A DNA stretch of 50,838 nt, taken from assembly GCA_937951345.1 (NCBI GenBank), contig CALFCF010000088.1, positions 1-50,838 on the forward strand. Reading direction: 5' to 3'. This document shows, piece after piece, positions 1 through 50,838 of this stretch (position 1 is the first letter of the stretch; every line of letters begins with the position of its first letter). The notes beneath the pieces are model-generated. The model was given only the letters and a program-made list of their open reading frames with translations. It did not search any database and was not told the DNA's origin. The position numbers and the translations under genes were made by a program. This DNA comes from an uncultured Granulosicoccaceae bacterium (GTDB taxonomy: Bacteria > Pseudomonadota > Gammaproteobacteria > Granulosicoccales > Granulosicoccaceae).

Positions 1-1
1 G

Positions 2-1264
2 CTGATCATCACTATCGCCCTGCTAAGCCAGTTGAACACCGCGCGTTATGCTCTGTTCTTTGCCGCACTTGCCTGTGTTCTGGTGTTAATGGAAGAACTA
101 CTGGCGAAGCTGTTGCTCGGAAGTGCAGCGGCCGATTTTGAGCGCACCGCTTTTCTTGGCTCAATGCTGTTACTGGTTGCCTGGTTGTTATGCGTTCCTC
201 TTAGAAAACTTTCTGCAAAACAGCTACCGGCTGCGACGGCTGAACGGGCGGCATTGAATGTCAAACAGATCGCCATTTTGAACGAGGAGATCATTCGCGA
301 GCTCGACTCAGGTGTATTGGTGCTTGATTCGGGTCATCAGGTGCAATTGATCAACGATACCGCGCGGGATTTATTAGCCTGCGAGTTCACACCACTTCCA
401 GTGCATATCGGTCGGTTAAGCACCACTTTGCTCGAAAGTATCAATGCAGCGAAGCGAGGCGATACTGACGCACAAGCCATTACCGTTGAATCAACCGGCT
501 TGGCTTTGTTACCACGCTATATTGCCCTGTCATCTGGTGGCATGCTGATCAAGCTCGATGACCATGCCCAAATCAGAAAGCAGTACCAGCAACTCAAACT
601 GGCTTCACTTGGGCGCTTGTCAGCGAGCATTGCTCACGAAATTCGCAATCCTTTAGGAGCAATCTCACATGCTGTTCAGCTATTGCAGGAGTCAGAGAGT
701 ATCGCCGGTGACGATCAGGAACTGTTGGCCATTGCCCGCACGCATACCCATCGAATAAACCGCATTGTAGAAGACGTTCTACAACTCTCCAATCGAAAAC
801 AGGTGAGTAATGAAGCCATTGACTTAAGTCACGTGGTCAGCGATTTTCGTTCGCGCTTTATCACGGAGAACCGGCTGGACGATACCGACTTAACTGCAGC
901 CACAGAGCCGAATGTGATTGCCATTTTTGACCCTGACCATCTTGACCAGGTGCTGTGGAACCTGTGTACCAACTCTCGTCTGCACAATAACCATCGGAAT
1001 ATAAAAATCACCATCAGTTGTTGGCAATCCCAACAAGGTACCGCAGTGCTGGATATAGTCGATGATGGCATTGGTATTCCGGATTTGAATAGGGAACAAT
1101 TGTTCGAACCGTTTTACTCAACCCATCACAATGGTTCAGGCCTTGGCTTGTACATTATTCGCGAACTATGTGATTTGAACAAAGCCAGCATTGAGTGTAT
1201 TCCCCGCTCGGAAGGCGCGCACTTTCAAATCACGTTGAACTCTGCACAACAGTTGGCGGCCTGA
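2..1264 (+). CDS. pilS: Sensor histidine kinase PilS (5' end outside window)
   Basis: Membrane sensor kinase that phosphorylates PilR and so controls pilin transcription. The reading frame is open to the left edge of the window, so the start and most of the N-terminal membrane domain are missing. What remains begins with hydrophobic segments (about the first 60 residues), then a PAS-like region, then a dimerisation/phosphoacceptor helix containing IAHEIRNPLGAI, with the phospho-His codon at 635-637. The HATPase part shows an N box (NLCTNSRLHN), a G1 box (DDGIGIP) and a G2 box (GSGLGLYI). The N box differs from the common NLxxNAxxH form but keeps both asparagines. pilR starts 2 bp after the stop. 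The kinase class is certain; PilS rather than another NtrB-like kinase is inferred from pilR and the pilin genes next door. Confidence 0.93.
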   Translation: MIITIALLSQLNTARYALFFAALACVLVLMEELLAKLLLGSAAADFERTAFLGSMLLLVAWLLCVPLRKLSAKQLPAATAERAALNVKQIAILNEEIIRELDSGVLVLDSGHQVQLINDTARDLLACEFTPLPVHIGRLSTTLLESINAAKRGDTDAQAITVESTGLALLPRYIALSSGGMLIKLDDHAQIRKQYQQLKLASLGRLSASIAHEIRNPLGAISHAVQLLQESESIAGDDQELLAIARTHTHRINRIVEDVLQLSNRKQVSNEAIDLSHVVSDFRSRFITENRLDDTDLTAATEPNVIAIFDPDHLDQVLWNLCTNSRLHNNHRNIKITISCWQSQQGTAVLDIVDDGIGIPDLNREQLFEPFYSTHHNGSGLGLYIIRELCDLNKASIECIPRSEGAHFQITLNSAQQLAA

Positions 1265-1266
1265 CC

Positions 1267-2733
1267 ATGACCGCGACTGCTTTGATCATCGACGATGAAC
1301 CGGACATTCGTGAACTGATCGCTATGACCCTGTCGAGAATGGGGCTCGACTATCACACAGCAGCAAACCTTGAAGAGGCCCGTCAACTTCTGAACGTATA
1401 CCACTTCGATGTCTGCCTGACAGATATGCGATTACCCGATGGGAATGGCGTGGAGTTTGTACGTTATGCCCAGTCAAAAAATCCCAATTTGCCTATCGCG
1501 GTTATTACGGCTCACGGCAATATGGAAGCAGCGGTCGATGCGATGAAAAACGGCGCATATGATTTCGTTTCGAAACCAGTCGATATCCAGCAACTGCGGC
1601 AACTGGTTGTTCAGGCCATTGCATTGAACAACGAAGAAGCCAGCAACGAGCCCAATTTCAATGCAGATAAGGACGCACTCGAAACGAACGATTCGCTGGA
1701 TAAAACAGATGATGTATCAGCCGGCAGTCTGCATGATTTGTCTCACCGCCAGGACACCGGCTTAGAGAACAACAATGTTATCGGCAGCGATAAACTGGTG
1801 GGCGGCTCCGCCCCAATGAAGTCGTTGCGGCAAATGATCGCTAAAGTATCACGAACCAATGCACCTGTATGGATAACCGGAGAATCCGGTACCGGAAAAG
1901 AACTGATCGCAAGACTCATCCATGAGAACGGTCCACGATCTGCGAACGCATTCGTGGCCATCAACTGCGGTGCCATTCCCAGCGAGTTAATGGAAAGCGA
2001 AATGTTCGGCCATCGCAGGGGTAGCTTCACCGGTGCTAATACAGACAAAGAAGGGCTGTTTCAGCACGCCAATGGTGGCACTCTTTTTTTGGATGAAGTT
2101 GCCGAACTGCCATTACATATGCAAGTCAAACTACTACGTGCCATTCAGGAACGCAGCGTTCGACCCGTCGGCGCTAACGAAGAAACCGCTGTGGATGCAC
2201 GAATACTAAGCGCCAGCCATAAAGATCTGGCCAAGGAAGTTGAAGCTGGTCGGTTCAGACACGATCTGTACTATCGTTTGAACGTTATCAAGCTCCACTC
2301 TCCAAGCTTGCGAGCACGCAGCCAGGATATACCCGAGCTTTGCCAAAGCATACTGGCCAAGTTAGCGGCTCAACATGGCAATGAACAATGCATGAGTATT
2401 TCCGAACAGGCGCTTGAAACACTAATAGCCTATGACTTTCCAGGCAATGTGCGAGAGCTTGAGAATGTGCTCGAAAGATCGATTGCTATGGCAGATACCG
2501 ACACCATCACCGTGGAAGATTTAAGTCTTCCTGAAAACATAAACGAAGAGTCGACAAACCGACCATCTTTAACTCCAGCATCAGGTAACAGCGAAACAAA
2601 CAGAATTATGGATGCCCTGAATAACGCACGCTGGAATCGAAAACAAGCAGCAAAAGAATTGGGATTGACCTACCGACAGTTGCGCTATCGAATTCAGCAG
2701 CTTGGTATTGATAAATATAATGACTCGGAATAA
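1267..2733 (+). CDS. pilR: Sigma-54 response regulator PilR
   Basis: NtrC-family activator, 488 residues, that drives sigma-54-dependent transcription of pilA when phosphorylated by PilS. Domains in order: a receiver (acidic IIDDEPDI near the N terminus, phospho-Asp at residue 53 in LTDMRLPDGNG), a linker rich in Asp/Asn, an AAA+ domain with Walker A GESGTGKE at residues 205-212 and the sigma-54 contact loop as GSFTGA at 252-257, and a Fis-type helix-turn-helix at the C terminus (NRKQAAKELGLTYRQLRYRI). The ATG at 1267 is chosen because the receiver begins there in the usual way and it lies 2 bp after the pilS stop; the frame is open further upstream but only inside pilS. The 331-bp gap downstream carries a sigma-54 promoter, which fits the assignment. 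Confidence 0.95.
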   Translation: MTATALIIDDEPDIRELIAMTLSRMGLDYHTAANLEEARQLLNVYHFDVCLTDMRLPDGNGVEFVRYAQSKNPNLPIAVITAHGNMEAAVDAMKNGAYDFVSKPVDIQQLRQLVVQAIALNNEEASNEPNFNADKDALETNDSLDKTDDVSAGSLHDLSHRQDTGLENNNVIGSDKLVGGSAPMKSLRQMIAKVSRTNAPVWITGESGTGKELIARLIHENGPRSANAFVAINCGAIPSELMESEMFGHRRGSFTGANTDKEGLFQHANGGTLFLDEVAELPLHMQVKLLRAIQERSVRPVGANEETAVDARILSASHKDLAKEVEAGRFRHDLYYRLNVIKLHSPSLRARSQDIPELCQSILAKLAAQHGNEQCMSISEQALETLIAYDFPGNVRELENVLERSIAMADTDTITVEDLSLPENINEESTNRPSLTPASGNSETNRIMDALNNARWNRKQAAKELGLTYRQLRYRIQQLGIDKYNDSE

Positions 2734-2804
2734 CAAAGCAAAACATTCATACGCAGCAATACCCACCGTAGAATTACTTATGCGCACGGGTACTCGAGTA
2801 TCAA

Positions 2805-2854
2805 TTTGTCACTCGAACAACAATTGGCTTGTCACTTAATGACAAAAGTGACAA
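2805..2854 (+). promoter_or_regulatory. Candidate PilR binding sites upstream of pilA1
   Basis: A cluster of TGTCAC/GTGACA half sites: one at 2805-2812 (TTTGTCAC), a palindrome TTGTCACTTAATGACAA at 2829-2845, and a third inverted half (AAGTGACAA) at 2846-2854. They lie about 100 to 150 bp upstream of the sigma-54 promoter at 2952, the usual distance for an enhancer of an NtrC-type activator. PilR of Pseudomonas is known to bind TGTC-containing repeats upstream of pilA. Assignment to PilR is inferred from position and neighbours. Confidence 0.6.
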
Positions 2855-2951
2855 CGCAAAACGGTAACCAGTGCGCTGAGAACCAGTTCTCAGAGGTTAT
2901 ATGTGCTTGTTATTGTAGTGAATTTGTTGTGCCCAAGCGTAAATCATGCGC

Positions 2952-2967
2952 TGGCATAGCAGATGCA
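2952..2967 (+). promoter_or_regulatory. Sigma-54 (-24/-12) promoter of pilA1
   Basis: TGGCATAGCAGATGCA matches the sigma-54 consensus TGGCAYRNNNNTTGCW at every defined position except one (A for the first T of TTGC), with GG/GC spacing intact. Transcription would begin near 2978, giving a leader of roughly 85 nt before the pilA1 start at 3065. Sigma-54 control of the major pilin by PilR is well established in Pseudomonas. Confidence 0.75.
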
Positions 2968-3064
2968 CTTAACCTCACAGGCCTATGGACGATAACACGC
3001 TTGTAGGTTTGGCTTGACAACAAACTTATAAAATTAAATTTTAGTCTCTGGAGATAAACCAATC

Positions 3065-3490
3065 ATGGTTAAAGTACAAAAAGGTTTTACATTAATCGAA
3101 CTCATGATCGTTATCGCGATCATCGGTATTCTTGCAGCTGTAGCTGTACCTCAGTATTCTCAGTACACAAAGCGTGCTCGTTTTGCTGAAGTTGTAAGTG
3201 CTGCCGCTCCTGTCAAAACTGGTATCGAAGTCTGTGTACAGGCCAACTCTTCTCTTGATGCATGTGACACATTTGATGAAATTGGTGTTCAGCAGGCTTC
3301 TGTTGAAGTAGGTGACGACGTAGCATCTGCGGCTATCGCAGCAGGTTCAGCTACTGTCACAATGACAGCAGTAACAGCACTGAATGATGCAACATACGTT
3401 CTCGTTCCTACTTACGACAACGCTCTGAACACACTTATCTGGGACGAAACAACTGGTTCATGTAGGGCAGCAGCAACTCGTTATTGCTAA
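3065..3490 (+). CDS. pilA: Type IV major pilin PilA (first copy)
   Basis: Structural subunit of the type IVa pilus, 141 residues. A short basic leader (MVKVQKG) ends at the prepilin peptidase site G7/F8, followed by [20 protein letters not shown] with the conserved Glu at mature position 5 and the hydrophobic helix. The C-terminal half has two cysteine pairs: one within [12 protein letters not shown] and one enclosing the C-terminal CRAAATRYC loop, which probably forms the usual disulfide loop. The start is preceded by CTGGAGATAAACC with a good ribosome site. Codon choice leans strongly to U-ending codons, unlike the flanking genes and typical of a highly expressed protein. It follows the sigma-54 promoter and is closed by a strong terminator at 3520-3554. 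Confidence 0.95.
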
Positions 3491-3519
3491 GACTAGCGAG
3501 CATATTTTTAGGTAAAGTA

Positions 3520-3554
3520 GAGAAGGCCTGTTTTATAGACAGGCCTTCTCTTTT
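3520..3554 (+). terminator. Rho-independent terminator after pilA1
   Basis: A perfect 12-bp stem (GAGAAGGCCTGT at 3520-3531 with its complement at 3539-3550), a 7-nt loop and TTTT directly after. It lies 30 bp past the pilA1 stop and before pilA2, so only readthrough or a separate promoter would transcribe the second pilin. Confidence 0.93.
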
Positions 3555-3581
3555 AATGACAAATGATGTATGGAGAGGTAA

Positions 3582-4031
3582 GTGAAAAACTATAGTTTTT
3601 CGATAAACAAGCTCAAGTGTAACGGCTTTACACTGATAGAGCTCATGATCGTGATCGCAATTATTGGTATTTTATCAGCTATTGCGGTACCTCAATACTC
3701 GCAATATTCTAAAAGAGCCAGATTTTCTGAAGTTGTAACCGTTGCCACACAAGTCAAGATATCAATTGCAGAATGCGTAAACTCGGATGCACAGTTGGAA
3801 TCCTGCGATACATTCGATAAACTGGGAATAGACGTAGCCACTTTGACAACCCATGACACTATCGATAGCGCATTGCTGGAAGCGGGGACAGCAGAAGTGA
3901 CATTTACCGCAAATGCGCAGCAATTGAACGGTGCAACTTACGTACTAACTCCTGCATTTAACAACGCTGATAACACGCTTTCCTGGGCTGTATCAGGTAC
4001 GTGCAAATTGGCTGCAACACGATACTGCTAA
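3582..4031 (+). CDS. Second type IV pilin (PilA paralogue)
   Basis: Type IVa pilin of 149 residues, closely related to the first copy: [33 protein letters not shown] against [33 protein letters not shown], and the same LAATRYC C terminus and cysteine pattern. The leader is longer (15 residues, MKNYSFSINKLKCNG, containing a Cys) and the start is GTG at 3582 with GGAGAGG at 3572-3578. It sits after the terminator of the first pilin, so its expression is probably much lower. It could be a minor or alternative major subunit, or a donor for recombination into pilA1. Codon use is less biased than in pilA1, in line with weaker expression. Confidence 0.93.
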   Translation: MKNYSFSINKLKCNGFTLIELMIVIAIIGILSAIAVPQYSQYSKRARFSEVVTVATQVKISIAECVNSDAQLESCDTFDKLGIDVATLTTHDTIDSALLEAGTAEVTFTANAQQLNGATYVLTPAFNNADNTLSWAVSGTCKLAATRYC

Positions 4032-4033
4032 AA

Positions 4034-4270
4034 TTACATAATTCGAGTTGTATTCTTTTTAAACCCTGTTTTTTCCATCATGTCCTCTGGCTTCAAATAC
4101 CCGATCCCGGGCCAGATCACAGCAAGGCTGCCAAGCAGCTGTACATCTTGCTTGCCGAGCAAGCGTAATCTTTTGGCTGTGTATACCGCATAGAGCAGAT
4201 CAAGCAGTATATTCCCCAGCTTTTCATAATATTTATCTACAGAGATTCTCTCAGTTGCCGATTCAGTCAT
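4034..4270 (-). CDS. Possible small protein antisense to the pil operon
   Basis: A 78-residue frame, MTESATERISVDKYYEKLG at its start, filling nearly the whole gap between pilA2 and pilB on the opposite strand. The product looks protein-like: an amphipathic helical middle (LGNILLDLLYAVYTAKRLRLLG) and a charged C terminus (KTGFKKNTTRIM), with ordinary codon use. No Shine-Dalgarno sequence is visible before the ATG at 4270 and I do not recognise a family. It could be a real small gene, a remnant, or chance. The reading is kept because the frame runs from just after pilA2 to just before pilB. Confidence 0.3.
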   Translation of the reverse strand: MTESATERISVDKYYEKLGNILLDLLYAVYTAKRLRLLGKQDVQLLGSLAVIWPGIGYLKPEDMMEKTGFKKNTTRIM

Positions 4271-4295
4271 TGATTATTAGTGACTGGATTTAAAC

Positions 4296-6011
4296 GTGAG
4301 TACTGATATAGCGCCGAACAGCCAGAGTTTCAGTGGATTACCAAGGCAACTTATTGCACTTGGCCTACTAAGCGAAGAGCAGGCAACGAAAGCAATTGAA
4401 TCTTCCTTGGAAAAGAAGAAAGACTTCTTGACAGTTGCAGTCAACGAATTCGAACTAAATTCCCGTAAAATTGCTCAAATTATCGGCGCAGAATTTGGTA
4501 TGCCTGTGTTTGATGTCGGATCACTCGACCCTGAATCGTTTCCTCGACAATTTCTGAAAGAGGAATTACTTGCTTCACAAAATGCCGTTCCCATCGCACA
4601 ACGTGGCTCTCGACTGTTTGTCGCCATATCAAATCCAACCAACAATGAAGCGCTTGATAAGTACAAATTCTCAAGTGGTATGGGTGTAGAGGCAGTCCTG
4701 GTTGAAGAGGACAAACTGGCCAGCTTGCGTGAATCCGCTCTTGATGCAGGTGATAACCTGGCTGAAGCGCTTGACGATTCATTTGACCTTGAAGTTGACG
4801 GTGGCGGCGACGAGTCCGGCCTTAGCGATGATGATAGTTCTGAAGTTGACGATACGCCGATTGTTCGATTTGTTAATAAAGTCTTGCTGGATGCGATTAA
4901 AAAAGGCGCATCGGATATACACGTTGAACCTTACGAGAAAATATTCCGTATCCGTTTTCGTATCGATGGTGTTTTACAGGAAGTGGCCGAGCCGCCGCTG
5001 GCAATGGCAGGCAAACTGACCTCTCGCCTCAAAGTTATGTCACGTATGGATATATCCGAGCGTCGTGTCCCGCAGGACGGTCGGATAAAACTGAAAATAT
5101 CCAAAACCCGTGCTATTGATTTTCGTGTCAATACCTGCCCGACACTGTTCGGAGAGAAAACTGTACTACGTATTCTTGATCCAAGCAGTGCAACACTTGG
5201 TATCGATGCACTGGGTTACGAGCCGGAGCAGAAAGCGCTTTATATGGAAGCGTTATCCAATCCTTACGGGATGATATTGGTAACAGGCCCGACAGGTAGT
5301 GGTAAGACGGTTTCTCTTTATACCGGTCTTAATATTCTGAATAGCCCCGACACCAACATTTCCACAGCAGAGGATCCGGCGGAAATAAACCTTGCCGGTA
5401 TTAACCAGGTCAATGTCAATCCAAAAGCCGGTTTGACCTTTGCTGAAGCATTGAAGTCTTTCCTGCGTCAGGATCCGGACGTGATCATGGTTGGTGAGAT
5501 TCGTGACCTTGAAACCGGAGGTATCGCTATCAAAGCCGCACAAACCGGTCACCTGGTACTCTCAACTCTGCATACCAACGATGCACCGCAAACGCTATCC
5601 CGTCTGATCAATATGGGCATACCGGCGTTTAACATTGCAACGGCAGTAACACTCATCATTGCTCAGCGACTCGGCCGACGACTGTGCGAGGAATGCAAAA
5701 TTCCAGAAGAATTGCCCAAAGATATCTTGTTGCAGGAAGGTTTCAAAGAAGAACAAATCGACGGCATGGAAATATTCAAAGCCAATGGGTGTAACAAATG
5801 CAACGATGGATATAAAGGCCGGGTTGGTATCTATCAGGTATTAAAAATAAGTGAGGCGATAGCGCGAGTTGTTATGGATGGTGGAAACGCTATTGATATT
5901 GCTGATCAGGCAAAGAAAGAAGGTGTCGATGATCTACGCGAATCCGCACTGAAGAAAGTTCTGCAAGGCGTTATGAGTCTTGAAGAAGCCAACCGAGTAA
6001 CGAAGGACTAA
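4296..6011 (+). CDS. pilB: Type IV pilus extension ATPase PilB
   Basis: Cytoplasmic hexameric ATPase that powers pilus assembly, 571 residues. The N-terminal third is a MshEN/GSPII_E-type domain; the core has Walker A GPTGSGKT at residue 331, Walker B within DPDVIMVGEIRD at 393, an Asp box and a His box (STLHTNDAPQ). A tetracysteine zinc motif is present: C464 and C467 (CEEC) with C499 and C502 (CNKC), the hallmark separating PilB/GspE from the retraction ATPase PilT. The start is GTG at 4296 with only a weak ribosome site; no better in-frame start lies near. pilC follows after 3 bp, so the two are co-translated. Confidence 0.97.
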   Translation: MSTDIAPNSQSFSGLPRQLIALGLLSEEQATKAIESSLEKKKDFLTVAVNEFELNSRKIAQIIGAEFGMPVFDVGSLDPESFPRQFLKEELLASQNAVPIAQRGSRLFVAISNPTNNEALDKYKFSSGMGVEAVLVEEDKLASLRESALDAGDNLAEALDDSFDLEVDGGGDESGLSDDDSSEVDDTPIVRFVNKVLLDAIKKGASDIHVEPYEKIFRIRFRIDGVLQEVAEPPLAMAGKLTSRLKVMSRMDISERRVPQDGRIKLKISKTRAIDFRVNTCPTLFGEKTVLRILDPSSATLGIDALGYEPEQKALYMEALSNPYGMILVTGPTGSGKTVSLYTGLNILNSPDTNISTAEDPAEINLAGINQVNVNPKAGLTFAEALKSFLRQDPDVIMVGEIRDLETGGIAIKAAQTGHLVLSTLHTNDAPQTLSRLINMGIPAFNIATAVTLIIAQRLGRRLCEECKIPEELPKDILLQEGFKEEQIDGMEIFKANGCNKCNDGYKGRVGIYQVLKISEAIARVVMDGGNAIDIADQAKKEGVDDLRESALKKVLQGVMSLEEANRVTKD

Positions 6012-6014
6012 CCC

Positions 6015-7235
6015 ATGGCGAGTGCTGCAGCAGGTAAAAAAGAAGCCATCCTGTTTGAATGGGAGGGAAAAGATGCCAAAGGCAACAAACAGCGGGGCAT
6101 GGTGTCAAGTCCAAGCCCGGAACTTGTTAAAGCCAAACTGCGTCGTCAGGGCATTATCCCCACCAAGATAAAGAAGAAAAAAGGTGGTGGTCGCAAGCAA
6201 AAGATCGAGCCCGGCGATATCGCAATATTCGCACGACAGATGACTACCATGATGGGTGCCGGTGTACCTATGGTGCAATCGTTTGAGATTGTTGCTAATG
6301 GATCTGATAACAAATCCATGCGCGAAATGATCACAGGTATAAAAAACGAGGTTGAAGGTGGGAGCAACTTTGGTTCCGCATTGCGCAAATATCCTGATCA
6401 ATTCGATGATTTGTTTTGCAGCTTGGTTGAAGCTGGAGAACAATCCGGTACGCTCGAATCTCTTTTAGGGGAAATAGCCGAATACAAGGAAAAGTCAGAA
6501 GCATTAAAAAAGAAGATCAAATCTGCTATGTTTTATCCAGTAGCAGTGCTGATCGTCGCTGCTATCGTAACCGGTATTCTACTTGTATTCGTTGTACCTC
6601 AGTTTGAAGCATTGTTTGCAGGCGTTGGTGGTGATTTACCAGCCTTTACAAAAATGATTGTTAACGCATCTGAATTTATGCAGAAAGCATGGTTCCCCGT
6701 GTTGGTATTTATTGGTATTTTTGTCTGGGTGTTCAAAACCGCCAAAAAGAAGTCCAGAGCTTTCTCGGAGCTTCTGGATCGCGTTGTTTTAAGACTACCG
6801 GTTTTCGGTGACATAATTCATAAATCCTGTACCGCCCGATTTGCCCGTACGCTCGCAACCATGTCAAAGGCTGGTGTGCCGATCGTAGAGGCGATGGAGT
6901 CAGTTGCCGGCACTGCTGGTAACTCTGTCTACACCAAAGCCATCTACAAGATGAAAGACGAAGCCGCCACCGGTCAACGTCTGCAGCAATCGCTGGAAAA
7001 TTCAGACCTGTTCTCGAATATGGTTATCCAGATGGTATCTATCGGTGAAGAATCAGGTTCAGTGGATGACATGCTCGCCAAAGTTGCTGACTACTACGAA
7101 GAAGAAGTCGACAACGCTGTTGACGCCATGACCAGTTTGATGGAACCGATGATTATGGCATTCCTTGGTGTTGTCATTGGTGGTCTGGTTGTCGGTATGT
7201 ATCTGCCAATATTCAAAATGGGTGATGCATTCTAG
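6015..7235 (+). CDS. pilC: Type IV pilus inner-membrane platform protein PilC
   Basis: Polytopic inner-membrane protein, 406 residues, that couples PilB to pilin insertion. Two T2SSF domains are visible (roughly residues 70-195 and 273-395), each with the ARQMTTMMGAGVPMVQ or ARTLATMSKAGVPIVEA type helix and the GEQSG/GEESG signature. Membrane segments occur near residues 175-195 (FYPVAVLIVAAIVTGILLVF), 225-242 and at the C terminus (MAFLGVVIGGLVVGMYLPIF). It has the family's usual length. It lies 3 bp after pilB and 234 bp before pilD, with a perfect hairpin in that gap. Confidence 0.97.
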   Translation: MASAAAGKKEAILFEWEGKDAKGNKQRGMVSSPSPELVKAKLRRQGIIPTKIKKKKGGGRKQKIEPGDIAIFARQMTTMMGAGVPMVQSFEIVANGSDNKSMREMITGIKNEVEGGSNFGSALRKYPDQFDDLFCSLVEAGEQSGTLESLLGEIAEYKEKSEALKKKIKSAMFYPVAVLIVAAIVTGILLVFVVPQFEALFAGVGGDLPAFTKMIVNASEFMQKAWFPVLVFIGIFVWVFKTAKKKSRAFSELLDRVVLRLPVFGDIIHKSCTARFARTLATMSKAGVPIVEAMESVAGTAGNSVYTKAIYKMKDEAATGQRLQQSLENSDLFSNMVIQMVSIGEESGSVDDMLAKVADYYEEEVDNAVDAMTSLMEPMIMAFLGVVIGGLVVGMYLPIFKMGDAF

Positions 7236-7278
7236 CGTTGGCAAATACCGCACGTTGCCTGAAACAGCCCGCCAACAT

Positions 7279-7315
7279 CCGGTTATTGTCGTTATCATTC
7301 AACGACAATAACCGG
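7279..7315. repeat. Perfect 15-bp inverted repeat after pilC
   Basis: CCGGTTATTGTCGTT at 7279-7293 is followed by a 7-nt loop and its exact complement at 7301-7315. There is no T tract on either side, so it is not a standard intrinsic terminator; it may stabilise the 3' end of the pil transcript or bind a protein. The rest of the gap (7316-7469) shows nothing I recognise. Confidence 0.85.
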
Positions 7316-7469
7316 CAAACCAATGCATAAGATTCCGTTTTCGGGATTGAAATCTGCAAGTCAACAGTATGCAGGTTAATATTCAGACAGCTAGTGAGCA
7401 GCTAGACTCCACGACTCAATGGAGCTTCTTGTCCGCCTTGTGTTTGCGCATATATCTGAATAAACGACC

Positions 7470-8411
7470 ATGACACTACTCGAATTTCTACAGGACTTTA
7501 CACCGGTCTATGTCGTGCTGGTGGGCATCCTTGGCTTGATCATTGGCAGCTTCCTGAATGTGGTCATTCACAGACTGCCTATCATGATGGAGAGGGAGTG
7601 GCGTCAGGGATGGGAATATTACAAAACCGAGCAGGAAGAACAAAGCCCCGCTGGCAGCGCTGCAAATCAGGGTGGTCATGCAGGTGCACTGGAATCGGCA
7701 GAGGCTGATCAGGACTCACACAGCGACAGGTTTAATCTGGCTGTACCCAAGTCGCGCTGTCCATCATGTGGCACTGCTATTCAAGCCTGGCAAAATATAC
7801 CAATCGTCAGTTACTTGTGGCTTGGTGGAAAATGCGGTACCTGTAAGGAGCCTATTTCAATCCGCTATCCGTTGGTAGAAGCATTCACCGCATTGCTATC
7901 GATGATCTGCGCGATCAAATTCGGCGTCACCGCCGAGGCACTGTCAGCTCTTATCATTACCTGGAGCCTGATTGCATTGTCGGGCATCGATTTCGACACG
8001 CAACTGCTACCTGACAGCATTACACTCCCACTGCTGTGGCTCGGATTACTTGCGAGTCTGATACCGGTTTTCGCCAATACATCCGAGGCAATAGTTGGCG
8101 CCGCGGCAGGATATATGAGCCTGTGGCTGGTGTACTGGGCATTCAAGCTGTTGACCGGCAAAGAAGGCATGGGCTTTGGTGACTTTAAATTACTGGCTGC
8201 ACTCGGCGCCTGGTTCGGCTGGCAGGCGCTACCGATGATCATCCTGCTTTCATCTGTGGTTGGTGCAATTGTCGGCATCACGCTTATTGTGGTTAAAGGA
8301 CGTGACAAACAAATTCCTATTCCCTTCGGCCCGTATCTGGCAGCAGCCGGTTGGTTGTCGATGATTATGGGTGAGCAATTGTCCGCTTACTATTTCAATT
8401 TATACCTGTAG
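7470..8411 (+). CDS. pilD: Prepilin peptidase / N-methyltransferase PilD
   Basis: Inner-membrane aspartic protease that cleaves the Gly-Phe bond of prepilins and methylates the new N terminus; 313 residues. It has the N-terminal GSFLNVVIHRLP motif, a cytoplasmic zinc-type domain with two CxxC pairs (C97/C100 and C122/C125), and then the peptidase core with catalytic Asp174 (SGIDFDTQLLPD) and the GxGD motif GFGDFK with Asp238. A hydrophilic, acidic stretch (about residues 50-90) between the first membrane helix and the first CxxC is longer than I would expect. It processes both pilins encoded upstream and possibly type II secretion pseudopilins elsewhere. Confidence 0.97.
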   Translation: MTLLEFLQDFTPVYVVLVGILGLIIGSFLNVVIHRLPIMMEREWRQGWEYYKTEQEEQSPAGSAANQGGHAGALESAEADQDSHSDRFNLAVPKSRCPSCGTAIQAWQNIPIVSYLWLGGKCGTCKEPISIRYPLVEAFTALLSMICAIKFGVTAEALSALIITWSLIALSGIDFDTQLLPDSITLPLLWLGLLASLIPVFANTSEAIVGAAAGYMSLWLVYWAFKLLTGKEGMGFGDFKLLAALGAWFGWQALPMIILLSSVVGAIVGITLIVVKGRDKQIPIPFGPYLAAAGWLSMIMGEQLSAYYFNLYL

Positions 8412-8571
8412 ATACACAATAAGGCCTCTTCAAGAAAGCCGAAAATTTTCAAACTACCGAAAAGTTGCCAGCGCTGTAGCTGCCTGACACCTTTCTTGAT
8501 AAAACCTGCTTTCGTCAACACGCGGTTTCTGATAGCGTGCAATGACCCTTTTAACCCATAGGCATTGTATT

Positions 8572-9198
8572 GTGTTACGTGTAGGGCTGACCGGCGGTAT
8601 CGCCAGTGGCAAAAGCACAGTGGCAGAATTGTTCGCTGAGAAAGGTGTACCGGTGATCGATTCGGATAAGCTGGCGCGTGAAGTGGTGTTACCGGGTACA
8701 TCCGGCCTGGAATCACTTGTGCAGCAATTCGGTGAGAAGATTCTAAACCAGGACAACACACTCGATCGTGCGAAACTTCGTCAAATCGTTTTCAATAGTA
8801 CGACTGCTCGGCAGCAGGTTGAGAACATTCTGCACCCGGCTATACGCGAACTGTCAGAACAACAGGCTCAACAATATGAAAAGGCTAACCAGCCTTACTG
8901 TCTGTTCGATATTCCCTTATTGGTAGAGACTGGCCAGCAACACCGGTTTGACCGGGTACTGATTGTCGATGTCAGCGAAGAAATTCAAATAACCCGTGTG
9001 GTGGCACGAGACGGTTCATCGCAGGAACAGGCGTTAAAGATTATTCAATCACAAGCACCCCGACTGGAACGGCTCGATGCGGCAACCGACGTGATTATCA
9101 ACAATGTGATGCTGACAGCATTGGCTGACGAGATCGATTTTTTCCACCAGAAGTTTACATCCTTAGCAGAAAAACAACCGACAACATTAATTTGCTAA
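8572..9198 (+). CDS. coaE: Dephospho-CoA kinase
   Basis: Last step of coenzyme A synthesis: ATP-dependent phosphorylation of the 3'-hydroxyl of dephospho-CoA. The P loop GLTGGIASGKST lies at the N terminus, followed by DSDKLAREVV and FDIPLLVETG, which bind substrate. The GTG at 8572 gives 208 residues starting MLRVGLTGGI, the standard family beginning; an in-frame ATG at 8542 would add ten residues without family counterpart. AGG at 8560-8562 is a weak ribosome site for the GTG. It sits downstream of pilD as in Pseudomonas, but the genes that often follow it (zapD, yacG) are absent here. Confidence 0.93.
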   Translation: MLRVGLTGGIASGKSTVAELFAEKGVPVIDSDKLAREVVLPGTSGLESLVQQFGEKILNQDNTLDRAKLRQIVFNSTTARQQVENILHPAIRELSEQQAQQYEKANQPYCLFDIPLLVETGQQHRFDRVLIVDVSEEIQITRVVARDGSSQEQALKIIQSQAPRLERLDAATDVIINNVMLTALADEIDFFHQKFTSLAEKQPTTLIC

Positions 9199-9202
9199 AT
9201 TA

Positions 9203-9325
9203 ATGTGCGACGACAGTGAAGTTACCGATGTGGTTACTGATGTCGTTGCTGCTATGGCCGCCGATGTGGTTACTGAAGTATTAAACAATGCGGTTGCTTA
9301 TTCTACAGCCGGTTGTTTTTTATAA
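9203..9325 (+). CDS. Doubtful 40-residue repetitive ORF
   Basis: A short frame opening 4 bp after the coaE stop and reading MCDDSEVTDVVTDVVAAMAA followed by DVVTEVLNNAVAYSTAGCFL. It is built on a direct repeat: 16 bp (CCGATGTGGTTACTGA) occur at 9225-9240 and again at 9261-9276, 36 bp apart and in frame. No ribosome site is visible, and the coaE stop lies inside a 10-bp stem (9184-9193 with 9197-9206). It could be a small peptide gene or a simple repeat expansion in a spacer. Confidence 0.2.
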   Translation: MCDDSEVTDVVTDVVAAMAADVVTEVLNNAVAYSTAGCFL

Positions 9326-9329
9326 TCTC

Positions 9330-9746
9330 TTACGTAATCTTGCCAACCACCTTATCAACTATCGGTACATTAGCTGCCGGAAAATCCAGCGATTGCAGAC
9401 CTGTTAGCGACACCCACTGCATCTGTTGCCCTTCTCTCGATTGAGGATCGCCGCTGAAGCGCCATACATCCCAGAAATACAGCACAACCTGTTTGTCCGC
9501 GTACGTGTGTTCCACCCTTTCAAACGGTGACGCTGACTCAATATAAATACCGAGTTCCTCGTGTAACTCCCGACACAGCGTTGCAAATACTGATTCCAGC
9601 GAATCGCTCTTACCACCGGGAAACTCCCACAATCCCCCCTGATGTTGTTCAGGTTTACGCAATGTCAGTAACACGGCATCGCGCTGCTCGTTCCATATAA
9701 TGCCGGCAGCAACAGACACGGTTGGAGATTTAGAAGTAGCGTTCAA
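9330..9746 (-). CDS. mutT: MutT-type Nudix hydrolase
   Basis: Hydrolyses oxidised purine nucleoside triphosphates such as 8-oxo-dGTP, preventing A:T to C:G transversions; 138 residues. The Nudix box is intact: GGKSDSLESVFATLCRELHEELGI fits Gx5Ex7REUxEExGU, preceded by GGLWEFPGGK. The only start codon giving the full domain is TTG at 9746; a GTG at 9719 would begin exactly at the first strand (SVAAGIIWN) and is a real alternative. It follows argJ by 42 bp on the same strand, an arrangement near secA shared with Pseudomonas. Confidence 0.9.
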   Translation of the reverse strand: MNATSKSPTVSVAAGIIWNEQRDAVLLTLRKPEQHQGGLWEFPGGKSDSLESVFATLCRELHEELGIYIESASPFERVEHTYADKQVVLYFWDVWRFSGDPQSREGQQMQWVSLTGLQSLDFPAANVPIVDKVVGKIT

Positions 9747-9788
9747 AGCAGTTGTAGCATGGATTATCCAGCAAACGTTTTAGTCAGG

Positions 9789-11045
9789 CTAGCTACGATA
9801 ATCTGCATTTATACTGACATAGTCATGCGACAAATCACTCGCCCAGCAGGTCCACGATTTTTCACCGGCACCGAGATCAATATCGATTTGTAATTCAGCC
9901 GCTTGCATGATGTCTTGTCCAATTTCGTCCGTGTAACCCGGAGCAGGTTGACCGGCATCCATAACATCGACTCGTTTTTCGGCGTTGCCCAGTGCAAGCG
10001 AAAACTTGTTCAGATCGAGATAGTCCAACCCGGAACGACCAACTGCCATGATGATTCGCCCTAGATTGGCATCACTTGCAAAAAAGGCAGTCTTGACCAG
10101 CGGGGAATTCCCTACAGTCAATGCGACAAGTTTACAGTCGTTTTCGCTCTTTCCACCGCTAACACGAACAGTGATAAATTTACTGGCACCTTCGCCGTCG
10201 CGCACCAGTGCATGTGCCAGCCACGTGGCAACCCGGAGAACTGAACCACTGAATGCAGGCCAGGCAGGATGGTCAGTATCAAGCACGTTACCATCGACAC
10301 GACTAGCACCACTGACACCAGTGGCTACAAGTACAAATGCATCATTGGTCGATGTATCACCATCAACGGTTACCGAATTGAAGGTTCGATCAGCTACCTC
10401 TTCACAAAGTGATTGCAACACATCACTTGAGACCGATGCATCGGTAAACACATAAGCCAGCATTGTCGCCATATTCGGTTGAATCATGCCAGAACCTTTG
10501 GCAAAGCCACCAACCGTGATTGATTGGCCGTCAACTTCAACCTGCTCGCTGTACTGTTTAAGTACTGTGTCGGTTGTCATAATACCTTCTGCTGCGGATC
10601 GCCAATGATCAGACGTTGTACCGAGCGATAAAGCGACCTGATCAATGCCGTTCCTCATCGTATCACCCGGTAGCTGCTCACCAATGACGCCTGTTGAGAA
10701 TGGCAATACCTGATCGGTAGCAATGCCGAGAATATCAGCCACCTGCGAACAGTGTGAACGCGCGTTCTGCAAACCCTGAGTCCCGGTTGCAGCATTGGCA
10801 CCACCGGAATTAATCAACAGCGCCCGAATTGCGCCTTTTGATGCTTTCAGATGTTGTCGCGCAACAGTTACAGGTGCGGCGCAATAAGCATTTCGCGTAA
10901 ACACGGCGGCGGTATGGGACGTTGTATCAAGATTAACCAGCACCAGATCTTTGGCATTGTTTTTCTTGAGGCCCGCGGCAACCGTACCAAGGCGGACCCC
11001 TGGGACGGCTGTGATGGATTCTGGTACAACGAGGTTAACTGGCAT
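9789..11045 (-). CDS. argJ: Bifunctional ornithine acetyltransferase / N-acetylglutamate synthase ArgJ
   Basis: Transfers acetyl from N-acetylornithine to glutamate, recycling the acetyl group in arginine synthesis; 418 residues from ATG 11045 (MPVNLVVPES). The protein is made as a precursor that splits itself at the Ala-Thr bond in KGSGMIQPNMATMLAY, with the Thr becoming the nucleophile of the beta chain; this motif is intact. The N-terminal GVRLGTVAAGLKK and the oxyanion-hole region FSTGVIGEQLP are also present. A GTG at 11066 would add seven residues but matches the family less well. About 190 bp separate it from secA upstream, including two copies of TTTACCGG in tandem. Confidence 0.96.
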   Translation of the reverse strand: MPVNLVVPESITAVPGVRLGTVAAGLKKNNAKDLVLVNLDTTSHTAAVFTRNAYCAAPVTVARQHLKASKGAIRALLINSGGANAATGTQGLQNARSHCSQVADILGIATDQVLPFSTGVIGEQLPGDTMRNGIDQVALSLGTTSDHWRSAAEGIMTTDTVLKQYSEQVEVDGQSITVGGFAKGSGMIQPNMATMLAYVFTDASVSSDVLQSLCEEVADRTFNSVTVDGDTSTNDAFVLVATGVSGASRVDGNVLDTDHPAWPAFSGSVLRVATWLAHALVRDGEGASKFITVRVSGGKSENDCKLVALTVGNSPLVKTAFFASDANLGRIIMAVGRSGLDYLDLNKFSLALGNAEKRVDVMDAGQPAPGYTDEIGQDIMQAAELQIDIDLGAGEKSWTCWASDLSHDYVSINADYRS

Positions 11046-11232
11046 GCGGGTAGAATAACCCGACACGGTTTGATTGCAAGTGCATTGATTGCAAGCATGT
11101 TCAGCGCAAACACATAGGCGCGCCTGCTTCGATCACTCAGAACTTCCCTGCACTACTGGCCGGGTTGATTAAACCGTGTATTTGTTTTACCGGTATTTGC
11201 TTTACCGGTTTTAGTTTGCGAACGCCGCTGGA

Positions 11233-14043
11233 TTACAATTTGCCGTGACACTGCTTATACTTTTTGCCTGAACCGCAGGGGCAGGGTTCATTACGACCGA
11301 CCTTACGACCATCTCGTACGAAAGGTTGCTCAGGTGTTTGTGCCTGACCAGCACCAGCCCCGCCAGCCGCCGACTGATGGGCAGCAGTGGCTCGCTGCGC
11401 GGCAAGTTCCTCATCACTGAGATCTGCATCCTGACCGGGAGCTGCAGCATCATCAAATGCACTGGTGGCACTGGCATGCTGATACTCCAGTGAATCAATT
11501 TGCTGTTGCTGAGCAAGTTGCTGTGCTCTCGCAGCTTCCACTTCCGCCTGATCCTGCACCTGCACACGACTGAGCAACGTCACGACATCAGTGCGGTACT
11601 CGTCAAGCATAGTCATAAACAATTCGTAGGCTTCGCGTTTGTATTCCTGCTTGGGGTTCTTCTGCGCATAGCCACGCAAACCAACGCTCTGACGTAAGTA
11701 ATCCATACCTGCCAGATGCTCTTTCCAGTGCTCATCCAGCTTCTGTAAAACAATCGCTTTTTCAAACTGGCGCAGCGGTTCACTGCCCGCGAGTTCTTCT
11801 TTGCCTTTGTACTTTTCTTCCAATGCCGACACAATCCGCTCTTTGATCGAATCGACTTCGATATCCGGCTCCTGCTCAAGCCATGCTGCAACATCGAATG
11901 ACTCACCTGTCATTAACTCAAGCTGTGATTTAAGACCAGGTAAATCCCACATCTCCTCGATCGATTCAGGCGGAATGTGAGCATCCACCACACCACTGAC
12001 AACGTCATCACGCATATCAGCAATGGTTTCGTTAACGTTTTCTTCAAACATGTACTCGTTACGTTGCTCGTAGACAACCTTACGCTGATCATTAGCAACA
12101 TCGTCATATTCAAGCAGATGCTTACGAATATCGAAGTTATGGCCCTCTACTTTTCGTTGCGCATTTTCGATCGCTTTGGTCACCCATGGATGCTCTATGG
12201 CCTCTCCCTCTTCCATCCCCAGCTTTTGCATTAGATTACCCATCCGGTCTGACGCAAATATACGCATCAGGCTGTCTTCCAGCGACAGGTAAAAACGGCT
12301 CGAACCGGCATCACCCTGGCGTCCTGAGCGACCACGCAGTTGATTGTCAATACGGCGCGATTCGTGACGCTCGGTACCGATAATGTGCAAGCCACCAGCA
12401 GCCAGCACGTCATCGTGGCGCTTTTGCCAGGCGGTGGTTACTTCTGCATTTTTAGCATCACTAACATCTTCTTCCTGTGCCAGTGATGAAAGCTCGCTCT
12501 CGAGATTTCCACCCAGAACGATGTCGGTGCCACGGCCTGCCATGTTAGTGGCTATCGTTACCGCACCAGGCAATCCGGCGTTGGCAATAATCTGCGCTTC
12601 ACGCTCATGTTGTTTCGCATTCAACACTTCATGGTCGATATTTTTCTCGCGTAACAAACCTGCCAGATACTCAGAGGTTTCGATTGATGTGGTACCGACC
12701 AACACAGGCTGTTGGCGCGATACACAGCCTTCGATGTCCTCGATAATGGCCATGTACTTTTCATCAGGAGTCAGGTACACCAGATCAGGGCGATCATCAC
12801 GTACCATTTCACGGTGTGTTGGTATAACAACGACTTCCAGATTGTAGATTTGCTGGAATTCGAACGCTTCGGTATCCGCAGTACCTGTCATCCCTGCAAG
12901 TTTGTCGTAGAGCCTGAAGAAATTCTGAAACGTTATTGACGCGAGAGTCTGGTTTTCACGTTGAATCTGGACGTTTTCTTTAGCCTCTATCGCCTGATGC
13001 AAACCATCTGACCAACGCCTGCCCTCCATGGTGCGACCGGTGAATTCATCAACAATAACTACCTGTCCGTTTTTAACGATGTATGCGACATTTTTCTGAA
13101 ACAAGGCATGCGCCCGCATTGCAGCGTTCAAATGATGTAGCAACATGATTTTCGACGGATCATAGAGACTCTCGCCTTCTTCCAACAGGCCTGCGTCTGT
13201 TAGTAATTCCTCAGCCCGGTCATGACCGCTTTCGGTCAGATGAACCTGCTTGGATTTCTCGTCAACGCTAAAATCGCCATCGCCGTCATCTTCCTGCTGG
13301 CGAACAAGTTTCGGTACCAATTTATCGATTTTGCTATAGAGATCCGAATCACTATCTGCCGGACCTGAAATGATCAGGGGTGTACGCGCTTCGTCGATCA
13401 ATATCGAGTCAACCTCATCTACGATTGCAAAGTGCAGATCACGCTGAACTTTTGAATCCGGCGACAACGCCATATTGTCGCGCAGATAATCGAAACCGAA
13501 TTCATTGTTAGTACCGTAAGTGACATCAGCAGCATACGCCTCGCGCCGGGCTTCGTGAGACAAATTGGCGACGATCACGCCCACACTCAAACCCAGGAAC
13601 TGGTAAATCTTGCCCATCCAGTCAGAATCGCGCTGCGCCAGATAATCGTTGACCGTGACAACATGCACACCACGCCCGGTTAATGCATTCAGATAGACCG
13701 CGGTCGTTGCGACCAGTGTTTTACCTTCACCGGTGCGCATTTCTGCAATTCTGCCGCTATTGAGCACCATGCCACCGATAAGCTGCACATCGAAGTGGCG
13801 CATGCCAAGTGCACGCTTGCCGGCTTCTCTGACTACAGCAAAAGCCTCAGGCAACAGCGAGTCAAGTGTTTCACCTGACTCCAGGCGGGAGCGAAAATCA
13901 TCGGTCTTGCCTTTCAGGGCATCGTCGCTGAGCTGACTTATCCCGGTTTCGAAGCCGTTAATCGCATCGACGTCTTTACTGAGTTGCTTAATCGTACGAT
14001 CATTACGACTACCAACAAATTTTTTGACAAGGTTTCCAAGCAT
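11233..14043 (-). CDS. secA: Preprotein translocase ATPase SecA
   Basis: Motor of the Sec pathway, driving unfolded proteins through SecYEG; 936 residues. Walker A is MRTGEGKT near residue 105, the DEAD-like motif is [17 protein letters not shown], and the second nucleotide domain has [14 protein letters not shown] and [11 protein letters not shown]. The helical scaffold region follows, then an Ala/Gln-rich linker and the C-terminal zinc finger [15 protein letters not shown], which binds SecB and phospholipid. AAGGT about 8 bp upstream of the ATG is a usable ribosome site. No secM-like gene lies upstream; the 173-bp gap before it separates it from the M23 peptidase gene. The many frames seen antisense to it are shadows. 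Confidence 0.98.
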
Positions 14044-14216
14044 TAGGTTTTACCTTATTACCGCAACCGAACGGGAGACAGAAAAAGCGAATTACGCACT
14101 GTAAAGTTTACAACGTTTCGAGTCAGTTACCCGCATTATCCGAAATTAAGGGGATATCAAAACTAACCGCGACGGCCAACACAGCCAATATGGGTCTACC
14201 AACAAGCGGATCTGCA

Positions 14217-15059
14217 TTATCCTTTGGGTTGCACAGGCAACTGTAATGTCAGCAACGGATTTATTGGTTTGCCGTGGCTCCGCACCTCAACGTGCACATG
14301 CGGGCCGGTGGAACGGCCACTCGAGCCGACTCGCGCGATCATTTGCCCGCGATTTACCAACGCTCCCACCCGCACCAGATTTTCACTGTTGTGTCCGTAA
14401 CGGGTAACGAAGCCATTACCATGGTCGATTTCAACCAGATTGCCGTATGCCCCGTTTTGTCCGGAGAATGTCACTACACCCGAGCCCATCGCTAGTACAG
14501 GGCTACCAAACGCAGCACCCAAATCCAAGCCTTTGTGGACCCCGGCAGCATTTTCACTATAGCGACCGCGCCGGGCACCAAAGCGCGATGTAATACTATG
14601 CTGCGAAGCGCCGTAGAGCGGAACGCCTGAGGGCCATGCCAGACGTGCAACGCGCCTGTCAGAAAATATATCTGTCAACGCACTTAGACTGTCTTCTATA
14701 TGGTCAAGTTCGGAATTTAAAAGGGATAAATTATCTCGCGAGGCATCGAACTGCCGACAATCAGTAGCATCGAAGGAAAATTCACCATCTTGCATATCCG
14801 CCAACGACAGCAGTTCGCTGCCAAGCGCTTCAACCCGAACCAGCCGCGCGCAGAGGCTGCCAATGACTTCCATCAAATGGCGATCCTGCAAAGTACCGCC
14901 AGCCTCCGGCAATCTGAAGCTGACATCGCTCTCACCCCGTGAGACCGCCGTGGCCGCGTAAACAGCCGGGATGGTCGCCACAGGTGCAGACTTGAGTCCA
15001 GCAGTCAGATGACCGATTGCAAAGGCACAACCAGCCAGCAGCAGGCCGAGGCCTGCCAT
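14217..15059 (-). CDS. Membrane-anchored M23 (LytM-type) peptidase
   Basis: Putative periplasmic peptidoglycan endopeptidase or regulator, about 280 residues. An N-terminal membrane anchor (MAGLGLLLAGCAFAIGHL) is followed by a helical region with coiled-coil character and a C-terminal M23 domain: SRFGARRGR, HKGLDLGAAFGSPV with the first zinc ligands, and GPHVHVEVRSHGKPINP with the HxH ligands. The core catalytic residues are all visible, so it is probably active rather than a degenerate LytM protein. The start is uncertain: ATG 15059 lies right at the membrane helix, while ATG 15185 would give 323 residues but would overlap the divergent dciA start. The order secA, M23 gene, dciA, lpxC is the same as in Pseudomonas. 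Confidence 0.88.
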   Translation of the reverse strand: MAGLGLLLAGCAFAIGHLTAGLKSAPVATIPAVYAATAVSRGESDVSFRLPEAGGTLQDRHLMEVIGSLCARLVRVEALGSELLSLADMQDGEFSFDATDCRQFDASRDNLSLLNSELDHIEDSLSALTDIFSDRRVARLAWPSGVPLYGASQHSITSRFGARRGRYSENAAGVHKGLDLGAAFGSPVLAMGSGVVTFSGQNGAYGNLVEIDHGNGFVTRYGHNSENLVRVGALVNRGQMIARVGSSGRSTGPHVHVEVRSHGKPINPLLTLQLPVQPKG

Positions 15060-15156
15060 ATGGTCTTTGCGAATAACGGTGCTATAGTGAAGTTCTCGAT
15101 GTATTTGTCGAAACCACCTGATTGACCCTTCACAAAGACTGCTGCAGGTATTAATC

Positions 15157-15618
15157 GTGAGTCTGAAAAACGCTTGTGATTTCATAAGCAATCTGTCGGT
15201 AGGACGATCGATAAGACAACGACAGTACGATGCTGATCGGCTGATAGCGTTAGTCACAAAAAACGTGCCATTGGAACTACGTGAGCACCTTGTTCACGCC
15301 CGTATCAGTGACGTCCAATTAAAGATCACGGTAAGTAGCGCAGCTGTGGCAACCCGCTTGCGTTTTTCATCAACCCTGTTGCTGGACGCGGTGTCTTCTG
15401 CCGGGCACGCTGTTGACACAGTCACTATTCATGTCATGCCAGCCGACAAGCGTCGCTATGTGCAACAACAACCGTCACTGCAACCGTTAGACGCATCCCC
15501 TCAGACAGCACAGTCGCTGGAACGTATGGCAGGCGATATGGAAGATAATGAAATGCAGACAGCACTTATGCGGCTGGCGCGCGCGATGCGAAATCCCGGA
15601 GGCAATTCCGGGAATTGA
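15157..15618 (+). CDS. dciA: DciA-type replicative helicase loader (DUF721)
   Basis: A 153-residue DUF721 protein. DciA is the ancestral bacterial factor that loads DnaB and is found where no DnaC is present. The domain runs from about residue 15 to 95 (VGRSIRQRQYDADRL through ATRLRFSSTLLLDAV), with the typical basic start and the alternating strand pattern; the C terminus is Gln/Pro-rich and probably disordered. The start is GTG at 15157 with GCAGG about 8 bp upstream. Position between the M23 gene and lpxC matches the dciA locus of Pseudomonas aeruginosa, which supports the name beyond the weak sequence conservation. It is divergent from the M23 gene and convergent with lpxC. Confidence 0.82.
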   Translation: MSLKNACDFISNLSVGRSIRQRQYDADRLIALVTKNVPLELREHLVHARISDVQLKITVSSAAVATRLRFSSTLLLDAVSSAGHAVDTVTIHVMPADKRRYVQQQPSLQPLDASPQTAQSLERMAGDMEDNEMQTALMRLARAMRNPGGNSGN

Positions 15619-15802
15619 ACTATTTGAATCGAGAAGCTGAGTTACCGCAGGAATGCGACCGGATTTGCTGAGCAACGCCCCGGATTTCGCCCCAAATTTA
15701 CTACACCTGGGCGCTGCGATACTCCGATGTTCAGAGCAACGCGAGACAATAAACAACCACAGAGGCGATCGTTTTTGGCAAGTAGGTGGCTGCGGGTTAG
15801 CC

Positions 15803-16792
15803 TCAGGTACCTGCCAGCGAAGGTGTCATATCTGCATGTCGCGCCATCGCGACAACCGGGCTTGGTACGTGATCAAGCGACTTGCCAAGTACATCTGCAA
15901 TCAGCGAATCATTTTGTTCCTGAACCGCATCCTCGAACGTAACCTCTTCCCAGGCATCTGCATTAGCTAATAATTCCCGCACCAGATGGTTGTTCAGTGC
16001 ATGCCCGGATTTCACACCGTTGAACGACCCGATCAGGCTGTGTCCCAACAGGTATAAATCACCGATAGCATCAAGAATCTTGTGTTTGACGAATTCATTC
16101 GGATAACGCAAACCGTCTTCATTCAGGACGCGGTATTCGTCAACGACAATGGCATTGTCGAGACTGCCGCCAAGAGCCAGATCACGTTGTCGCAATGCCT
16201 CAATGTCTTTGACAAAACCGAAGGTGCGTGCACGGCTGACTTCGCGCACGAACGAGGTGTGCGTGAAATCAATCTCTGTAGTGACGACATCGGATGTGAA
16301 CAACGGATGATCAAAATCGATGGTAAATTTGCATTTGAAGCCATTGTACGGCTCGAAACGGGCTAGCTTGTCCCCGTCTGTCACCTCAACGGCTTTCTTG
16401 ATACGAATAAACCGTCGCGCGGCGCTCTGCTCTAGTATGCCCGCCGACTGAATCAGGAACACAAAAGGCGCTGCACTACCGTCCATAATAGGCACTTCAG
16501 ATTCACTGACTTCGACAAAGCAGTTGTCTATGCCGAGGCCGGCGAAGGCTGCCATTAAATGCTCGACAGTGGATATCCGGACATCACCGCGACCGATAGT
16601 GGTCGCCAGCACCGTATCCTGTACATTCAACGCACTGCCCTGAATAGAGACCACCGGATTGGTGTCAGTACGACGAAACACAATGCCTGTGTTGACGGGT
16701 GCGGGGCGGAGCGTCAGGTAGACCTTCTTACCGGTGTGCAGTCCGATACCGGTTGCTCGTATGCTGTTCTTTAATGTTCTTTGTCTTATCAC
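15803..16792 (-). CDS. lpxC: UDP-3-O-acyl-N-acetylglucosamine deacetylase LpxC
   Basis: Zinc enzyme of the committed step of lipid A synthesis; 329 residues. Zinc ligands are H78 ([17 protein letters not shown]), H237 and D241 ([10 protein letters not shown]), and the catalytic H264 lies in SGHALNNHL. The start is GTG at 16792 ([11 protein letters not shown]), a normal beginning for the family, with GGGA upstream. The C terminus is slightly longer than in E. coli (305 residues). LpxC is usually controlled by FtsH-dependent proteolysis through its C terminus; here that end is DMTPSLAGT. It follows ftsZ but is cut off from it by a strong terminator and about 620 bp, so it has its own promoter. 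Confidence 0.97.
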
Positions 16793-17411
16793 TGAACGCT
16801 ATCCCGAAACTGTATCGACCCGTATTTGATACGGGCCAACGGCGTATTTTTATATAAATGCCGAACACGCTTATTCGACCAGATCTCACTAAGTACAACG
16901 CAATAAGCAATAGTGGCAGCGGTGGTCTGATAACCCGTTGCCTGTCACATATTTTCAGATTCGATGACTGAACAATTGATGAAATCTACTTACTGTAATC
17001 TGCCAGGTGGCCGTGGCTACTCTCCACCGGGCGCTGCTTTTCACTCGAAAATCGCTTAACGGGCAGTCAATGGCTCCGGGCAATGGTGGCTACGGGCAAT
17101 GGCAACAGGCGTTCGGTGGTCGCTGTACTTCGGTAGACAACCTGATCCGTCCGATGCTGTATCCCGATCCGCGCGGCTACATCTGCGACTTACAGGTATA
17201 TATAGCAGTGATTCGTGTTTTTTCACGTGCTGGGAGACCGAATGGTAATCGAATAAACCCCACTAGCTCCACAATTCTTAAGTATTGGTAATTTAGCTCT
17301 GGAAGGATGGATTTTCGCTTCGATTAAATGATCAAGCAGCGACAGCCGACACTCTCCCAAATTGTCTACCTGAACAACCGTTATCGGGTTGTGTTTCTAA
17401 AACAATTCAAC
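16793..17411. other. lpxC upstream region, no convincing gene
   Basis: About 620 bp between lpxC and the ftsZ terminator. A small hairpin in the lpxC leader (CCCGTAT at 16819-16825, loop TTG, ATACGGG at 16829-16835) lies 27 bp before the start codon. A 94-residue frame on the plus strand (17007-17291) has no ribosome site and no recognisable domain and is not called. The lpxC promoter must lie here but I cannot pick one confidently. Confidence 0.6.
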
Positions 17412-17439
17412 AAAAAGCGGCCACCGAAGTGGCCGCTTT
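17412..17439 (-). terminator. Terminator of the dcw operon after ftsZ
   Basis: An 11-bp perfect stem (AAAGCGGCCAC at 17414-17424, complement at 17429-17439) with a four-base loop; read on the minus strand the loop is TTCG and the stem ends in TTTTT. It lies 28 bp past the ftsZ stop and closes the division gene cluster. Confidence 0.94.
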
Positions 17440-17466
17440 GAGCGCATTTTACATTCACCGACGCTG

Positions 17467-18798
17467 TTAATCAGCCTGACGTCTCAAAAATGCCGGAATA
17501 TCCAGATACTCTGAATCTCCGGATTGGCCGGCAGGCTGCCCACGTCCCTGCATGGTTTTACGCACCGGACCGGCCGCAGCATTGTCATACTGCTGCTGTT
17601 GCACGTTACCGGGGGCTGTTTCAACAGGGTGTGCTACCGATGGTTGCGTGTATCTGGGTGCATGGCCATTGCCACCGCTGGCGACCGGACGAGGAGCGTA
17701 GCCCGGTTGCGGAGCTGACTGGGCAGGCGCATAGCCCGGCGCACCACCCACAGCGGCCATACCACCTTGAGCGCGGCGCTGACCAAATTGACTCTGAGCC
17801 TGGGCCACATGCCGCACGTTCAGACGTTGCTGCTGCTGTGGCTGAGCAAGTCCGGTAGCGACAACCGTCACCCGCAGTTCACCATCCAGATCTTCATTTA
17901 TCGCAGTACCGACAACAACCGTTGCGTCATCAGCGGCAAATTGCTTAACCACGTTACCTACATCCTCAAATTCTCCGATGGCCATGTCAGTTCCGGCGGT
18001 AATGTTGACCAAAATGCCGCGGGCACCGGAGAGATCGATATCTTCAAGCAGCGGGCTGGAGATAGCCATTTCAGCCGCCTCGATAGCACGTTCGTCACCA
18101 CGACCAATGCCGGATCCCATCATTGCAAGCCCCATTTCCGACATCACAGTTCTGACATCAGCGAAGTCGACATTTATCAGGCCCGGGCTGGTGATGAGCT
18201 CGGAAATTCCCTGTACCGCTCCACGCAACACATCGTTGGCTGCCCGGAAAGCATCCAACAGCTGAATTTCTTTACCCAATACTGACAACAGCTTTTCATT
18301 GGGAATGGTGATCAGCGAATCGACATGGCCACGCAGTTCATCGATACCCTGAGTTGCAACTGACATACGCTTGTTGCCCTCGAACGGGAATGGCTTGGTC
18401 ACAACAGCCACGGTCAGCACACCCAGCTCCCGGGCGATCTGCGCCACGATAGGTATCGCACCTGTACCGGTACCACCACCCATACCAGCGGTCACAAAAA
18501 GCATATCAGTGCCTTGAATCAGCTCCTGAATGCGGTCACGGTCCTCCATTGCTGCCTGGCGACCGATTTCCGGATTAGCACCAGCACCCAGACCCTTGGT
18601 AATACTCTGTCCGATGTGCAAAACGGTTTTTGAACTCATTCCGGCAAGCGCCTGGGAGTCGGTGTTTGCGCAGATGAATTCAACACCTTCGATACCTGAT
18701 GACGCCATATGTTCTACAGCGTTACAGCCACCACCACCAACACCAATTAGCTTTATAACCGGTGCGTCATTTACGGTTTCTACTAGATCAAACTGCAT
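17467..18798 (-). CDS. ftsZ: Cell division GTPase FtsZ
   Basis: Tubulin-like GTPase that forms the Z ring; 443 residues. The tubulin signature GGGTGTG lies near residue 107, the T7 loop is [11 protein letters not shown], and the N terminus holds [11 protein letters not shown]. The C-terminal linker (about residues 320-428) is long, rich in Gln, Ala, Gly and Pro, and is followed by the conserved tail [14 protein letters not shown] that binds FtsA and ZipA. It starts 84 bp after the ftsA stop, and its own terminator follows. Confidence 0.99.
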
Positions 18799-18882
18799 TT
18801 TCAGTTCCTCGTCATATCAAGAGATTTGGATAAACGAGCCGCAACCGGCCCCCCAATTAACAAATAAAAAATAAACAAAAAG

Positions 18883-20118
18883 TTAAAACGAATTGCGTAT
18901 CCAGTCGAACATCCGCTTGATCAAGCCAACATCCGAACTGGATTCGAACGTTTCCGCTTGCGGGTTTTGCCGGGCATGTCTGCCGTAAAGCAATAAACCA
19001 ACCCCGGTTGCGTGTATCGGATTACGCATAAGCTCGCTGTGCCCACTTACATGCTGAGGTACGCCAAGACGCACCGGCATGTGAAAGATCTCTTCTGCTA
19101 GCTCAATTACTCCTTCCATTTTCGAACTACCTCCTGTCATTACCACTCCTGCAGCGCACTCCTCCTCGAATCCGCTGCGACGTAATTCGTCAAGTACCAG
19201 GTTCAACAATTCTTCATATCGCGGCTCCACAACTTCGGCCAATGTCTGGCGTTCCAACTGCCGTGCCGATCGATCACCAACACCCGGCACTTCGATTCGC
19301 TCACCCGGATTCGCCAATTGTCGCAATGCACATGCATAGCGAATCTTTATATCTTCTGCATATTGTGTCGGTGTGCGAAAGGCGACAGCAATATCGTTGG
19401 TTACCTGATCGCCAGCGACCGGGATAACTGCGGTGTGACGAATAGAGCCTTCATTGAAGACCGCTATATCAGTAGTACCCCCTCCAATGTCGATCAGGCA
19501 AACCCCCAGATCGCGCTCATCATCACTAAGAACCGAATAGCTGGAAGCGACCTGCTCCAACACGATGTCTTCCACCTGCAAGCCACACTGCACAATGCAT
19601 TTACTGATATTTTGAGCTGCGCTGTTTGATGCAGTAACCAGATGCACCTTCGCTTCCAGCCGCACACCCGACATACCGATCGGATCTTTTATACCTTCCT
19701 GTTCATCGATCACATACTCCTGCGGTAGCACATGCAGGATGTGCTGGTCCGCCGGTATCGCTATTGCGCGGGCAGCGTCCATCACACGTTCAATGTCATT
19801 TCTAACAACTTCGTTTTCTTTGATCGCGACAATACCGTGCGAGTTAAGACTGCGCACATGACTTCCGGCTATACCAGCAAATACCGAACGGATTTTGACA
19901 CCCGCCATACGCTCGGCTTCTTCAACCGCCTTGCGTAAAGATGCAACCGTTGAATCGATATTGATTACCACACCCTTTTTGAGACCATGAGATGGATGTG
20001 TACCCACGCCAATAATCTCCAGACCACCGTCGTCGCGCATTTCGGCCACGATAGCGACTATCTTCGACGTTCCAATGTCGAGACCGACTATCATTTGTTT
20101 GTCGTTTTTAGCAGCCAT
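18883..20118 (-). CDS. ftsA: Cell division actin-like protein FtsA
   Basis: Actin homologue that tethers FtsZ to the membrane and recruits later division proteins; 411 residues. Phosphate loops are visible as GLDIGTSKIVAIVAE at the N terminus and LIDIGGGTTDIAVF near residue 210, with the adenosine motif VVMTGGSSKMEG toward the C terminus. The last residues (VGLIKRMFDWIRNSF) form the amphipathic membrane-targeting helix. It lies 59 bp downstream of ftsQ and 84 bp upstream of ftsZ, the standard order. Confidence 0.98.
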   Translation of the reverse strand: MAAKNDKQMIVGLDIGTSKIVAIVAEMRDDGGLEIIGVGTHPSHGLKKGVVINIDSTVASLRKAVEEAERMAGVKIRSVFAGIAGSHVRSLNSHGIVAIKENEVVRNDIERVMDAARAIAIPADQHILHVLPQEYVIDEQEGIKDPIGMSGVRLEAKVHLVTASNSAAQNISKCIVQCGLQVEDIVLEQVASSYSVLSDDERDLGVCLIDIGGGTTDIAVFNEGSIRHTAVIPVAGDQVTNDIAVAFRTPTQYAEDIKIRYACALRQLANPGERIEVPGVGDRSARQLERQTLAEVVEPRYEELLNLVLDELRRSGFEEECAAGVVMTGGSSKMEGVIELAEEIFHMPVRLGVPQHVSGHSELMRNPIHATGVGLLLYGRHARQNPQAETFESSSDVGLIKRMFDWIRNSF

Positions 20119-20177
20119 AGGTCAGCATGGGTCAAGATGGCAAATAGGATTCAGTGTTAACAGTTCTATAAGACGCA

Positions 20178-21158
20178 TCAGTTATCCGTGTTCAGATTTG
20201 GATTCGCATTCTCTACCGGCGCAGTCGTCTGAGCACCATCAACTCCACGCGTTGACCTCGCGGCCGCTTCAATTCCACTCAGTGCTCGTGGGCTACCGGG
20301 CTCAGTTACTGCAAAGCCGTTGCGGTAGCGCATATCGAATTTCACCGCACGACCTTTAAGTTCAGATACCATTGCCGGATAGACATCAACAAACCGCGCC
20401 ATACGAGTGTCGTGGTCAGTCGAGCCAAGCCGAACTGATACCTGGTTACCAAGTATCAGAGTCTGAGAAAACCGCTCATCTTCAATCAATGTCTCTAACT
20501 GTGTATCAAAACCGGACAACTCAGCCTGGTATCTTCGGTATGCAGCAAGAACACTCTCATGACGCCCGTCTGCGCCACGCAACTGTGGAAATGTTGAGAA
20601 ATGAACCAACCATTCAGCGCGCTGAATACTGTCAGGCATTAACTGTGGTGGTTTGAATAACTCAAACCGTTTGCTGATTAACGCATCGTCATTCCATTTC
20701 GCTGCCGGTTCATGCTCGATCACTTCAATACTTAACCGATCCGGCGGTATTCTTCGAAGGTAAGCTTCAGCAACCCATGGCAAACGCTTGATATCAGCTC
20801 GCACTGCATCAAGGTCGAGTGTATAAAATCCAGTTTCTGTATGGCCGATTACACGTTCCCGCAACACGTCGCGATCGGTATAGTCGAGCGTGCCACTAAC
20901 CTCCACCTCGTTTACCGCAAACGCTCTGGGGTCAGTACCGCGCTTTGCGACGAAAAGCGCAAATCCGAATAGCAACAAAATCCCGACAACCCCTATGCCG
21001 GTCGCGACCGGTTTTGAAAACCGCGCCGGCACAAATAGCGCCAGCTCCTCACGCATAAAAGACGCTGTTCCATCCGTAATATCAACGTTAAGACTCGACG
21101 GGTCATTACGATTGGAATCAGCAAACGTCCCGCGCACCAAAATATTGCGAATCGTCAT
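20178..21158 (-). CDS. ftsQ: Cell division protein FtsQ
   Basis: Bitopic inner-membrane protein of the FtsQLB complex; 326 residues. A cytoplasmic N terminus of about 50 residues precedes one membrane helix (ATGIGVVGILLLFGFALFVA), then a POTRA domain (AFAVNEVEVSGTLDYTDRDVLRE through LPWVAEAYLRRIPPDRLSIEVIEHEPAAKW) and the beta domain (VSVRLGSTDHDTRMARFVDVYP, VKFDMRYRNGFAV). The C terminus carries about 40 extra residues rich in Ala, Thr and Asn with no clear structure. The start lies 2 bp after the ddl stop. Confidence 0.96.
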   Translation of the reverse strand: MTIRNILVRGTFADSNRNDPSSLNVDITDGTASFMREELALFVPARFSKPVATGIGVVGILLLFGFALFVAKRGTDPRAFAVNEVEVSGTLDYTDRDVLRERVIGHTETGFYTLDLDAVRADIKRLPWVAEAYLRRIPPDRLSIEVIEHEPAAKWNDDALISKRFELFKPPQLMPDSIQRAEWLVHFSTFPQLRGADGRHESVLAAYRRYQAELSGFDTQLETLIEDERFSQTLILGNQVSVRLGSTDHDTRMARFVDVYPAMVSELKGRAVKFDMRYRNGFAVTEPGSPRALSGIEAAARSTRGVDGAQTTAPVENANPNLNTDN

Positions 21159-21160
21159 AC

Positions 21161-22153
21161 TCAGCCCACCTCACCAACTACATCAGGTGCGCCGTGAGCA
21201 GGCACTGCGGTTTGAGTTACTCCTCTGGCCACGGCCATTGACAGTACCTCCAGACACAGCTGCTGAAACGATACGCCAACAGCATTTGCCGCCATAGGCA
21301 CAAGACTGTGATCTGTCATACCGGGTGCAGTGTTGAGCTCCATAAAGAAATGCTCACCAGCCTCGTCGACCATGAAATCAACACGCCCCCAGTCGCGTGC
21401 ACCCAGGGCGTCGAATGCCTTGAGTGCGCTTAGCTGCATTTCCTCGGTAATGTTTTGCGGAAGATTAGCCGGGCACTCGTAGTGCGTGTCATCAGAAAAA
21501 TACTTGGCGTCGTAGTCGTAGAACAGGTTGGGAGTTTCCATGCTGACCACTGGCAATGCTTTACCATTCAGCACCGCCACAGTCGCTTCAGTTCCCTTAA
21601 CAAACCGCTCAACCATTACGTCGCCATATTGCCGGGCAGCTTCAAATGCCTCAACGACAGCGTTTTCAGAGACTCTGGATACACCGATACTTGAGCCTTC
21701 CGAAACCGGTTTAACAATCGCCGGATAGCCAAGTCGTTCAGCTGCTGCGATTGCTTCTGTTGCAGTTTCTACCATGAACCAGTCAGCTGTTTGGATACCA
21801 ATTGAGCGACAAATCTGCTTGCTTTTGATCTTGTCCATGGCTAATGCTGAGCCGAGCACATCGCTACCGGTGTACGATATACCGGCAAGTTCCAATGCAC
21901 CCTGCACGTACCCGTCCTCACCACCCCGACCATGAAGAATAAGAAATGCACAGGTAAATTTTTCTGTCGCCAGCTTATCCGCGACTGAACGGTCTGCGTC
22001 CACAGGATGGGCATCAACACCTGCAGAAAGTAAGGCATCAAGCACAGCCGCACCACTGCGCAATGAGATCTCCCGCTCCGCAGACCAGCCACCCATAACA
22101 ACAGCAACTCTGCCAAATCCTTGTGTGAAACTACGATCGCGCTTGCTAATCAT
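21161..22153 (-). CDS. ddl: D-alanine--D-alanine ligase
   Basis: ATP-grasp enzyme making the D-Ala-D-Ala dipeptide for the peptidoglycan stem; 330 residues. Motifs: VVMGGWSAEREISLRSG at the N terminus, the Lys and flexible loop of KPVSEGSSIGVSRV, and the metal-binding end MELNTAPGMTDHSLVP. The ATG at 22153 is preferred over the GTG just before it because GGAGG stands 7 bp upstream, inside the end of murC. It is of the ddlB type in the division cluster. In many relatives murB lies between murC and ddl; here they are adjacent. Confidence 0.98.
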   Translation of the reverse strand: MISKRDRSFTQGFGRVAVVMGGWSAEREISLRSGAAVLDALLSAGVDAHPVDADRSVADKLATEKFTCAFLILHGRGGEDGYVQGALELAGISYTGSDVLGSALAMDKIKSKQICRSIGIQTADWFMVETATEAIAAAERLGYPAIVKPVSEGSSIGVSRVSENAVVEAFEAARQYGDVMVERFVKGTEATVAVLNGKALPVVSMETPNLFYDYDAKYFSDDTHYECPANLPQNITEEMQLSALKAFDALGARDWGRVDFMVDEAGEHFFMELNTAPGMTDHSLVPMAANAVGVSFQQLCLEVLSMAVARGVTQTAVPAHGAPDVVGEVG

Positions 22154-22156
22154 CAC

Positions 22157-23608
22157 TTAGCCTCCGGCGCTCGCCAAACCACGATTGAAATGCTGAGGCA
22201 ACGCGTTAGCCAGGCTGCCAACACTGCCAGCACCGAGGGTCAGCAATACATCGCCATCCTGCAGAATGGTTTCCAGCTGCACAGGTACATTGTCGATATC
22301 GGGTACAAATATCGGGTCAACCTGGCCTCGATTACGGATGGCTCGAGTAAGTGCACGACCATCAGCACCGGTGATTTTCTCCTCACCAGCGCTATAGACT
22401 TCAGTCAGGACCAACACATCAGGTGCAGACAGCGCTTCGGTGAAATCTTCAAACAGATCGCGCGTTCGTGTGTATCGATGCGGCTGGAACACGACAACCA
22501 GTCTGCGCTCTGGCCAACCAGCCTTAACAGCCTGCAAAGTCGCATTCACTTCAGTGGGGTGATGACCGTAGTCATCGTAAAGATCGACAGCACCTCTGCC
22601 TTTACCGAGATGCAGTTTGCCGTGATGTTGTACACGGCGACCAATGCCGGCAAATTGCTGTAACGCCTGCCTGATTGCATCTTCCTGAACATCGAGCTCG
22701 ACGGCGAGTGCAACAGCCGCCGTTGCGTTCAGTACGTTGTGATGACCGGGTAGATTCAGGGTAACGTTATCCATTGATCGACCATCACGAAAATGAATAT
22801 CAAAAAACGTTTGTAATCCACGCTGCGATACATTCGAGATTCGAACATCGGCATCTGCATGCATCCCGTAGGTTAATACCGGGCGGGTTAGCCGCTCGAG
22901 TATGCTGCTGACTTCAGGATCGTCCATGCAGACCACAGCCAGTCCGTAAAAGGGCAAATGTTCAAGAAATTCAACGAAAGTTGTTTTTAACTTCTCGAAA
23001 TCACCGTCGTACGTTGACAGATGATCCGCATCGATATTAGTGACTAACGCGATGACAGGCTGCAGGAATAGAAACGAAGCGTCACTTTCATCAGCTTCAG
23101 CAACCAGCCAATCAGATGTTCCCAGATGTGAATTGGTAGACGAGCTGTTAAGTCGACCACCAATCACGTAAGTAGGATCCAATCCGCCTCGAGCGAGAAT
23201 GCTGGCAATCAAACTGGTTGTTGTGGTTTTACCGTGCGTGCCGGCGACAGCGATACCTTGCTGAAAACGCATCAACTCAGCCAGCATTGCTGCACGTGGC
23301 ACAATCGGTAAGCGCAGTTCACGCGCGCGCTGAAGTTCCGGGTTGCTCTGCGGCACTGCCGTCGAAACCACAACTGCATCAGCTTGTTCCACCTGCTCGG
23401 CTTTATGACCGAGGAAAACTGCCGCACCCAGCGATTCAAGGCGCGCCGTTAGTGCATTGGCATTCAGATCAGAACCACTGACACGGAAACCAAGGTTCAG
23501 CATCACTTCAGCGATGCCACCCATACCAACACCACCGATGCCGATAAAATGTATAACACCGATACGACGCATCTGGCTTTTCACCAGCGGAGACATCTCA
23601 ATAACCAT
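22157..23608 (-). CDS. murC: UDP-N-acetylmuramate--L-alanine ligase MurC
   Basis: Adds L-Ala to UDP-MurNAc, the first amino acid of the stem peptide; 483 residues. The UDP-binding loop is [16 protein letters not shown], the P loop is [13 protein letters not shown], and the Mur ligase centre and C-terminal domains follow ([22 protein letters not shown]). The start ATG overlaps the murG stop (TGATG), and AGGAGG lies 10 bp upstream within murG. A second ATG four codons later is possible. Confidence 0.98.
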
Positions 23609-24684
23609 CAGGCAGTGACCTCCTGAAGTCCATCTGCCACCTGAAAAGCCGCACCCGGTTTATGACTGTCTCTGGCAGCCTCTGCCATTCGAGTTAAGCG
23701 GTGTCGATCGGATAACAGATCATTAAGTATTTCTGCCAGCCTCCTTGCATCAAGCTCCGACTGCGGCAGCAAAATAGCCGCGTCAACTGTTGATAACCAT
23801 TCGGCATTTCCAGTCTGATGATCATCGACTGCGTGAGGGTAAGGCACCAGAACGCTTGCTACTCCCGCAGCGGCAAGCTCGGCCACGGTCATCGCACCGG
23901 ATCGACATACAACCAGATCAGCCCACGCATATGCCTGCGCAATGTCGGTTATAAAAGGTTGGACATCAGCATCAAGTCGATGCTGTTGGTAGCGGGTTTT
24001 CGTATCGGGACCATCGGTGCGCCCACATTGATGCAGCACTTCGCATTCGAAATTCAGTTCTGCCAATGCGTCTGGAACAGTCTGGTTAAGTACTCGAGCA
24101 CCGAGACTTCCACCAACAACAAGTAGACGTGGCTTTGTTCTGTGCGATGACATACGAGTCGCCGGCACAGGTACTTGCTCGATATCCTGCCTGACGGGAT
24201 TACCAACGCACAGCGTCTGCTTGTGTGCGCAAAGCACATCCGGAAACGCAGTGAAAATTTTCGCTGCAAATCGACTGAACACACGATTGGTTAGTCCGGC
24301 TACTGAGTTCTGTTCATGCAGTATCAAAGGCAGGCGGCGAACAACTGCCAACAACGAACCCGGCGCAGCAACGAATCCACCCATACCCAGCACACCAGCC
24401 GGACGATAGTGACTAATTACCCGCCATGTCTGAATACAAGCGCGCAGCAAACGGGCAGGTGCGAGAAGAGTTTCTTTAACGGATTTACCACGCAACCCGA
24501 CAGCAGTTATCCATTCAATACGAAAACCCGCCGCAGGCACTGCAGAAGCCTCCGTTCCATTGCGAGTACCCAACCACACGATCGGCACACCCCGGTCCTT
24601 TAGCACATGGGCAATCGCCAGCGCCGGATACACATGTCCGCCGGTTCCACCTGCGGCGATCAGTATTGGTCGTGCGTCAGGCAT
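23608..24684 (-). CDS. murG: Lipid II-forming GlcNAc transferase MurG
   Basis: Peripheral membrane glycosyltransferase (GT28) joining GlcNAc to lipid I; 358 residues. Motifs are [16 protein letters not shown] at the N terminus, [30 protein letters not shown] and [37 protein letters not shown]. The ATG at 24684 is chosen over the upstream GTG at 24699 because GGGAGG stands 4-5 bp before it and the family core begins directly afterwards. The gene overlaps the ftsW stop (ATGCCTGA). Confidence 0.97.
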
Positions 24685-25921
24685 ACACCCTCCCGGCACG
24701 CATGACCTGCTCTTTTCGAGACGGCTTTAAAGCCTGACTTTGCTGTCTGCGATTCTCGTAATCTATCCGGATCAGAACAGCAAAACTAACAACGAAGATA
24801 AGCGCACTACTCCCACCATAACTGAGCATTGGCAAGGTGATACCTTTGGTGGGCAACACACCCATATTTACGCCAATGTTTATGTATGACTGCAATCCAA
24901 TCCAACAACCAATACCCAAGGCCGTGTATGCCGAGAAATGTGAACCTAATGCATAGGCTGTTCTGGAGATCAGGAACGCACGCCAGACAATGAACGTGTA
25001 AATCCCGAGAATTGCCACCGCTCCCAGCAAACCGAGCTCTTCAGACAGTATGGCAAACACAAAATCAGTGTGTGCTTCAGGCAAATAAAATAGTTTCTGC
25101 ACACTACTACCGAGACCAACACCAAACCACGACCCGGAACCAATCGCAATCAACGACTGAGTCAACTGAAAGCCTGCGCCATAGGGATCATCAAAAGGAT
25201 TGAGGAAACTCGCCAGACGCTGCAATCGATAGGGAGAGGTGACAATCACTAACGTGCTTAGAGCAACCAGTAGCCCACCCAGCGCGGCGAACTGCGTGAG
25301 TCTGACACCAGCAACAAAAAGTAGAATCGCAGTGATAGCCGTAATAACAAAAGCAGCACCGAAATCCGGTTCAAGCAGCAGCATCACATCGGCAATCAGC
25401 ACCAAAATCATTGGGTTGATAAAACCTTTCCACGTATTCCTGACAATCTCACCGCGACGCACAAGATATCCTGCGAGATAAATAATGATAAACAGTTTTA
25501 CCGCCTCTGATACCTGTATGTTCAAGGGTCCAAGCGTAAGCCAGCGTCGGCTACCATTAACCACTTTTCCGATACCAGGCACCAGAACAAGTGCCAGCAG
25601 CACTAAAGAAAAGATAAGTAACACCGGCCCCCATCGTTCCAACAGCCGGGTTGGCAGGCAAAAAACAAGCATGCCGAGTACCGCACTCAGACCAAGGAAA
25701 ATACTCTGTCGTTCAACAAAATACAGTGGCTCGCCGAAATGCCGTGTTGCATAGGGCATGGACGACGATCCGATGGCAATAAGTCCGAACAACGTAAGTG
25801 AAATGAAGGCGACCAGCAAAGGCCAGTCGACCGACGGCATATACTCAATTTGCGATGCAGCTGATTTGCGCGTACCAGGTATCGCACGACCGGTAATTGA
25901 TTTAAACGTCGGTAAACTCAC
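24677..25921 (-). CDS. ftsW: SEDS glycosyltransferase FtsW
   Basis: Septal peptidoglycan polymerase of the SEDS family, working with FtsI; 414 residues and about ten membrane helices. Seen motifs include GIGKVVNGSRRWLTLGPLNIQVSEAVKLF, LLLEPDFGAAFVITAI, and the C-terminal GVLPTKGITLPMLSYGGSS. The cytoplasmic N terminus is about 35 residues and the C-terminal tail is basic. It starts at GTG 25921 in a four-base overlap (GTGA) with murD. Confidence 0.97.
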   Translation of the reverse strand: MSLPTFKSITGRAIPGTRKSAASQIEYMPSVDWPLLVAFISLTLFGLIAIGSSSMPYATRHFGEPLYFVERQSIFLGLSAVLGMLVFCLPTRLLERWGPVLLIFSLVLLALVLVPGIGKVVNGSRRWLTLGPLNIQVSEAVKLFIIIYLAGYLVRRGEIVRNTWKGFINPMILVLIADVMLLLEPDFGAAFVITAITAILLFVAGVRLTQFAALGGLLVALSTLVIVTSPYRLQRLASFLNPFDDPYGAGFQLTQSLIAIGSGSWFGVGLGSSVQKLFYLPEAHTDFVFAILSEELGLLGAVAILGIYTFIVWRAFLISRTAYALGSHFSAYTALGIGCWIGLQSYINIGVNMGVLPTKGITLPMLSYGGSSALIFVVSFAVLIRIDYENRRQQSQALKPSRKEQVMRAGRVYA

Positions 25922-27282
25922 GCGGCCAATCTCCCTACTTCCTGACAGAAGACCTCACCCCGGTGTTCGAAACTGTCGAACATATCGAAACTCGCACATG
26001 CCGGAGAAAGTAAAACAACATCGCCGCTGCTTGCCAACTGCGCCGCCTGCAGTACAGCATCACGCATGGAAGTCGCGTGACTTACCCTGACCAGGTCCCC
26101 AAGTACACTCTCAATAATGCGCGCATCTCTACCAATTAAAATCAGTGCTTTCACATGATCAGTGACAGGTTGGCGTAAAACAGAAAAGTCTGCGTCTTTA
26201 CCCAGACCACCAGCAATCAGAACAATCGGTGCATTCATACCTGCAACTGCTTTCGCACAGGCATCTACATTGGTACCTTTGGAATCGTTCACCCAGGTCA
26301 CACCGTTTAACCGGCTTATCACTTGTGTGCGATGTGGCAATCCTCTAAAAGAAGCCAGCCCCTGACGCAATTCTGAAACCGGAATATCGAGCGGTATCAG
26401 TAATGCAATAACTGCCAATGCATTCTCGATATTGTGAACACCGGCCAATTGAATTTCAGATGCGGGCATTACCTTCTGATCACCCATATGCAACCAGCCA
26501 GTCTGATCGATTTCGTCAATTGCACACCAAGTTACTTCAGGCGCCATCATCTGACTCTTTGTCGATGAAAAGCAGGCAGAGACCGTTAGAGCGCTGTCTG
26601 TCGGCCAGGTCTCGGCATCTGCAGAGTTAACAACGATGTGATGACAGCCATTATGAATACGCCGCTTGGCAGCTGCGTAGTCTGAAAAACTATCGTAACG
26701 GTCCATATGATCTTCAGATACATTGAGAACAACAGCGCTTAGAGTGGTTACTTGATCGAGCAACTCCAGTTGAAAACTGGAAAGCTCAAGCACAGCAACA
26801 TCTGCTACTGTCTCCAGTACATCCAATACAGGTGTGCCAATATTTCCAGCCACCAGAGCTTTGCGTCCGTTACGGTTCAACACGCATCCCAACCATTCGA
26901 CAACCGTGCTTTTGCCATTTGAACCTGTAACCGCAATAAGTGGTGCATTCCACTGTGCAGCAAAAATTTCCACATCACTGGCAACACGAACCCCACGTTT
27001 TCGCGCCCCCTGAATCGATTCCAGCATCAAGGGCACACCCGGACTGACAATTAACAATTCAAAATCGCTGAATAGAGATTCGCTAAAACCAGAATGGAAA
27101 CGCACATTTGGAAAGCTCTCTACTAACGCAGCCTGTCGCACCGGATCAAAGTTCTCATCAGCGACCTCAATCGTGGCACCTATGCGCTGCAGATAACGCA
27201 TAACTGATTCACCGGTACGACCCAGTCCAACGACAAGAATTCGCATCGATGTCAGTGTCTGTTTGTCGAGAATCGCTGCCAA
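25918..27282 (-). CDS. murD: UDP-MurNAc-L-alanine--D-glutamate ligase MurD
   Basis: Adds D-Glu to the stem peptide; 454 residues. The N-terminal UDP site is ILVVGLGRTGESVMRYL, the P loop is VTGSNGKSTVVEWLG, and the central motif is LNVSEDHMDRYDSF with the later NDSKGTNVDACAKAV. The start is TTG at 27282 (MAAILDKQTL), with GGGA about 10 bp upstream; a later ATG at 27246 would cut off the residues before the first strand. It lies 31 bp after mraY, one of the few real gaps in this part of the operon. Confidence 0.96.
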   Translation of the reverse strand: MAAILDKQTLTSMRILVVGLGRTGESVMRYLQRIGATIEVADENFDPVRQAALVESFPNVRFHSGFSESLFSDFELLIVSPGVPLMLESIQGARKRGVRVASDVEIFAAQWNAPLIAVTGSNGKSTVVEWLGCVLNRNGRKALVAGNIGTPVLDVLETVADVAVLELSSFQLELLDQVTTLSAVVLNVSEDHMDRYDSFSDYAAAKRRIHNGCHHIVVNSADAETWPTDSALTVSACFSSTKSQMMAPEVTWCAIDEIDQTGWLHMGDQKVMPASEIQLAGVHNIENALAVIALLIPLDIPVSELRQGLASFRGLPHRTQVISRLNGVTWVNDSKGTNVDACAKAVAGMNAPIVLIAGGLGKDADFSVLRQPVTDHVKALILIGRDARIIESVLGDLVRVSHATSMRDAVLQAAQLASSGDVVLLSPACASFDMFDSFEHRGEVFCQEVGRLAA

Positions 27283-27313
27283 TTAAAAATCCCGTACCCG
27301 GTGAATTACCAAC

Positions 27314-28396
27314 TTAACGGATCTTAAGTGTTGAAAGACCGATCAAAACCAGAATCACGGTAATGATCCAGAAACGAACAATGATTCGCGGCTCCGGCCA
27401 ACCTTTAAGCTCAAAATGATGATGGATTGGCGCCATTCGGAAAATTCTCTGACCGGTCAACTTAAATGACAACACCTGCAGAATCACTGATATCGCTTCA
27501 ATGACGAAAATGCCACCCATAATCAAAAGCACGAGCTCCTGCCTGACCAGTATCGCGACAATCCCAAGTGATGCACCTATCGCGAGCGCACCGACGTCAC
27601 CCATAAAAACCTGCGCGGGATAAGTGTTGAACCATAAAAAGCCGAGCCCGGCTCCCACCAATGCACTACAAAACACGGTCAACTCACCGACGCCTCTTAT
27701 ATTGGGTATGTGTAAATACTCAGCAAATATTGCATGACCTGACAGATACGCTATCAATCCCAATCCAGCCGCTACCATGACGGACGGCATTATCGCGAGG
27801 CCATCCAGCCCATCAGTCAAATTGACTGCATTACTGCATCCGACAATTACGAGAATCGCAAAGGGAATGAAAAGCAGCCCGAGACCGAACGCTACTTCCT
27901 TGAAAAAGGGCACAATCAAAGTAGTTTCAGCAATGTCGTTAGCCATCAGGTAGACACAAACAACGGCAATTCCAGCTACAACGAACTGCCACAACAATTT
28001 TTCCCGTGCTTTTAAACCGACCGAATCACCTTTCAGTACTTTGCGATAGTCATCAACCCACCCAATCGCCCCAAAACCAATTATCACGAACAACGCCACC
28101 CAGACCTGACGTACACCAAGATCTGACCAAAGCAATGTACTAAGCGCAACAGCAACGATAATCATCGCGCCACCCATCGTCGGCGTTCCGGCTTTATCGA
28201 AATGCGACTCAGGCCCGTCACTGCGTATCGACTGTCCGATACGGGCTCTGGATAACCAGTTTATTAACAGTGGCCCATACAACAGACAGATAACCATCGC
28301 GGTTATCGCCGAAAATATGGCTCTAAGCGTGATGTAACGAAGCACCCCAAAACCCTGGTCAATAACCGACAGCCACTGTGCCATTAGCAACATCAT
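27314..28396 (-). CDS. mraY: Phospho-MurNAc-pentapeptide translocase MraY
   Basis: Integral membrane enzyme moving phospho-MurNAc-pentapeptide to undecaprenyl phosphate, forming lipid I; 360 residues, the usual length. Ten membrane helices are expected. Signature motifs are all present: [11 protein letters not shown] near the N terminus, [42 protein letters not shown], and the histidine cluster [15 protein letters not shown]. It overlaps the murF stop by four bases. Confidence 0.98.
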
Positions 28397-29943
28397 TGGA
28401 ATACCACCTGGTTGCCAACTCCGTGCTGACCATGCAAGGACATATCACCCGCTGCCGATTGTCTTTCCGGGCCTTGGTCAGCATCTGTATCAGTATCAGA
28501 CACAGTATTTCCACGGCTCGCTAACTCGGTCAGGAGTGAAATAACCTCTTCCATACGCGCGCCGCGCGACCCTTTGAAAAGTAGTGTGTGACCATCGGCA
28601 GCGTAAGGGAGTAACGCCTCAGCCAGACTTTCTTTTGTCGTACAGCTGACAGCATTTTCACCAAAACCAACAGCCGCATGCGCTGCCAGCGTGCCAACTG
28701 ACATCAGCACATCAATACCGGCATTTTTTGCATATCGCCCTGCCACTGCATGCAATTCGAGTTCTTCATCACCCAGCTCTTTCATATCGCCGAGTACCAG
28801 CACCTTTTGACCTGAGTATCCAGCGAGTAAATCTATCGCAGCCTTCAACGAACCGGGATTAGCGTTATAGGTGTCGTCTATCAGACGCGCCGCAGTCTCG
28901 TCCCGTATCTGCAAACGACCAGGTACCGGCGCAACCGCAGCAAGCCCATCTACGATGTCAGCGACAGTCACATCGAGCTTGCAACAAACGGCGACCGCGG
29001 CAAGAGCGTTGATCTGGTTGTGCTGCCCGGCAAGCTGTAATGAGAATTCAAATCGATTACCAGCAAGCGGAGTGTCTACAGTGCTGCCTATTTCAACCAT
29101 TACAGCTTTATCCGTTAACACCGTTCGAACATCAGCTGCTTCACTTTGACCAAATGTAAGAACATCGCAATGCGAAGCTGCATCACGAAAAACAGACTCG
29201 AACGGTGAACCTTCCGGAAAAACTGCAACGCCTCTTTCTGACAGACCACTGAAAATGCTTGCCTTTTCATGTGCAATCGCTTCAAGCGTCCCGAACCCTT
29301 CGAGGTGGGCAGGTGCGATATTGTTGACTAGCGCAACCACAGGTTCAGCTATCCGACTCAGGTAAGCTATCTCTCCAACCCCACTGGTACCCATTTCGAG
29401 CACTGCAAAGCTGTGACCGGGCTGTATTGACAGACACGTCAGCGGCAACCCGATATCGTTGTTCAGATTGCCCGCTGTCGCCAATACGTAATCTGAAGCA
29501 TCGATAGTGCTCTTCAGGGTATTAGACCGCTTTCGCAGTACAGCGTGTCGCAGGATTGATGCGACCATCTCTTTAACCGTTGTCTTGCCATTACTTCCAG
29601 TAATTGCAATGCGCTCGACCGCGTGATGACGACACCAGACTTTAGCCATTTGCCCAAGCGCAAGACGCGTGTCCTTAACAACCAATTGCGGTTTCGTTGC
29701 AGGAGTTTCATGATCAACAACCAACGCGCTCGCACCTGCTTGCGATACCGCTTCAATATAGGCATGCGCATCGTGGTTAGGACCTTTCAGCGCAACAAAG
29801 AGTTGACCGGGTTTGATCGAACGCGAATCGGTTGATACGGCGCCCAGGCTTACCGATGCATCACCAACAACATAGGCAGCAAGTTCATCATCCAACTGTT
29901 CAGCCATCCAGCCTAATGTGAATTGCTGCATCGCTCCGGTCAT
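28393..29943 (-). CDS. murF: UDP-MurNAc-tripeptide--D-Ala-D-Ala ligase MurF
   Basis: Adds the D-Ala-D-Ala made by Ddl to the tripeptide; 516 residues against about 450 in E. coli. The P loop is [18 protein letters not shown], followed by [23 protein letters not shown] and [16 protein letters not shown]. Part of the extra length is a C-terminal tail of about 45 residues after the last conserved strand ([20 protein letters not shown] and on), hydrophilic and Asp/Gly-rich, probably disordered. It overlaps murE by four bases (ATGA) and mraY by four bases. Confidence 0.97.
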
Positions 29944-31574
29944 GACAAGGCCTCCGCAAAAACCATTTCACGAGCCATGTCACGATCGCTGAAGTAGTGA
30001 CGATCACTACCGACAATTTGATAGTCTTCATGCCCCTTACCGGCAATCAAAACCCAGTCATCAGCACCGGCATGTTGACAGGCATGCACGATTGCATCGC
30101 GACGATTCGCAATGGCCCAAACTGTGTCAGACAGTTGAGCGGATGATGTATCCCGCAAATCGTTGACAGAAACACTGGTTGATGCTGATGCGATGCCATC
30201 AACAATATCGCCTATAATTTTTGCAGACTGTTCGGAGCGCGGATTGTCGTCAGTCACGACAACACAGTCGGCAATATTGAATGCGACCACTCCCATTTGC
30301 GGCCGCTTACCCGGATCACGATCTCCTCCACAACCAAACACAACCCAGAGCTTACCTTCACAATGATCCTTGGCTGTCTCAAGAGCTGATTGCAAAGCTT
30401 GCGGTGTGTGTGCGAAATCAACCACAACAACCGGTTTTCCCTTTTGAGAAAACAACTCCATTCGTCCCGGCACAGATACAATCCTGTCAAGCGCAGACAC
30501 CGCCTGCTCAAGAGAAATACCAAATGCGCGAACCACACCTAAAGCAGCGAGCAGGTTGCTAACGTTAAATTTGCCCAGCAAATCAACTTTTAAATCCCAG
30601 CTGGTACTAACGGCGTCGAGAGTAAAGGCTATGCCAGAGTGATCAGTGACGACATCAGTAGCACACAGAAGATCGTCATCAGACAATCGCGGCGGTAATA
30701 TTTGCGAACCTTTATGTTGAGTGTATCCCCATAAGCGCGCCGCAGAGACGCTCGATGATCCACCAATAGTCAAACCGAAATCATCATCAAGATTCAGTAT
30801 GGCGGCAGATAGCCCCGGCCATTCAAAAAGTTTCTGTTTCGCAGCTTCGTAATTCTCCAGTGTGCCGTGATAGTCAAGATGATCCCGCCCCAGATTGGTC
30901 AATGCTGCAACGTTGAACCAGACACCATCGACACGCCCCTGAACAAGAGCATGCGAGGACACTTCCATAACAATAAACTCAGCGCCGTCTTCCTTGAGAC
31001 TGGCTAGCATGCGTTGCAATTCCGGTACTGGCGGCGTTGTTAACGGATTCGGCTCCAGCGACTCATCGATACCCCAACCGATAGTTCCGATGTAGCCGAC
31101 TTTCCGACCCAGAGCCCGAAGCAAACCGGCGACAAACCATGCTGTCGAGGTCTTACCATCCGTACCGGTGATGCCACACACCGGTATAGATTGTGTCGGG
31201 TTGGCATACCACGCGGAAACTATAAGGCCGAGATTATCAATCAGTCCGCGAATAAAAATCAGAGGTAGATCTGTTTGTACAGACTGTGCCCGTTGATCGT
31301 CTGCATCAGCAATTACCACAGCGGCTGATCCCTCAACTTGCGACAGGTAATCCAGACCGTGGTTTGATAAACCCGGCAGAGCGAGGAATGCTTCGCCTGA
31401 TCTTATGTGTCTGCTGTCTGCAGACAAACCCGTTACATCCAGCGACTTGATGTTGCGCATTACGACGCTGTCGTCAAAAAACGAAACTGATGTTGGCCGA
31501 CCATCGATTTGCAACTGCAGTCGCTCATCCATGCTTAGCAACCAATCGCACCAGTGGGATTGCGCACTACCCAT
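29940..31574 (-). CDS. murE: UDP-MurNAc-tripeptide synthetase MurE
   Basis: Adds the third residue of the stem peptide; 544 residues. The P loop is GITGTDGKTSTAWFVAGLL. The acceptor motif DNPR (VVTDDNPRSEQ) is the form specific for meso-diaminopimelate, so the organism has Gram-negative type peptidoglycan. The N terminus carries about 40 residues before the conserved VTGLSADSRHIRSG, slightly longer than usual. The ATG overlaps the ftsI stop by one base (TAATG). Confidence 0.98.
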   Translation of the reverse strand: MGSAQSHWCDWLLSMDERLQLQIDGRPTSVSFFDDSVVMRNIKSLDVTGLSADSRHIRSGEAFLALPGLSNHGLDYLSQVEGSAAVVIADADDQRAQSVQTDLPLIFIRGLIDNLGLIVSAWYANPTQSIPVCGITGTDGKTSTAWFVAGLLRALGRKVGYIGTIGWGIDESLEPNPLTTPPVPELQRMLASLKEDGAEFIVMEVSSHALVQGRVDGVWFNVAALTNLGRDHLDYHGTLENYEAAKQKLFEWPGLSAAILNLDDDFGLTIGGSSSVSAARLWGYTQHKGSQILPPRLSDDDLLCATDVVTDHSGIAFTLDAVSTSWDLKVDLLGKFNVSNLLAALGVVRAFGISLEQAVSALDRIVSVPGRMELFSQKGKPVVVVDFAHTPQALQSALETAKDHCEGKLWVVFGCGGDRDPGKRPQMGVVAFNIADCVVVTDDNPRSEQSAKIIGDIVDGIASASTSVSVNDLRDTSSAQLSDTVWAIANRRDAIVHACQHAGADDWVLIAGKGHEDYQIVGSDRHYFSDRDMAREMVFAEALS

Positions 31575-33328
31575 TACAAATGATCCTCACTCTCAGGTGA
31601 GCGATCAGACCATTGCCCTGGCAACGCCATTGAGCGCATCTCAGCATCTGCGAGATTGTCAGGTTCTATACCACCCAAACGCAATGCGCTGGCCATTACA
31701 TCTGCGAAAACCGGGGCGGCTACCACACCACCAAAGTGTCCTCCTTCACTCGGATCATGCACTACAACCACAGCCGCATATCGAGGATTGGAAACGGGTG
31801 CAAAACCCGCAAACAATGAAATGTATCGATCCTCAGCATAGCCTCCACCCTGAGATCTATGCGATGTACCTGTCTTACCTGCAATCCGATATCCAGGTAC
31901 GCCTGCAAGCCGACCAGTGCCCTCGGTAGACACAACCGACTCCATCATGTAGTGCAACTCAGCAGCGACTTTTTCGGAAAGTACCCGTTGTGTGCTCTCG
32001 GGTTCATCAGTTTTCACAAAACTGATTTGCGGCAACATGCCACCATTGGCGATAGCAGCGTAAGCACGTACCAACTGCAACGCTGATACAGATATACCGT
32101 AGCCGTAGGATAGCGTTGCCTGTTCTACGTGATGCCACAACGTCGGATGATTAAAATAGCCGGCAACCTCACCTGGAAACGCACTGCCAACAGATCGACC
32201 AAATCCCAGCCGGTCGAAAACCTGCCACATCTGATCAGGCTCAAGTTGCGTAGCAACTTTGCTGACCCCAACGTTACTTGACTTACGTACGATGCCGCGC
32301 AGATCCAACCATCCATAGTCCGACTCATCGCGCACCTCGTACTTACCGATCTTGTAATAACCGGGCGACGTAAAAACGATATCGTCCGGTTTGAACTGAC
32401 CGGACTCCAGCGCAGCCGCGATGGTGAAAGGCTTCATTGTCGAACCGGGTTCAAATACATCAGTAATTGCCCGGTTGCGCTGTCGTCCATCGTCACCTTT
32501 GCGCGACAACCGGTTGTTCGGGTTATAACTGGGTTGATTTACCATGGCCAATACCTCACCACTGGTGACATCAAGCACAACGACAGAACCAGAAGTGGCC
32601 TGATGTTTCTCAACAGCATCGCTTAGTGCACGCTCAGCAAAGTATTGCAGTTGTTTGTCGATACTAAGCCACAAATCTCTACCGTCAGTGGCGGGTTTAA
32701 GAATATCTACACCCTCAATCTCGCGTCCGCGTAAATCTCTTATGACTTTTCGTCGACCAGACTCACCCTCAAGCCAGTCATCGAAGGCGATTTCCATACC
32801 TTCCTGACCAACGTCATCTACGTTGGTAAAACCAATGACGTGTGATGCAGCGCTTCCGCTCGGATAATACCGTCGGTACTCACGCAGCAGCGCTACACCA
32901 GGTGCTTGAACAGATTTGACCCGCGCCGCTATTTCAGGAGTAACGTGACGCTTGATGTAGACAAATTCTCGCTTCTGATCACCAGCGAGCTGCACTCTCT
33001 TCAACAGTGCATCCGAATCGACTTCGACAACCTCTGACACTTGATGTAGAGCGGCGACATCCTCTAACGCCTCTTCCGGTACTGCCCATACGCTGTCAAT
33101 AGGCGTACTAACGGCGAGTGGCTCACCGTGACGATCGAGAATATTCCCTCTGTGAGCGGGTATTTCAATGACACGCTGCTGGCGCGCAACACCTTGAGTG
33201 CGATAGAAATCGTGTTTGAAAACTTGTAGCTGGAAGGTTCTAATCACCAGCAAAAAAAATACGCAGGCAAATAACGAAAGGACAAACAATCGCCGCAAGT
33301 TCCAACCATTGTCTAATGGTTTGTTCAT
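31574..33328 (-). CDS. ftsI: Septal peptidoglycan transpeptidase FtsI (PBP3)
   Basis: Class B penicillin-binding protein working with FtsW at the septum; 584 residues. A short basic cytoplasmic tail and a membrane helix (LFVLSLFACVFFLLVI) come first, then the pedestal domain with RGNILDRHGEPLAVSTP, and the transpeptidase domain: active-site Ser296 in EPGSTMKPF (SxxK), SSN within KSSNVGVSK, and KTG within GKTGTSHR. The start overlaps ftsL by four bases. It is the beta-lactam target of the division machinery. Confidence 0.98.
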   Translation of the reverse strand: MNKPLDNGWNLRRLFVLSLFACVFFLLVIRTFQLQVFKHDFYRTQGVARQQRVIEIPAHRGNILDRHGEPLAVSTPIDSVWAVPEEALEDVAALHQVSEVVEVDSDALLKRVQLAGDQKREFVYIKRHVTPEIAARVKSVQAPGVALLREYRRYYPSGSAASHVIGFTNVDDVGQEGMEIAFDDWLEGESGRRKVIRDLRGREIEGVDILKPATDGRDLWLSIDKQLQYFAERALSDAVEKHQATSGSVVVLDVTSGEVLAMVNQPSYNPNNRLSRKGDDGRQRNRAITDVFEPGSTMKPFTIAAALESGQFKPDDIVFTSPGYYKIGKYEVRDESDYGWLDLRGIVRKSSNVGVSKVATQLEPDQMWQVFDRLGFGRSVGSAFPGEVAGYFNHPTLWHHVEQATLSYGYGISVSALQLVRAYAAIANGGMLPQISFVKTDEPESTQRVLSEKVAAELHYMMESVVSTEGTGRLAGVPGYRIAGKTGTSHRSQGGGYAEDRYISLFAGFAPVSNPRYAAVVVVHDPSEGGHFGGVVAAPVFADVMASALRLGGIEPDNLADAEMRSMALPGQWSDRSPESEDHL

Positions 33329-33612
33329 GGTTGCGTCACCACAATCACCGAATTTCCTTCGGGGAAAACCATATCGAGACGCTGCGTAGCGATTTTTTCA
33401 ACCAACCCATGGCGCGAGAATGTACTTTCTTCAATCTGCAGTCGACTCCACTCAATATCGAGGTCATCAATAATCGACTGCACTTCGGATAACTCGATAT
33501 AACGCTGCCGACTCAAATGTTTTGAATAAACCACACCCAGTGCACCTGCGAAACACAGAGCGGCAAGCACAATAGCCAGAATTTCAGTCGCAACGACTGG
33601 TCGGATACTCAT
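33325..33612 (-). CDS. ftsL: Cell division protein FtsL
   Basis: Small bitopic membrane protein that forms the FtsQLB complex with FtsQ and FtsB; 95 residues. One N-terminal membrane helix (ILAIVLAALCFAGALGVVYS) is followed by a coiled-coil region (SRQRYIELSEVQSIIDDLDIEWSRLQIEES) and a short C-terminal segment ending VIVVTQP. Identity rests on length, topology and position between rsmH and ftsI, because FtsL is poorly conserved. It overlaps both neighbours by four bases. Confidence 0.94.
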   Translation of the reverse strand: MSIRPVVATEILAIVLAALCFAGALGVVYSKHLSRQRYIELSEVQSIIDDLDIEWSRLQIEESTFSRHGLVEKIATQRLDMVFPEGNSVIVVTQP

Positions 33613-34553
33613 CGCTGCTCCACCGGTGCCAGACGTTCAGCGACACGTAGCACAGCACTGCGGGCACGTGGATTACCACTAACCTCATCAGCTGGTGCAA
33701 ATACCGCTTTACCAACGGCACGCCAGAATCCGGGTTGCCGTGGCAGTTCAACACCACTTTCAGTTCTACTGACTGTTGACTTGCCTCTGATTTCACGTTT
33801 AACAAGGCGGTCTTCCAGCGAATGAAAGCTAATTACAACCAGGCGCCCGCCGACGCGAATGATGTCTCTGGCCTGCCTCAATACGGCTGCTAGCACATCA
33901 AGTTCACGATTAACCGCAATTCGAATTGCCTGGAAGGTGCGCGTGGCAGGATGATGATGTTTTTGCCAATTTGGATGTGCAGCTTTAACAATTTCAGCCA
34001 GTTGGGCAGTTGTTGTGATTGCGCGATGCTGTCGGGATTCGACCAGTGCACGAGCGATTCGACGCGCATAACGTTCTTCACCAAAATCGCGCAAGACTGT
34101 AGACAGTTCAGGCTCTGAAACACGTGACAACCAGTCTGCAGCACTCTCTCCGCTATCGCGATCCATCCGCATATCAAGCGGACCATCTGACTGAAAACTG
34201 AATCCGCGCTGCGGGTTATCAAGTTGCGGCGACGACACACCCAAATCGAGCAACAATCCGTCTACATCACCAATCAGCTCCAGTTGCTCAATCAAAGTAA
34301 GCAAACCCTCGAAGTTGCTTCTATTAACGATGAGTCGCTGGTCATGCCGAGCAAGCTCATCAGCCACTCTGATCGCATCAGCATCCTGATCCAGAGCAAC
34401 TAAACGACCGTTTGAGTTCAGTTTCTCAAGTATCACTTTGCTATGCCCACCCCTACCGAAGGTTGCATCGACATAAACGCCTGCCGGGTTGGTAACAAGC
34501 AGGTCAGTCGACTCCCTGAGTAGAACGGGGATATGTTCATTAGTAAGCCGCAC
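33609..34553 (-). CDS. rsmH: 16S rRNA m4C1402 methyltransferase RsmH (MraW)
   Basis: S-adenosylmethionine-dependent methyltransferase modifying N4 of C1402 in 16S rRNA; 314 residues. Motifs are HIPVLLRESTDLL at the N terminus, the cofactor loop YVDATFGRGGHS, LDLGVSSPQLDNPQRGFSF, RIAVNRELDVL and ISFHSLEDRLVKRE. The start is GTG at 34553; an ATG nearby is out of frame. It is separated from mraZ by 108 bp that hold two hairpins. Confidence 0.98.
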   Translation of the reverse strand: MRLTNEHIPVLLRESTDLLVTNPAGVYVDATFGRGGHSKVILEKLNSNGRLVALDQDADAIRVADELARHDQRLIVNRSNFEGLLTLIEQLELIGDVDGLLLDLGVSSPQLDNPQRGFSFQSDGPLDMRMDRDSGESAADWLSRVSEPELSTVLRDFGEERYARRIARALVESRQHRAITTTAQLAEIVKAAHPNWQKHHHPATRTFQAIRIAVNRELDVLAAVLRQARDIIRVGGRLVVISFHSLEDRLVKREIRGKSTVSRTESGVELPRQPGFWRAVGKAVFAPADEVSGNPRARSAVLRVAERLAPVEQR

Positions 34554-34593
34554 GCTATCGACAGGTCACACAACCAACGTTAAGAATAAAGAG

Positions 34594-34631
34594 AAGAGCA
34601 GTTTCTGCTCTTGAGGGACTTAAACCCTCAA
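34594..34631 (-). promoter_or_regulatory. Tandem hairpins between mraZ and rsmH
   Basis: In the direction of transcription, a 7-bp stem (TTGAGGG and CCCTCAA, 34611-34631) is met first, followed at once by an 8-bp stem (AAGAGCAG and CTGCTCTT, 34594-34612). They share two bases, so full pairing of one trims the other. The second is followed by CTCTTTATTC, only a weak T-rich end. This could attenuate readthrough from mraZ into the division genes or shield the mRNA; which is not shown by sequence alone. Confidence 0.55.
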
Positions 34632-34661
34632 ATAAATCTGCCAGGCTGGAAAAACCACCAG

Positions 34662-35120
34662 CTAGATAAAAAGTTCTTTGGCGGCCTCGGAATACTGGTC
34701 GTGTTCTGCATCGGCGATTTCCATGCGCATTTTCTCGGTTTCGCTTCGCCAAACTTCTTCACCCCAGATCTCGAGTCGCTTTCCCTGTCCAATCAGAACA
34801 GCCTGACGATCCAGTTCTGCATAGCTACGCAACTCCGGAGGTATCAGAATACGACCGTTAGCATCCATATCGACTTCAGTGGCATGACCAACGTAAGCGA
34901 GCTGCAACATGCGGTTGAGCTTGTTGGTATTAGGCAGGTTCAGGATTTTCTCTTCTGTCGGCCACCATTCTTCCAGTGGGAATACCAATAGGCTGGCATG
35001 CGACCCGACAGTAACCATCAATTCACCATTACTGGCCGCAAGGAGCTTTTCCCGAACCTTTTTAGGAATCGACAAACGCCCCTTGGCATCGATGGCTATG
35101 CTGTGAATACCCCGAAACAT
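34662..35120 (-). CDS. mraZ: Transcriptional regulator MraZ
   Basis: DNA-binding repressor of the dcw operon, 152 residues, forming ring-shaped multimers. Two AbrB-like swapped-hairpin repeats are clear: MFRGIHSIAIDAKGRLSIPKK and the second around DANGRILIPPELRS, each with the DxxxR signature. It is the first gene of the cluster and its leader carries six CCAC/GTGG boxes, so it very likely controls itself and the genes downstream. Confidence 0.97.
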   Translation of the reverse strand: MFRGIHSIAIDAKGRLSIPKKVREKLLAASNGELMVTVGSHASLLVFPLEEWWPTEEKILNLPNTNKLNRMLQLAYVGHATEVDMDANGRILIPPELRSYAELDRQAVLIGQGKRLEIWGEEVWRSETEKMRMEIADAEHDQYSEAAKELFI

Positions 35121-35144
35121 GACTTGTCGGCTTCAGGGTTGTTG

Positions 35145-35218
35145 CCACCCTTTTCCACCACTTTTGACCACTAATTTCCACGAATAGCCACTTTAAACGT
35201 GGCCGGCAGGGTGGTCAA
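35145..35218 (-). promoter_or_regulatory. mraZ promoter with MraZ operator repeats
   Basis: Seen on the plus strand, CCAC (GTGG on the coding strand) begins at 35145, 35155, 35158, 35168, 35178 and 35188. Four of them (35158 to 35188) are exactly 10 bp apart and two more form a second 10-bp register shifted by 3 bp. MraZ is known to bind direct TGGG/GTGG-type repeats at one helical turn. A possible promoter lies just upstream: TTGACC at 35213-35218 and TTTAAA at 35192-35197, spacer 15 bp, so the boxes would overlap and follow the -10 region, a repressing position. Confidence 0.82.
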
Positions 35219-35517
35219 GAAAGTTAAGGGTGTCTCACCAACATTTTTGTAGTACGTGAAAATTTCTATATTTTACAGTAAATTAAGTAAATTCAAACCA
35301 TTAGAGACACAAGCTAACCTGTGCTTTAAAGTATGTTGCAAGAAAGTGCCGAATTATTTTTCATAGCACTCTGTTAGAACACGTTACGAGAGAAAAATTA
35401 GCGGGCAGCGCGATGCAACCAGAGACGGTTTCGAAATCAGGTGTGGACGGACCGGGTTGTGGTTTTTTATCAGGATTTTGAACCCCGGATTGAGCGATAT
35501 TAAATCCGCATGAAAAG
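35219..35517. other. AT-rich spacer between mraZ promoter and rnpB
   Basis: About 300 bp without a gene. The first half is AT-rich (35225-35360) and may act as an UP element for the mraZ promoter. The 67-residue frame on the minus strand here runs into rnpB and is not real. I see no other structure. Confidence 0.55.
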
Positions 35518-35908
<391 letters not shown>

Positions 35909-35973
35909 GTTATCGTATCACTGAACGACCGGCTACGATTGCAGTTTGTAAACTCGTCGCAATCCCCACACGC

Positions 35974-36822
35974 TCAGGAAAGGGACATTGCCATCGTGTA
36001 AACACGATTTTTACGGGCACCGGTCATCTCGGAAACGCAAGCAGCCGCGTCCTTCACACTCATGTGTCGAAGTAGTACACGCAGCATCGATTCAATTTGT
36101 TCATCCTCAACATCATGCCCTTTAGACACTCGAGCCAACCCTTCAACCACCAGCACAAATTCTCCCTTAACAACGAGTTCCTCGTTCAGCGCGTTTTTAA
36201 CGTGTTCACTTAGAGGTGCTTTGACCACACTTTCATGGCGCTTGGTGAGTTCACGCGCTATCGTCACACTGCGATCAGGCCCAAAAACTGACAACATGCA
36301 CTCAAGTGTCGCAACCACACGATGTGGCGATTCAAACAAAATCACGGTACGGTGCTCCCGCGCAAGATTTTCCAGCCAGCGCTCGCGAGCGCTTTGTTTA
36401 TTAGGTACAAAACCGGCAAAAACGAAACTGTCGGCTGGTTGCCCCGATACACTCAGGGCGGCCAGTAACGCACTGGGACCTGGAACCGGCACGACCCGCA
36501 GACCGGCCATGTGACAAGATTTAACCAGCTCGAACCCCGGATCACTGACAAGTGGTGTGCCCGCATCGGATATGATGGCGATGTTCTCACCCTGTCGCAG
36601 ATGATCGATGATTTCCGCGACACGTGAACTTTCGTTGTGTTCGTGCAGTGATCTCAGTCGAGTACTGATATTATATCGTTCCAGTAGACGTGCACTGTGC
36701 CGCGTGTCTTCAGCGTAGACATACCGAACCGCAGTTAATGTTTCGCGCGCACGCTGACTGAAATCCTCAAGGTTGCCTATGGGTGTGGCAACGATGAAAA
36801 GCGTTCCGGATTGAACTGTCAT
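35974..36822 (-). CDS. rsmI: 16S rRNA 2'-O-ribose C1402 methyltransferase RsmI
   Basis: Methylates the 2'-hydroxyl of C1402, the same nucleotide whose base RsmH modifies; 282 residues. N terminus MTVQSGTLFIVATPIGNLEDFSQRA is typical, followed by EDTRHSARLL, ISDAGTPLVSDPG and VPGPSALLAALSVSG. The ATG at 36822 is used; an upstream TTG would add three residues. It is divergent from lpoA, and rsmI next to lpoA is a widely conserved pair. It ends 65 bp from rnpB. Confidence 0.97.
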   Translation of the reverse strand: MTVQSGTLFIVATPIGNLEDFSQRARETLTAVRYVYAEDTRHSARLLERYNISTRLRSLHEHNESSRVAEIIDHLRQGENIAIISDAGTPLVSDPGFELVKSCHMAGLRVVPVPGPSALLAALSVSGQPADSFVFAGFVPNKQSARERWLENLAREHRTVILFESPHRVVATLECMLSVFGPDRSVTIARELTKRHESVVKAPLSEHVKNALNEELVVKGEFVLVVEGLARVSKGHDVEDEQIESMLRVLLRHMSVKDAAACVSEMTGARKNRVYTMAMSLS

Positions 36823-36916
36823 GATCGACAAGCACTCGATAATAGAATTACGAATTGTGCAGAAACAGATAAAATTGCAGTTGTCTGCACCTTCATTGCC
36901 TTATTTGCAGCTGCGA

Positions 36917-38926
36917 ATGCCGCAATTGAAACTGCCGGATTCAGCAGAATCAACAAAACAAATCAAGCGAAGTCTGCATCACCTGAAACACTTTTTGATC
37001 CTTTGTCTGACGACAGCCTGGCTGGCCGGTTGTGCAACTCCCGGCACAGGTTTTCCACCGGCAGACGATCAGAATCTTGCCAGCATAAACGATCCGACAG
37101 CCAGGCGCCTGCTGCTCAATGGTAATGCGATCGGAGCATCCGATCGGTACAGCCAGCTTGCCGATGCGGCAAACGATCCACTACTGAAACTCGAATACCG
37201 CATTATCGCTGCCGAAATTCTGTTTGATCGCGGTGTCGCCGACCAGGGCAGACTCAAGCTCACCGAAATACCAAGACAACTTCCGGATCCTGCAATCCAG
37301 CAACGTCGTGACATACTGGTCGCCAAAGGTGAGCTAATCGATGGCAATGCCGAACAGGCATTGATTGCGTTACCCGACCCGGCCACGATCAGCTCCAACC
37401 TGCACCGCGCCAGAGTCTACGAAGTCCGGGCACAAAGTTTCCGGCTGCTTGGAAATCCGGATGGGGAACTGGCAGCACGTATCGATCTGGAGAGCGAAGT
37501 GCGCCGCCCCGCCATCATCCAGGCTAATCACGAACAGATCTGGCAGATGCTGACAACCTTGCCAGTTTCCCGCCTGCGTGAAATGACTACCAATGTACGT
37601 GGCGAAATTTATCAGGGTTGGATCGAACTGGCATTAGCCAATACTGCACCTGCCGGCAGTGCTAATTCGGAGCAGCAACGCCTTGCAGGACTGCAGAACT
37701 GGCGCTCTCGCTACCCGAACCATCCGGCGACGCGCACATTGGGCGGCAATCTTTTCGGTAGTGGCGGCGGAAGCTTCGATGGTCTTAATCTGGCCTCTGG
37801 CCCGATTCGCCAGGTAGGTGTATTGCTACCACTGTCTGCACCGGGAATCGGTGTGGCGGCAGAAGCTATCAAGGATGGGATAGTGCTTGCCTATCAGAAC
37901 GAAGCCGACCGCTCAGCCTTACCTGCCATTCGATTTTACGACATCGGTGATAATATAAATTTTGTTCGCACTGCCTTTCAAAATGCTCTGAATGATGGTG
38001 CCGATGCGATCATCGGCCCGCTACGTAAAGAAGCGGTCACCGCGATCATCACGCAACGCCATCTTCCCGTTCCTGTACTTACGTTAAACCAGGTGGACTC
38101 CTTCGGCGGTGTAGCCCCACAAAACGTGATTCAGTTTGGGCTTGCCCCGGAAGATGAAGCAAGATCGGCAGCGGAGCGCGCTTTAGCTACCGATCATCGC
38201 AGTGCCATCGTGCTGCAATCTGATGACTCGCGCGGTGACCGCGCCGCACGTGCTTTCACCGAAACAATGCTACAAAACGGCGGTGATGTGGTGCACACAG
38301 CAATACTGCCATCTGACAAGTACGATTACTCAAAAGAGTTGAAAGATGCACTTTTAATTACGCAAAGTGATCAAAGATTTCGCAATCTAAGTCGTGCATT
38401 GGATACCAAACTGTTTTTTGAGCCTGGCATTAGAGGCGATGTTGATATGGTATTTCTTGCTATCAACAATGAACAGGCGCGATCAGTAAGACCACAACTT
38501 GCATTTTTTCATGCCGGACGTTTGCCAATGCTTGGCACCTCGCGTATCAGTGCAATCGATGATGACATCAAAGCAAATCGTGATCTCAACGGTATCGCGT
38601 TTGCAGACACACCCTGGGCGCTCGATAAAAATGTTCAAAGCTCAAGTCTTTACAGACAGGTACGACAATCCAATGCTGATACTATTGACGTATTCGGTAA
38701 GCTGTATGCACTCGGCATGGACGCGTGGACGCTGATAAACAATCTCGACACCCTTTCCAACGACAGTCGCGCCGAGCTAAACGGATTTACAGGTAAATTA
38801 TCACTGACAGCTGATGGCCGAATTCGCCGGCAACTACTCTGGGCACAATATATAGACGGCAAATCAGTACCACTGAAACCTGTGGTTTTTGACCCATCGA
38901 GCTACACCATCAATAACCTGGAATAA
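36917..38926 (+). CDS. lpoA: Outer-membrane lipoprotein LpoA, PBP1A activator
   Basis: Outer-membrane lipoprotein that reaches through the periplasm to activate the class A synthase PBP1A; about 669 residues. The signal sequence (KHFLILCLTTAWLAGC) ends in the lipobox LAGC. The N-terminal half is helical and TPR-like; the C-terminal half is a periplasmic-binding-protein fold (VGVLLPLSAPGIGVAAEAIKDGIV, DAIIGPLRKEAVTAI). The frame is open from ATG 36821, which would overlap the rsmI start, but ATG 36917 leaves a more normal signal peptide and a 94-bp divergent gap; it still has about 20 residues before the hydrophobic stretch. Confidence 0.93.
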   Translation: MPQLKLPDSAESTKQIKRSLHHLKHFLILCLTTAWLAGCATPGTGFPPADDQNLASINDPTARRLLLNGNAIGASDRYSQLADAANDPLLKLEYRIIAAEILFDRGVADQGRLKLTEIPRQLPDPAIQQRRDILVAKGELIDGNAEQALIALPDPATISSNLHRARVYEVRAQSFRLLGNPDGELAARIDLESEVRRPAIIQANHEQIWQMLTTLPVSRLREMTTNVRGEIYQGWIELALANTAPAGSANSEQQRLAGLQNWRSRYPNHPATRTLGGNLFGSGGGSFDGLNLASGPIRQVGVLLPLSAPGIGVAAEAIKDGIVLAYQNEADRSALPAIRFYDIGDNINFVRTAFQNALNDGADAIIGPLRKEAVTAIITQRHLPVPVLTLNQVDSFGGVAPQNVIQFGLAPEDEARSAAERALATDHRSAIVLQSDDSRGDRAARAFTETMLQNGGDVVHTAILPSDKYDYSKELKDALLITQSDQRFRNLSRALDTKLFFEPGIRGDVDMVFLAINNEQARSVRPQLAFFHAGRLPMLGTSRISAIDDDIKANRDLNGIAFADTPWALDKNVQSSSLYRQVRQSNADTIDVFGKLYALGMDAWTLINNLDTLSNDSRAELNGFTGKLSLTADGRIRRQLLWAQYIDGKSVPLKPVVFDPSSYTINNLE

Positions 38927-38976
38927 TCCCGCAGTCAGGTTTTAGAGTTTTCTTAAAGGCCAGGGAGGCCTGAAGC

Positions 38977-39351
38977 ATGCACACTAGGCACAAGGGAGCA
39001 CTGACAGAATCACTGGCGTGTGATTACCTGCTAATGCAAGGGTTGACACTGGTCGAACGAAACTTCCATTCAAGATTTGGAGAGATTGATCTTATCCTGC
39101 GCCAGGATGCTCTGTGGGTTTTTGTTGAAGTAAGGCATCGTAGCACCAGGCACGTTGACCGCTATGGTAGTGGGGCAACGAGCATCAACAACTCAAAAAA
39201 ACAACGCCTGATTCACACAGCCAACTTTTACGTACAGTCAAGAAATCTGAGAAACAGCCTTACGCGAATTGATGTGGTTGATGTTAGTGGCGATCTGGAA
39301 AAACCACTGTTCAACTGGATAGTAAATGCTGTCAGTGCGGACGGATGGTGA
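38977..39351 (+). CDS. yraN: YraN family (UPF0102) nuclease-fold protein
   Basis: Small protein of 124 residues with a restriction-endonuclease-like fold; its cellular task is not settled. Motifs seen: HTRHKGALTESLACDYLLMQ, FGEIDLILRQDALWVFVEVRHR (the acidic Glu-Asp-Glu and following Arg of the putative active site), and the usual SKKQRLIHTANFY helix. GGGAGG stands about 9 bp before the ATG. It follows lpoA by 50 bp, the standard order lpoA-yraN. Confidence 0.94.
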   Translation: MHTRHKGALTESLACDYLLMQGLTLVERNFHSRFGEIDLILRQDALWVFVEVRHRSTRHVDRYGSGATSINNSKKQRLIHTANFYVQSRNLRNSLTRIDVVDVSGDLEKPLFNWIVNAVSADGW

Positions 39352-39428
39352 TTTTCAAAAACAACAGCTACACGAACAAACAGATTGAAAATTGGCTTAC
39401 TTGTAAAGCAGCTAACTTTAAGATTGGC

Positions 39429-39836
39429 TTATTTAACAATCGTCAGCTTAGGTTTCTTCAATGTAGGTGTTGCCGATTCTGCGTCTGATTTATCGCGCTT
39501 GGAACCGTCGGGATCAGTAGGTGTGTCCTCCTGATCACCAAACATCATGCCCTGCCCGTTTTCACGCGCATAGATCGCAAGCACGTGACTGATGGGTACG
39601 CTGACATCTGTTGCCGAACCACTAAACCGCGCATTGAACGAGACTGAATCGTCGCCCAATACAAGATTATGGGTGGCATCGTAGCTGATATTAAGGATGA
39701 TACGCCCGTTATCGACAAACTTACGCGGCACATCAACTTCACTACCGATAGCATCAACCAGAATATACGGCGTCAGACCATTGTCCTCGATCCACTCATA
39801 AAGAGCGCGAATCAAATAGGGTCTGCTGGAGTTCAT
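39429..39836 (-). CDS. sspB: ClpXP adaptor SspB
   Basis: Delivers ssrA-tagged proteins from stalled ribosomes to ClpXP; also tethers RseA fragments in E. coli. 135 residues: the folded peptide-binding domain (RPYLIRALYEWIEDNGLTPYILVDA through SVPISHVLAIYARENGQGMMF), a flexible acidic linker (GDQEDTPTDPDGSKRDKSD), and the C-terminal ClpX-docking tail KLTIVK. All three parts are intact. It belongs to an sspA-sspB pair, but sspA lies 592 bp upstream here because of inserted DNA, so it probably needs its own promoter. Confidence 0.96.
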   Translation of the reverse strand: MNSSRPYLIRALYEWIEDNGLTPYILVDAIGSEVDVPRKFVDNGRIILNISYDATHNLVLGDDSVSFNARFSGSATDVSVPISHVLAIYARENGQGMMFGDQEDTPTDPDGSKRDKSDAESATPTLKKPKLTIVK

Positions 39837-39890
39837 GACAGCGATGGTAGTCCTGATTACCTGGTATGCGGAGTGTCAAACAATCGTTTT

Positions 39891-40052
39891 ACTAGAAGCC
39901 ATCTCAAAATTGATCGGGGACGCCGAGTCCTGCACGTTGATCCTTCGTTGTGTGCCATTCTGCGCTGCTCATTTACCGCGTGCAAACTGCACTGCTCGAG
40001 CGCCACACGCCTTACCTAAGCGCACAATCTCAATTTTGAGATGGCTTCTAGT
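39891..40052. mobile_element. MITE-like element, copy 1
   Basis: A 162-bp element with perfect 23-bp terminal inverted repeats: the left end at 39891-39913 (ACTAGAAGCCATCTCAAAAT and on) is the exact complement of the right end at 40030-40052. A second copy lies at 50441-50614, about 90% identical over the shared 157 bp. No transposase frame fits in it, so movement would need an enzyme supplied in trans. The outer CTAG is a palindrome, so it could be part of the repeat or a target duplication (CTAG, or TA inside it). It sits 55 bp upstream of sspB, between sspA and sspB. Confidence 0.8.
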
Positions 40053-40428
40053 GTGGTTTGATGCGACAAAAACGTCGTTCATAAACATAAACTACTGGCT
40101 ACTGAGGCACAATTCAAGCACAGACTCGGCAAATTCCGCGTACGTACCAAACAAATTTCGCCACACTCTCACTGATTATGCCGTTGTAATTCACATTAAA
40201 TGGGAAAGCAATACGTTGATTAGAACGTGTCTCTACAAGTTGTACGAAACACAATTAGCAATTGTTCGACCGATTTTCAGCTCAATTCTGCATAAAAATA
40301 CATTATCGGTTCTTTTCTATGCAGCGAAATTGCCGCGGCTTATCTGGCCGGTGAAACTGGCACACTACCACCGCGCTCTGGCTGACGTTTTACTGTTTAC
40401 CTATCCTCAGCAGCCGCAGACTGGCAGA
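40053..40428. other. Spacer between the element and sspA
   Basis: About 375 bp with no supported gene. A plus-strand frame of 215 codons (39835-40482) runs through it and the MITE-like element, but it has no ribosome site, no recognised domain and ends inside sspA antisense, so it is not called. A promoter for sspB could lie here or in the element. Confidence 0.5.
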
Positions 40429-41022
40429 TCAGTTCATATCACGCTCAACTTCACTCAGGCTGGCCTGAAACCCATTTCTTGAAATAATACTATTTGCGTA
40501 GTCAACAACTGCACTGGCCGACTTTGGCAAGTCCACACCGAACTGTCGAAAGCGCCAAAGCAGCGGAGCCAAAGTCGCATCGAGAATGGAATAATCATCA
40601 CTCAAAAAAAACGGTTTCGCTGCGAAGACATCAGCCGATGCGGTTATCGAATCCCGCAAAGTTTTGACCGCGAGTTGTCGTGTGGATTCATCACCGGATT
40701 CAATATCACCAATCAGCGAATACCAATCCTGTTCGATACGATAGAGAGTCAGACGTGTTTTTGCCCTGGACACCGGGTCTATTGGTAGAAAGGGGGGATG
40801 AGGGTAGCGTTCATCAAGATAATCCGTAATCACTTTCGGACCATAGAGTACAAGCTCGCGATCCACAAGCGTTGGCAGACTATTGTACGGATTCAAATGA
40901 ATCAGATCCTCGGGTTTGTTGTCAGGGTCGACAAACGAGATTTCCAATTCAATGTCTTTTTCGGCGACCACAAGTCGCACAATGTGATTATATATGTTAC
41001 TGACGTCACTATAGAGGAGCAT
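40429..41022 (-). CDS. sspA: Stringent starvation protein A (RNA polymerase-associated)
   Basis: Glutathione-transferase-fold protein that binds RNA polymerase and modulates transcription under starvation and acid stress; 197 residues. The thioredoxin-like N-terminal domain reads DVSNIYNHIVRLVVAEKDIELE with NPYNSLPTLVDRELVLYGPKVITDYLDERYPHPP; the C-terminal helical domain follows. The usual PHD-type Cys of true glutathione transferases is absent, as in other SspA proteins. It ends with SEVERDMN. The position directly downstream of the cytochrome bc1 genes is shared with many gammaproteobacteria. Confidence 0.95.
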   Translation of the reverse strand: MLLYSDVSNIYNHIVRLVVAEKDIELEISFVDPDNKPEDLIHLNPYNSLPTLVDRELVLYGPKVITDYLDERYPHPPFLPIDPVSRAKTRLTLYRIEQDWYSLIGDIESGDESTRQLAVKTLRDSITASADVFAAKPFFLSDDYSILDATLAPLLWRFRQFGVDLPKSASAVVDYANSIISRNGFQASLSEVERDMN

Positions 41023-41508
41023 TAGACACTCTTTTGTCAGACCGGTTTGCTATATACAAAGCTTGTTACAAAACGCTCTAAATATGAAACGATCTATATA
41101 TAAGAAGAAATACGAACGGATAGAGTTCGATCAGATATATATGCAGCTTTGCTATAAAGTTGCCTGATGTAAAGTCCGTTACTTTAAACAAGCGTTAATA
41201 TGGAAAGCTGCTATTCCATAAAAACGCTGAATCATAAAAAAGTGTTACGTCGATCCCGGCACAACAGAACCCCACAAGGAACAATACACCAGGAACACAG
41301 CATCAGGAACACTGCATCAGGAAAACTACGTCAAGAATCGCCGGCCAGGTGCGCGGCTGTCACACGGAAGTCGGACGCAAGTATCGCATCAGATCTCATG
41401 CAAAGTTTTTGATCCGTGGTATTGGCCATACAACAGCCACGAAGACCGTCGTAAAACAGCCGTAAAATAACCTCAGATCCCCGGCCAACTTTTCTTCAAT
41501 GGCAGCTA
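41023..41508. other. Spacer between petC and sspA with a short tandem repeat
   Basis: 485 bp without a supported gene. It includes AT-rich stretches with TATATA boxes (41052-41057, 41094-41099, 41136-41143), likely part of the sspA promoter region. At 41276-41331 there is an imperfect tandem repeat of 14 bp in four units (AAGGAACAATACAC, CAGGAACACAGCAT, CAGGAACACTGCAT, CAGGAAAACTACGT). The 70-codon frame over it (41200-41412) is not supported. Confidence 0.6.
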
Positions 41509-42303
41509 CTAATGTACAACGTCGCGCCAGTATTCTTTTTTGAGCATGTAAGCAATACCCAATAAACCAAACAGGAACAGCAATACAAACATACCGATAC
41601 GGTGACGCGTTTGTTTTATCGGATCAGCCATGTAAGCCAGAAAATTTGTAATGTCAGTAACGGTTTGATCATATTCAGAGACAGACTGTGTGCCTGGTGA
41701 CATCAGCTCAAGTTTGACTTTTTCGTGGCCACTACCATCATCTACGACGACTTTCTTCTGCCATCCTTGTAACTCCCAGAGCACGTGCGGCATCGCAGCA
41801 CCCGGATAGACGGTGTTGTTAACACCGATACCGCCGCGCGATGGATCAAGGTAAAAGCTTTTCAAATAAGTGTATATCCAATCAACACCTCGTGAGCGAG
41901 CTGTGAGAGCAAGATTAGGTGGGACCACACCAAACGCATTGCGTCCGTACTCGGTAGTCATGTTGTTTTCCATGAGTGATCCGACTTTTGTAGGTTCACC
42001 AGCCGCATCTGTTGTGAAAATCAATTGCTCAGACACGTCTTCTTCAGATAATCCAAGATCACGCGCCATACGGCTGTAACGCTGGTAATTAGCTGAGTGG
42101 CAGGCCATGCAATAGTTAACAAACAGCTTGGCACCACGTTGCAATGATTTTTCGCTGCCAGCATCTATTCGCGGTGATTCAAGTGCAACCGAACTTCCAG
42201 CGGAAAACACCGGATTCACACCCAGCAACGCCAACACAAATGTAAGGCACAAAGCTAAACGAACATTCATTTTTATCAATATCGGAGGATTGTTCGTGAT
42301 CAT
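41509..42303 (-). CDS. petC: Cytochrome c1 of the bc1 complex
   Basis: Membrane-bound c-type cytochrome passing electrons from the Rieske centre to soluble carriers; 264 residues. A signal peptide (MNVRLALCLTFVLALLGVNPVFSAG) precedes the haem site CMACH (C65, C68, H69). The methionine ligand is probably in the AAMPHVLWELQG stretch. One C-terminal membrane anchor (FVLLFLFGLLGIAYML) ends in KKEYWRDVVH. ATG 42303 overlaps petB by four bases; ATG 42270 would start right at the signal peptide and is an alternative. Confidence 0.96.
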   Translation of the reverse strand: MITNNPPILIKMNVRLALCLTFVLALLGVNPVFSAGSSVALESPRIDAGSEKSLQRGAKLFVNYCMACHSANYQRYSRMARDLGLSEEDVSEQLIFTTDAAGEPTKVGSLMENNMTTEYGRNAFGVVPPNLALTARSRGVDWIYTYLKSFYLDPSRGGIGVNNTVYPGAAMPHVLWELQGWQKKVVVDDGSGHEKVKLELMSPGTQSVSEYDQTVTDITNFLAYMADPIKQTRHRIGMFVLLFLFGLLGIAYMLKKEYWRDVVH

Positions 42304-43523
42304 GTTGTCACCCTCTCAGGGACAGGCTTGGTTTTCTCATTCTTACTAATGATGAATAAACCAACAAAGAATCCAAAATATATAAGCGAGCAAATTCGCG
42401 ATATCCACTTGCCAGCATCAGTCACAGGTTGCAAACCAAAGTAACCCAGCACGATAAACGCAGCGACAAATGAGAATAACAGCACTTTAAAAGCTGTCGA
42501 ACGGTAGCGAATTGAACGCACCTTGCCACGGTCGATCCAGGGTAGAAAAAACAGTACGACAATGGCCGCGCCCATCGCAATAACACCGCCGAGTTTGCTT
42601 GGTATCGCACGAAGAATGGCGTAGAAAGGCGTGAAGTACCAGACAGGAGCGATATGCTCAGGTGTTTTCAACGGATCTGCCGGTACAAAGTTCGCGTGCT
42701 CAAGAAAATAGCCACCCATTTCCGGCATAAAGAAAACGATAGTAAAAAACACGATCAGGAATACGATCGCACCCATAAAATCTTTTACCGTGTAATAAGG
42801 GTGAAACGGGATACCGTCTTTTGGTATGCCTTGCGAATTCTTCAGCGCTTTGATATCCACACCATCCGGATTATTGGAACCCACTTCATGCAACGCCATA
42901 ATATGCGCCACCACCAGGCCAATGAGTACCAGCGGAACGGCTATGACATGCAATGCAAAGAAACGGTTAAGCGTTGCATCAGATACAACATAGTCGCCGC
43001 GCAACCACAACGTTAGCGCGTCACCAATGCCAAACGGTATGGCGCCGAACAGCGAGATGATCACCTGAGCTCCCCAGTAAGACATTTGACCCCACGGAAG
43101 CAGGTAACCCATAAAAGCTTCAGCCATCAGACACACATAAATAAGCATGCCGAAAATCCAAAGTAACTCACGTGGTTTTTGATAGGAGCCGTACATCAAC
43201 GCACGAAACATATGTAAGTAAACCACGACAAAAAACATCGACGCCCCGGTAGAATGCATATAGCGAATCAACCAGCCAAAATTGACGTCTCGCATGATGT
43301 ATTCAACCGAAGCAAATGCGAGTTCGCCATCGGGTTTGTAATTCATTGTCAGGAAAATGCCGGTAACGATCTGAATGATCAGCACCAGCAGTGACAAAGC
43401 ACCAAAGTAATACCAGAAATTAAAATTCTTGGGTGCGTAGTACTTGGTAATGTGTTCCTCCAGAAGCTTGGTTAGCGGAAACCGCTGGTCGATCCAGGCA
43501 ACTGTGTCATTGAGCTTACTCAC
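42300..43523 (-). CDS. petB: Cytochrome b of the bc1 complex
   Basis: Core quinol-oxidising subunit; 407 residues with eight or more membrane helices. Two pairs of haem-binding histidines are visible: the first in YMHSTGASMFFVVVYLHMFRAL, the second in FFALHVIAVPLVLIGLVVAHIMAL. The Qo-site motif is PVWY (HIAPVWYFTPFYAILRAIP), a variant of PEWY that occurs in beta- and gammaproteobacteria. Full-length cytochrome b, not the split b6/subunit IV form. It overlaps both petA and petC by four bases. Confidence 0.98.
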   Translation of the reverse strand: MSKLNDTVAWIDQRFPLTKLLEEHITKYYAPKNFNFWYYFGALSLLVLIIQIVTGIFLTMNYKPDGELAFASVEYIMRDVNFGWLIRYMHSTGASMFFVVVYLHMFRALMYGSYQKPRELLWIFGMLIYVCLMAEAFMGYLLPWGQMSYWGAQVIISLFGAIPFGIGDALTLWLRGDYVVSDATLNRFFALHVIAVPLVLIGLVVAHIMALHEVGSNNPDGVDIKALKNSQGIPKDGIPFHPYYTVKDFMGAIVFLIVFFTIVFFMPEMGGYFLEHANFVPADPLKTPEHIAPVWYFTPFYAILRAIPSKLGGVIAMGAAIVVLFFLPWIDRGKVRSIRYRSTAFKVLLFSFVAAFIVLGYFGLQPVTDAGKWISRICSLIYFGFFVGLFIISKNEKTKPVPERVTT

Positions 43524-44257
43524 GCGGCAACTCCCTCTTGCTGATCCTCACCAACAAGAATCAATGTGTCCGACAGGTATTTATGCGGAGGAATATCCAT
43601 ATTTGTGGGTGCAGGAACGCCAGCATAAACACGACCCGAAAAATCGAATTTCGAACCGTGACATGGACAGAAAAATCCGCCTAACCAATCTGCGCCCAGA
43701 TCAGCTGCTGCCACTTCTGGACGGTAAGTTGGCGAACAACCGAGGTGGGTGCAAATTCCCACCATCACCAGTATTTCCGGCTTGATAGATCGAGTTTCAT
43801 TTTGAGCATATGCCGGCTGAATGGAATTTTCACTGTCAGGATCTGACAATTGACTCTGCACCTGTTCAAGTCCACCAAGCGCATCCGGTGTACGGTTGAC
43901 AATCCAAACCGGTTTACCGCGCCACTCAACTGTCAGTCGCTGCCCCGGCTCAAGCTTACTAATGTCTGCTTCAACCGGCGCACCGGCTGCTTTAGCACGT
44001 TCACTAGGAGACATAGACGCCACCATCGGTGCCGCCAGCGCAACTGCGCCCAGCCCACCGACAACACCGGCACCCGTGACCAGCATACGTCGCCGACCGG
44101 GATCGATCTGATCGGTCCGGATCGAGCTTTCCGCATTTGCCAGCTCGGATCCAGCAGCTGAAACATCCTGCGTAGCATCTATAGCCACATCACCTGTGGT
44201 CGACTGCGGTGACCTGCCCGGGCTTTGACCCGGCGATTTGCCTCGCTTGGAAGCCAT
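43520..44257 (-). CDS. petA: Rieske iron-sulfur protein of the bc1 complex
   Basis: Membrane-anchored Rieske [2Fe-2S] subunit; 245 residues. Cluster ligands are C169/H171 (CTHLGC) and C197/H200 (CPCHGS), with the disulfide cysteines C174 and C199. A Tat-type signal anchor GRRRMLVTGAGVVGG starts at residue 54, so the N terminus carries about 53 extra residues rich in Ser, Gly, Ala and Asp that most relatives lack. GGAG stands 6 bp before ATG 44257, so this long form looks genuine. An internal GTG (residue 24) is possible. First gene of petA-petB-petC. Confidence 0.97.
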   Translation of the reverse strand: MASKRGKSPGQSPGRSPQSTTGDVAIDATQDVSAAGSELANAESSIRTDQIDPGRRRMLVTGAGVVGGLGAVALAAPMVASMSPSERAKAAGAPVEADISKLEPGQRLTVEWRGKPVWIVNRTPDALGGLEQVQSQLSDPDSENSIQPAYAQNETRSIKPEILVMVGICTHLGCSPTYRPEVAAADLGADWLGGFFCPCHGSKFDFSGRVYAGVPAPTNMDIPPHKYLSDTLILVGEDQQEGVAA

Positions 44258-45046
44258 GTTGAACTCCGATTTATCTTAAGTAAAATTCTATTCGCTTAGA
44301 CCAGCAACACGTTAACAGGACAGATCCAGTGTTCACCTTAGCTGGCTGTTGTAACCGAGTCGGTCGTCCTTGTTGCTGATCATCCGTCGGCAACTGGTTA
44401 TTTGTCATTGCCATTTAATCTAACTGCAACTCGTCGGTCAGTAGTGATCAGCTTCGATGATTAGTCACGGATATTAGACCTCAATAAGTGACTTGCCGAC
44501 CTCAATCCATTTTGCATTTGAGTCCATCGCGTTGAGAGGTTGCCTTTATCTCAAGATACGATAGCTGACGTCGATCCACGGTTCGTTGTTGATTATTATT
44601 TTCCCAGATGCTTGTTCCGGTGTTCCCGAGTGTCCCTACCGGAAAACCGCTCCAATAGCGATCTGGTCTTTGCTCATAAGCCTGATTGTGCAGTTAATCT
44701 GTCCACATGCACAACCTGAAAAACCGGTGCGCAAGAGGTTCTTGGTCCAGCGAAACCATCAGCTAACGCGTCAACCCGGTTACCCTATTCCTGGCGGTCT
44801 GTTAGGACTGTTCCGGCCCGACACTGAAGGCTGGATTCGTGCCACAGAAAAAGCGAGCCTAAAAGCGGAATTTTAGCATAGCCAGTTAGCAAATTTCCCA
44901 TTGCCGAACAGCACTATCATTTGCCGGCAGCCCGGTGACCGCGTCCACCGTTATCAGACCACAGCTGTCGAGCTGACTTGGTATAGTGCGCTTACTCGGC
45001 CTGCGAATAATCTGATGAGGCTGACCGGTATTAACAGGTACGACAG
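44258..45046. other. Long spacer between divergent petA and the DegS-type gene
   Basis: 790 bp without a supported gene. Promoters for petABC (minus) and for the protease (plus) must lie here but none stands out. A 96-codon frame (44586-44876) with a hydrophobic stretch has no ribosome site or known domain and is not called. No tRNA, inverted-repeat element or strong hairpin was seen. Confidence 0.55.
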
Positions 45047-46174
45047 GTGAATCGCACTCTCTATTTTACGTTCTGCTGTGTCATAGGAATCTTGTTCGCG
45101 GCGGCAATCCACTTCAAGGATTCGATTCGTTCCATTTTCGATGCCGAATCAAAGCATCCGACCGTCAGTGATGGCACAGGCGGCAATTTTTTGTCGCATA
45201 CCGACCAACTCGAGCAAACAACCTCATTTGCTGACGGAATAAAGATCGCTTCACCATCAGTCGTCAGCGTGTACACCGTCATTGACGGGACACTCGATCA
45301 TCTGACACCTCAGAACAGCCAGCAGGCCAACCAGGGCTCCGGTGTCATTATTGACAGTGACGGTCTGGTGGTCACCAGCAATCACTTGATCGACGGAGCA
45401 AAAAATATCTACATTGCGCTGGCTGATAACAGAATCTTTGAGGCCAGATTGATTGGTCGTGACCTGGAAACAGATCTGGCACTGGTCCAGACACAAACCA
45501 TTGAGCCACTACCTTCTCTGGAGCTGAAAAACGACATAATGCCCGAGGTGGGTGACGTTGTACTCGCTATCGGTAATCCCTACGGTGTCGGTCAGACGGT
45601 CACCATGGGAATCATCAGTGCTGTGCGCCGTAAACTGACCGGGGTCAGCCCGCTGCAAAACTTTATGCAGATTGACGCGGCCATCAACCCGGGCAACTCG
45701 GGGGGGGCGTTGATCAATTCGCGCGGTGAGTTATTGGGAATCAATACAGCGATATTTTCACGACTCGACGGTGCCCAGGGTATTGGTTTTGCGATACCGG
45801 CCAATGTTGTGGGATGGATTGTACCGCAGCTCCTGTCACAAGGAGAGGTGGTCAGGGGTTGGCTCGGCATTGCCGCACAGGATCTGATCAACTTCCCCGA
45901 ACTGTTCGGTGCGAATGCCAATGGCGCAGTAGTCGTCGGTCTGAGTGAGGAAGGTCCGGCAGGTAATGCCGGTATACAGCTGGGCGACGTTATCGTATCG
46001 GTTAACCAAAATCCGGTTCAACGGGCTGACAACTTGCTGACAGACGTGGCAGCGGGTCAACCGGGCAGCACGGTGCAACTAGGTGTGCAGCGAGGCTCGC
46101 TAGAACTTATCGTTGACGTGATGTTGGGGGAGCGGCCGGAAGTGGTTGGAGTTCAAAGCGAGCAGTTGCAGTAA
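45047..46174 (+). CDS. degS: DegS/AlgW-type periplasmic serine protease
   Basis: Membrane-anchored HtrA-family protease, 375 residues. In relatives it cleaves the anti-sigma factor RseA/MucA after sensing misfolded outer-membrane proteins. An N-terminal membrane anchor (TLYFTFCCVIGILFAAAI) is followed by the protease domain with His113 (VTSNHLID), Asp143 (ETDLALV) and Ser218 (NPGNSGGALI), and a single PDZ domain (RGWLGIAAQDL to the end), which separates DegS from two-PDZ DegP. The start is GTG at 45047. A run of eight G (45700-45707) spans the catalytic SGG codons and could slip. The region before His is SNH rather than the common NNH. Confidence 0.9.
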   Translation: MNRTLYFTFCCVIGILFAAAIHFKDSIRSIFDAESKHPTVSDGTGGNFLSHTDQLEQTTSFADGIKIASPSVVSVYTVIDGTLDHLTPQNSQQANQGSGVIIDSDGLVVTSNHLIDGAKNIYIALADNRIFEARLIGRDLETDLALVQTQTIEPLPSLELKNDIMPEVGDVVLAIGNPYGVGQTVTMGIISAVRRKLTGVSPLQNFMQIDAAINPGNSGGALINSRGELLGINTAIFSRLDGAQGIGFAIPANVVGWIVPQLLSQGEVVRGWLGIAAQDLINFPELFGANANGAVVVGLSEEGPAGNAGIQLGDVIVSVNQNPVQRADNLLTDVAAGQPGSTVQLGVQRGSLELIVDVMLGERPEVVGVQSEQLQ

Positions 46175-46386
46175 TATCAGTTAGACAGCCACCCGCACCC
46201 GAAATCGCGCCCACGGCGTTGCAACAGCGCATCCAACGCTGTTTTAACCAAATTTCTATTCACAACGGCAATCGCCGCTTGAGCGGTCGTTGCAAAAAAC
46301 GCCGTTCACTTATCCCAAATCGAACAACAAAGTGTGACACGTGCTCAGTCGACCAAACTAAATATGTCGACAACACAGAAGAAACG

Positions 46387-47082
46387 ATGTTTAAAAACCC
46401 AACTCAACGTTTTATCGAAAAACTGGGCCGGGTGTGGGTGCGCGCCAACATTCGCAATATCAAAACGCGTGAGTTCTGCATTATTGCCAGCAACTGCACC
46501 GGAACGCTGCCCTATCGCTTTCTGGATATCCCGTACAACACCCCCACAGTCAATTTACTTTTCCTCGCACCGTGTTACCTGAAGTTCATTCAGAATCTGG
46601 AGCATTACCTGAACGAACCGCTAGTGTTCTACCCGACATCCAAATACCCCGAAGGCGAATCCATACGGAACAACTTCCGACACCATTACCCCATTGGGAC
46701 ACTGGACGACATTGAAGTGCACTTTATGCATTACCAAACCGCCGCAGAAGCAAAAAACAAGTGGGATAGACGTAAGAAACGGGTTGATCCGGATAACCTG
46801 ATCTTTGCTTTCACTGACAAAGACTTATGTACACCGGCATTGCTTGAGGAATTCGATTCGCTACCTTATCCGAACAAATACGTGTTGACGGCCAAAAACT
46901 GGCCGCAACTGAAAAGTACAATACAAGTGCCGTATTTTGAGGATGAACAGGAGATTGGCGATTGCTACACCCACTACGGGCATTTGGCACACATCGATTT
47001 CGTCGAACTTATTTCCAGTGTTGCCAAAAGCAACCAAACGAAACAGGTACCTTACGCGATTCCGGAAAGTGTCGAGTCCTGA
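46387..47082 (+). CDS. DUF1919 family protein, probable polysaccharide-related
   Basis: 231 residues. The opening block (REFCIIASNCTGTLPYRFLDI, then PYNTPTVNLLFLAPCYLKFIQNLEHYL) matches the DUF1919 family, whose members often lie in exopolysaccharide or capsule gene clusters; their reaction is unproven. Here no other glycan genes are adjacent. The ATG at 46387 is chosen because AGAAG lies just upstream and the family region begins soon after; the frame is open for 56 codons more, but that part is Arg/Cys-rich and looks like noise. The 212 bp between the protease gene and this start holds nothing else I recognise. Confidence 0.75.
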   Translation: MFKNPTQRFIEKLGRVWVRANIRNIKTREFCIIASNCTGTLPYRFLDIPYNTPTVNLLFLAPCYLKFIQNLEHYLNEPLVFYPTSKYPEGESIRNNFRHHYPIGTLDDIEVHFMHYQTAAEAKNKWDRRKKRVDPDNLIFAFTDKDLCTPALLEEFDSLPYPNKYVLTAKNWPQLKSTIQVPYFEDEQEIGDCYTHYGHLAHIDFVELISSVAKSNQTKQVPYAIPESVES

Positions 47083-47233
47083 CTCGCGGAGCTACTCTCT
47101 ACCGCTGGCCCGTTCGCATTCGACAGCTCTGTCCTGCCGGCCACCTTCATCACAACCTTAACCTTAGTCGCGCAACTCGCTTTTACAGATTCGGGTTAAA
47201 CACTTTCATCTATGAATTTGATGGCGAATAAAT

Positions 47234-49570
47234 TCAGATACTGAATGCTGCTGCAAGGCTGCGCACCCATAATCCAGAGAGTATGCTGCCGGCAAATAAT
47301 AGCCAGTCCGCAGCACCCCCACCGCCGGTGGATCCGGAAGCGTCGCTGTCGAGTGATGAATTCAAACCGGATGCTTGGTTGCTGCTACTAATTTCCACGT
47401 TACTCGCCGCCAAAGTACTTATTGACTCACTCGTTCCCGGCAACGCGTCCAATGTTACGTTGACGCTGTCATTCATCGCGAATACATCATAGTAAGCGCC
47501 AGTTTCCAAAGACGCCAACAAAGGTGCATTAGCTTCAGCTTCCTGCCTGAAATGCAATTCAACAGATGTCGTTTCACCCGGTGACAGTGGTTGCAAAGCA
47601 CAAGCGATTTCAGCAGGTGCTTGCTCAGTACACCCAACCGGCAAAGCATCCAGATCGAGAGCTGCCGACTGTATGTGCAAATTTGTACCTTCGGCAGTGC
47701 CGTCAATAGCATTGTTGGTGACTGTTGCAAGCACCGACAATGGGCTGGAATAATGTAAATCGACCGAAACGTCTATAGCATTCAGCAGACAGGATTTGGC
47801 TATACCCTGCTGTACACTTCCCTGACTGCAGCTAGAGAAACTCTGTGTTGTTGAACCGGAAATTCGCGGCCACATCAGCAGATTCCGGTTACCGCTACAG
47901 GATGTGTCACTGTCATGCTGGGCACCAAGCGAATGCCCCAGCTCGTGTGTCACAAGAAGATCAGAATAAGTACTTGGAGTAGTCACCCCAACATCAAAAC
48001 CATCGCTTCTACAGACCGCGCCTATCCAGGCCAGTCCTATAGCCTCATCTGTATTGTCATTGCCGCTGAAAAGGTAAGTCAGACTAATATCGTCGCTACG
48101 ATCACGCACTTTCAAATGGAAATCACGAAATGTACGGAGCGTCTTCTCGAGCGTTACTGCTCCGAGATTCATCGGATCGGTCGCTCTGTCAGTAAATACC
48201 GTTGCATTGCCTACTTCGATTGCCAAACCGAAGTTTCTTCGGTAAATGCCATCAGCAACATTTAGGGCCGACATTGCCTGCAAAAGCCCATCGCCACCGT
48301 AGTAGTCGTTGTACTGACTATCAACATAAACACTGAGCCTGACCAGCCGGTTAACTCCACCTGCTATCGCCGCACCCAGTGCAGGTTCATCCTGAACTGT
48401 TGGTTGCTGCAACTCGCCTACCTGAAGCCTTTCGCGCAAATAAGCCTCTGGGTCCGGTGGCGGGTGCATCACGTAATCCTGCAAACGATGCTCGTCAAAG
48501 GTACCAGGGCGACCCTTGTCAGGTTTGTAGTACTGCAACGTACCGACCATTGAAGCGGGGGACAAATCAATTCTTTCACCACGAGTTTCAACAATACCCT
48601 TTATCTCTTCCCCGCGAATCATTACGCGCACCCAGGAGTCAGGATCACCTTCTACCTGGCCTGAAAAATATCTGACTTCACTTAGTGCAAGCGTCATTTC
48701 AGATTCGCTGTCAAAATGTGTGTTTTTTACCAAATTACTGGCACGCAACAACAACGGGAAACGCCTGCCATGAACGCTAACCTCAACGCGTAAATCATAT
48801 TCTGACGACTGTGTATTTTTATCGACGGTTGTTGAAATCAATCTAGCTGCATTCTTCTTGCGATCTTCAATCAGTCCAATACGATTGTTTGCGCGGTCGT
48901 ACCAGTAACGTGACAGATAGTTCGATTTCGGCCATCGCACACCGAATACTGACAATGAAAATTCAGTATGACGCTCACGTAATTCCTCGAACAATGTCAT
49001 CGCAGTGTCAGTATCACCCATTTGCTCAAGGCTAATCGCTTCACTGTAAAGTGCTGTGTCGATATAGGTTGAATCAGGGTATTGACTGCGCAACTGACCG
49101 AACAACTCCCCTGCCTTATCAAACTTATAATCATCCATCATCGCGATATACGCGCGCAGGTACAGTGCATCATCGCTTAAATAGCTATCCGCAAAGTCGA
49201 TTGATATCTTTTCTAAAGCAGCTATCGCCACATCGAACTGCCTGGCTTCCCGTGCGTCCATCGCTTCGAGATACAGGTCAAGTGCCTCATGCGCACCAAG
49301 CCTTGTTGCTTCCTGTAACACTGATATCCGATTCATCACCAGTGTTTTCAACGTTGAACCAGGATTATCTTTCAGAAATTGCTTATACAATACAACCGCA
49401 TGTTGGAAATCGTGACCGGATTCAGAGGCCTTTGCCTGCAGTAGTGTGTAGTCGTCAGGCTGCCAAAGTGTAGACGCCAATCCAAATCCCGATAGCTGCA
49501 GGCATACGATTACCAACACAACTCGTGTCGCTCGTCTTAGCAGTGCCGGTTTTCGACCATTAGTAATCAT
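47234..49570 (-). CDS. Exported TPR-ADAM-like (reprolysin-type) zinc metalloprotease
   Basis: About 778 residues from ATG 49570 (signal peptide RRATRVVLVIVCLQLSGFGLAS; a longer start at 49612 is possible). Order: TPR-like helical repeats (about 45-200), a region like the M12B propeptide of ADAM proteases (about 257-340; YFSGQVEGDPDSWVRVMIRG), the catalytic domain with the zinc signature HELGHSLGAQHD (His542, Glu543, His546, His552) and a Met turn (LLMWPRI), a DUF11/CARDB-like strand domain (VTNNAIDGTAEGTNLHI, GCT, LSPGETTSVELHF), and a C terminus of GSTGGGGAADWLLFAGSILSGLW plus Arg, resembling a GlyGly-type sorting tail. Zinc ligands are intact, so it should be active. Substrate unknown. A HAMP protein gene ends 58 bp upstream. 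Confidence 0.85.
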   Translation of the reverse strand: MITNGRKPALLRRATRVVLVIVCLQLSGFGLASTLWQPDDYTLLQAKASESGHDFQHAVVLYKQFLKDNPGSTLKTLVMNRISVLQEATRLGAHEALDLYLEAMDAREARQFDVAIAALEKISIDFADSYLSDDALYLRAYIAMMDDYKFDKAGELFGQLRSQYPDSTYIDTALYSEAISLEQMGDTDTAMTLFEELRERHTEFSLSVFGVRWPKSNYLSRYWYDRANNRIGLIEDRKKNAARLISTTVDKNTQSSEYDLRVEVSVHGRRFPLLLRASNLVKNTHFDSESEMTLALSEVRYFSGQVEGDPDSWVRVMIRGEEIKGIVETRGERIDLSPASMVGTLQYYKPDKGRPGTFDEHRLQDYVMHPPPDPEAYLRERLQVGELQQPTVQDEPALGAAIAGGVNRLVRLSVYVDSQYNDYYGGDGLLQAMSALNVADGIYRRNFGLAIEVGNATVFTDRATDPMNLGAVTLEKTLRTFRDFHLKVRDRSDDISLTYLFSGNDNTDEAIGLAWIGAVCRSDGFDVGVTTPSTYSDLLVTHELGHSLGAQHDSDTSCSGNRNLLMWPRISGSTTQSFSSCSQGSVQQGIAKSCLLNAIDVSVDLHYSSPLSVLATVTNNAIDGTAEGTNLHIQSAALDLDALPVGCTEQAPAEIACALQPLSPGETTSVELHFRQEAEANAPLLASLETGAYYDVFAMNDSVNVTLDALPGTSESISTLAASNVEISSSNQASGLNSSLDSDASGSTGGGGAADWLLFAGSILSGLWVRSLAAAFSI

Positions 49571-49628
49571 GTCGGAGATTTTTTCAATGCGAGCTGTGGC
49601 GGCCAAAAACATGTTTCATGTCAAATTG

Positions 49629-50237
49629 TTACGCGGCAGCGTTGTCCCGCTCGCCTGTATTGAAGTATTGCAAAACACCGTGGCAGTTTTGTAGCGCCTC
49701 ACGAATATCTGCGTGCTCGGATTGTGGACCGCCTTTCTCCACAATTGATACCTGTCTCTGCGCTTCACCAATCTTTTCCTGAATGGTTGCAACCGCTGAG
49801 TTAAGAGCATCGCTTATTTCTGCAAATTCACGCGAGTCGCCTGCACGTAGTTGCACATCCAGGTTACCTTCACTGATTTCGTTGAGTGCGCGCCGAATGG
49901 CCATTAAAGGAGAACCCAGTTTTCGACTGATGAACACACCGATAACCGTGGTTAGAACAGCATTGATAACCAGCATAGCAACCAGCCATCGACCAAGAAC
50001 AGTTGTGAGTCCCGGTACTTGCTCATTAAGACGAGCCAGCTCATCGGATGCAAACAACATCGGGCTGGTTCCGGCGACAATTTCACCAAGCAAGTGATGG
50101 TAGAAAATGCCAAGCATGACAGTACTGACAACAATAAAAATTCCAGCCAGCATTAATACACGTCTAATCAGACGCATCTGGAATGATTTATCCCTGAACA
50201 GGGCCAATATGAAAAATGAATCCGACGCACGCGCCAT
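49629..50237 (-). CDS. Two-helix membrane protein with a HAMP domain
   Basis: 202 residues. Membrane helices lie near residues 27-47 and 84-104 with a short periplasmic loop of about 35 residues between them, followed by a HAMP domain (about 104-157; ISRKLGSPLMAIRRALNEISEGNLDVQL, EFAEISDALNSAVATIQ) and a short coil ending in NTGERDNAAA. There is no methyl-accepting, kinase or cyclase domain, so it looks like a truncated receptor or a stand-alone signalling adaptor. It is the gene directly upstream of the exported metalloprotease on the same strand and is probably co-transcribed with it. Confidence 0.8.
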   Translation of the reverse strand: MARASDSFFILALFRDKSFQMRLIRRVLMLAGIFIVVSTVMLGIFYHHLLGEIVAGTSPMLFASDELARLNEQVPGLTTVLGRWLVAMLVINAVLTTVIGVFISRKLGSPLMAIRRALNEISEGNLDVQLRAGDSREFAEISDALNSAVATIQEKIGEAQRQVSIVEKGGPQSEHADIREALQNCHGVLQYFNTGERDNAAA

Positions 50238-50440
50238 GCGTTACACTCCCCTTGATCTCAAAGGATATTTCGGCGTGTACCTCGGTTACTTGACGTTGTT
50301 GATAGAAACAGGCGGGTTAGTGCAGTGACTTCATTGATGACATAACAAGGTGCATCATTGGACACAATTTAATGCATGTTGCGAAGTATTAAAACGCCTA
50401 TATTCAAAAGTGAGGCGTTCAAACCAGACTTCTGCTATCA

Positions 50441-50614
50441 ACTGGAAGCCATCTCAGAAGCCATCTCAAAATTGATCGGGGACGCCGAGTCCTGCACACT
50501 GATCCTGCGTTGTGTGCCGTTCCGCGCTGCTCATTTACTACGTGTAAACTGCACTGCTCGAGCGACACATGCCTTGCCTGAGCGCGCAATCTCAATTTTT
50601 AGATAGCTTCTAGC
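50441..50614. mobile_element. MITE-like element, copy 2
   Basis: Second copy of the inverted-repeat element, about 90% identical to the one at 39891-40052. Its left end is rearranged: GGAAGCCATCTCA (50444-50456) is followed by a second GAAGCCATCTCAAAATTG, a 12-bp tandem duplication of the end. The right end (50592-50613) has two changes from the perfect repeat. It lies between the HAMP gene and the DAHP synthase gene. The differences between copies are spread over the element, so it is not a recent duplicate. Confidence 0.8.
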
Positions 50615-50701
50615 TAAAGTCACAGACAAACCGGGTACAAAGTTAAAACAGTTTTGACAAAGCCACCACCGGAAGAACCTGTGTGCTGTGCGCGCTTTAA
50701 A

Positions 50702-50838
50702 TTAGTTGAGGCCAACCTGTCGCCGTTTTCTCACGGCTGCAGCAAGATTTTGCAGTAACGGCTGGGTGTTTTCGAATGAAATACAGGCATCCGTGATACT
50801 TTGACCTCGTGTTAACGCGACTCCAGGTTGTAGTTTTT
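50702..50838 (-). CDS. 3-deoxy-7-phosphoheptulonate synthase, C-terminal end
   Basis: The last 45 codons of a class I DAHP synthase (first step of the shikimate pathway), the rest lying beyond the window. The readable part is GVALTRGQSITDACISFENT followed by QPLLQNLAAAVRKRRQVGLN and a stop (TAA on the minus strand). GQSITDACI followed by an amphipathic helix is the standard C terminus of AroF/G/H-type enzymes. The paralogue type and any feedback inhibitor cannot be told from this piece. Confidence 0.85.
   Translation of the reverse strand, partial: KLQPGVALTRGQSITDACISFENTQPLLQNLAAAVRKRRQVGLN

Follow-up and report, generated by a model that had tools for sequence, protein, structure and literature searches.

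A bacterial M12B protease from Granulosicoccaceae with an ADAM-type prodomain, an N-terminal TPR module and a degenerate GlyGly-CTERM-like tail

Introduction

ADAM prodomains are usually treated as animal or venom features. A 50,838-nucleotide stretch of DNA (contig CALFCF010000088.1 of assembly GCA_937951345.1, positions 1 to 50,838; hereafter the window) from an uncultured Granulosicoccaceae bacterium, a marine relative of Granulosicoccus whose genome comprises 115 contigs totalling 4.49 Mb, contains an open reading frame in which a first-pass annotation, made from the sequence letters, had recognised an exported protease with an ADAM-like propeptide joined to an N-terminal TPR array. The locus raises the question of whether a bacterial protein carries a prodomain of this type and, if so, how such a zymogen might be exported, anchored and kept under control. 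The same annotation had proposed that the TPR repeats dock to a partner or to a secretion machine and that the protein acts as a regulated envelope or surface sheddase.

Gene context and domain architecture

The ORF occupies 49612..47234 on the minus strand and comprises 792 aa counted from the first ATG, the numbering used throughout. Translation likelier starts at the second ATG (49570, M15), located directly before a good Sec signal peptide, than at the first (49612), and the complete gene taken from this likelier start spans 47234..49570; all features of the protease and of its partner gene given below are likewise on the minus strand. The signal peptide (aa 15-47, 49472..49570) consists of KPALLRRATR and a hydrophobic core and is devoid of a lipobox Cys in the lipobox scan. 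It is followed by the TPR module, the ADAM-type prodomain, the M12B catalytic domain, an Ig/DUF11-like domain and a Gly-rich tail. The sequences YFSGQVEGDPDSWVRVMIRG and HELGHSLGAQHD were both found in the ORF, the latter at aa 556-567.

The closest named relative, from an uncultured Granulosicoccaceae bacterium, is 53% identical over aa 15-786. A protease match was present in 48/48 searched genomes of the GTDB family, most of the proteins being full-length or nearly so, and given these matches and the Pfam E-values reported below, the domain content of the ORF is far beyond chance. No relatives were found in the viral contigs searched, and a promoter/terminator scan returned a count below the shuffled expectation. 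Conservation, identities and Cys counts per region were based on 23 orthologues.

The domain order, which the first-pass annotation had not recognised from any known protein, proved to be indeed unusual. A paralogue in the same genome (L002), 31% identical, has the order prodomain-M12B-Ig-Gly-rich tail without TPR, which shows that a stand-alone version of the protease half is encoded in this genome as well. The window protein thus joins two modules that also occur separately.

Two plus-strand genes of the window are convergent on the protease gene, namely those for an N-terminally anchored trypsin-PDZ (DegS/HtrA-like) protease (45047-46174) and for a DUF1919 protein (46219-47082), and the same two neighbours occur at locus L011. 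It should be added that the window also carries, at 35517-35904 on the minus strand, an RNase P RNA of bacterial class A (Rfam RF00010, 322.9 bits).

Catalytic and Ig/DUF11-like domains

The M12B (reprolysin/adamalysin) catalytic domain covers aa 421-612 (47777..48352) and contains four conserved Cys. Its best reprolysin model was Pfam Reprolysin_5 (E=1.9e-19, aa 421-585), and with five Pfam reprolysin models above cut-off the protein is assigned to peptidase family M12B. The zinc-binding motif HELGHSLGAQHD (47912..47947) is followed by the Met-turn M580; the residues of HExxHxxGxxHD and the Met-turn are invariant in the 23 orthologues, and mean pairwise identity of the domain amounts to 0.54. 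The M12B catalytic domain proposed earlier is hence borne out by the Pfam matches and the invariant zinc-motif residues.

A search for a disintegrin domain after the catalytic domain gave no Pfam match at E<=1 in the window protein; an Ig/DUF11-like beta domain is located there instead (aa 613-724, 47441..47776), with a mean pairwise identity of 0.28 and two Cys invariant in the orthologues. Its suggested DUF11/CARDB-like nature was borderline in Pfam among the orthologues (DUF11 in 4/23, best E=0.003), but relatives gave clear DUF11 matches (E=1.8e-20 and 5.9e-26).

Relationship of the prodomain to ADAM17

The core of the ADAM-type prodomain extends over aa 270-358 (48539..48805), with invariant G318, V320, S326, W327, R329, G339 and G357 and a mean pairwise identity of 0.36. 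In a comparison of a 23-row prodomain profile with 177,635 PDB sequences, the top match was the separate ADAM17 propeptide chain (E=0.0018), followed by four ADAM17 zymogens; below E=0.02 only ADAM17 propeptide or zymogen entries were present, the next match being at E=0.6. The aligned stretch coincides with the region flagged by the first-pass annotation (profile GkVeGepdSWvRv... against ADAM17 GHVVGEPDSRVLAH...). A direct hhalign comparison with ADAM17, whose sequence was checked letter by letter against the PDB, gave E=1.4e-5 (single comparison), with the alignment running on into the start of the catalytic domain. We use the wording "ADAM-type" as the safe one because ADAM17 was the sole ADAM propeptide among the PDB matches.

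AlphaFold models, built from a two-row alignment of the window protein with one related locus, were poor (mean pLDDT 43.5 and 34.4); in the model of prodomain plus catalytic domain, the prodomain strands reached pLDDT of about 55-75. The top five of 350,542 chains in a Foldseek search with the low-confidence model (mean pLDDT 34.4) were ADAM17 prodomain entries; as Foldseek also weighs sequence and the query model is weak, this ranking is taken as supporting only. The propeptide resemblance noticed at first sight thus found its counterpart in the profile, in hhalign and, weakly, in the fold, and matches to a propeptide were obtained in both profile and structure comparisons.

One could argue that this likeness reflects convergence of small beta domains and not homology, given that the Pfam model of the M12B propeptide (PF01562) had no match in the window protein, in its own genome or in 398 genomes of the phylum. 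However, the ADAM17 fragment also misses this model, and PF01562 was consequently set aside as a blind test of propeptide identity; the relative L067 gave E=0.013 against it. Moreover, profile, hhalign and fold agree, the prodomain stands directly before the same catalytic domain as in ADAM17, and relatives keep a CG cysteine at the expected place, altogether making convergence highly improbable.

Compared with the zymogen of ADAM17, a human M12B sheddase, the window protein shares the prodomain core, the start of the catalytic domain, HExxHxxGxxHD and the Met-turn, as well as tethering through a C-terminal helix. It differs in being bacterial, in its N-terminal TPR module, in having neither a disintegrin/cysteine-rich region nor a cysteine switch, with no basic (furin-type) processing site seen, and in a tail for which replacement by a lipid anchor is predicted.

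The missing cysteine switch

Prodomain and catalytic domain are connected by a linker (aa 359-420, 48353..48538; mean pairwise identity 0.26) with invariant D379 and P384. The linker is devoid of Cys in the window protein, and the search for a cysteine switch gave 0 Cys in 23/23 orthologous prodomain-linker regions. Seven unfused, distantly related proteins, drawn from five other families of gammaproteobacteria, present a different picture, each of them having one linker Cys, in five cases within CG: NFCGV twice (f105), SCAAQ (f18), SCAHV (f161), SCGVA and SCGSG (f145) and TCGRG (f45); ADAM17 has PKVCGY at the corresponding place. This Cys is invariant in the four relatives aligned as A6/A7, two of which are just 22-28% identical to the first, and is absent from members of the window's family (f1) and of families f52 and f61. 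A profile made of four Cys-bearing prodomains alone retrieved ADAM17 colinearly at rank 2 with E=0.49, and this four-row profile by itself does not prove the ADAM17 link.

All seven Cys-bearing relatives end in Gly-rich, hydrophobic tails of the GlyGly-CTERM type. Together with the paralogue L002, these unfused prodomain-M12B-DUF11-GlyGly-CTERM proteins (L066-L069, L106, L108 and L109) share with the window protein the prodomain, the catalytic domain, the Ig/DUF11 domain (clear in L066-L069) and the Gly-rich tail; in contrast to it, they are without TPR and had no HAMP neighbour seen, and the seven distant ones have the linker Cys that the window protein is without.

The invariance of D379 made this residue attractive as a replacement for the Cys, and an aspartate may thus be the latency ligand, as in fragilysin and astacins; metzincins with aspartate switches are reported (PMC9629494), and none of the 23 prodomains has a Cys while all have D379. 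However, once aligned with the Cys-bearing relatives, D379 falls on the acidic position of a motif ahead of the switch (YK/FR-x-x-D/E; YKMSD, YRMSE, FRLQD and FRLDD, with YKSED of VYKSED in ADAM17), some ten residues before their Cys, in a linker whose alignment is uncertain. Since it aligns with the pre-switch acidic residue and not with the Cys, D379 is not clearly a substitute ligand, and we consider an aspartate switch distinctly improbable as the presumed latency mechanism of the window protease.

TPR module and its probable HAMP partner

The TPR module (aa 57-253, 48854..49444; TPR_6, E=8.3e-10; mean pairwise identity 0.43) has a CpoB/YbgF-BamD-like fold and ends in a conserved LSRxWFxRA motif, in concordance with the periplasmic-type N-terminal TPR array of the first-pass annotation. 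The fold resembles X. campestris YbgF, MamA and BamD (2xev_A TMt 0.81; TIGR02795 E=1.4e-10). An assignment to YbgF was rejected, the score of 41.8 bits being far under the curated TIGR02795 cut-off of 90.1; the C-terminal motif and the HAMP partner further set the module apart from CpoB/YbgF.

The gene upstream (49629..50237) codes for a 202-aa membrane protein with two hydrophobic segments, a short intervening loop and a HAMP domain without an output domain. A second TPR copy of the same genome stands on its own, in a predicted lipoprotein that also has an ASH-like domain (L003); the respective locus (L003:353-2091) holds a paralogous pair of HAMP protein and TPR lipoprotein with an ASH/SPD-2-like domain, conserved across the family. 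The TPR-only gene occurs in nearly all family genomes, with a HAMP homologue directly upstream at 20/20 testable loci. Beside the protease, the HAMP gene was found in 27 loci (3/3 in g1, the genus of the window, 21/21 testable in g5 and 3/3 in family f52) and was not adjacent in g2, g3, g4 and f61, which means that adjacency to the protease is not obligatory. The HAMP tree parts the copies next to proteases from those next to TPR-only genes by one change (support 74/45), the protease-linked clade of f1 having support of 100/96; in the TPR tree the protease group likewise separates by one change (98/93). These splits fit a single duplication of the HAMP-TPR pair, after which each HAMP protein would have been kept with its own TPR; in some genera, the HAMP gene next to the protease would have been lost afterwards.

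In four g4 genomes the TPR module is fused to a sulfatase (L041-L044; PF00884 E=1.3e-55 in L041, the one scanned), and these predicted lipoproteins may represent exported sulfatases that share this control module. By a strict lipobox pattern, which misses some evident cases, most TPR-only and TPR-sulfatase proteins have a lipobox and end without a C-terminal helix; no convincing lipobox was seen in the TPR-proteases, which have the Gly-rich tail instead.

Mainly on the grounds of the adjacency and the matching tree splits, we infer that the TPR module binds the HAMP protein. Of the two targets that the first-pass annotation had left side by side, a specific membrane partner, the HAMP protein, is hence likelier than a secretion machine. 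Alternatively, TPR and prodomain may form a single disposable pro-region, serving only as an intramolecular chaperone and secretion aid without a regulatory partner, with the HAMP gene merely hitch-hiking. Both parts indeed precede the catalytic domain and would be released as one, and the HAMP gene is not adjacent in g2, g3 and g4. This is nevertheless unlikely: the TPR module shows a higher mean pairwise identity than the prodomain (0.43 vs 0.36), it exists alone and in sulfatase fusions, and all testable TPR-only loci have the HAMP gene adjacent, the two trees splitting accordingly.

An exported metzincin with a membrane partner has a precedent: Acinetobacter CpaA (6o38) is secreted by the type II secretion system (T2SS) and has the membrane chaperone CpaB. 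Metzincin type, T2SS export and an inner-membrane partner are shared as an analogy; the sequence match of CpaA to the window protein is weak (E=0.0013), and none of the searches connected the HAMP protein with CpaB.

C-terminal tail and predicted export route

The C-terminus consists of a low-complexity linker and a GlyGly-CTERM-like tail (aa 725-792, 47237..47440; SGSTGGGGAADWLLFAGSILSGLWVR...). Under a strict rule applied to the last 70 residues, 32/38 orthologues combine a Gly/Ser motif with a hydrophobic stretch and basic residues, a rule that the window tail narrowly fails (hydropathy 1.4 vs 1.6, one basic residue); nor was this tail among the own-genome matches to TIGR03501 (GlyGly-CTERM) at E<=10. 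The original description of GlyGly-CTERM accepts below-cutoff tails through extended homology (PMC3237569). The Gly-rich C-terminal helix reported earlier does exist, and a degenerate GlyGly-CTERM is its best reading. An assignment to NF038115 (SVAGG family GlyGly-CTERM protein) was rejected (22.8 bits, cut-off 150).

The genome encodes a rhombosortase (152.6 bits, cut-off 84) adjoining gspG/gspH-like T2SS pseudopilin genes, named by inspection, and GspD is also present. Across the family, rhombosortase scored above the curated cut-off in 47/48 genomes; the negative one (G029) yet carries the protease, and an assembly gap is possible there.

Among the closest described counterparts are VesB and other GlyGly-CTERM/rhombosortase substrates of the T2SS in V. 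cholerae. VesB has the order protease-Ig-linker-GlyGly-CTERM, is cut by rhombosortase, acquires a modification of the glycerophosphoethanolamine type and leaves the cell through the T2SS (PMC6219818); its GlyGly-CTERM confers membrane association and its Ig fold acts as the T2SS signal (PMC13393428). In the window protein the Ig-like domain occupies the corresponding position, making this domain a candidate T2SS signal by analogy. The pro-protease-Ig-linker-GlyGly-CTERM order (PMC6219818, PMC13393428) and the presence of rhombosortase and T2SS in the genome are thus shared, whereas VesB is a serine protease without TPR, and the window tail is a weak GlyGly-CTERM match with predicted processing. 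On the basis of the GlyGly-CTERM-like tail and the rhombosortase and T2SS genes, the best inference is that the window protein is lipid-anchored at the cell surface.

A different assignment would be a periplasmic or inner-membrane envelope protease, in which the C-terminal helix is an ordinary anchor and the TPR part forms with the HAMP protein an inner-membrane complex controlling envelope proteolysis. The weak GlyGly-CTERM character of the window tail would suit it, as would a TPR fold like that of periplasmic CpoB/YbgF, BamD and YfgM, an inner-membrane HAMP partner and TPR-only paralogues that are predicted lipoproteins. We regard it as rather unlikely, since orthologue tails retain the Gly-rich motif, transmembrane segment and basic end, rhombosortase is present in 47/48 genomes, distant relatives have textbook GlyGly-CTERM tails (e.g. 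GGGGGSLGWPLLLGLFGLLFRWHYS) and the Ig domain is located where VesB carries its T2SS signal.

The genome of the window also encodes an astacin (L008:22-1581; PF01400 E=1e-47) with a GlyGly-CTERM above the model cut-off, a second metzincin family with such a tail. The unfused L112 of f52 (about 375 aa) has an N-terminal lipobox (LLGAC) and is without a Gly-rich tail; here the anchor seems to have shifted from the C- to the N-terminus. In the prodomain-M12B proteins L045-L047 (about 1000 aa), C-terminal repeated DTDPVGDGWGWDG-type motifs replace the GlyGly tail, with a CBM9 in L045.

Proposed mechanism

We consider it fairly probable that the window gene encodes a secreted M12B zymogen with an ADAM-type prodomain, built for lipid anchoring at the surface, in which the TPR module is a regulatory or targeting part, most likely engaging the HAMP protein. 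Starting from what was computed directly, i.e. the domain homologies, the missing cysteine switch, the rhombosortase and T2SS genes, the HAMP linkage and the co-divergence, a route of four steps can be proposed. The protease would first be exported by Sec. Its C-terminal helix, acting as a GlyGly-CTERM signal, would then be halted in the inner membrane, upon which rhombosortase would cut after the glycines and a phospholipid-type anchor would replace the helix. Thirdly, the T2SS would carry the folded zymogen to the surface, probably by recognising the Ig-like domain. Finally, the prodomain would hold latency up to the point at which cleavage or displacement removes the TPR-prodomain half; the catalytic and Ig domains would stay behind, anchored through the C-terminus. 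The TPR module would engage the co-encoded HAMP protein of the inner membrane on its periplasmic side, and this contact may hold or quality-check the zymogen ahead of release. Own or neighbouring surface proteins, or environmental protein, are plausible substrates, and the sheddase function proposed earlier stays a suggestion.

Significance

Neither a bacterial ADAM-type prodomain nor the HAMP-TPR pair was found described in the open-access literature, subscription papers being outside the scope of the search. The occurrence of such a prodomain on bacterial proteins of the rhombosortase type, with a CG cysteine in relatives at the position of the ADAM switch, bears on the origin of ADAM zymogen control, and these proteins offer soluble models for it. 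It is conceivable, although quite unlikely, that ADAM-type GlyGly-CTERM proteases with a cysteine switch are an old bacterial family, in which Granulosicoccaceae replaced the switch by TPR control reporting to an inner-membrane HAMP protein. Animal ADAM17 is reported to be under the control of the rhomboid pseudoproteases iRhom1/2 (PMC11248996, PMC13277793), and the window protein is probably handled by a rhomboid-family enzyme, the rhombosortase; that rhomboid-fold handling of ADAM-type proteases is more than coincidence is a weaker reading, which we do not count as evidence.

TPR and HAMP constitute a two-gene unit undescribed in the resources searched, whose TPR part is joined to a protease and, in some genomes, to a sulfatase. 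Exported enzymes of marine gammaproteobacteria may thus more generally be controlled or tethered by this pair. If true, TPR-HAMP control of the protease would represent a membrane-coupled zymogen and thus a new mode of regulating an ADAM-type protease.
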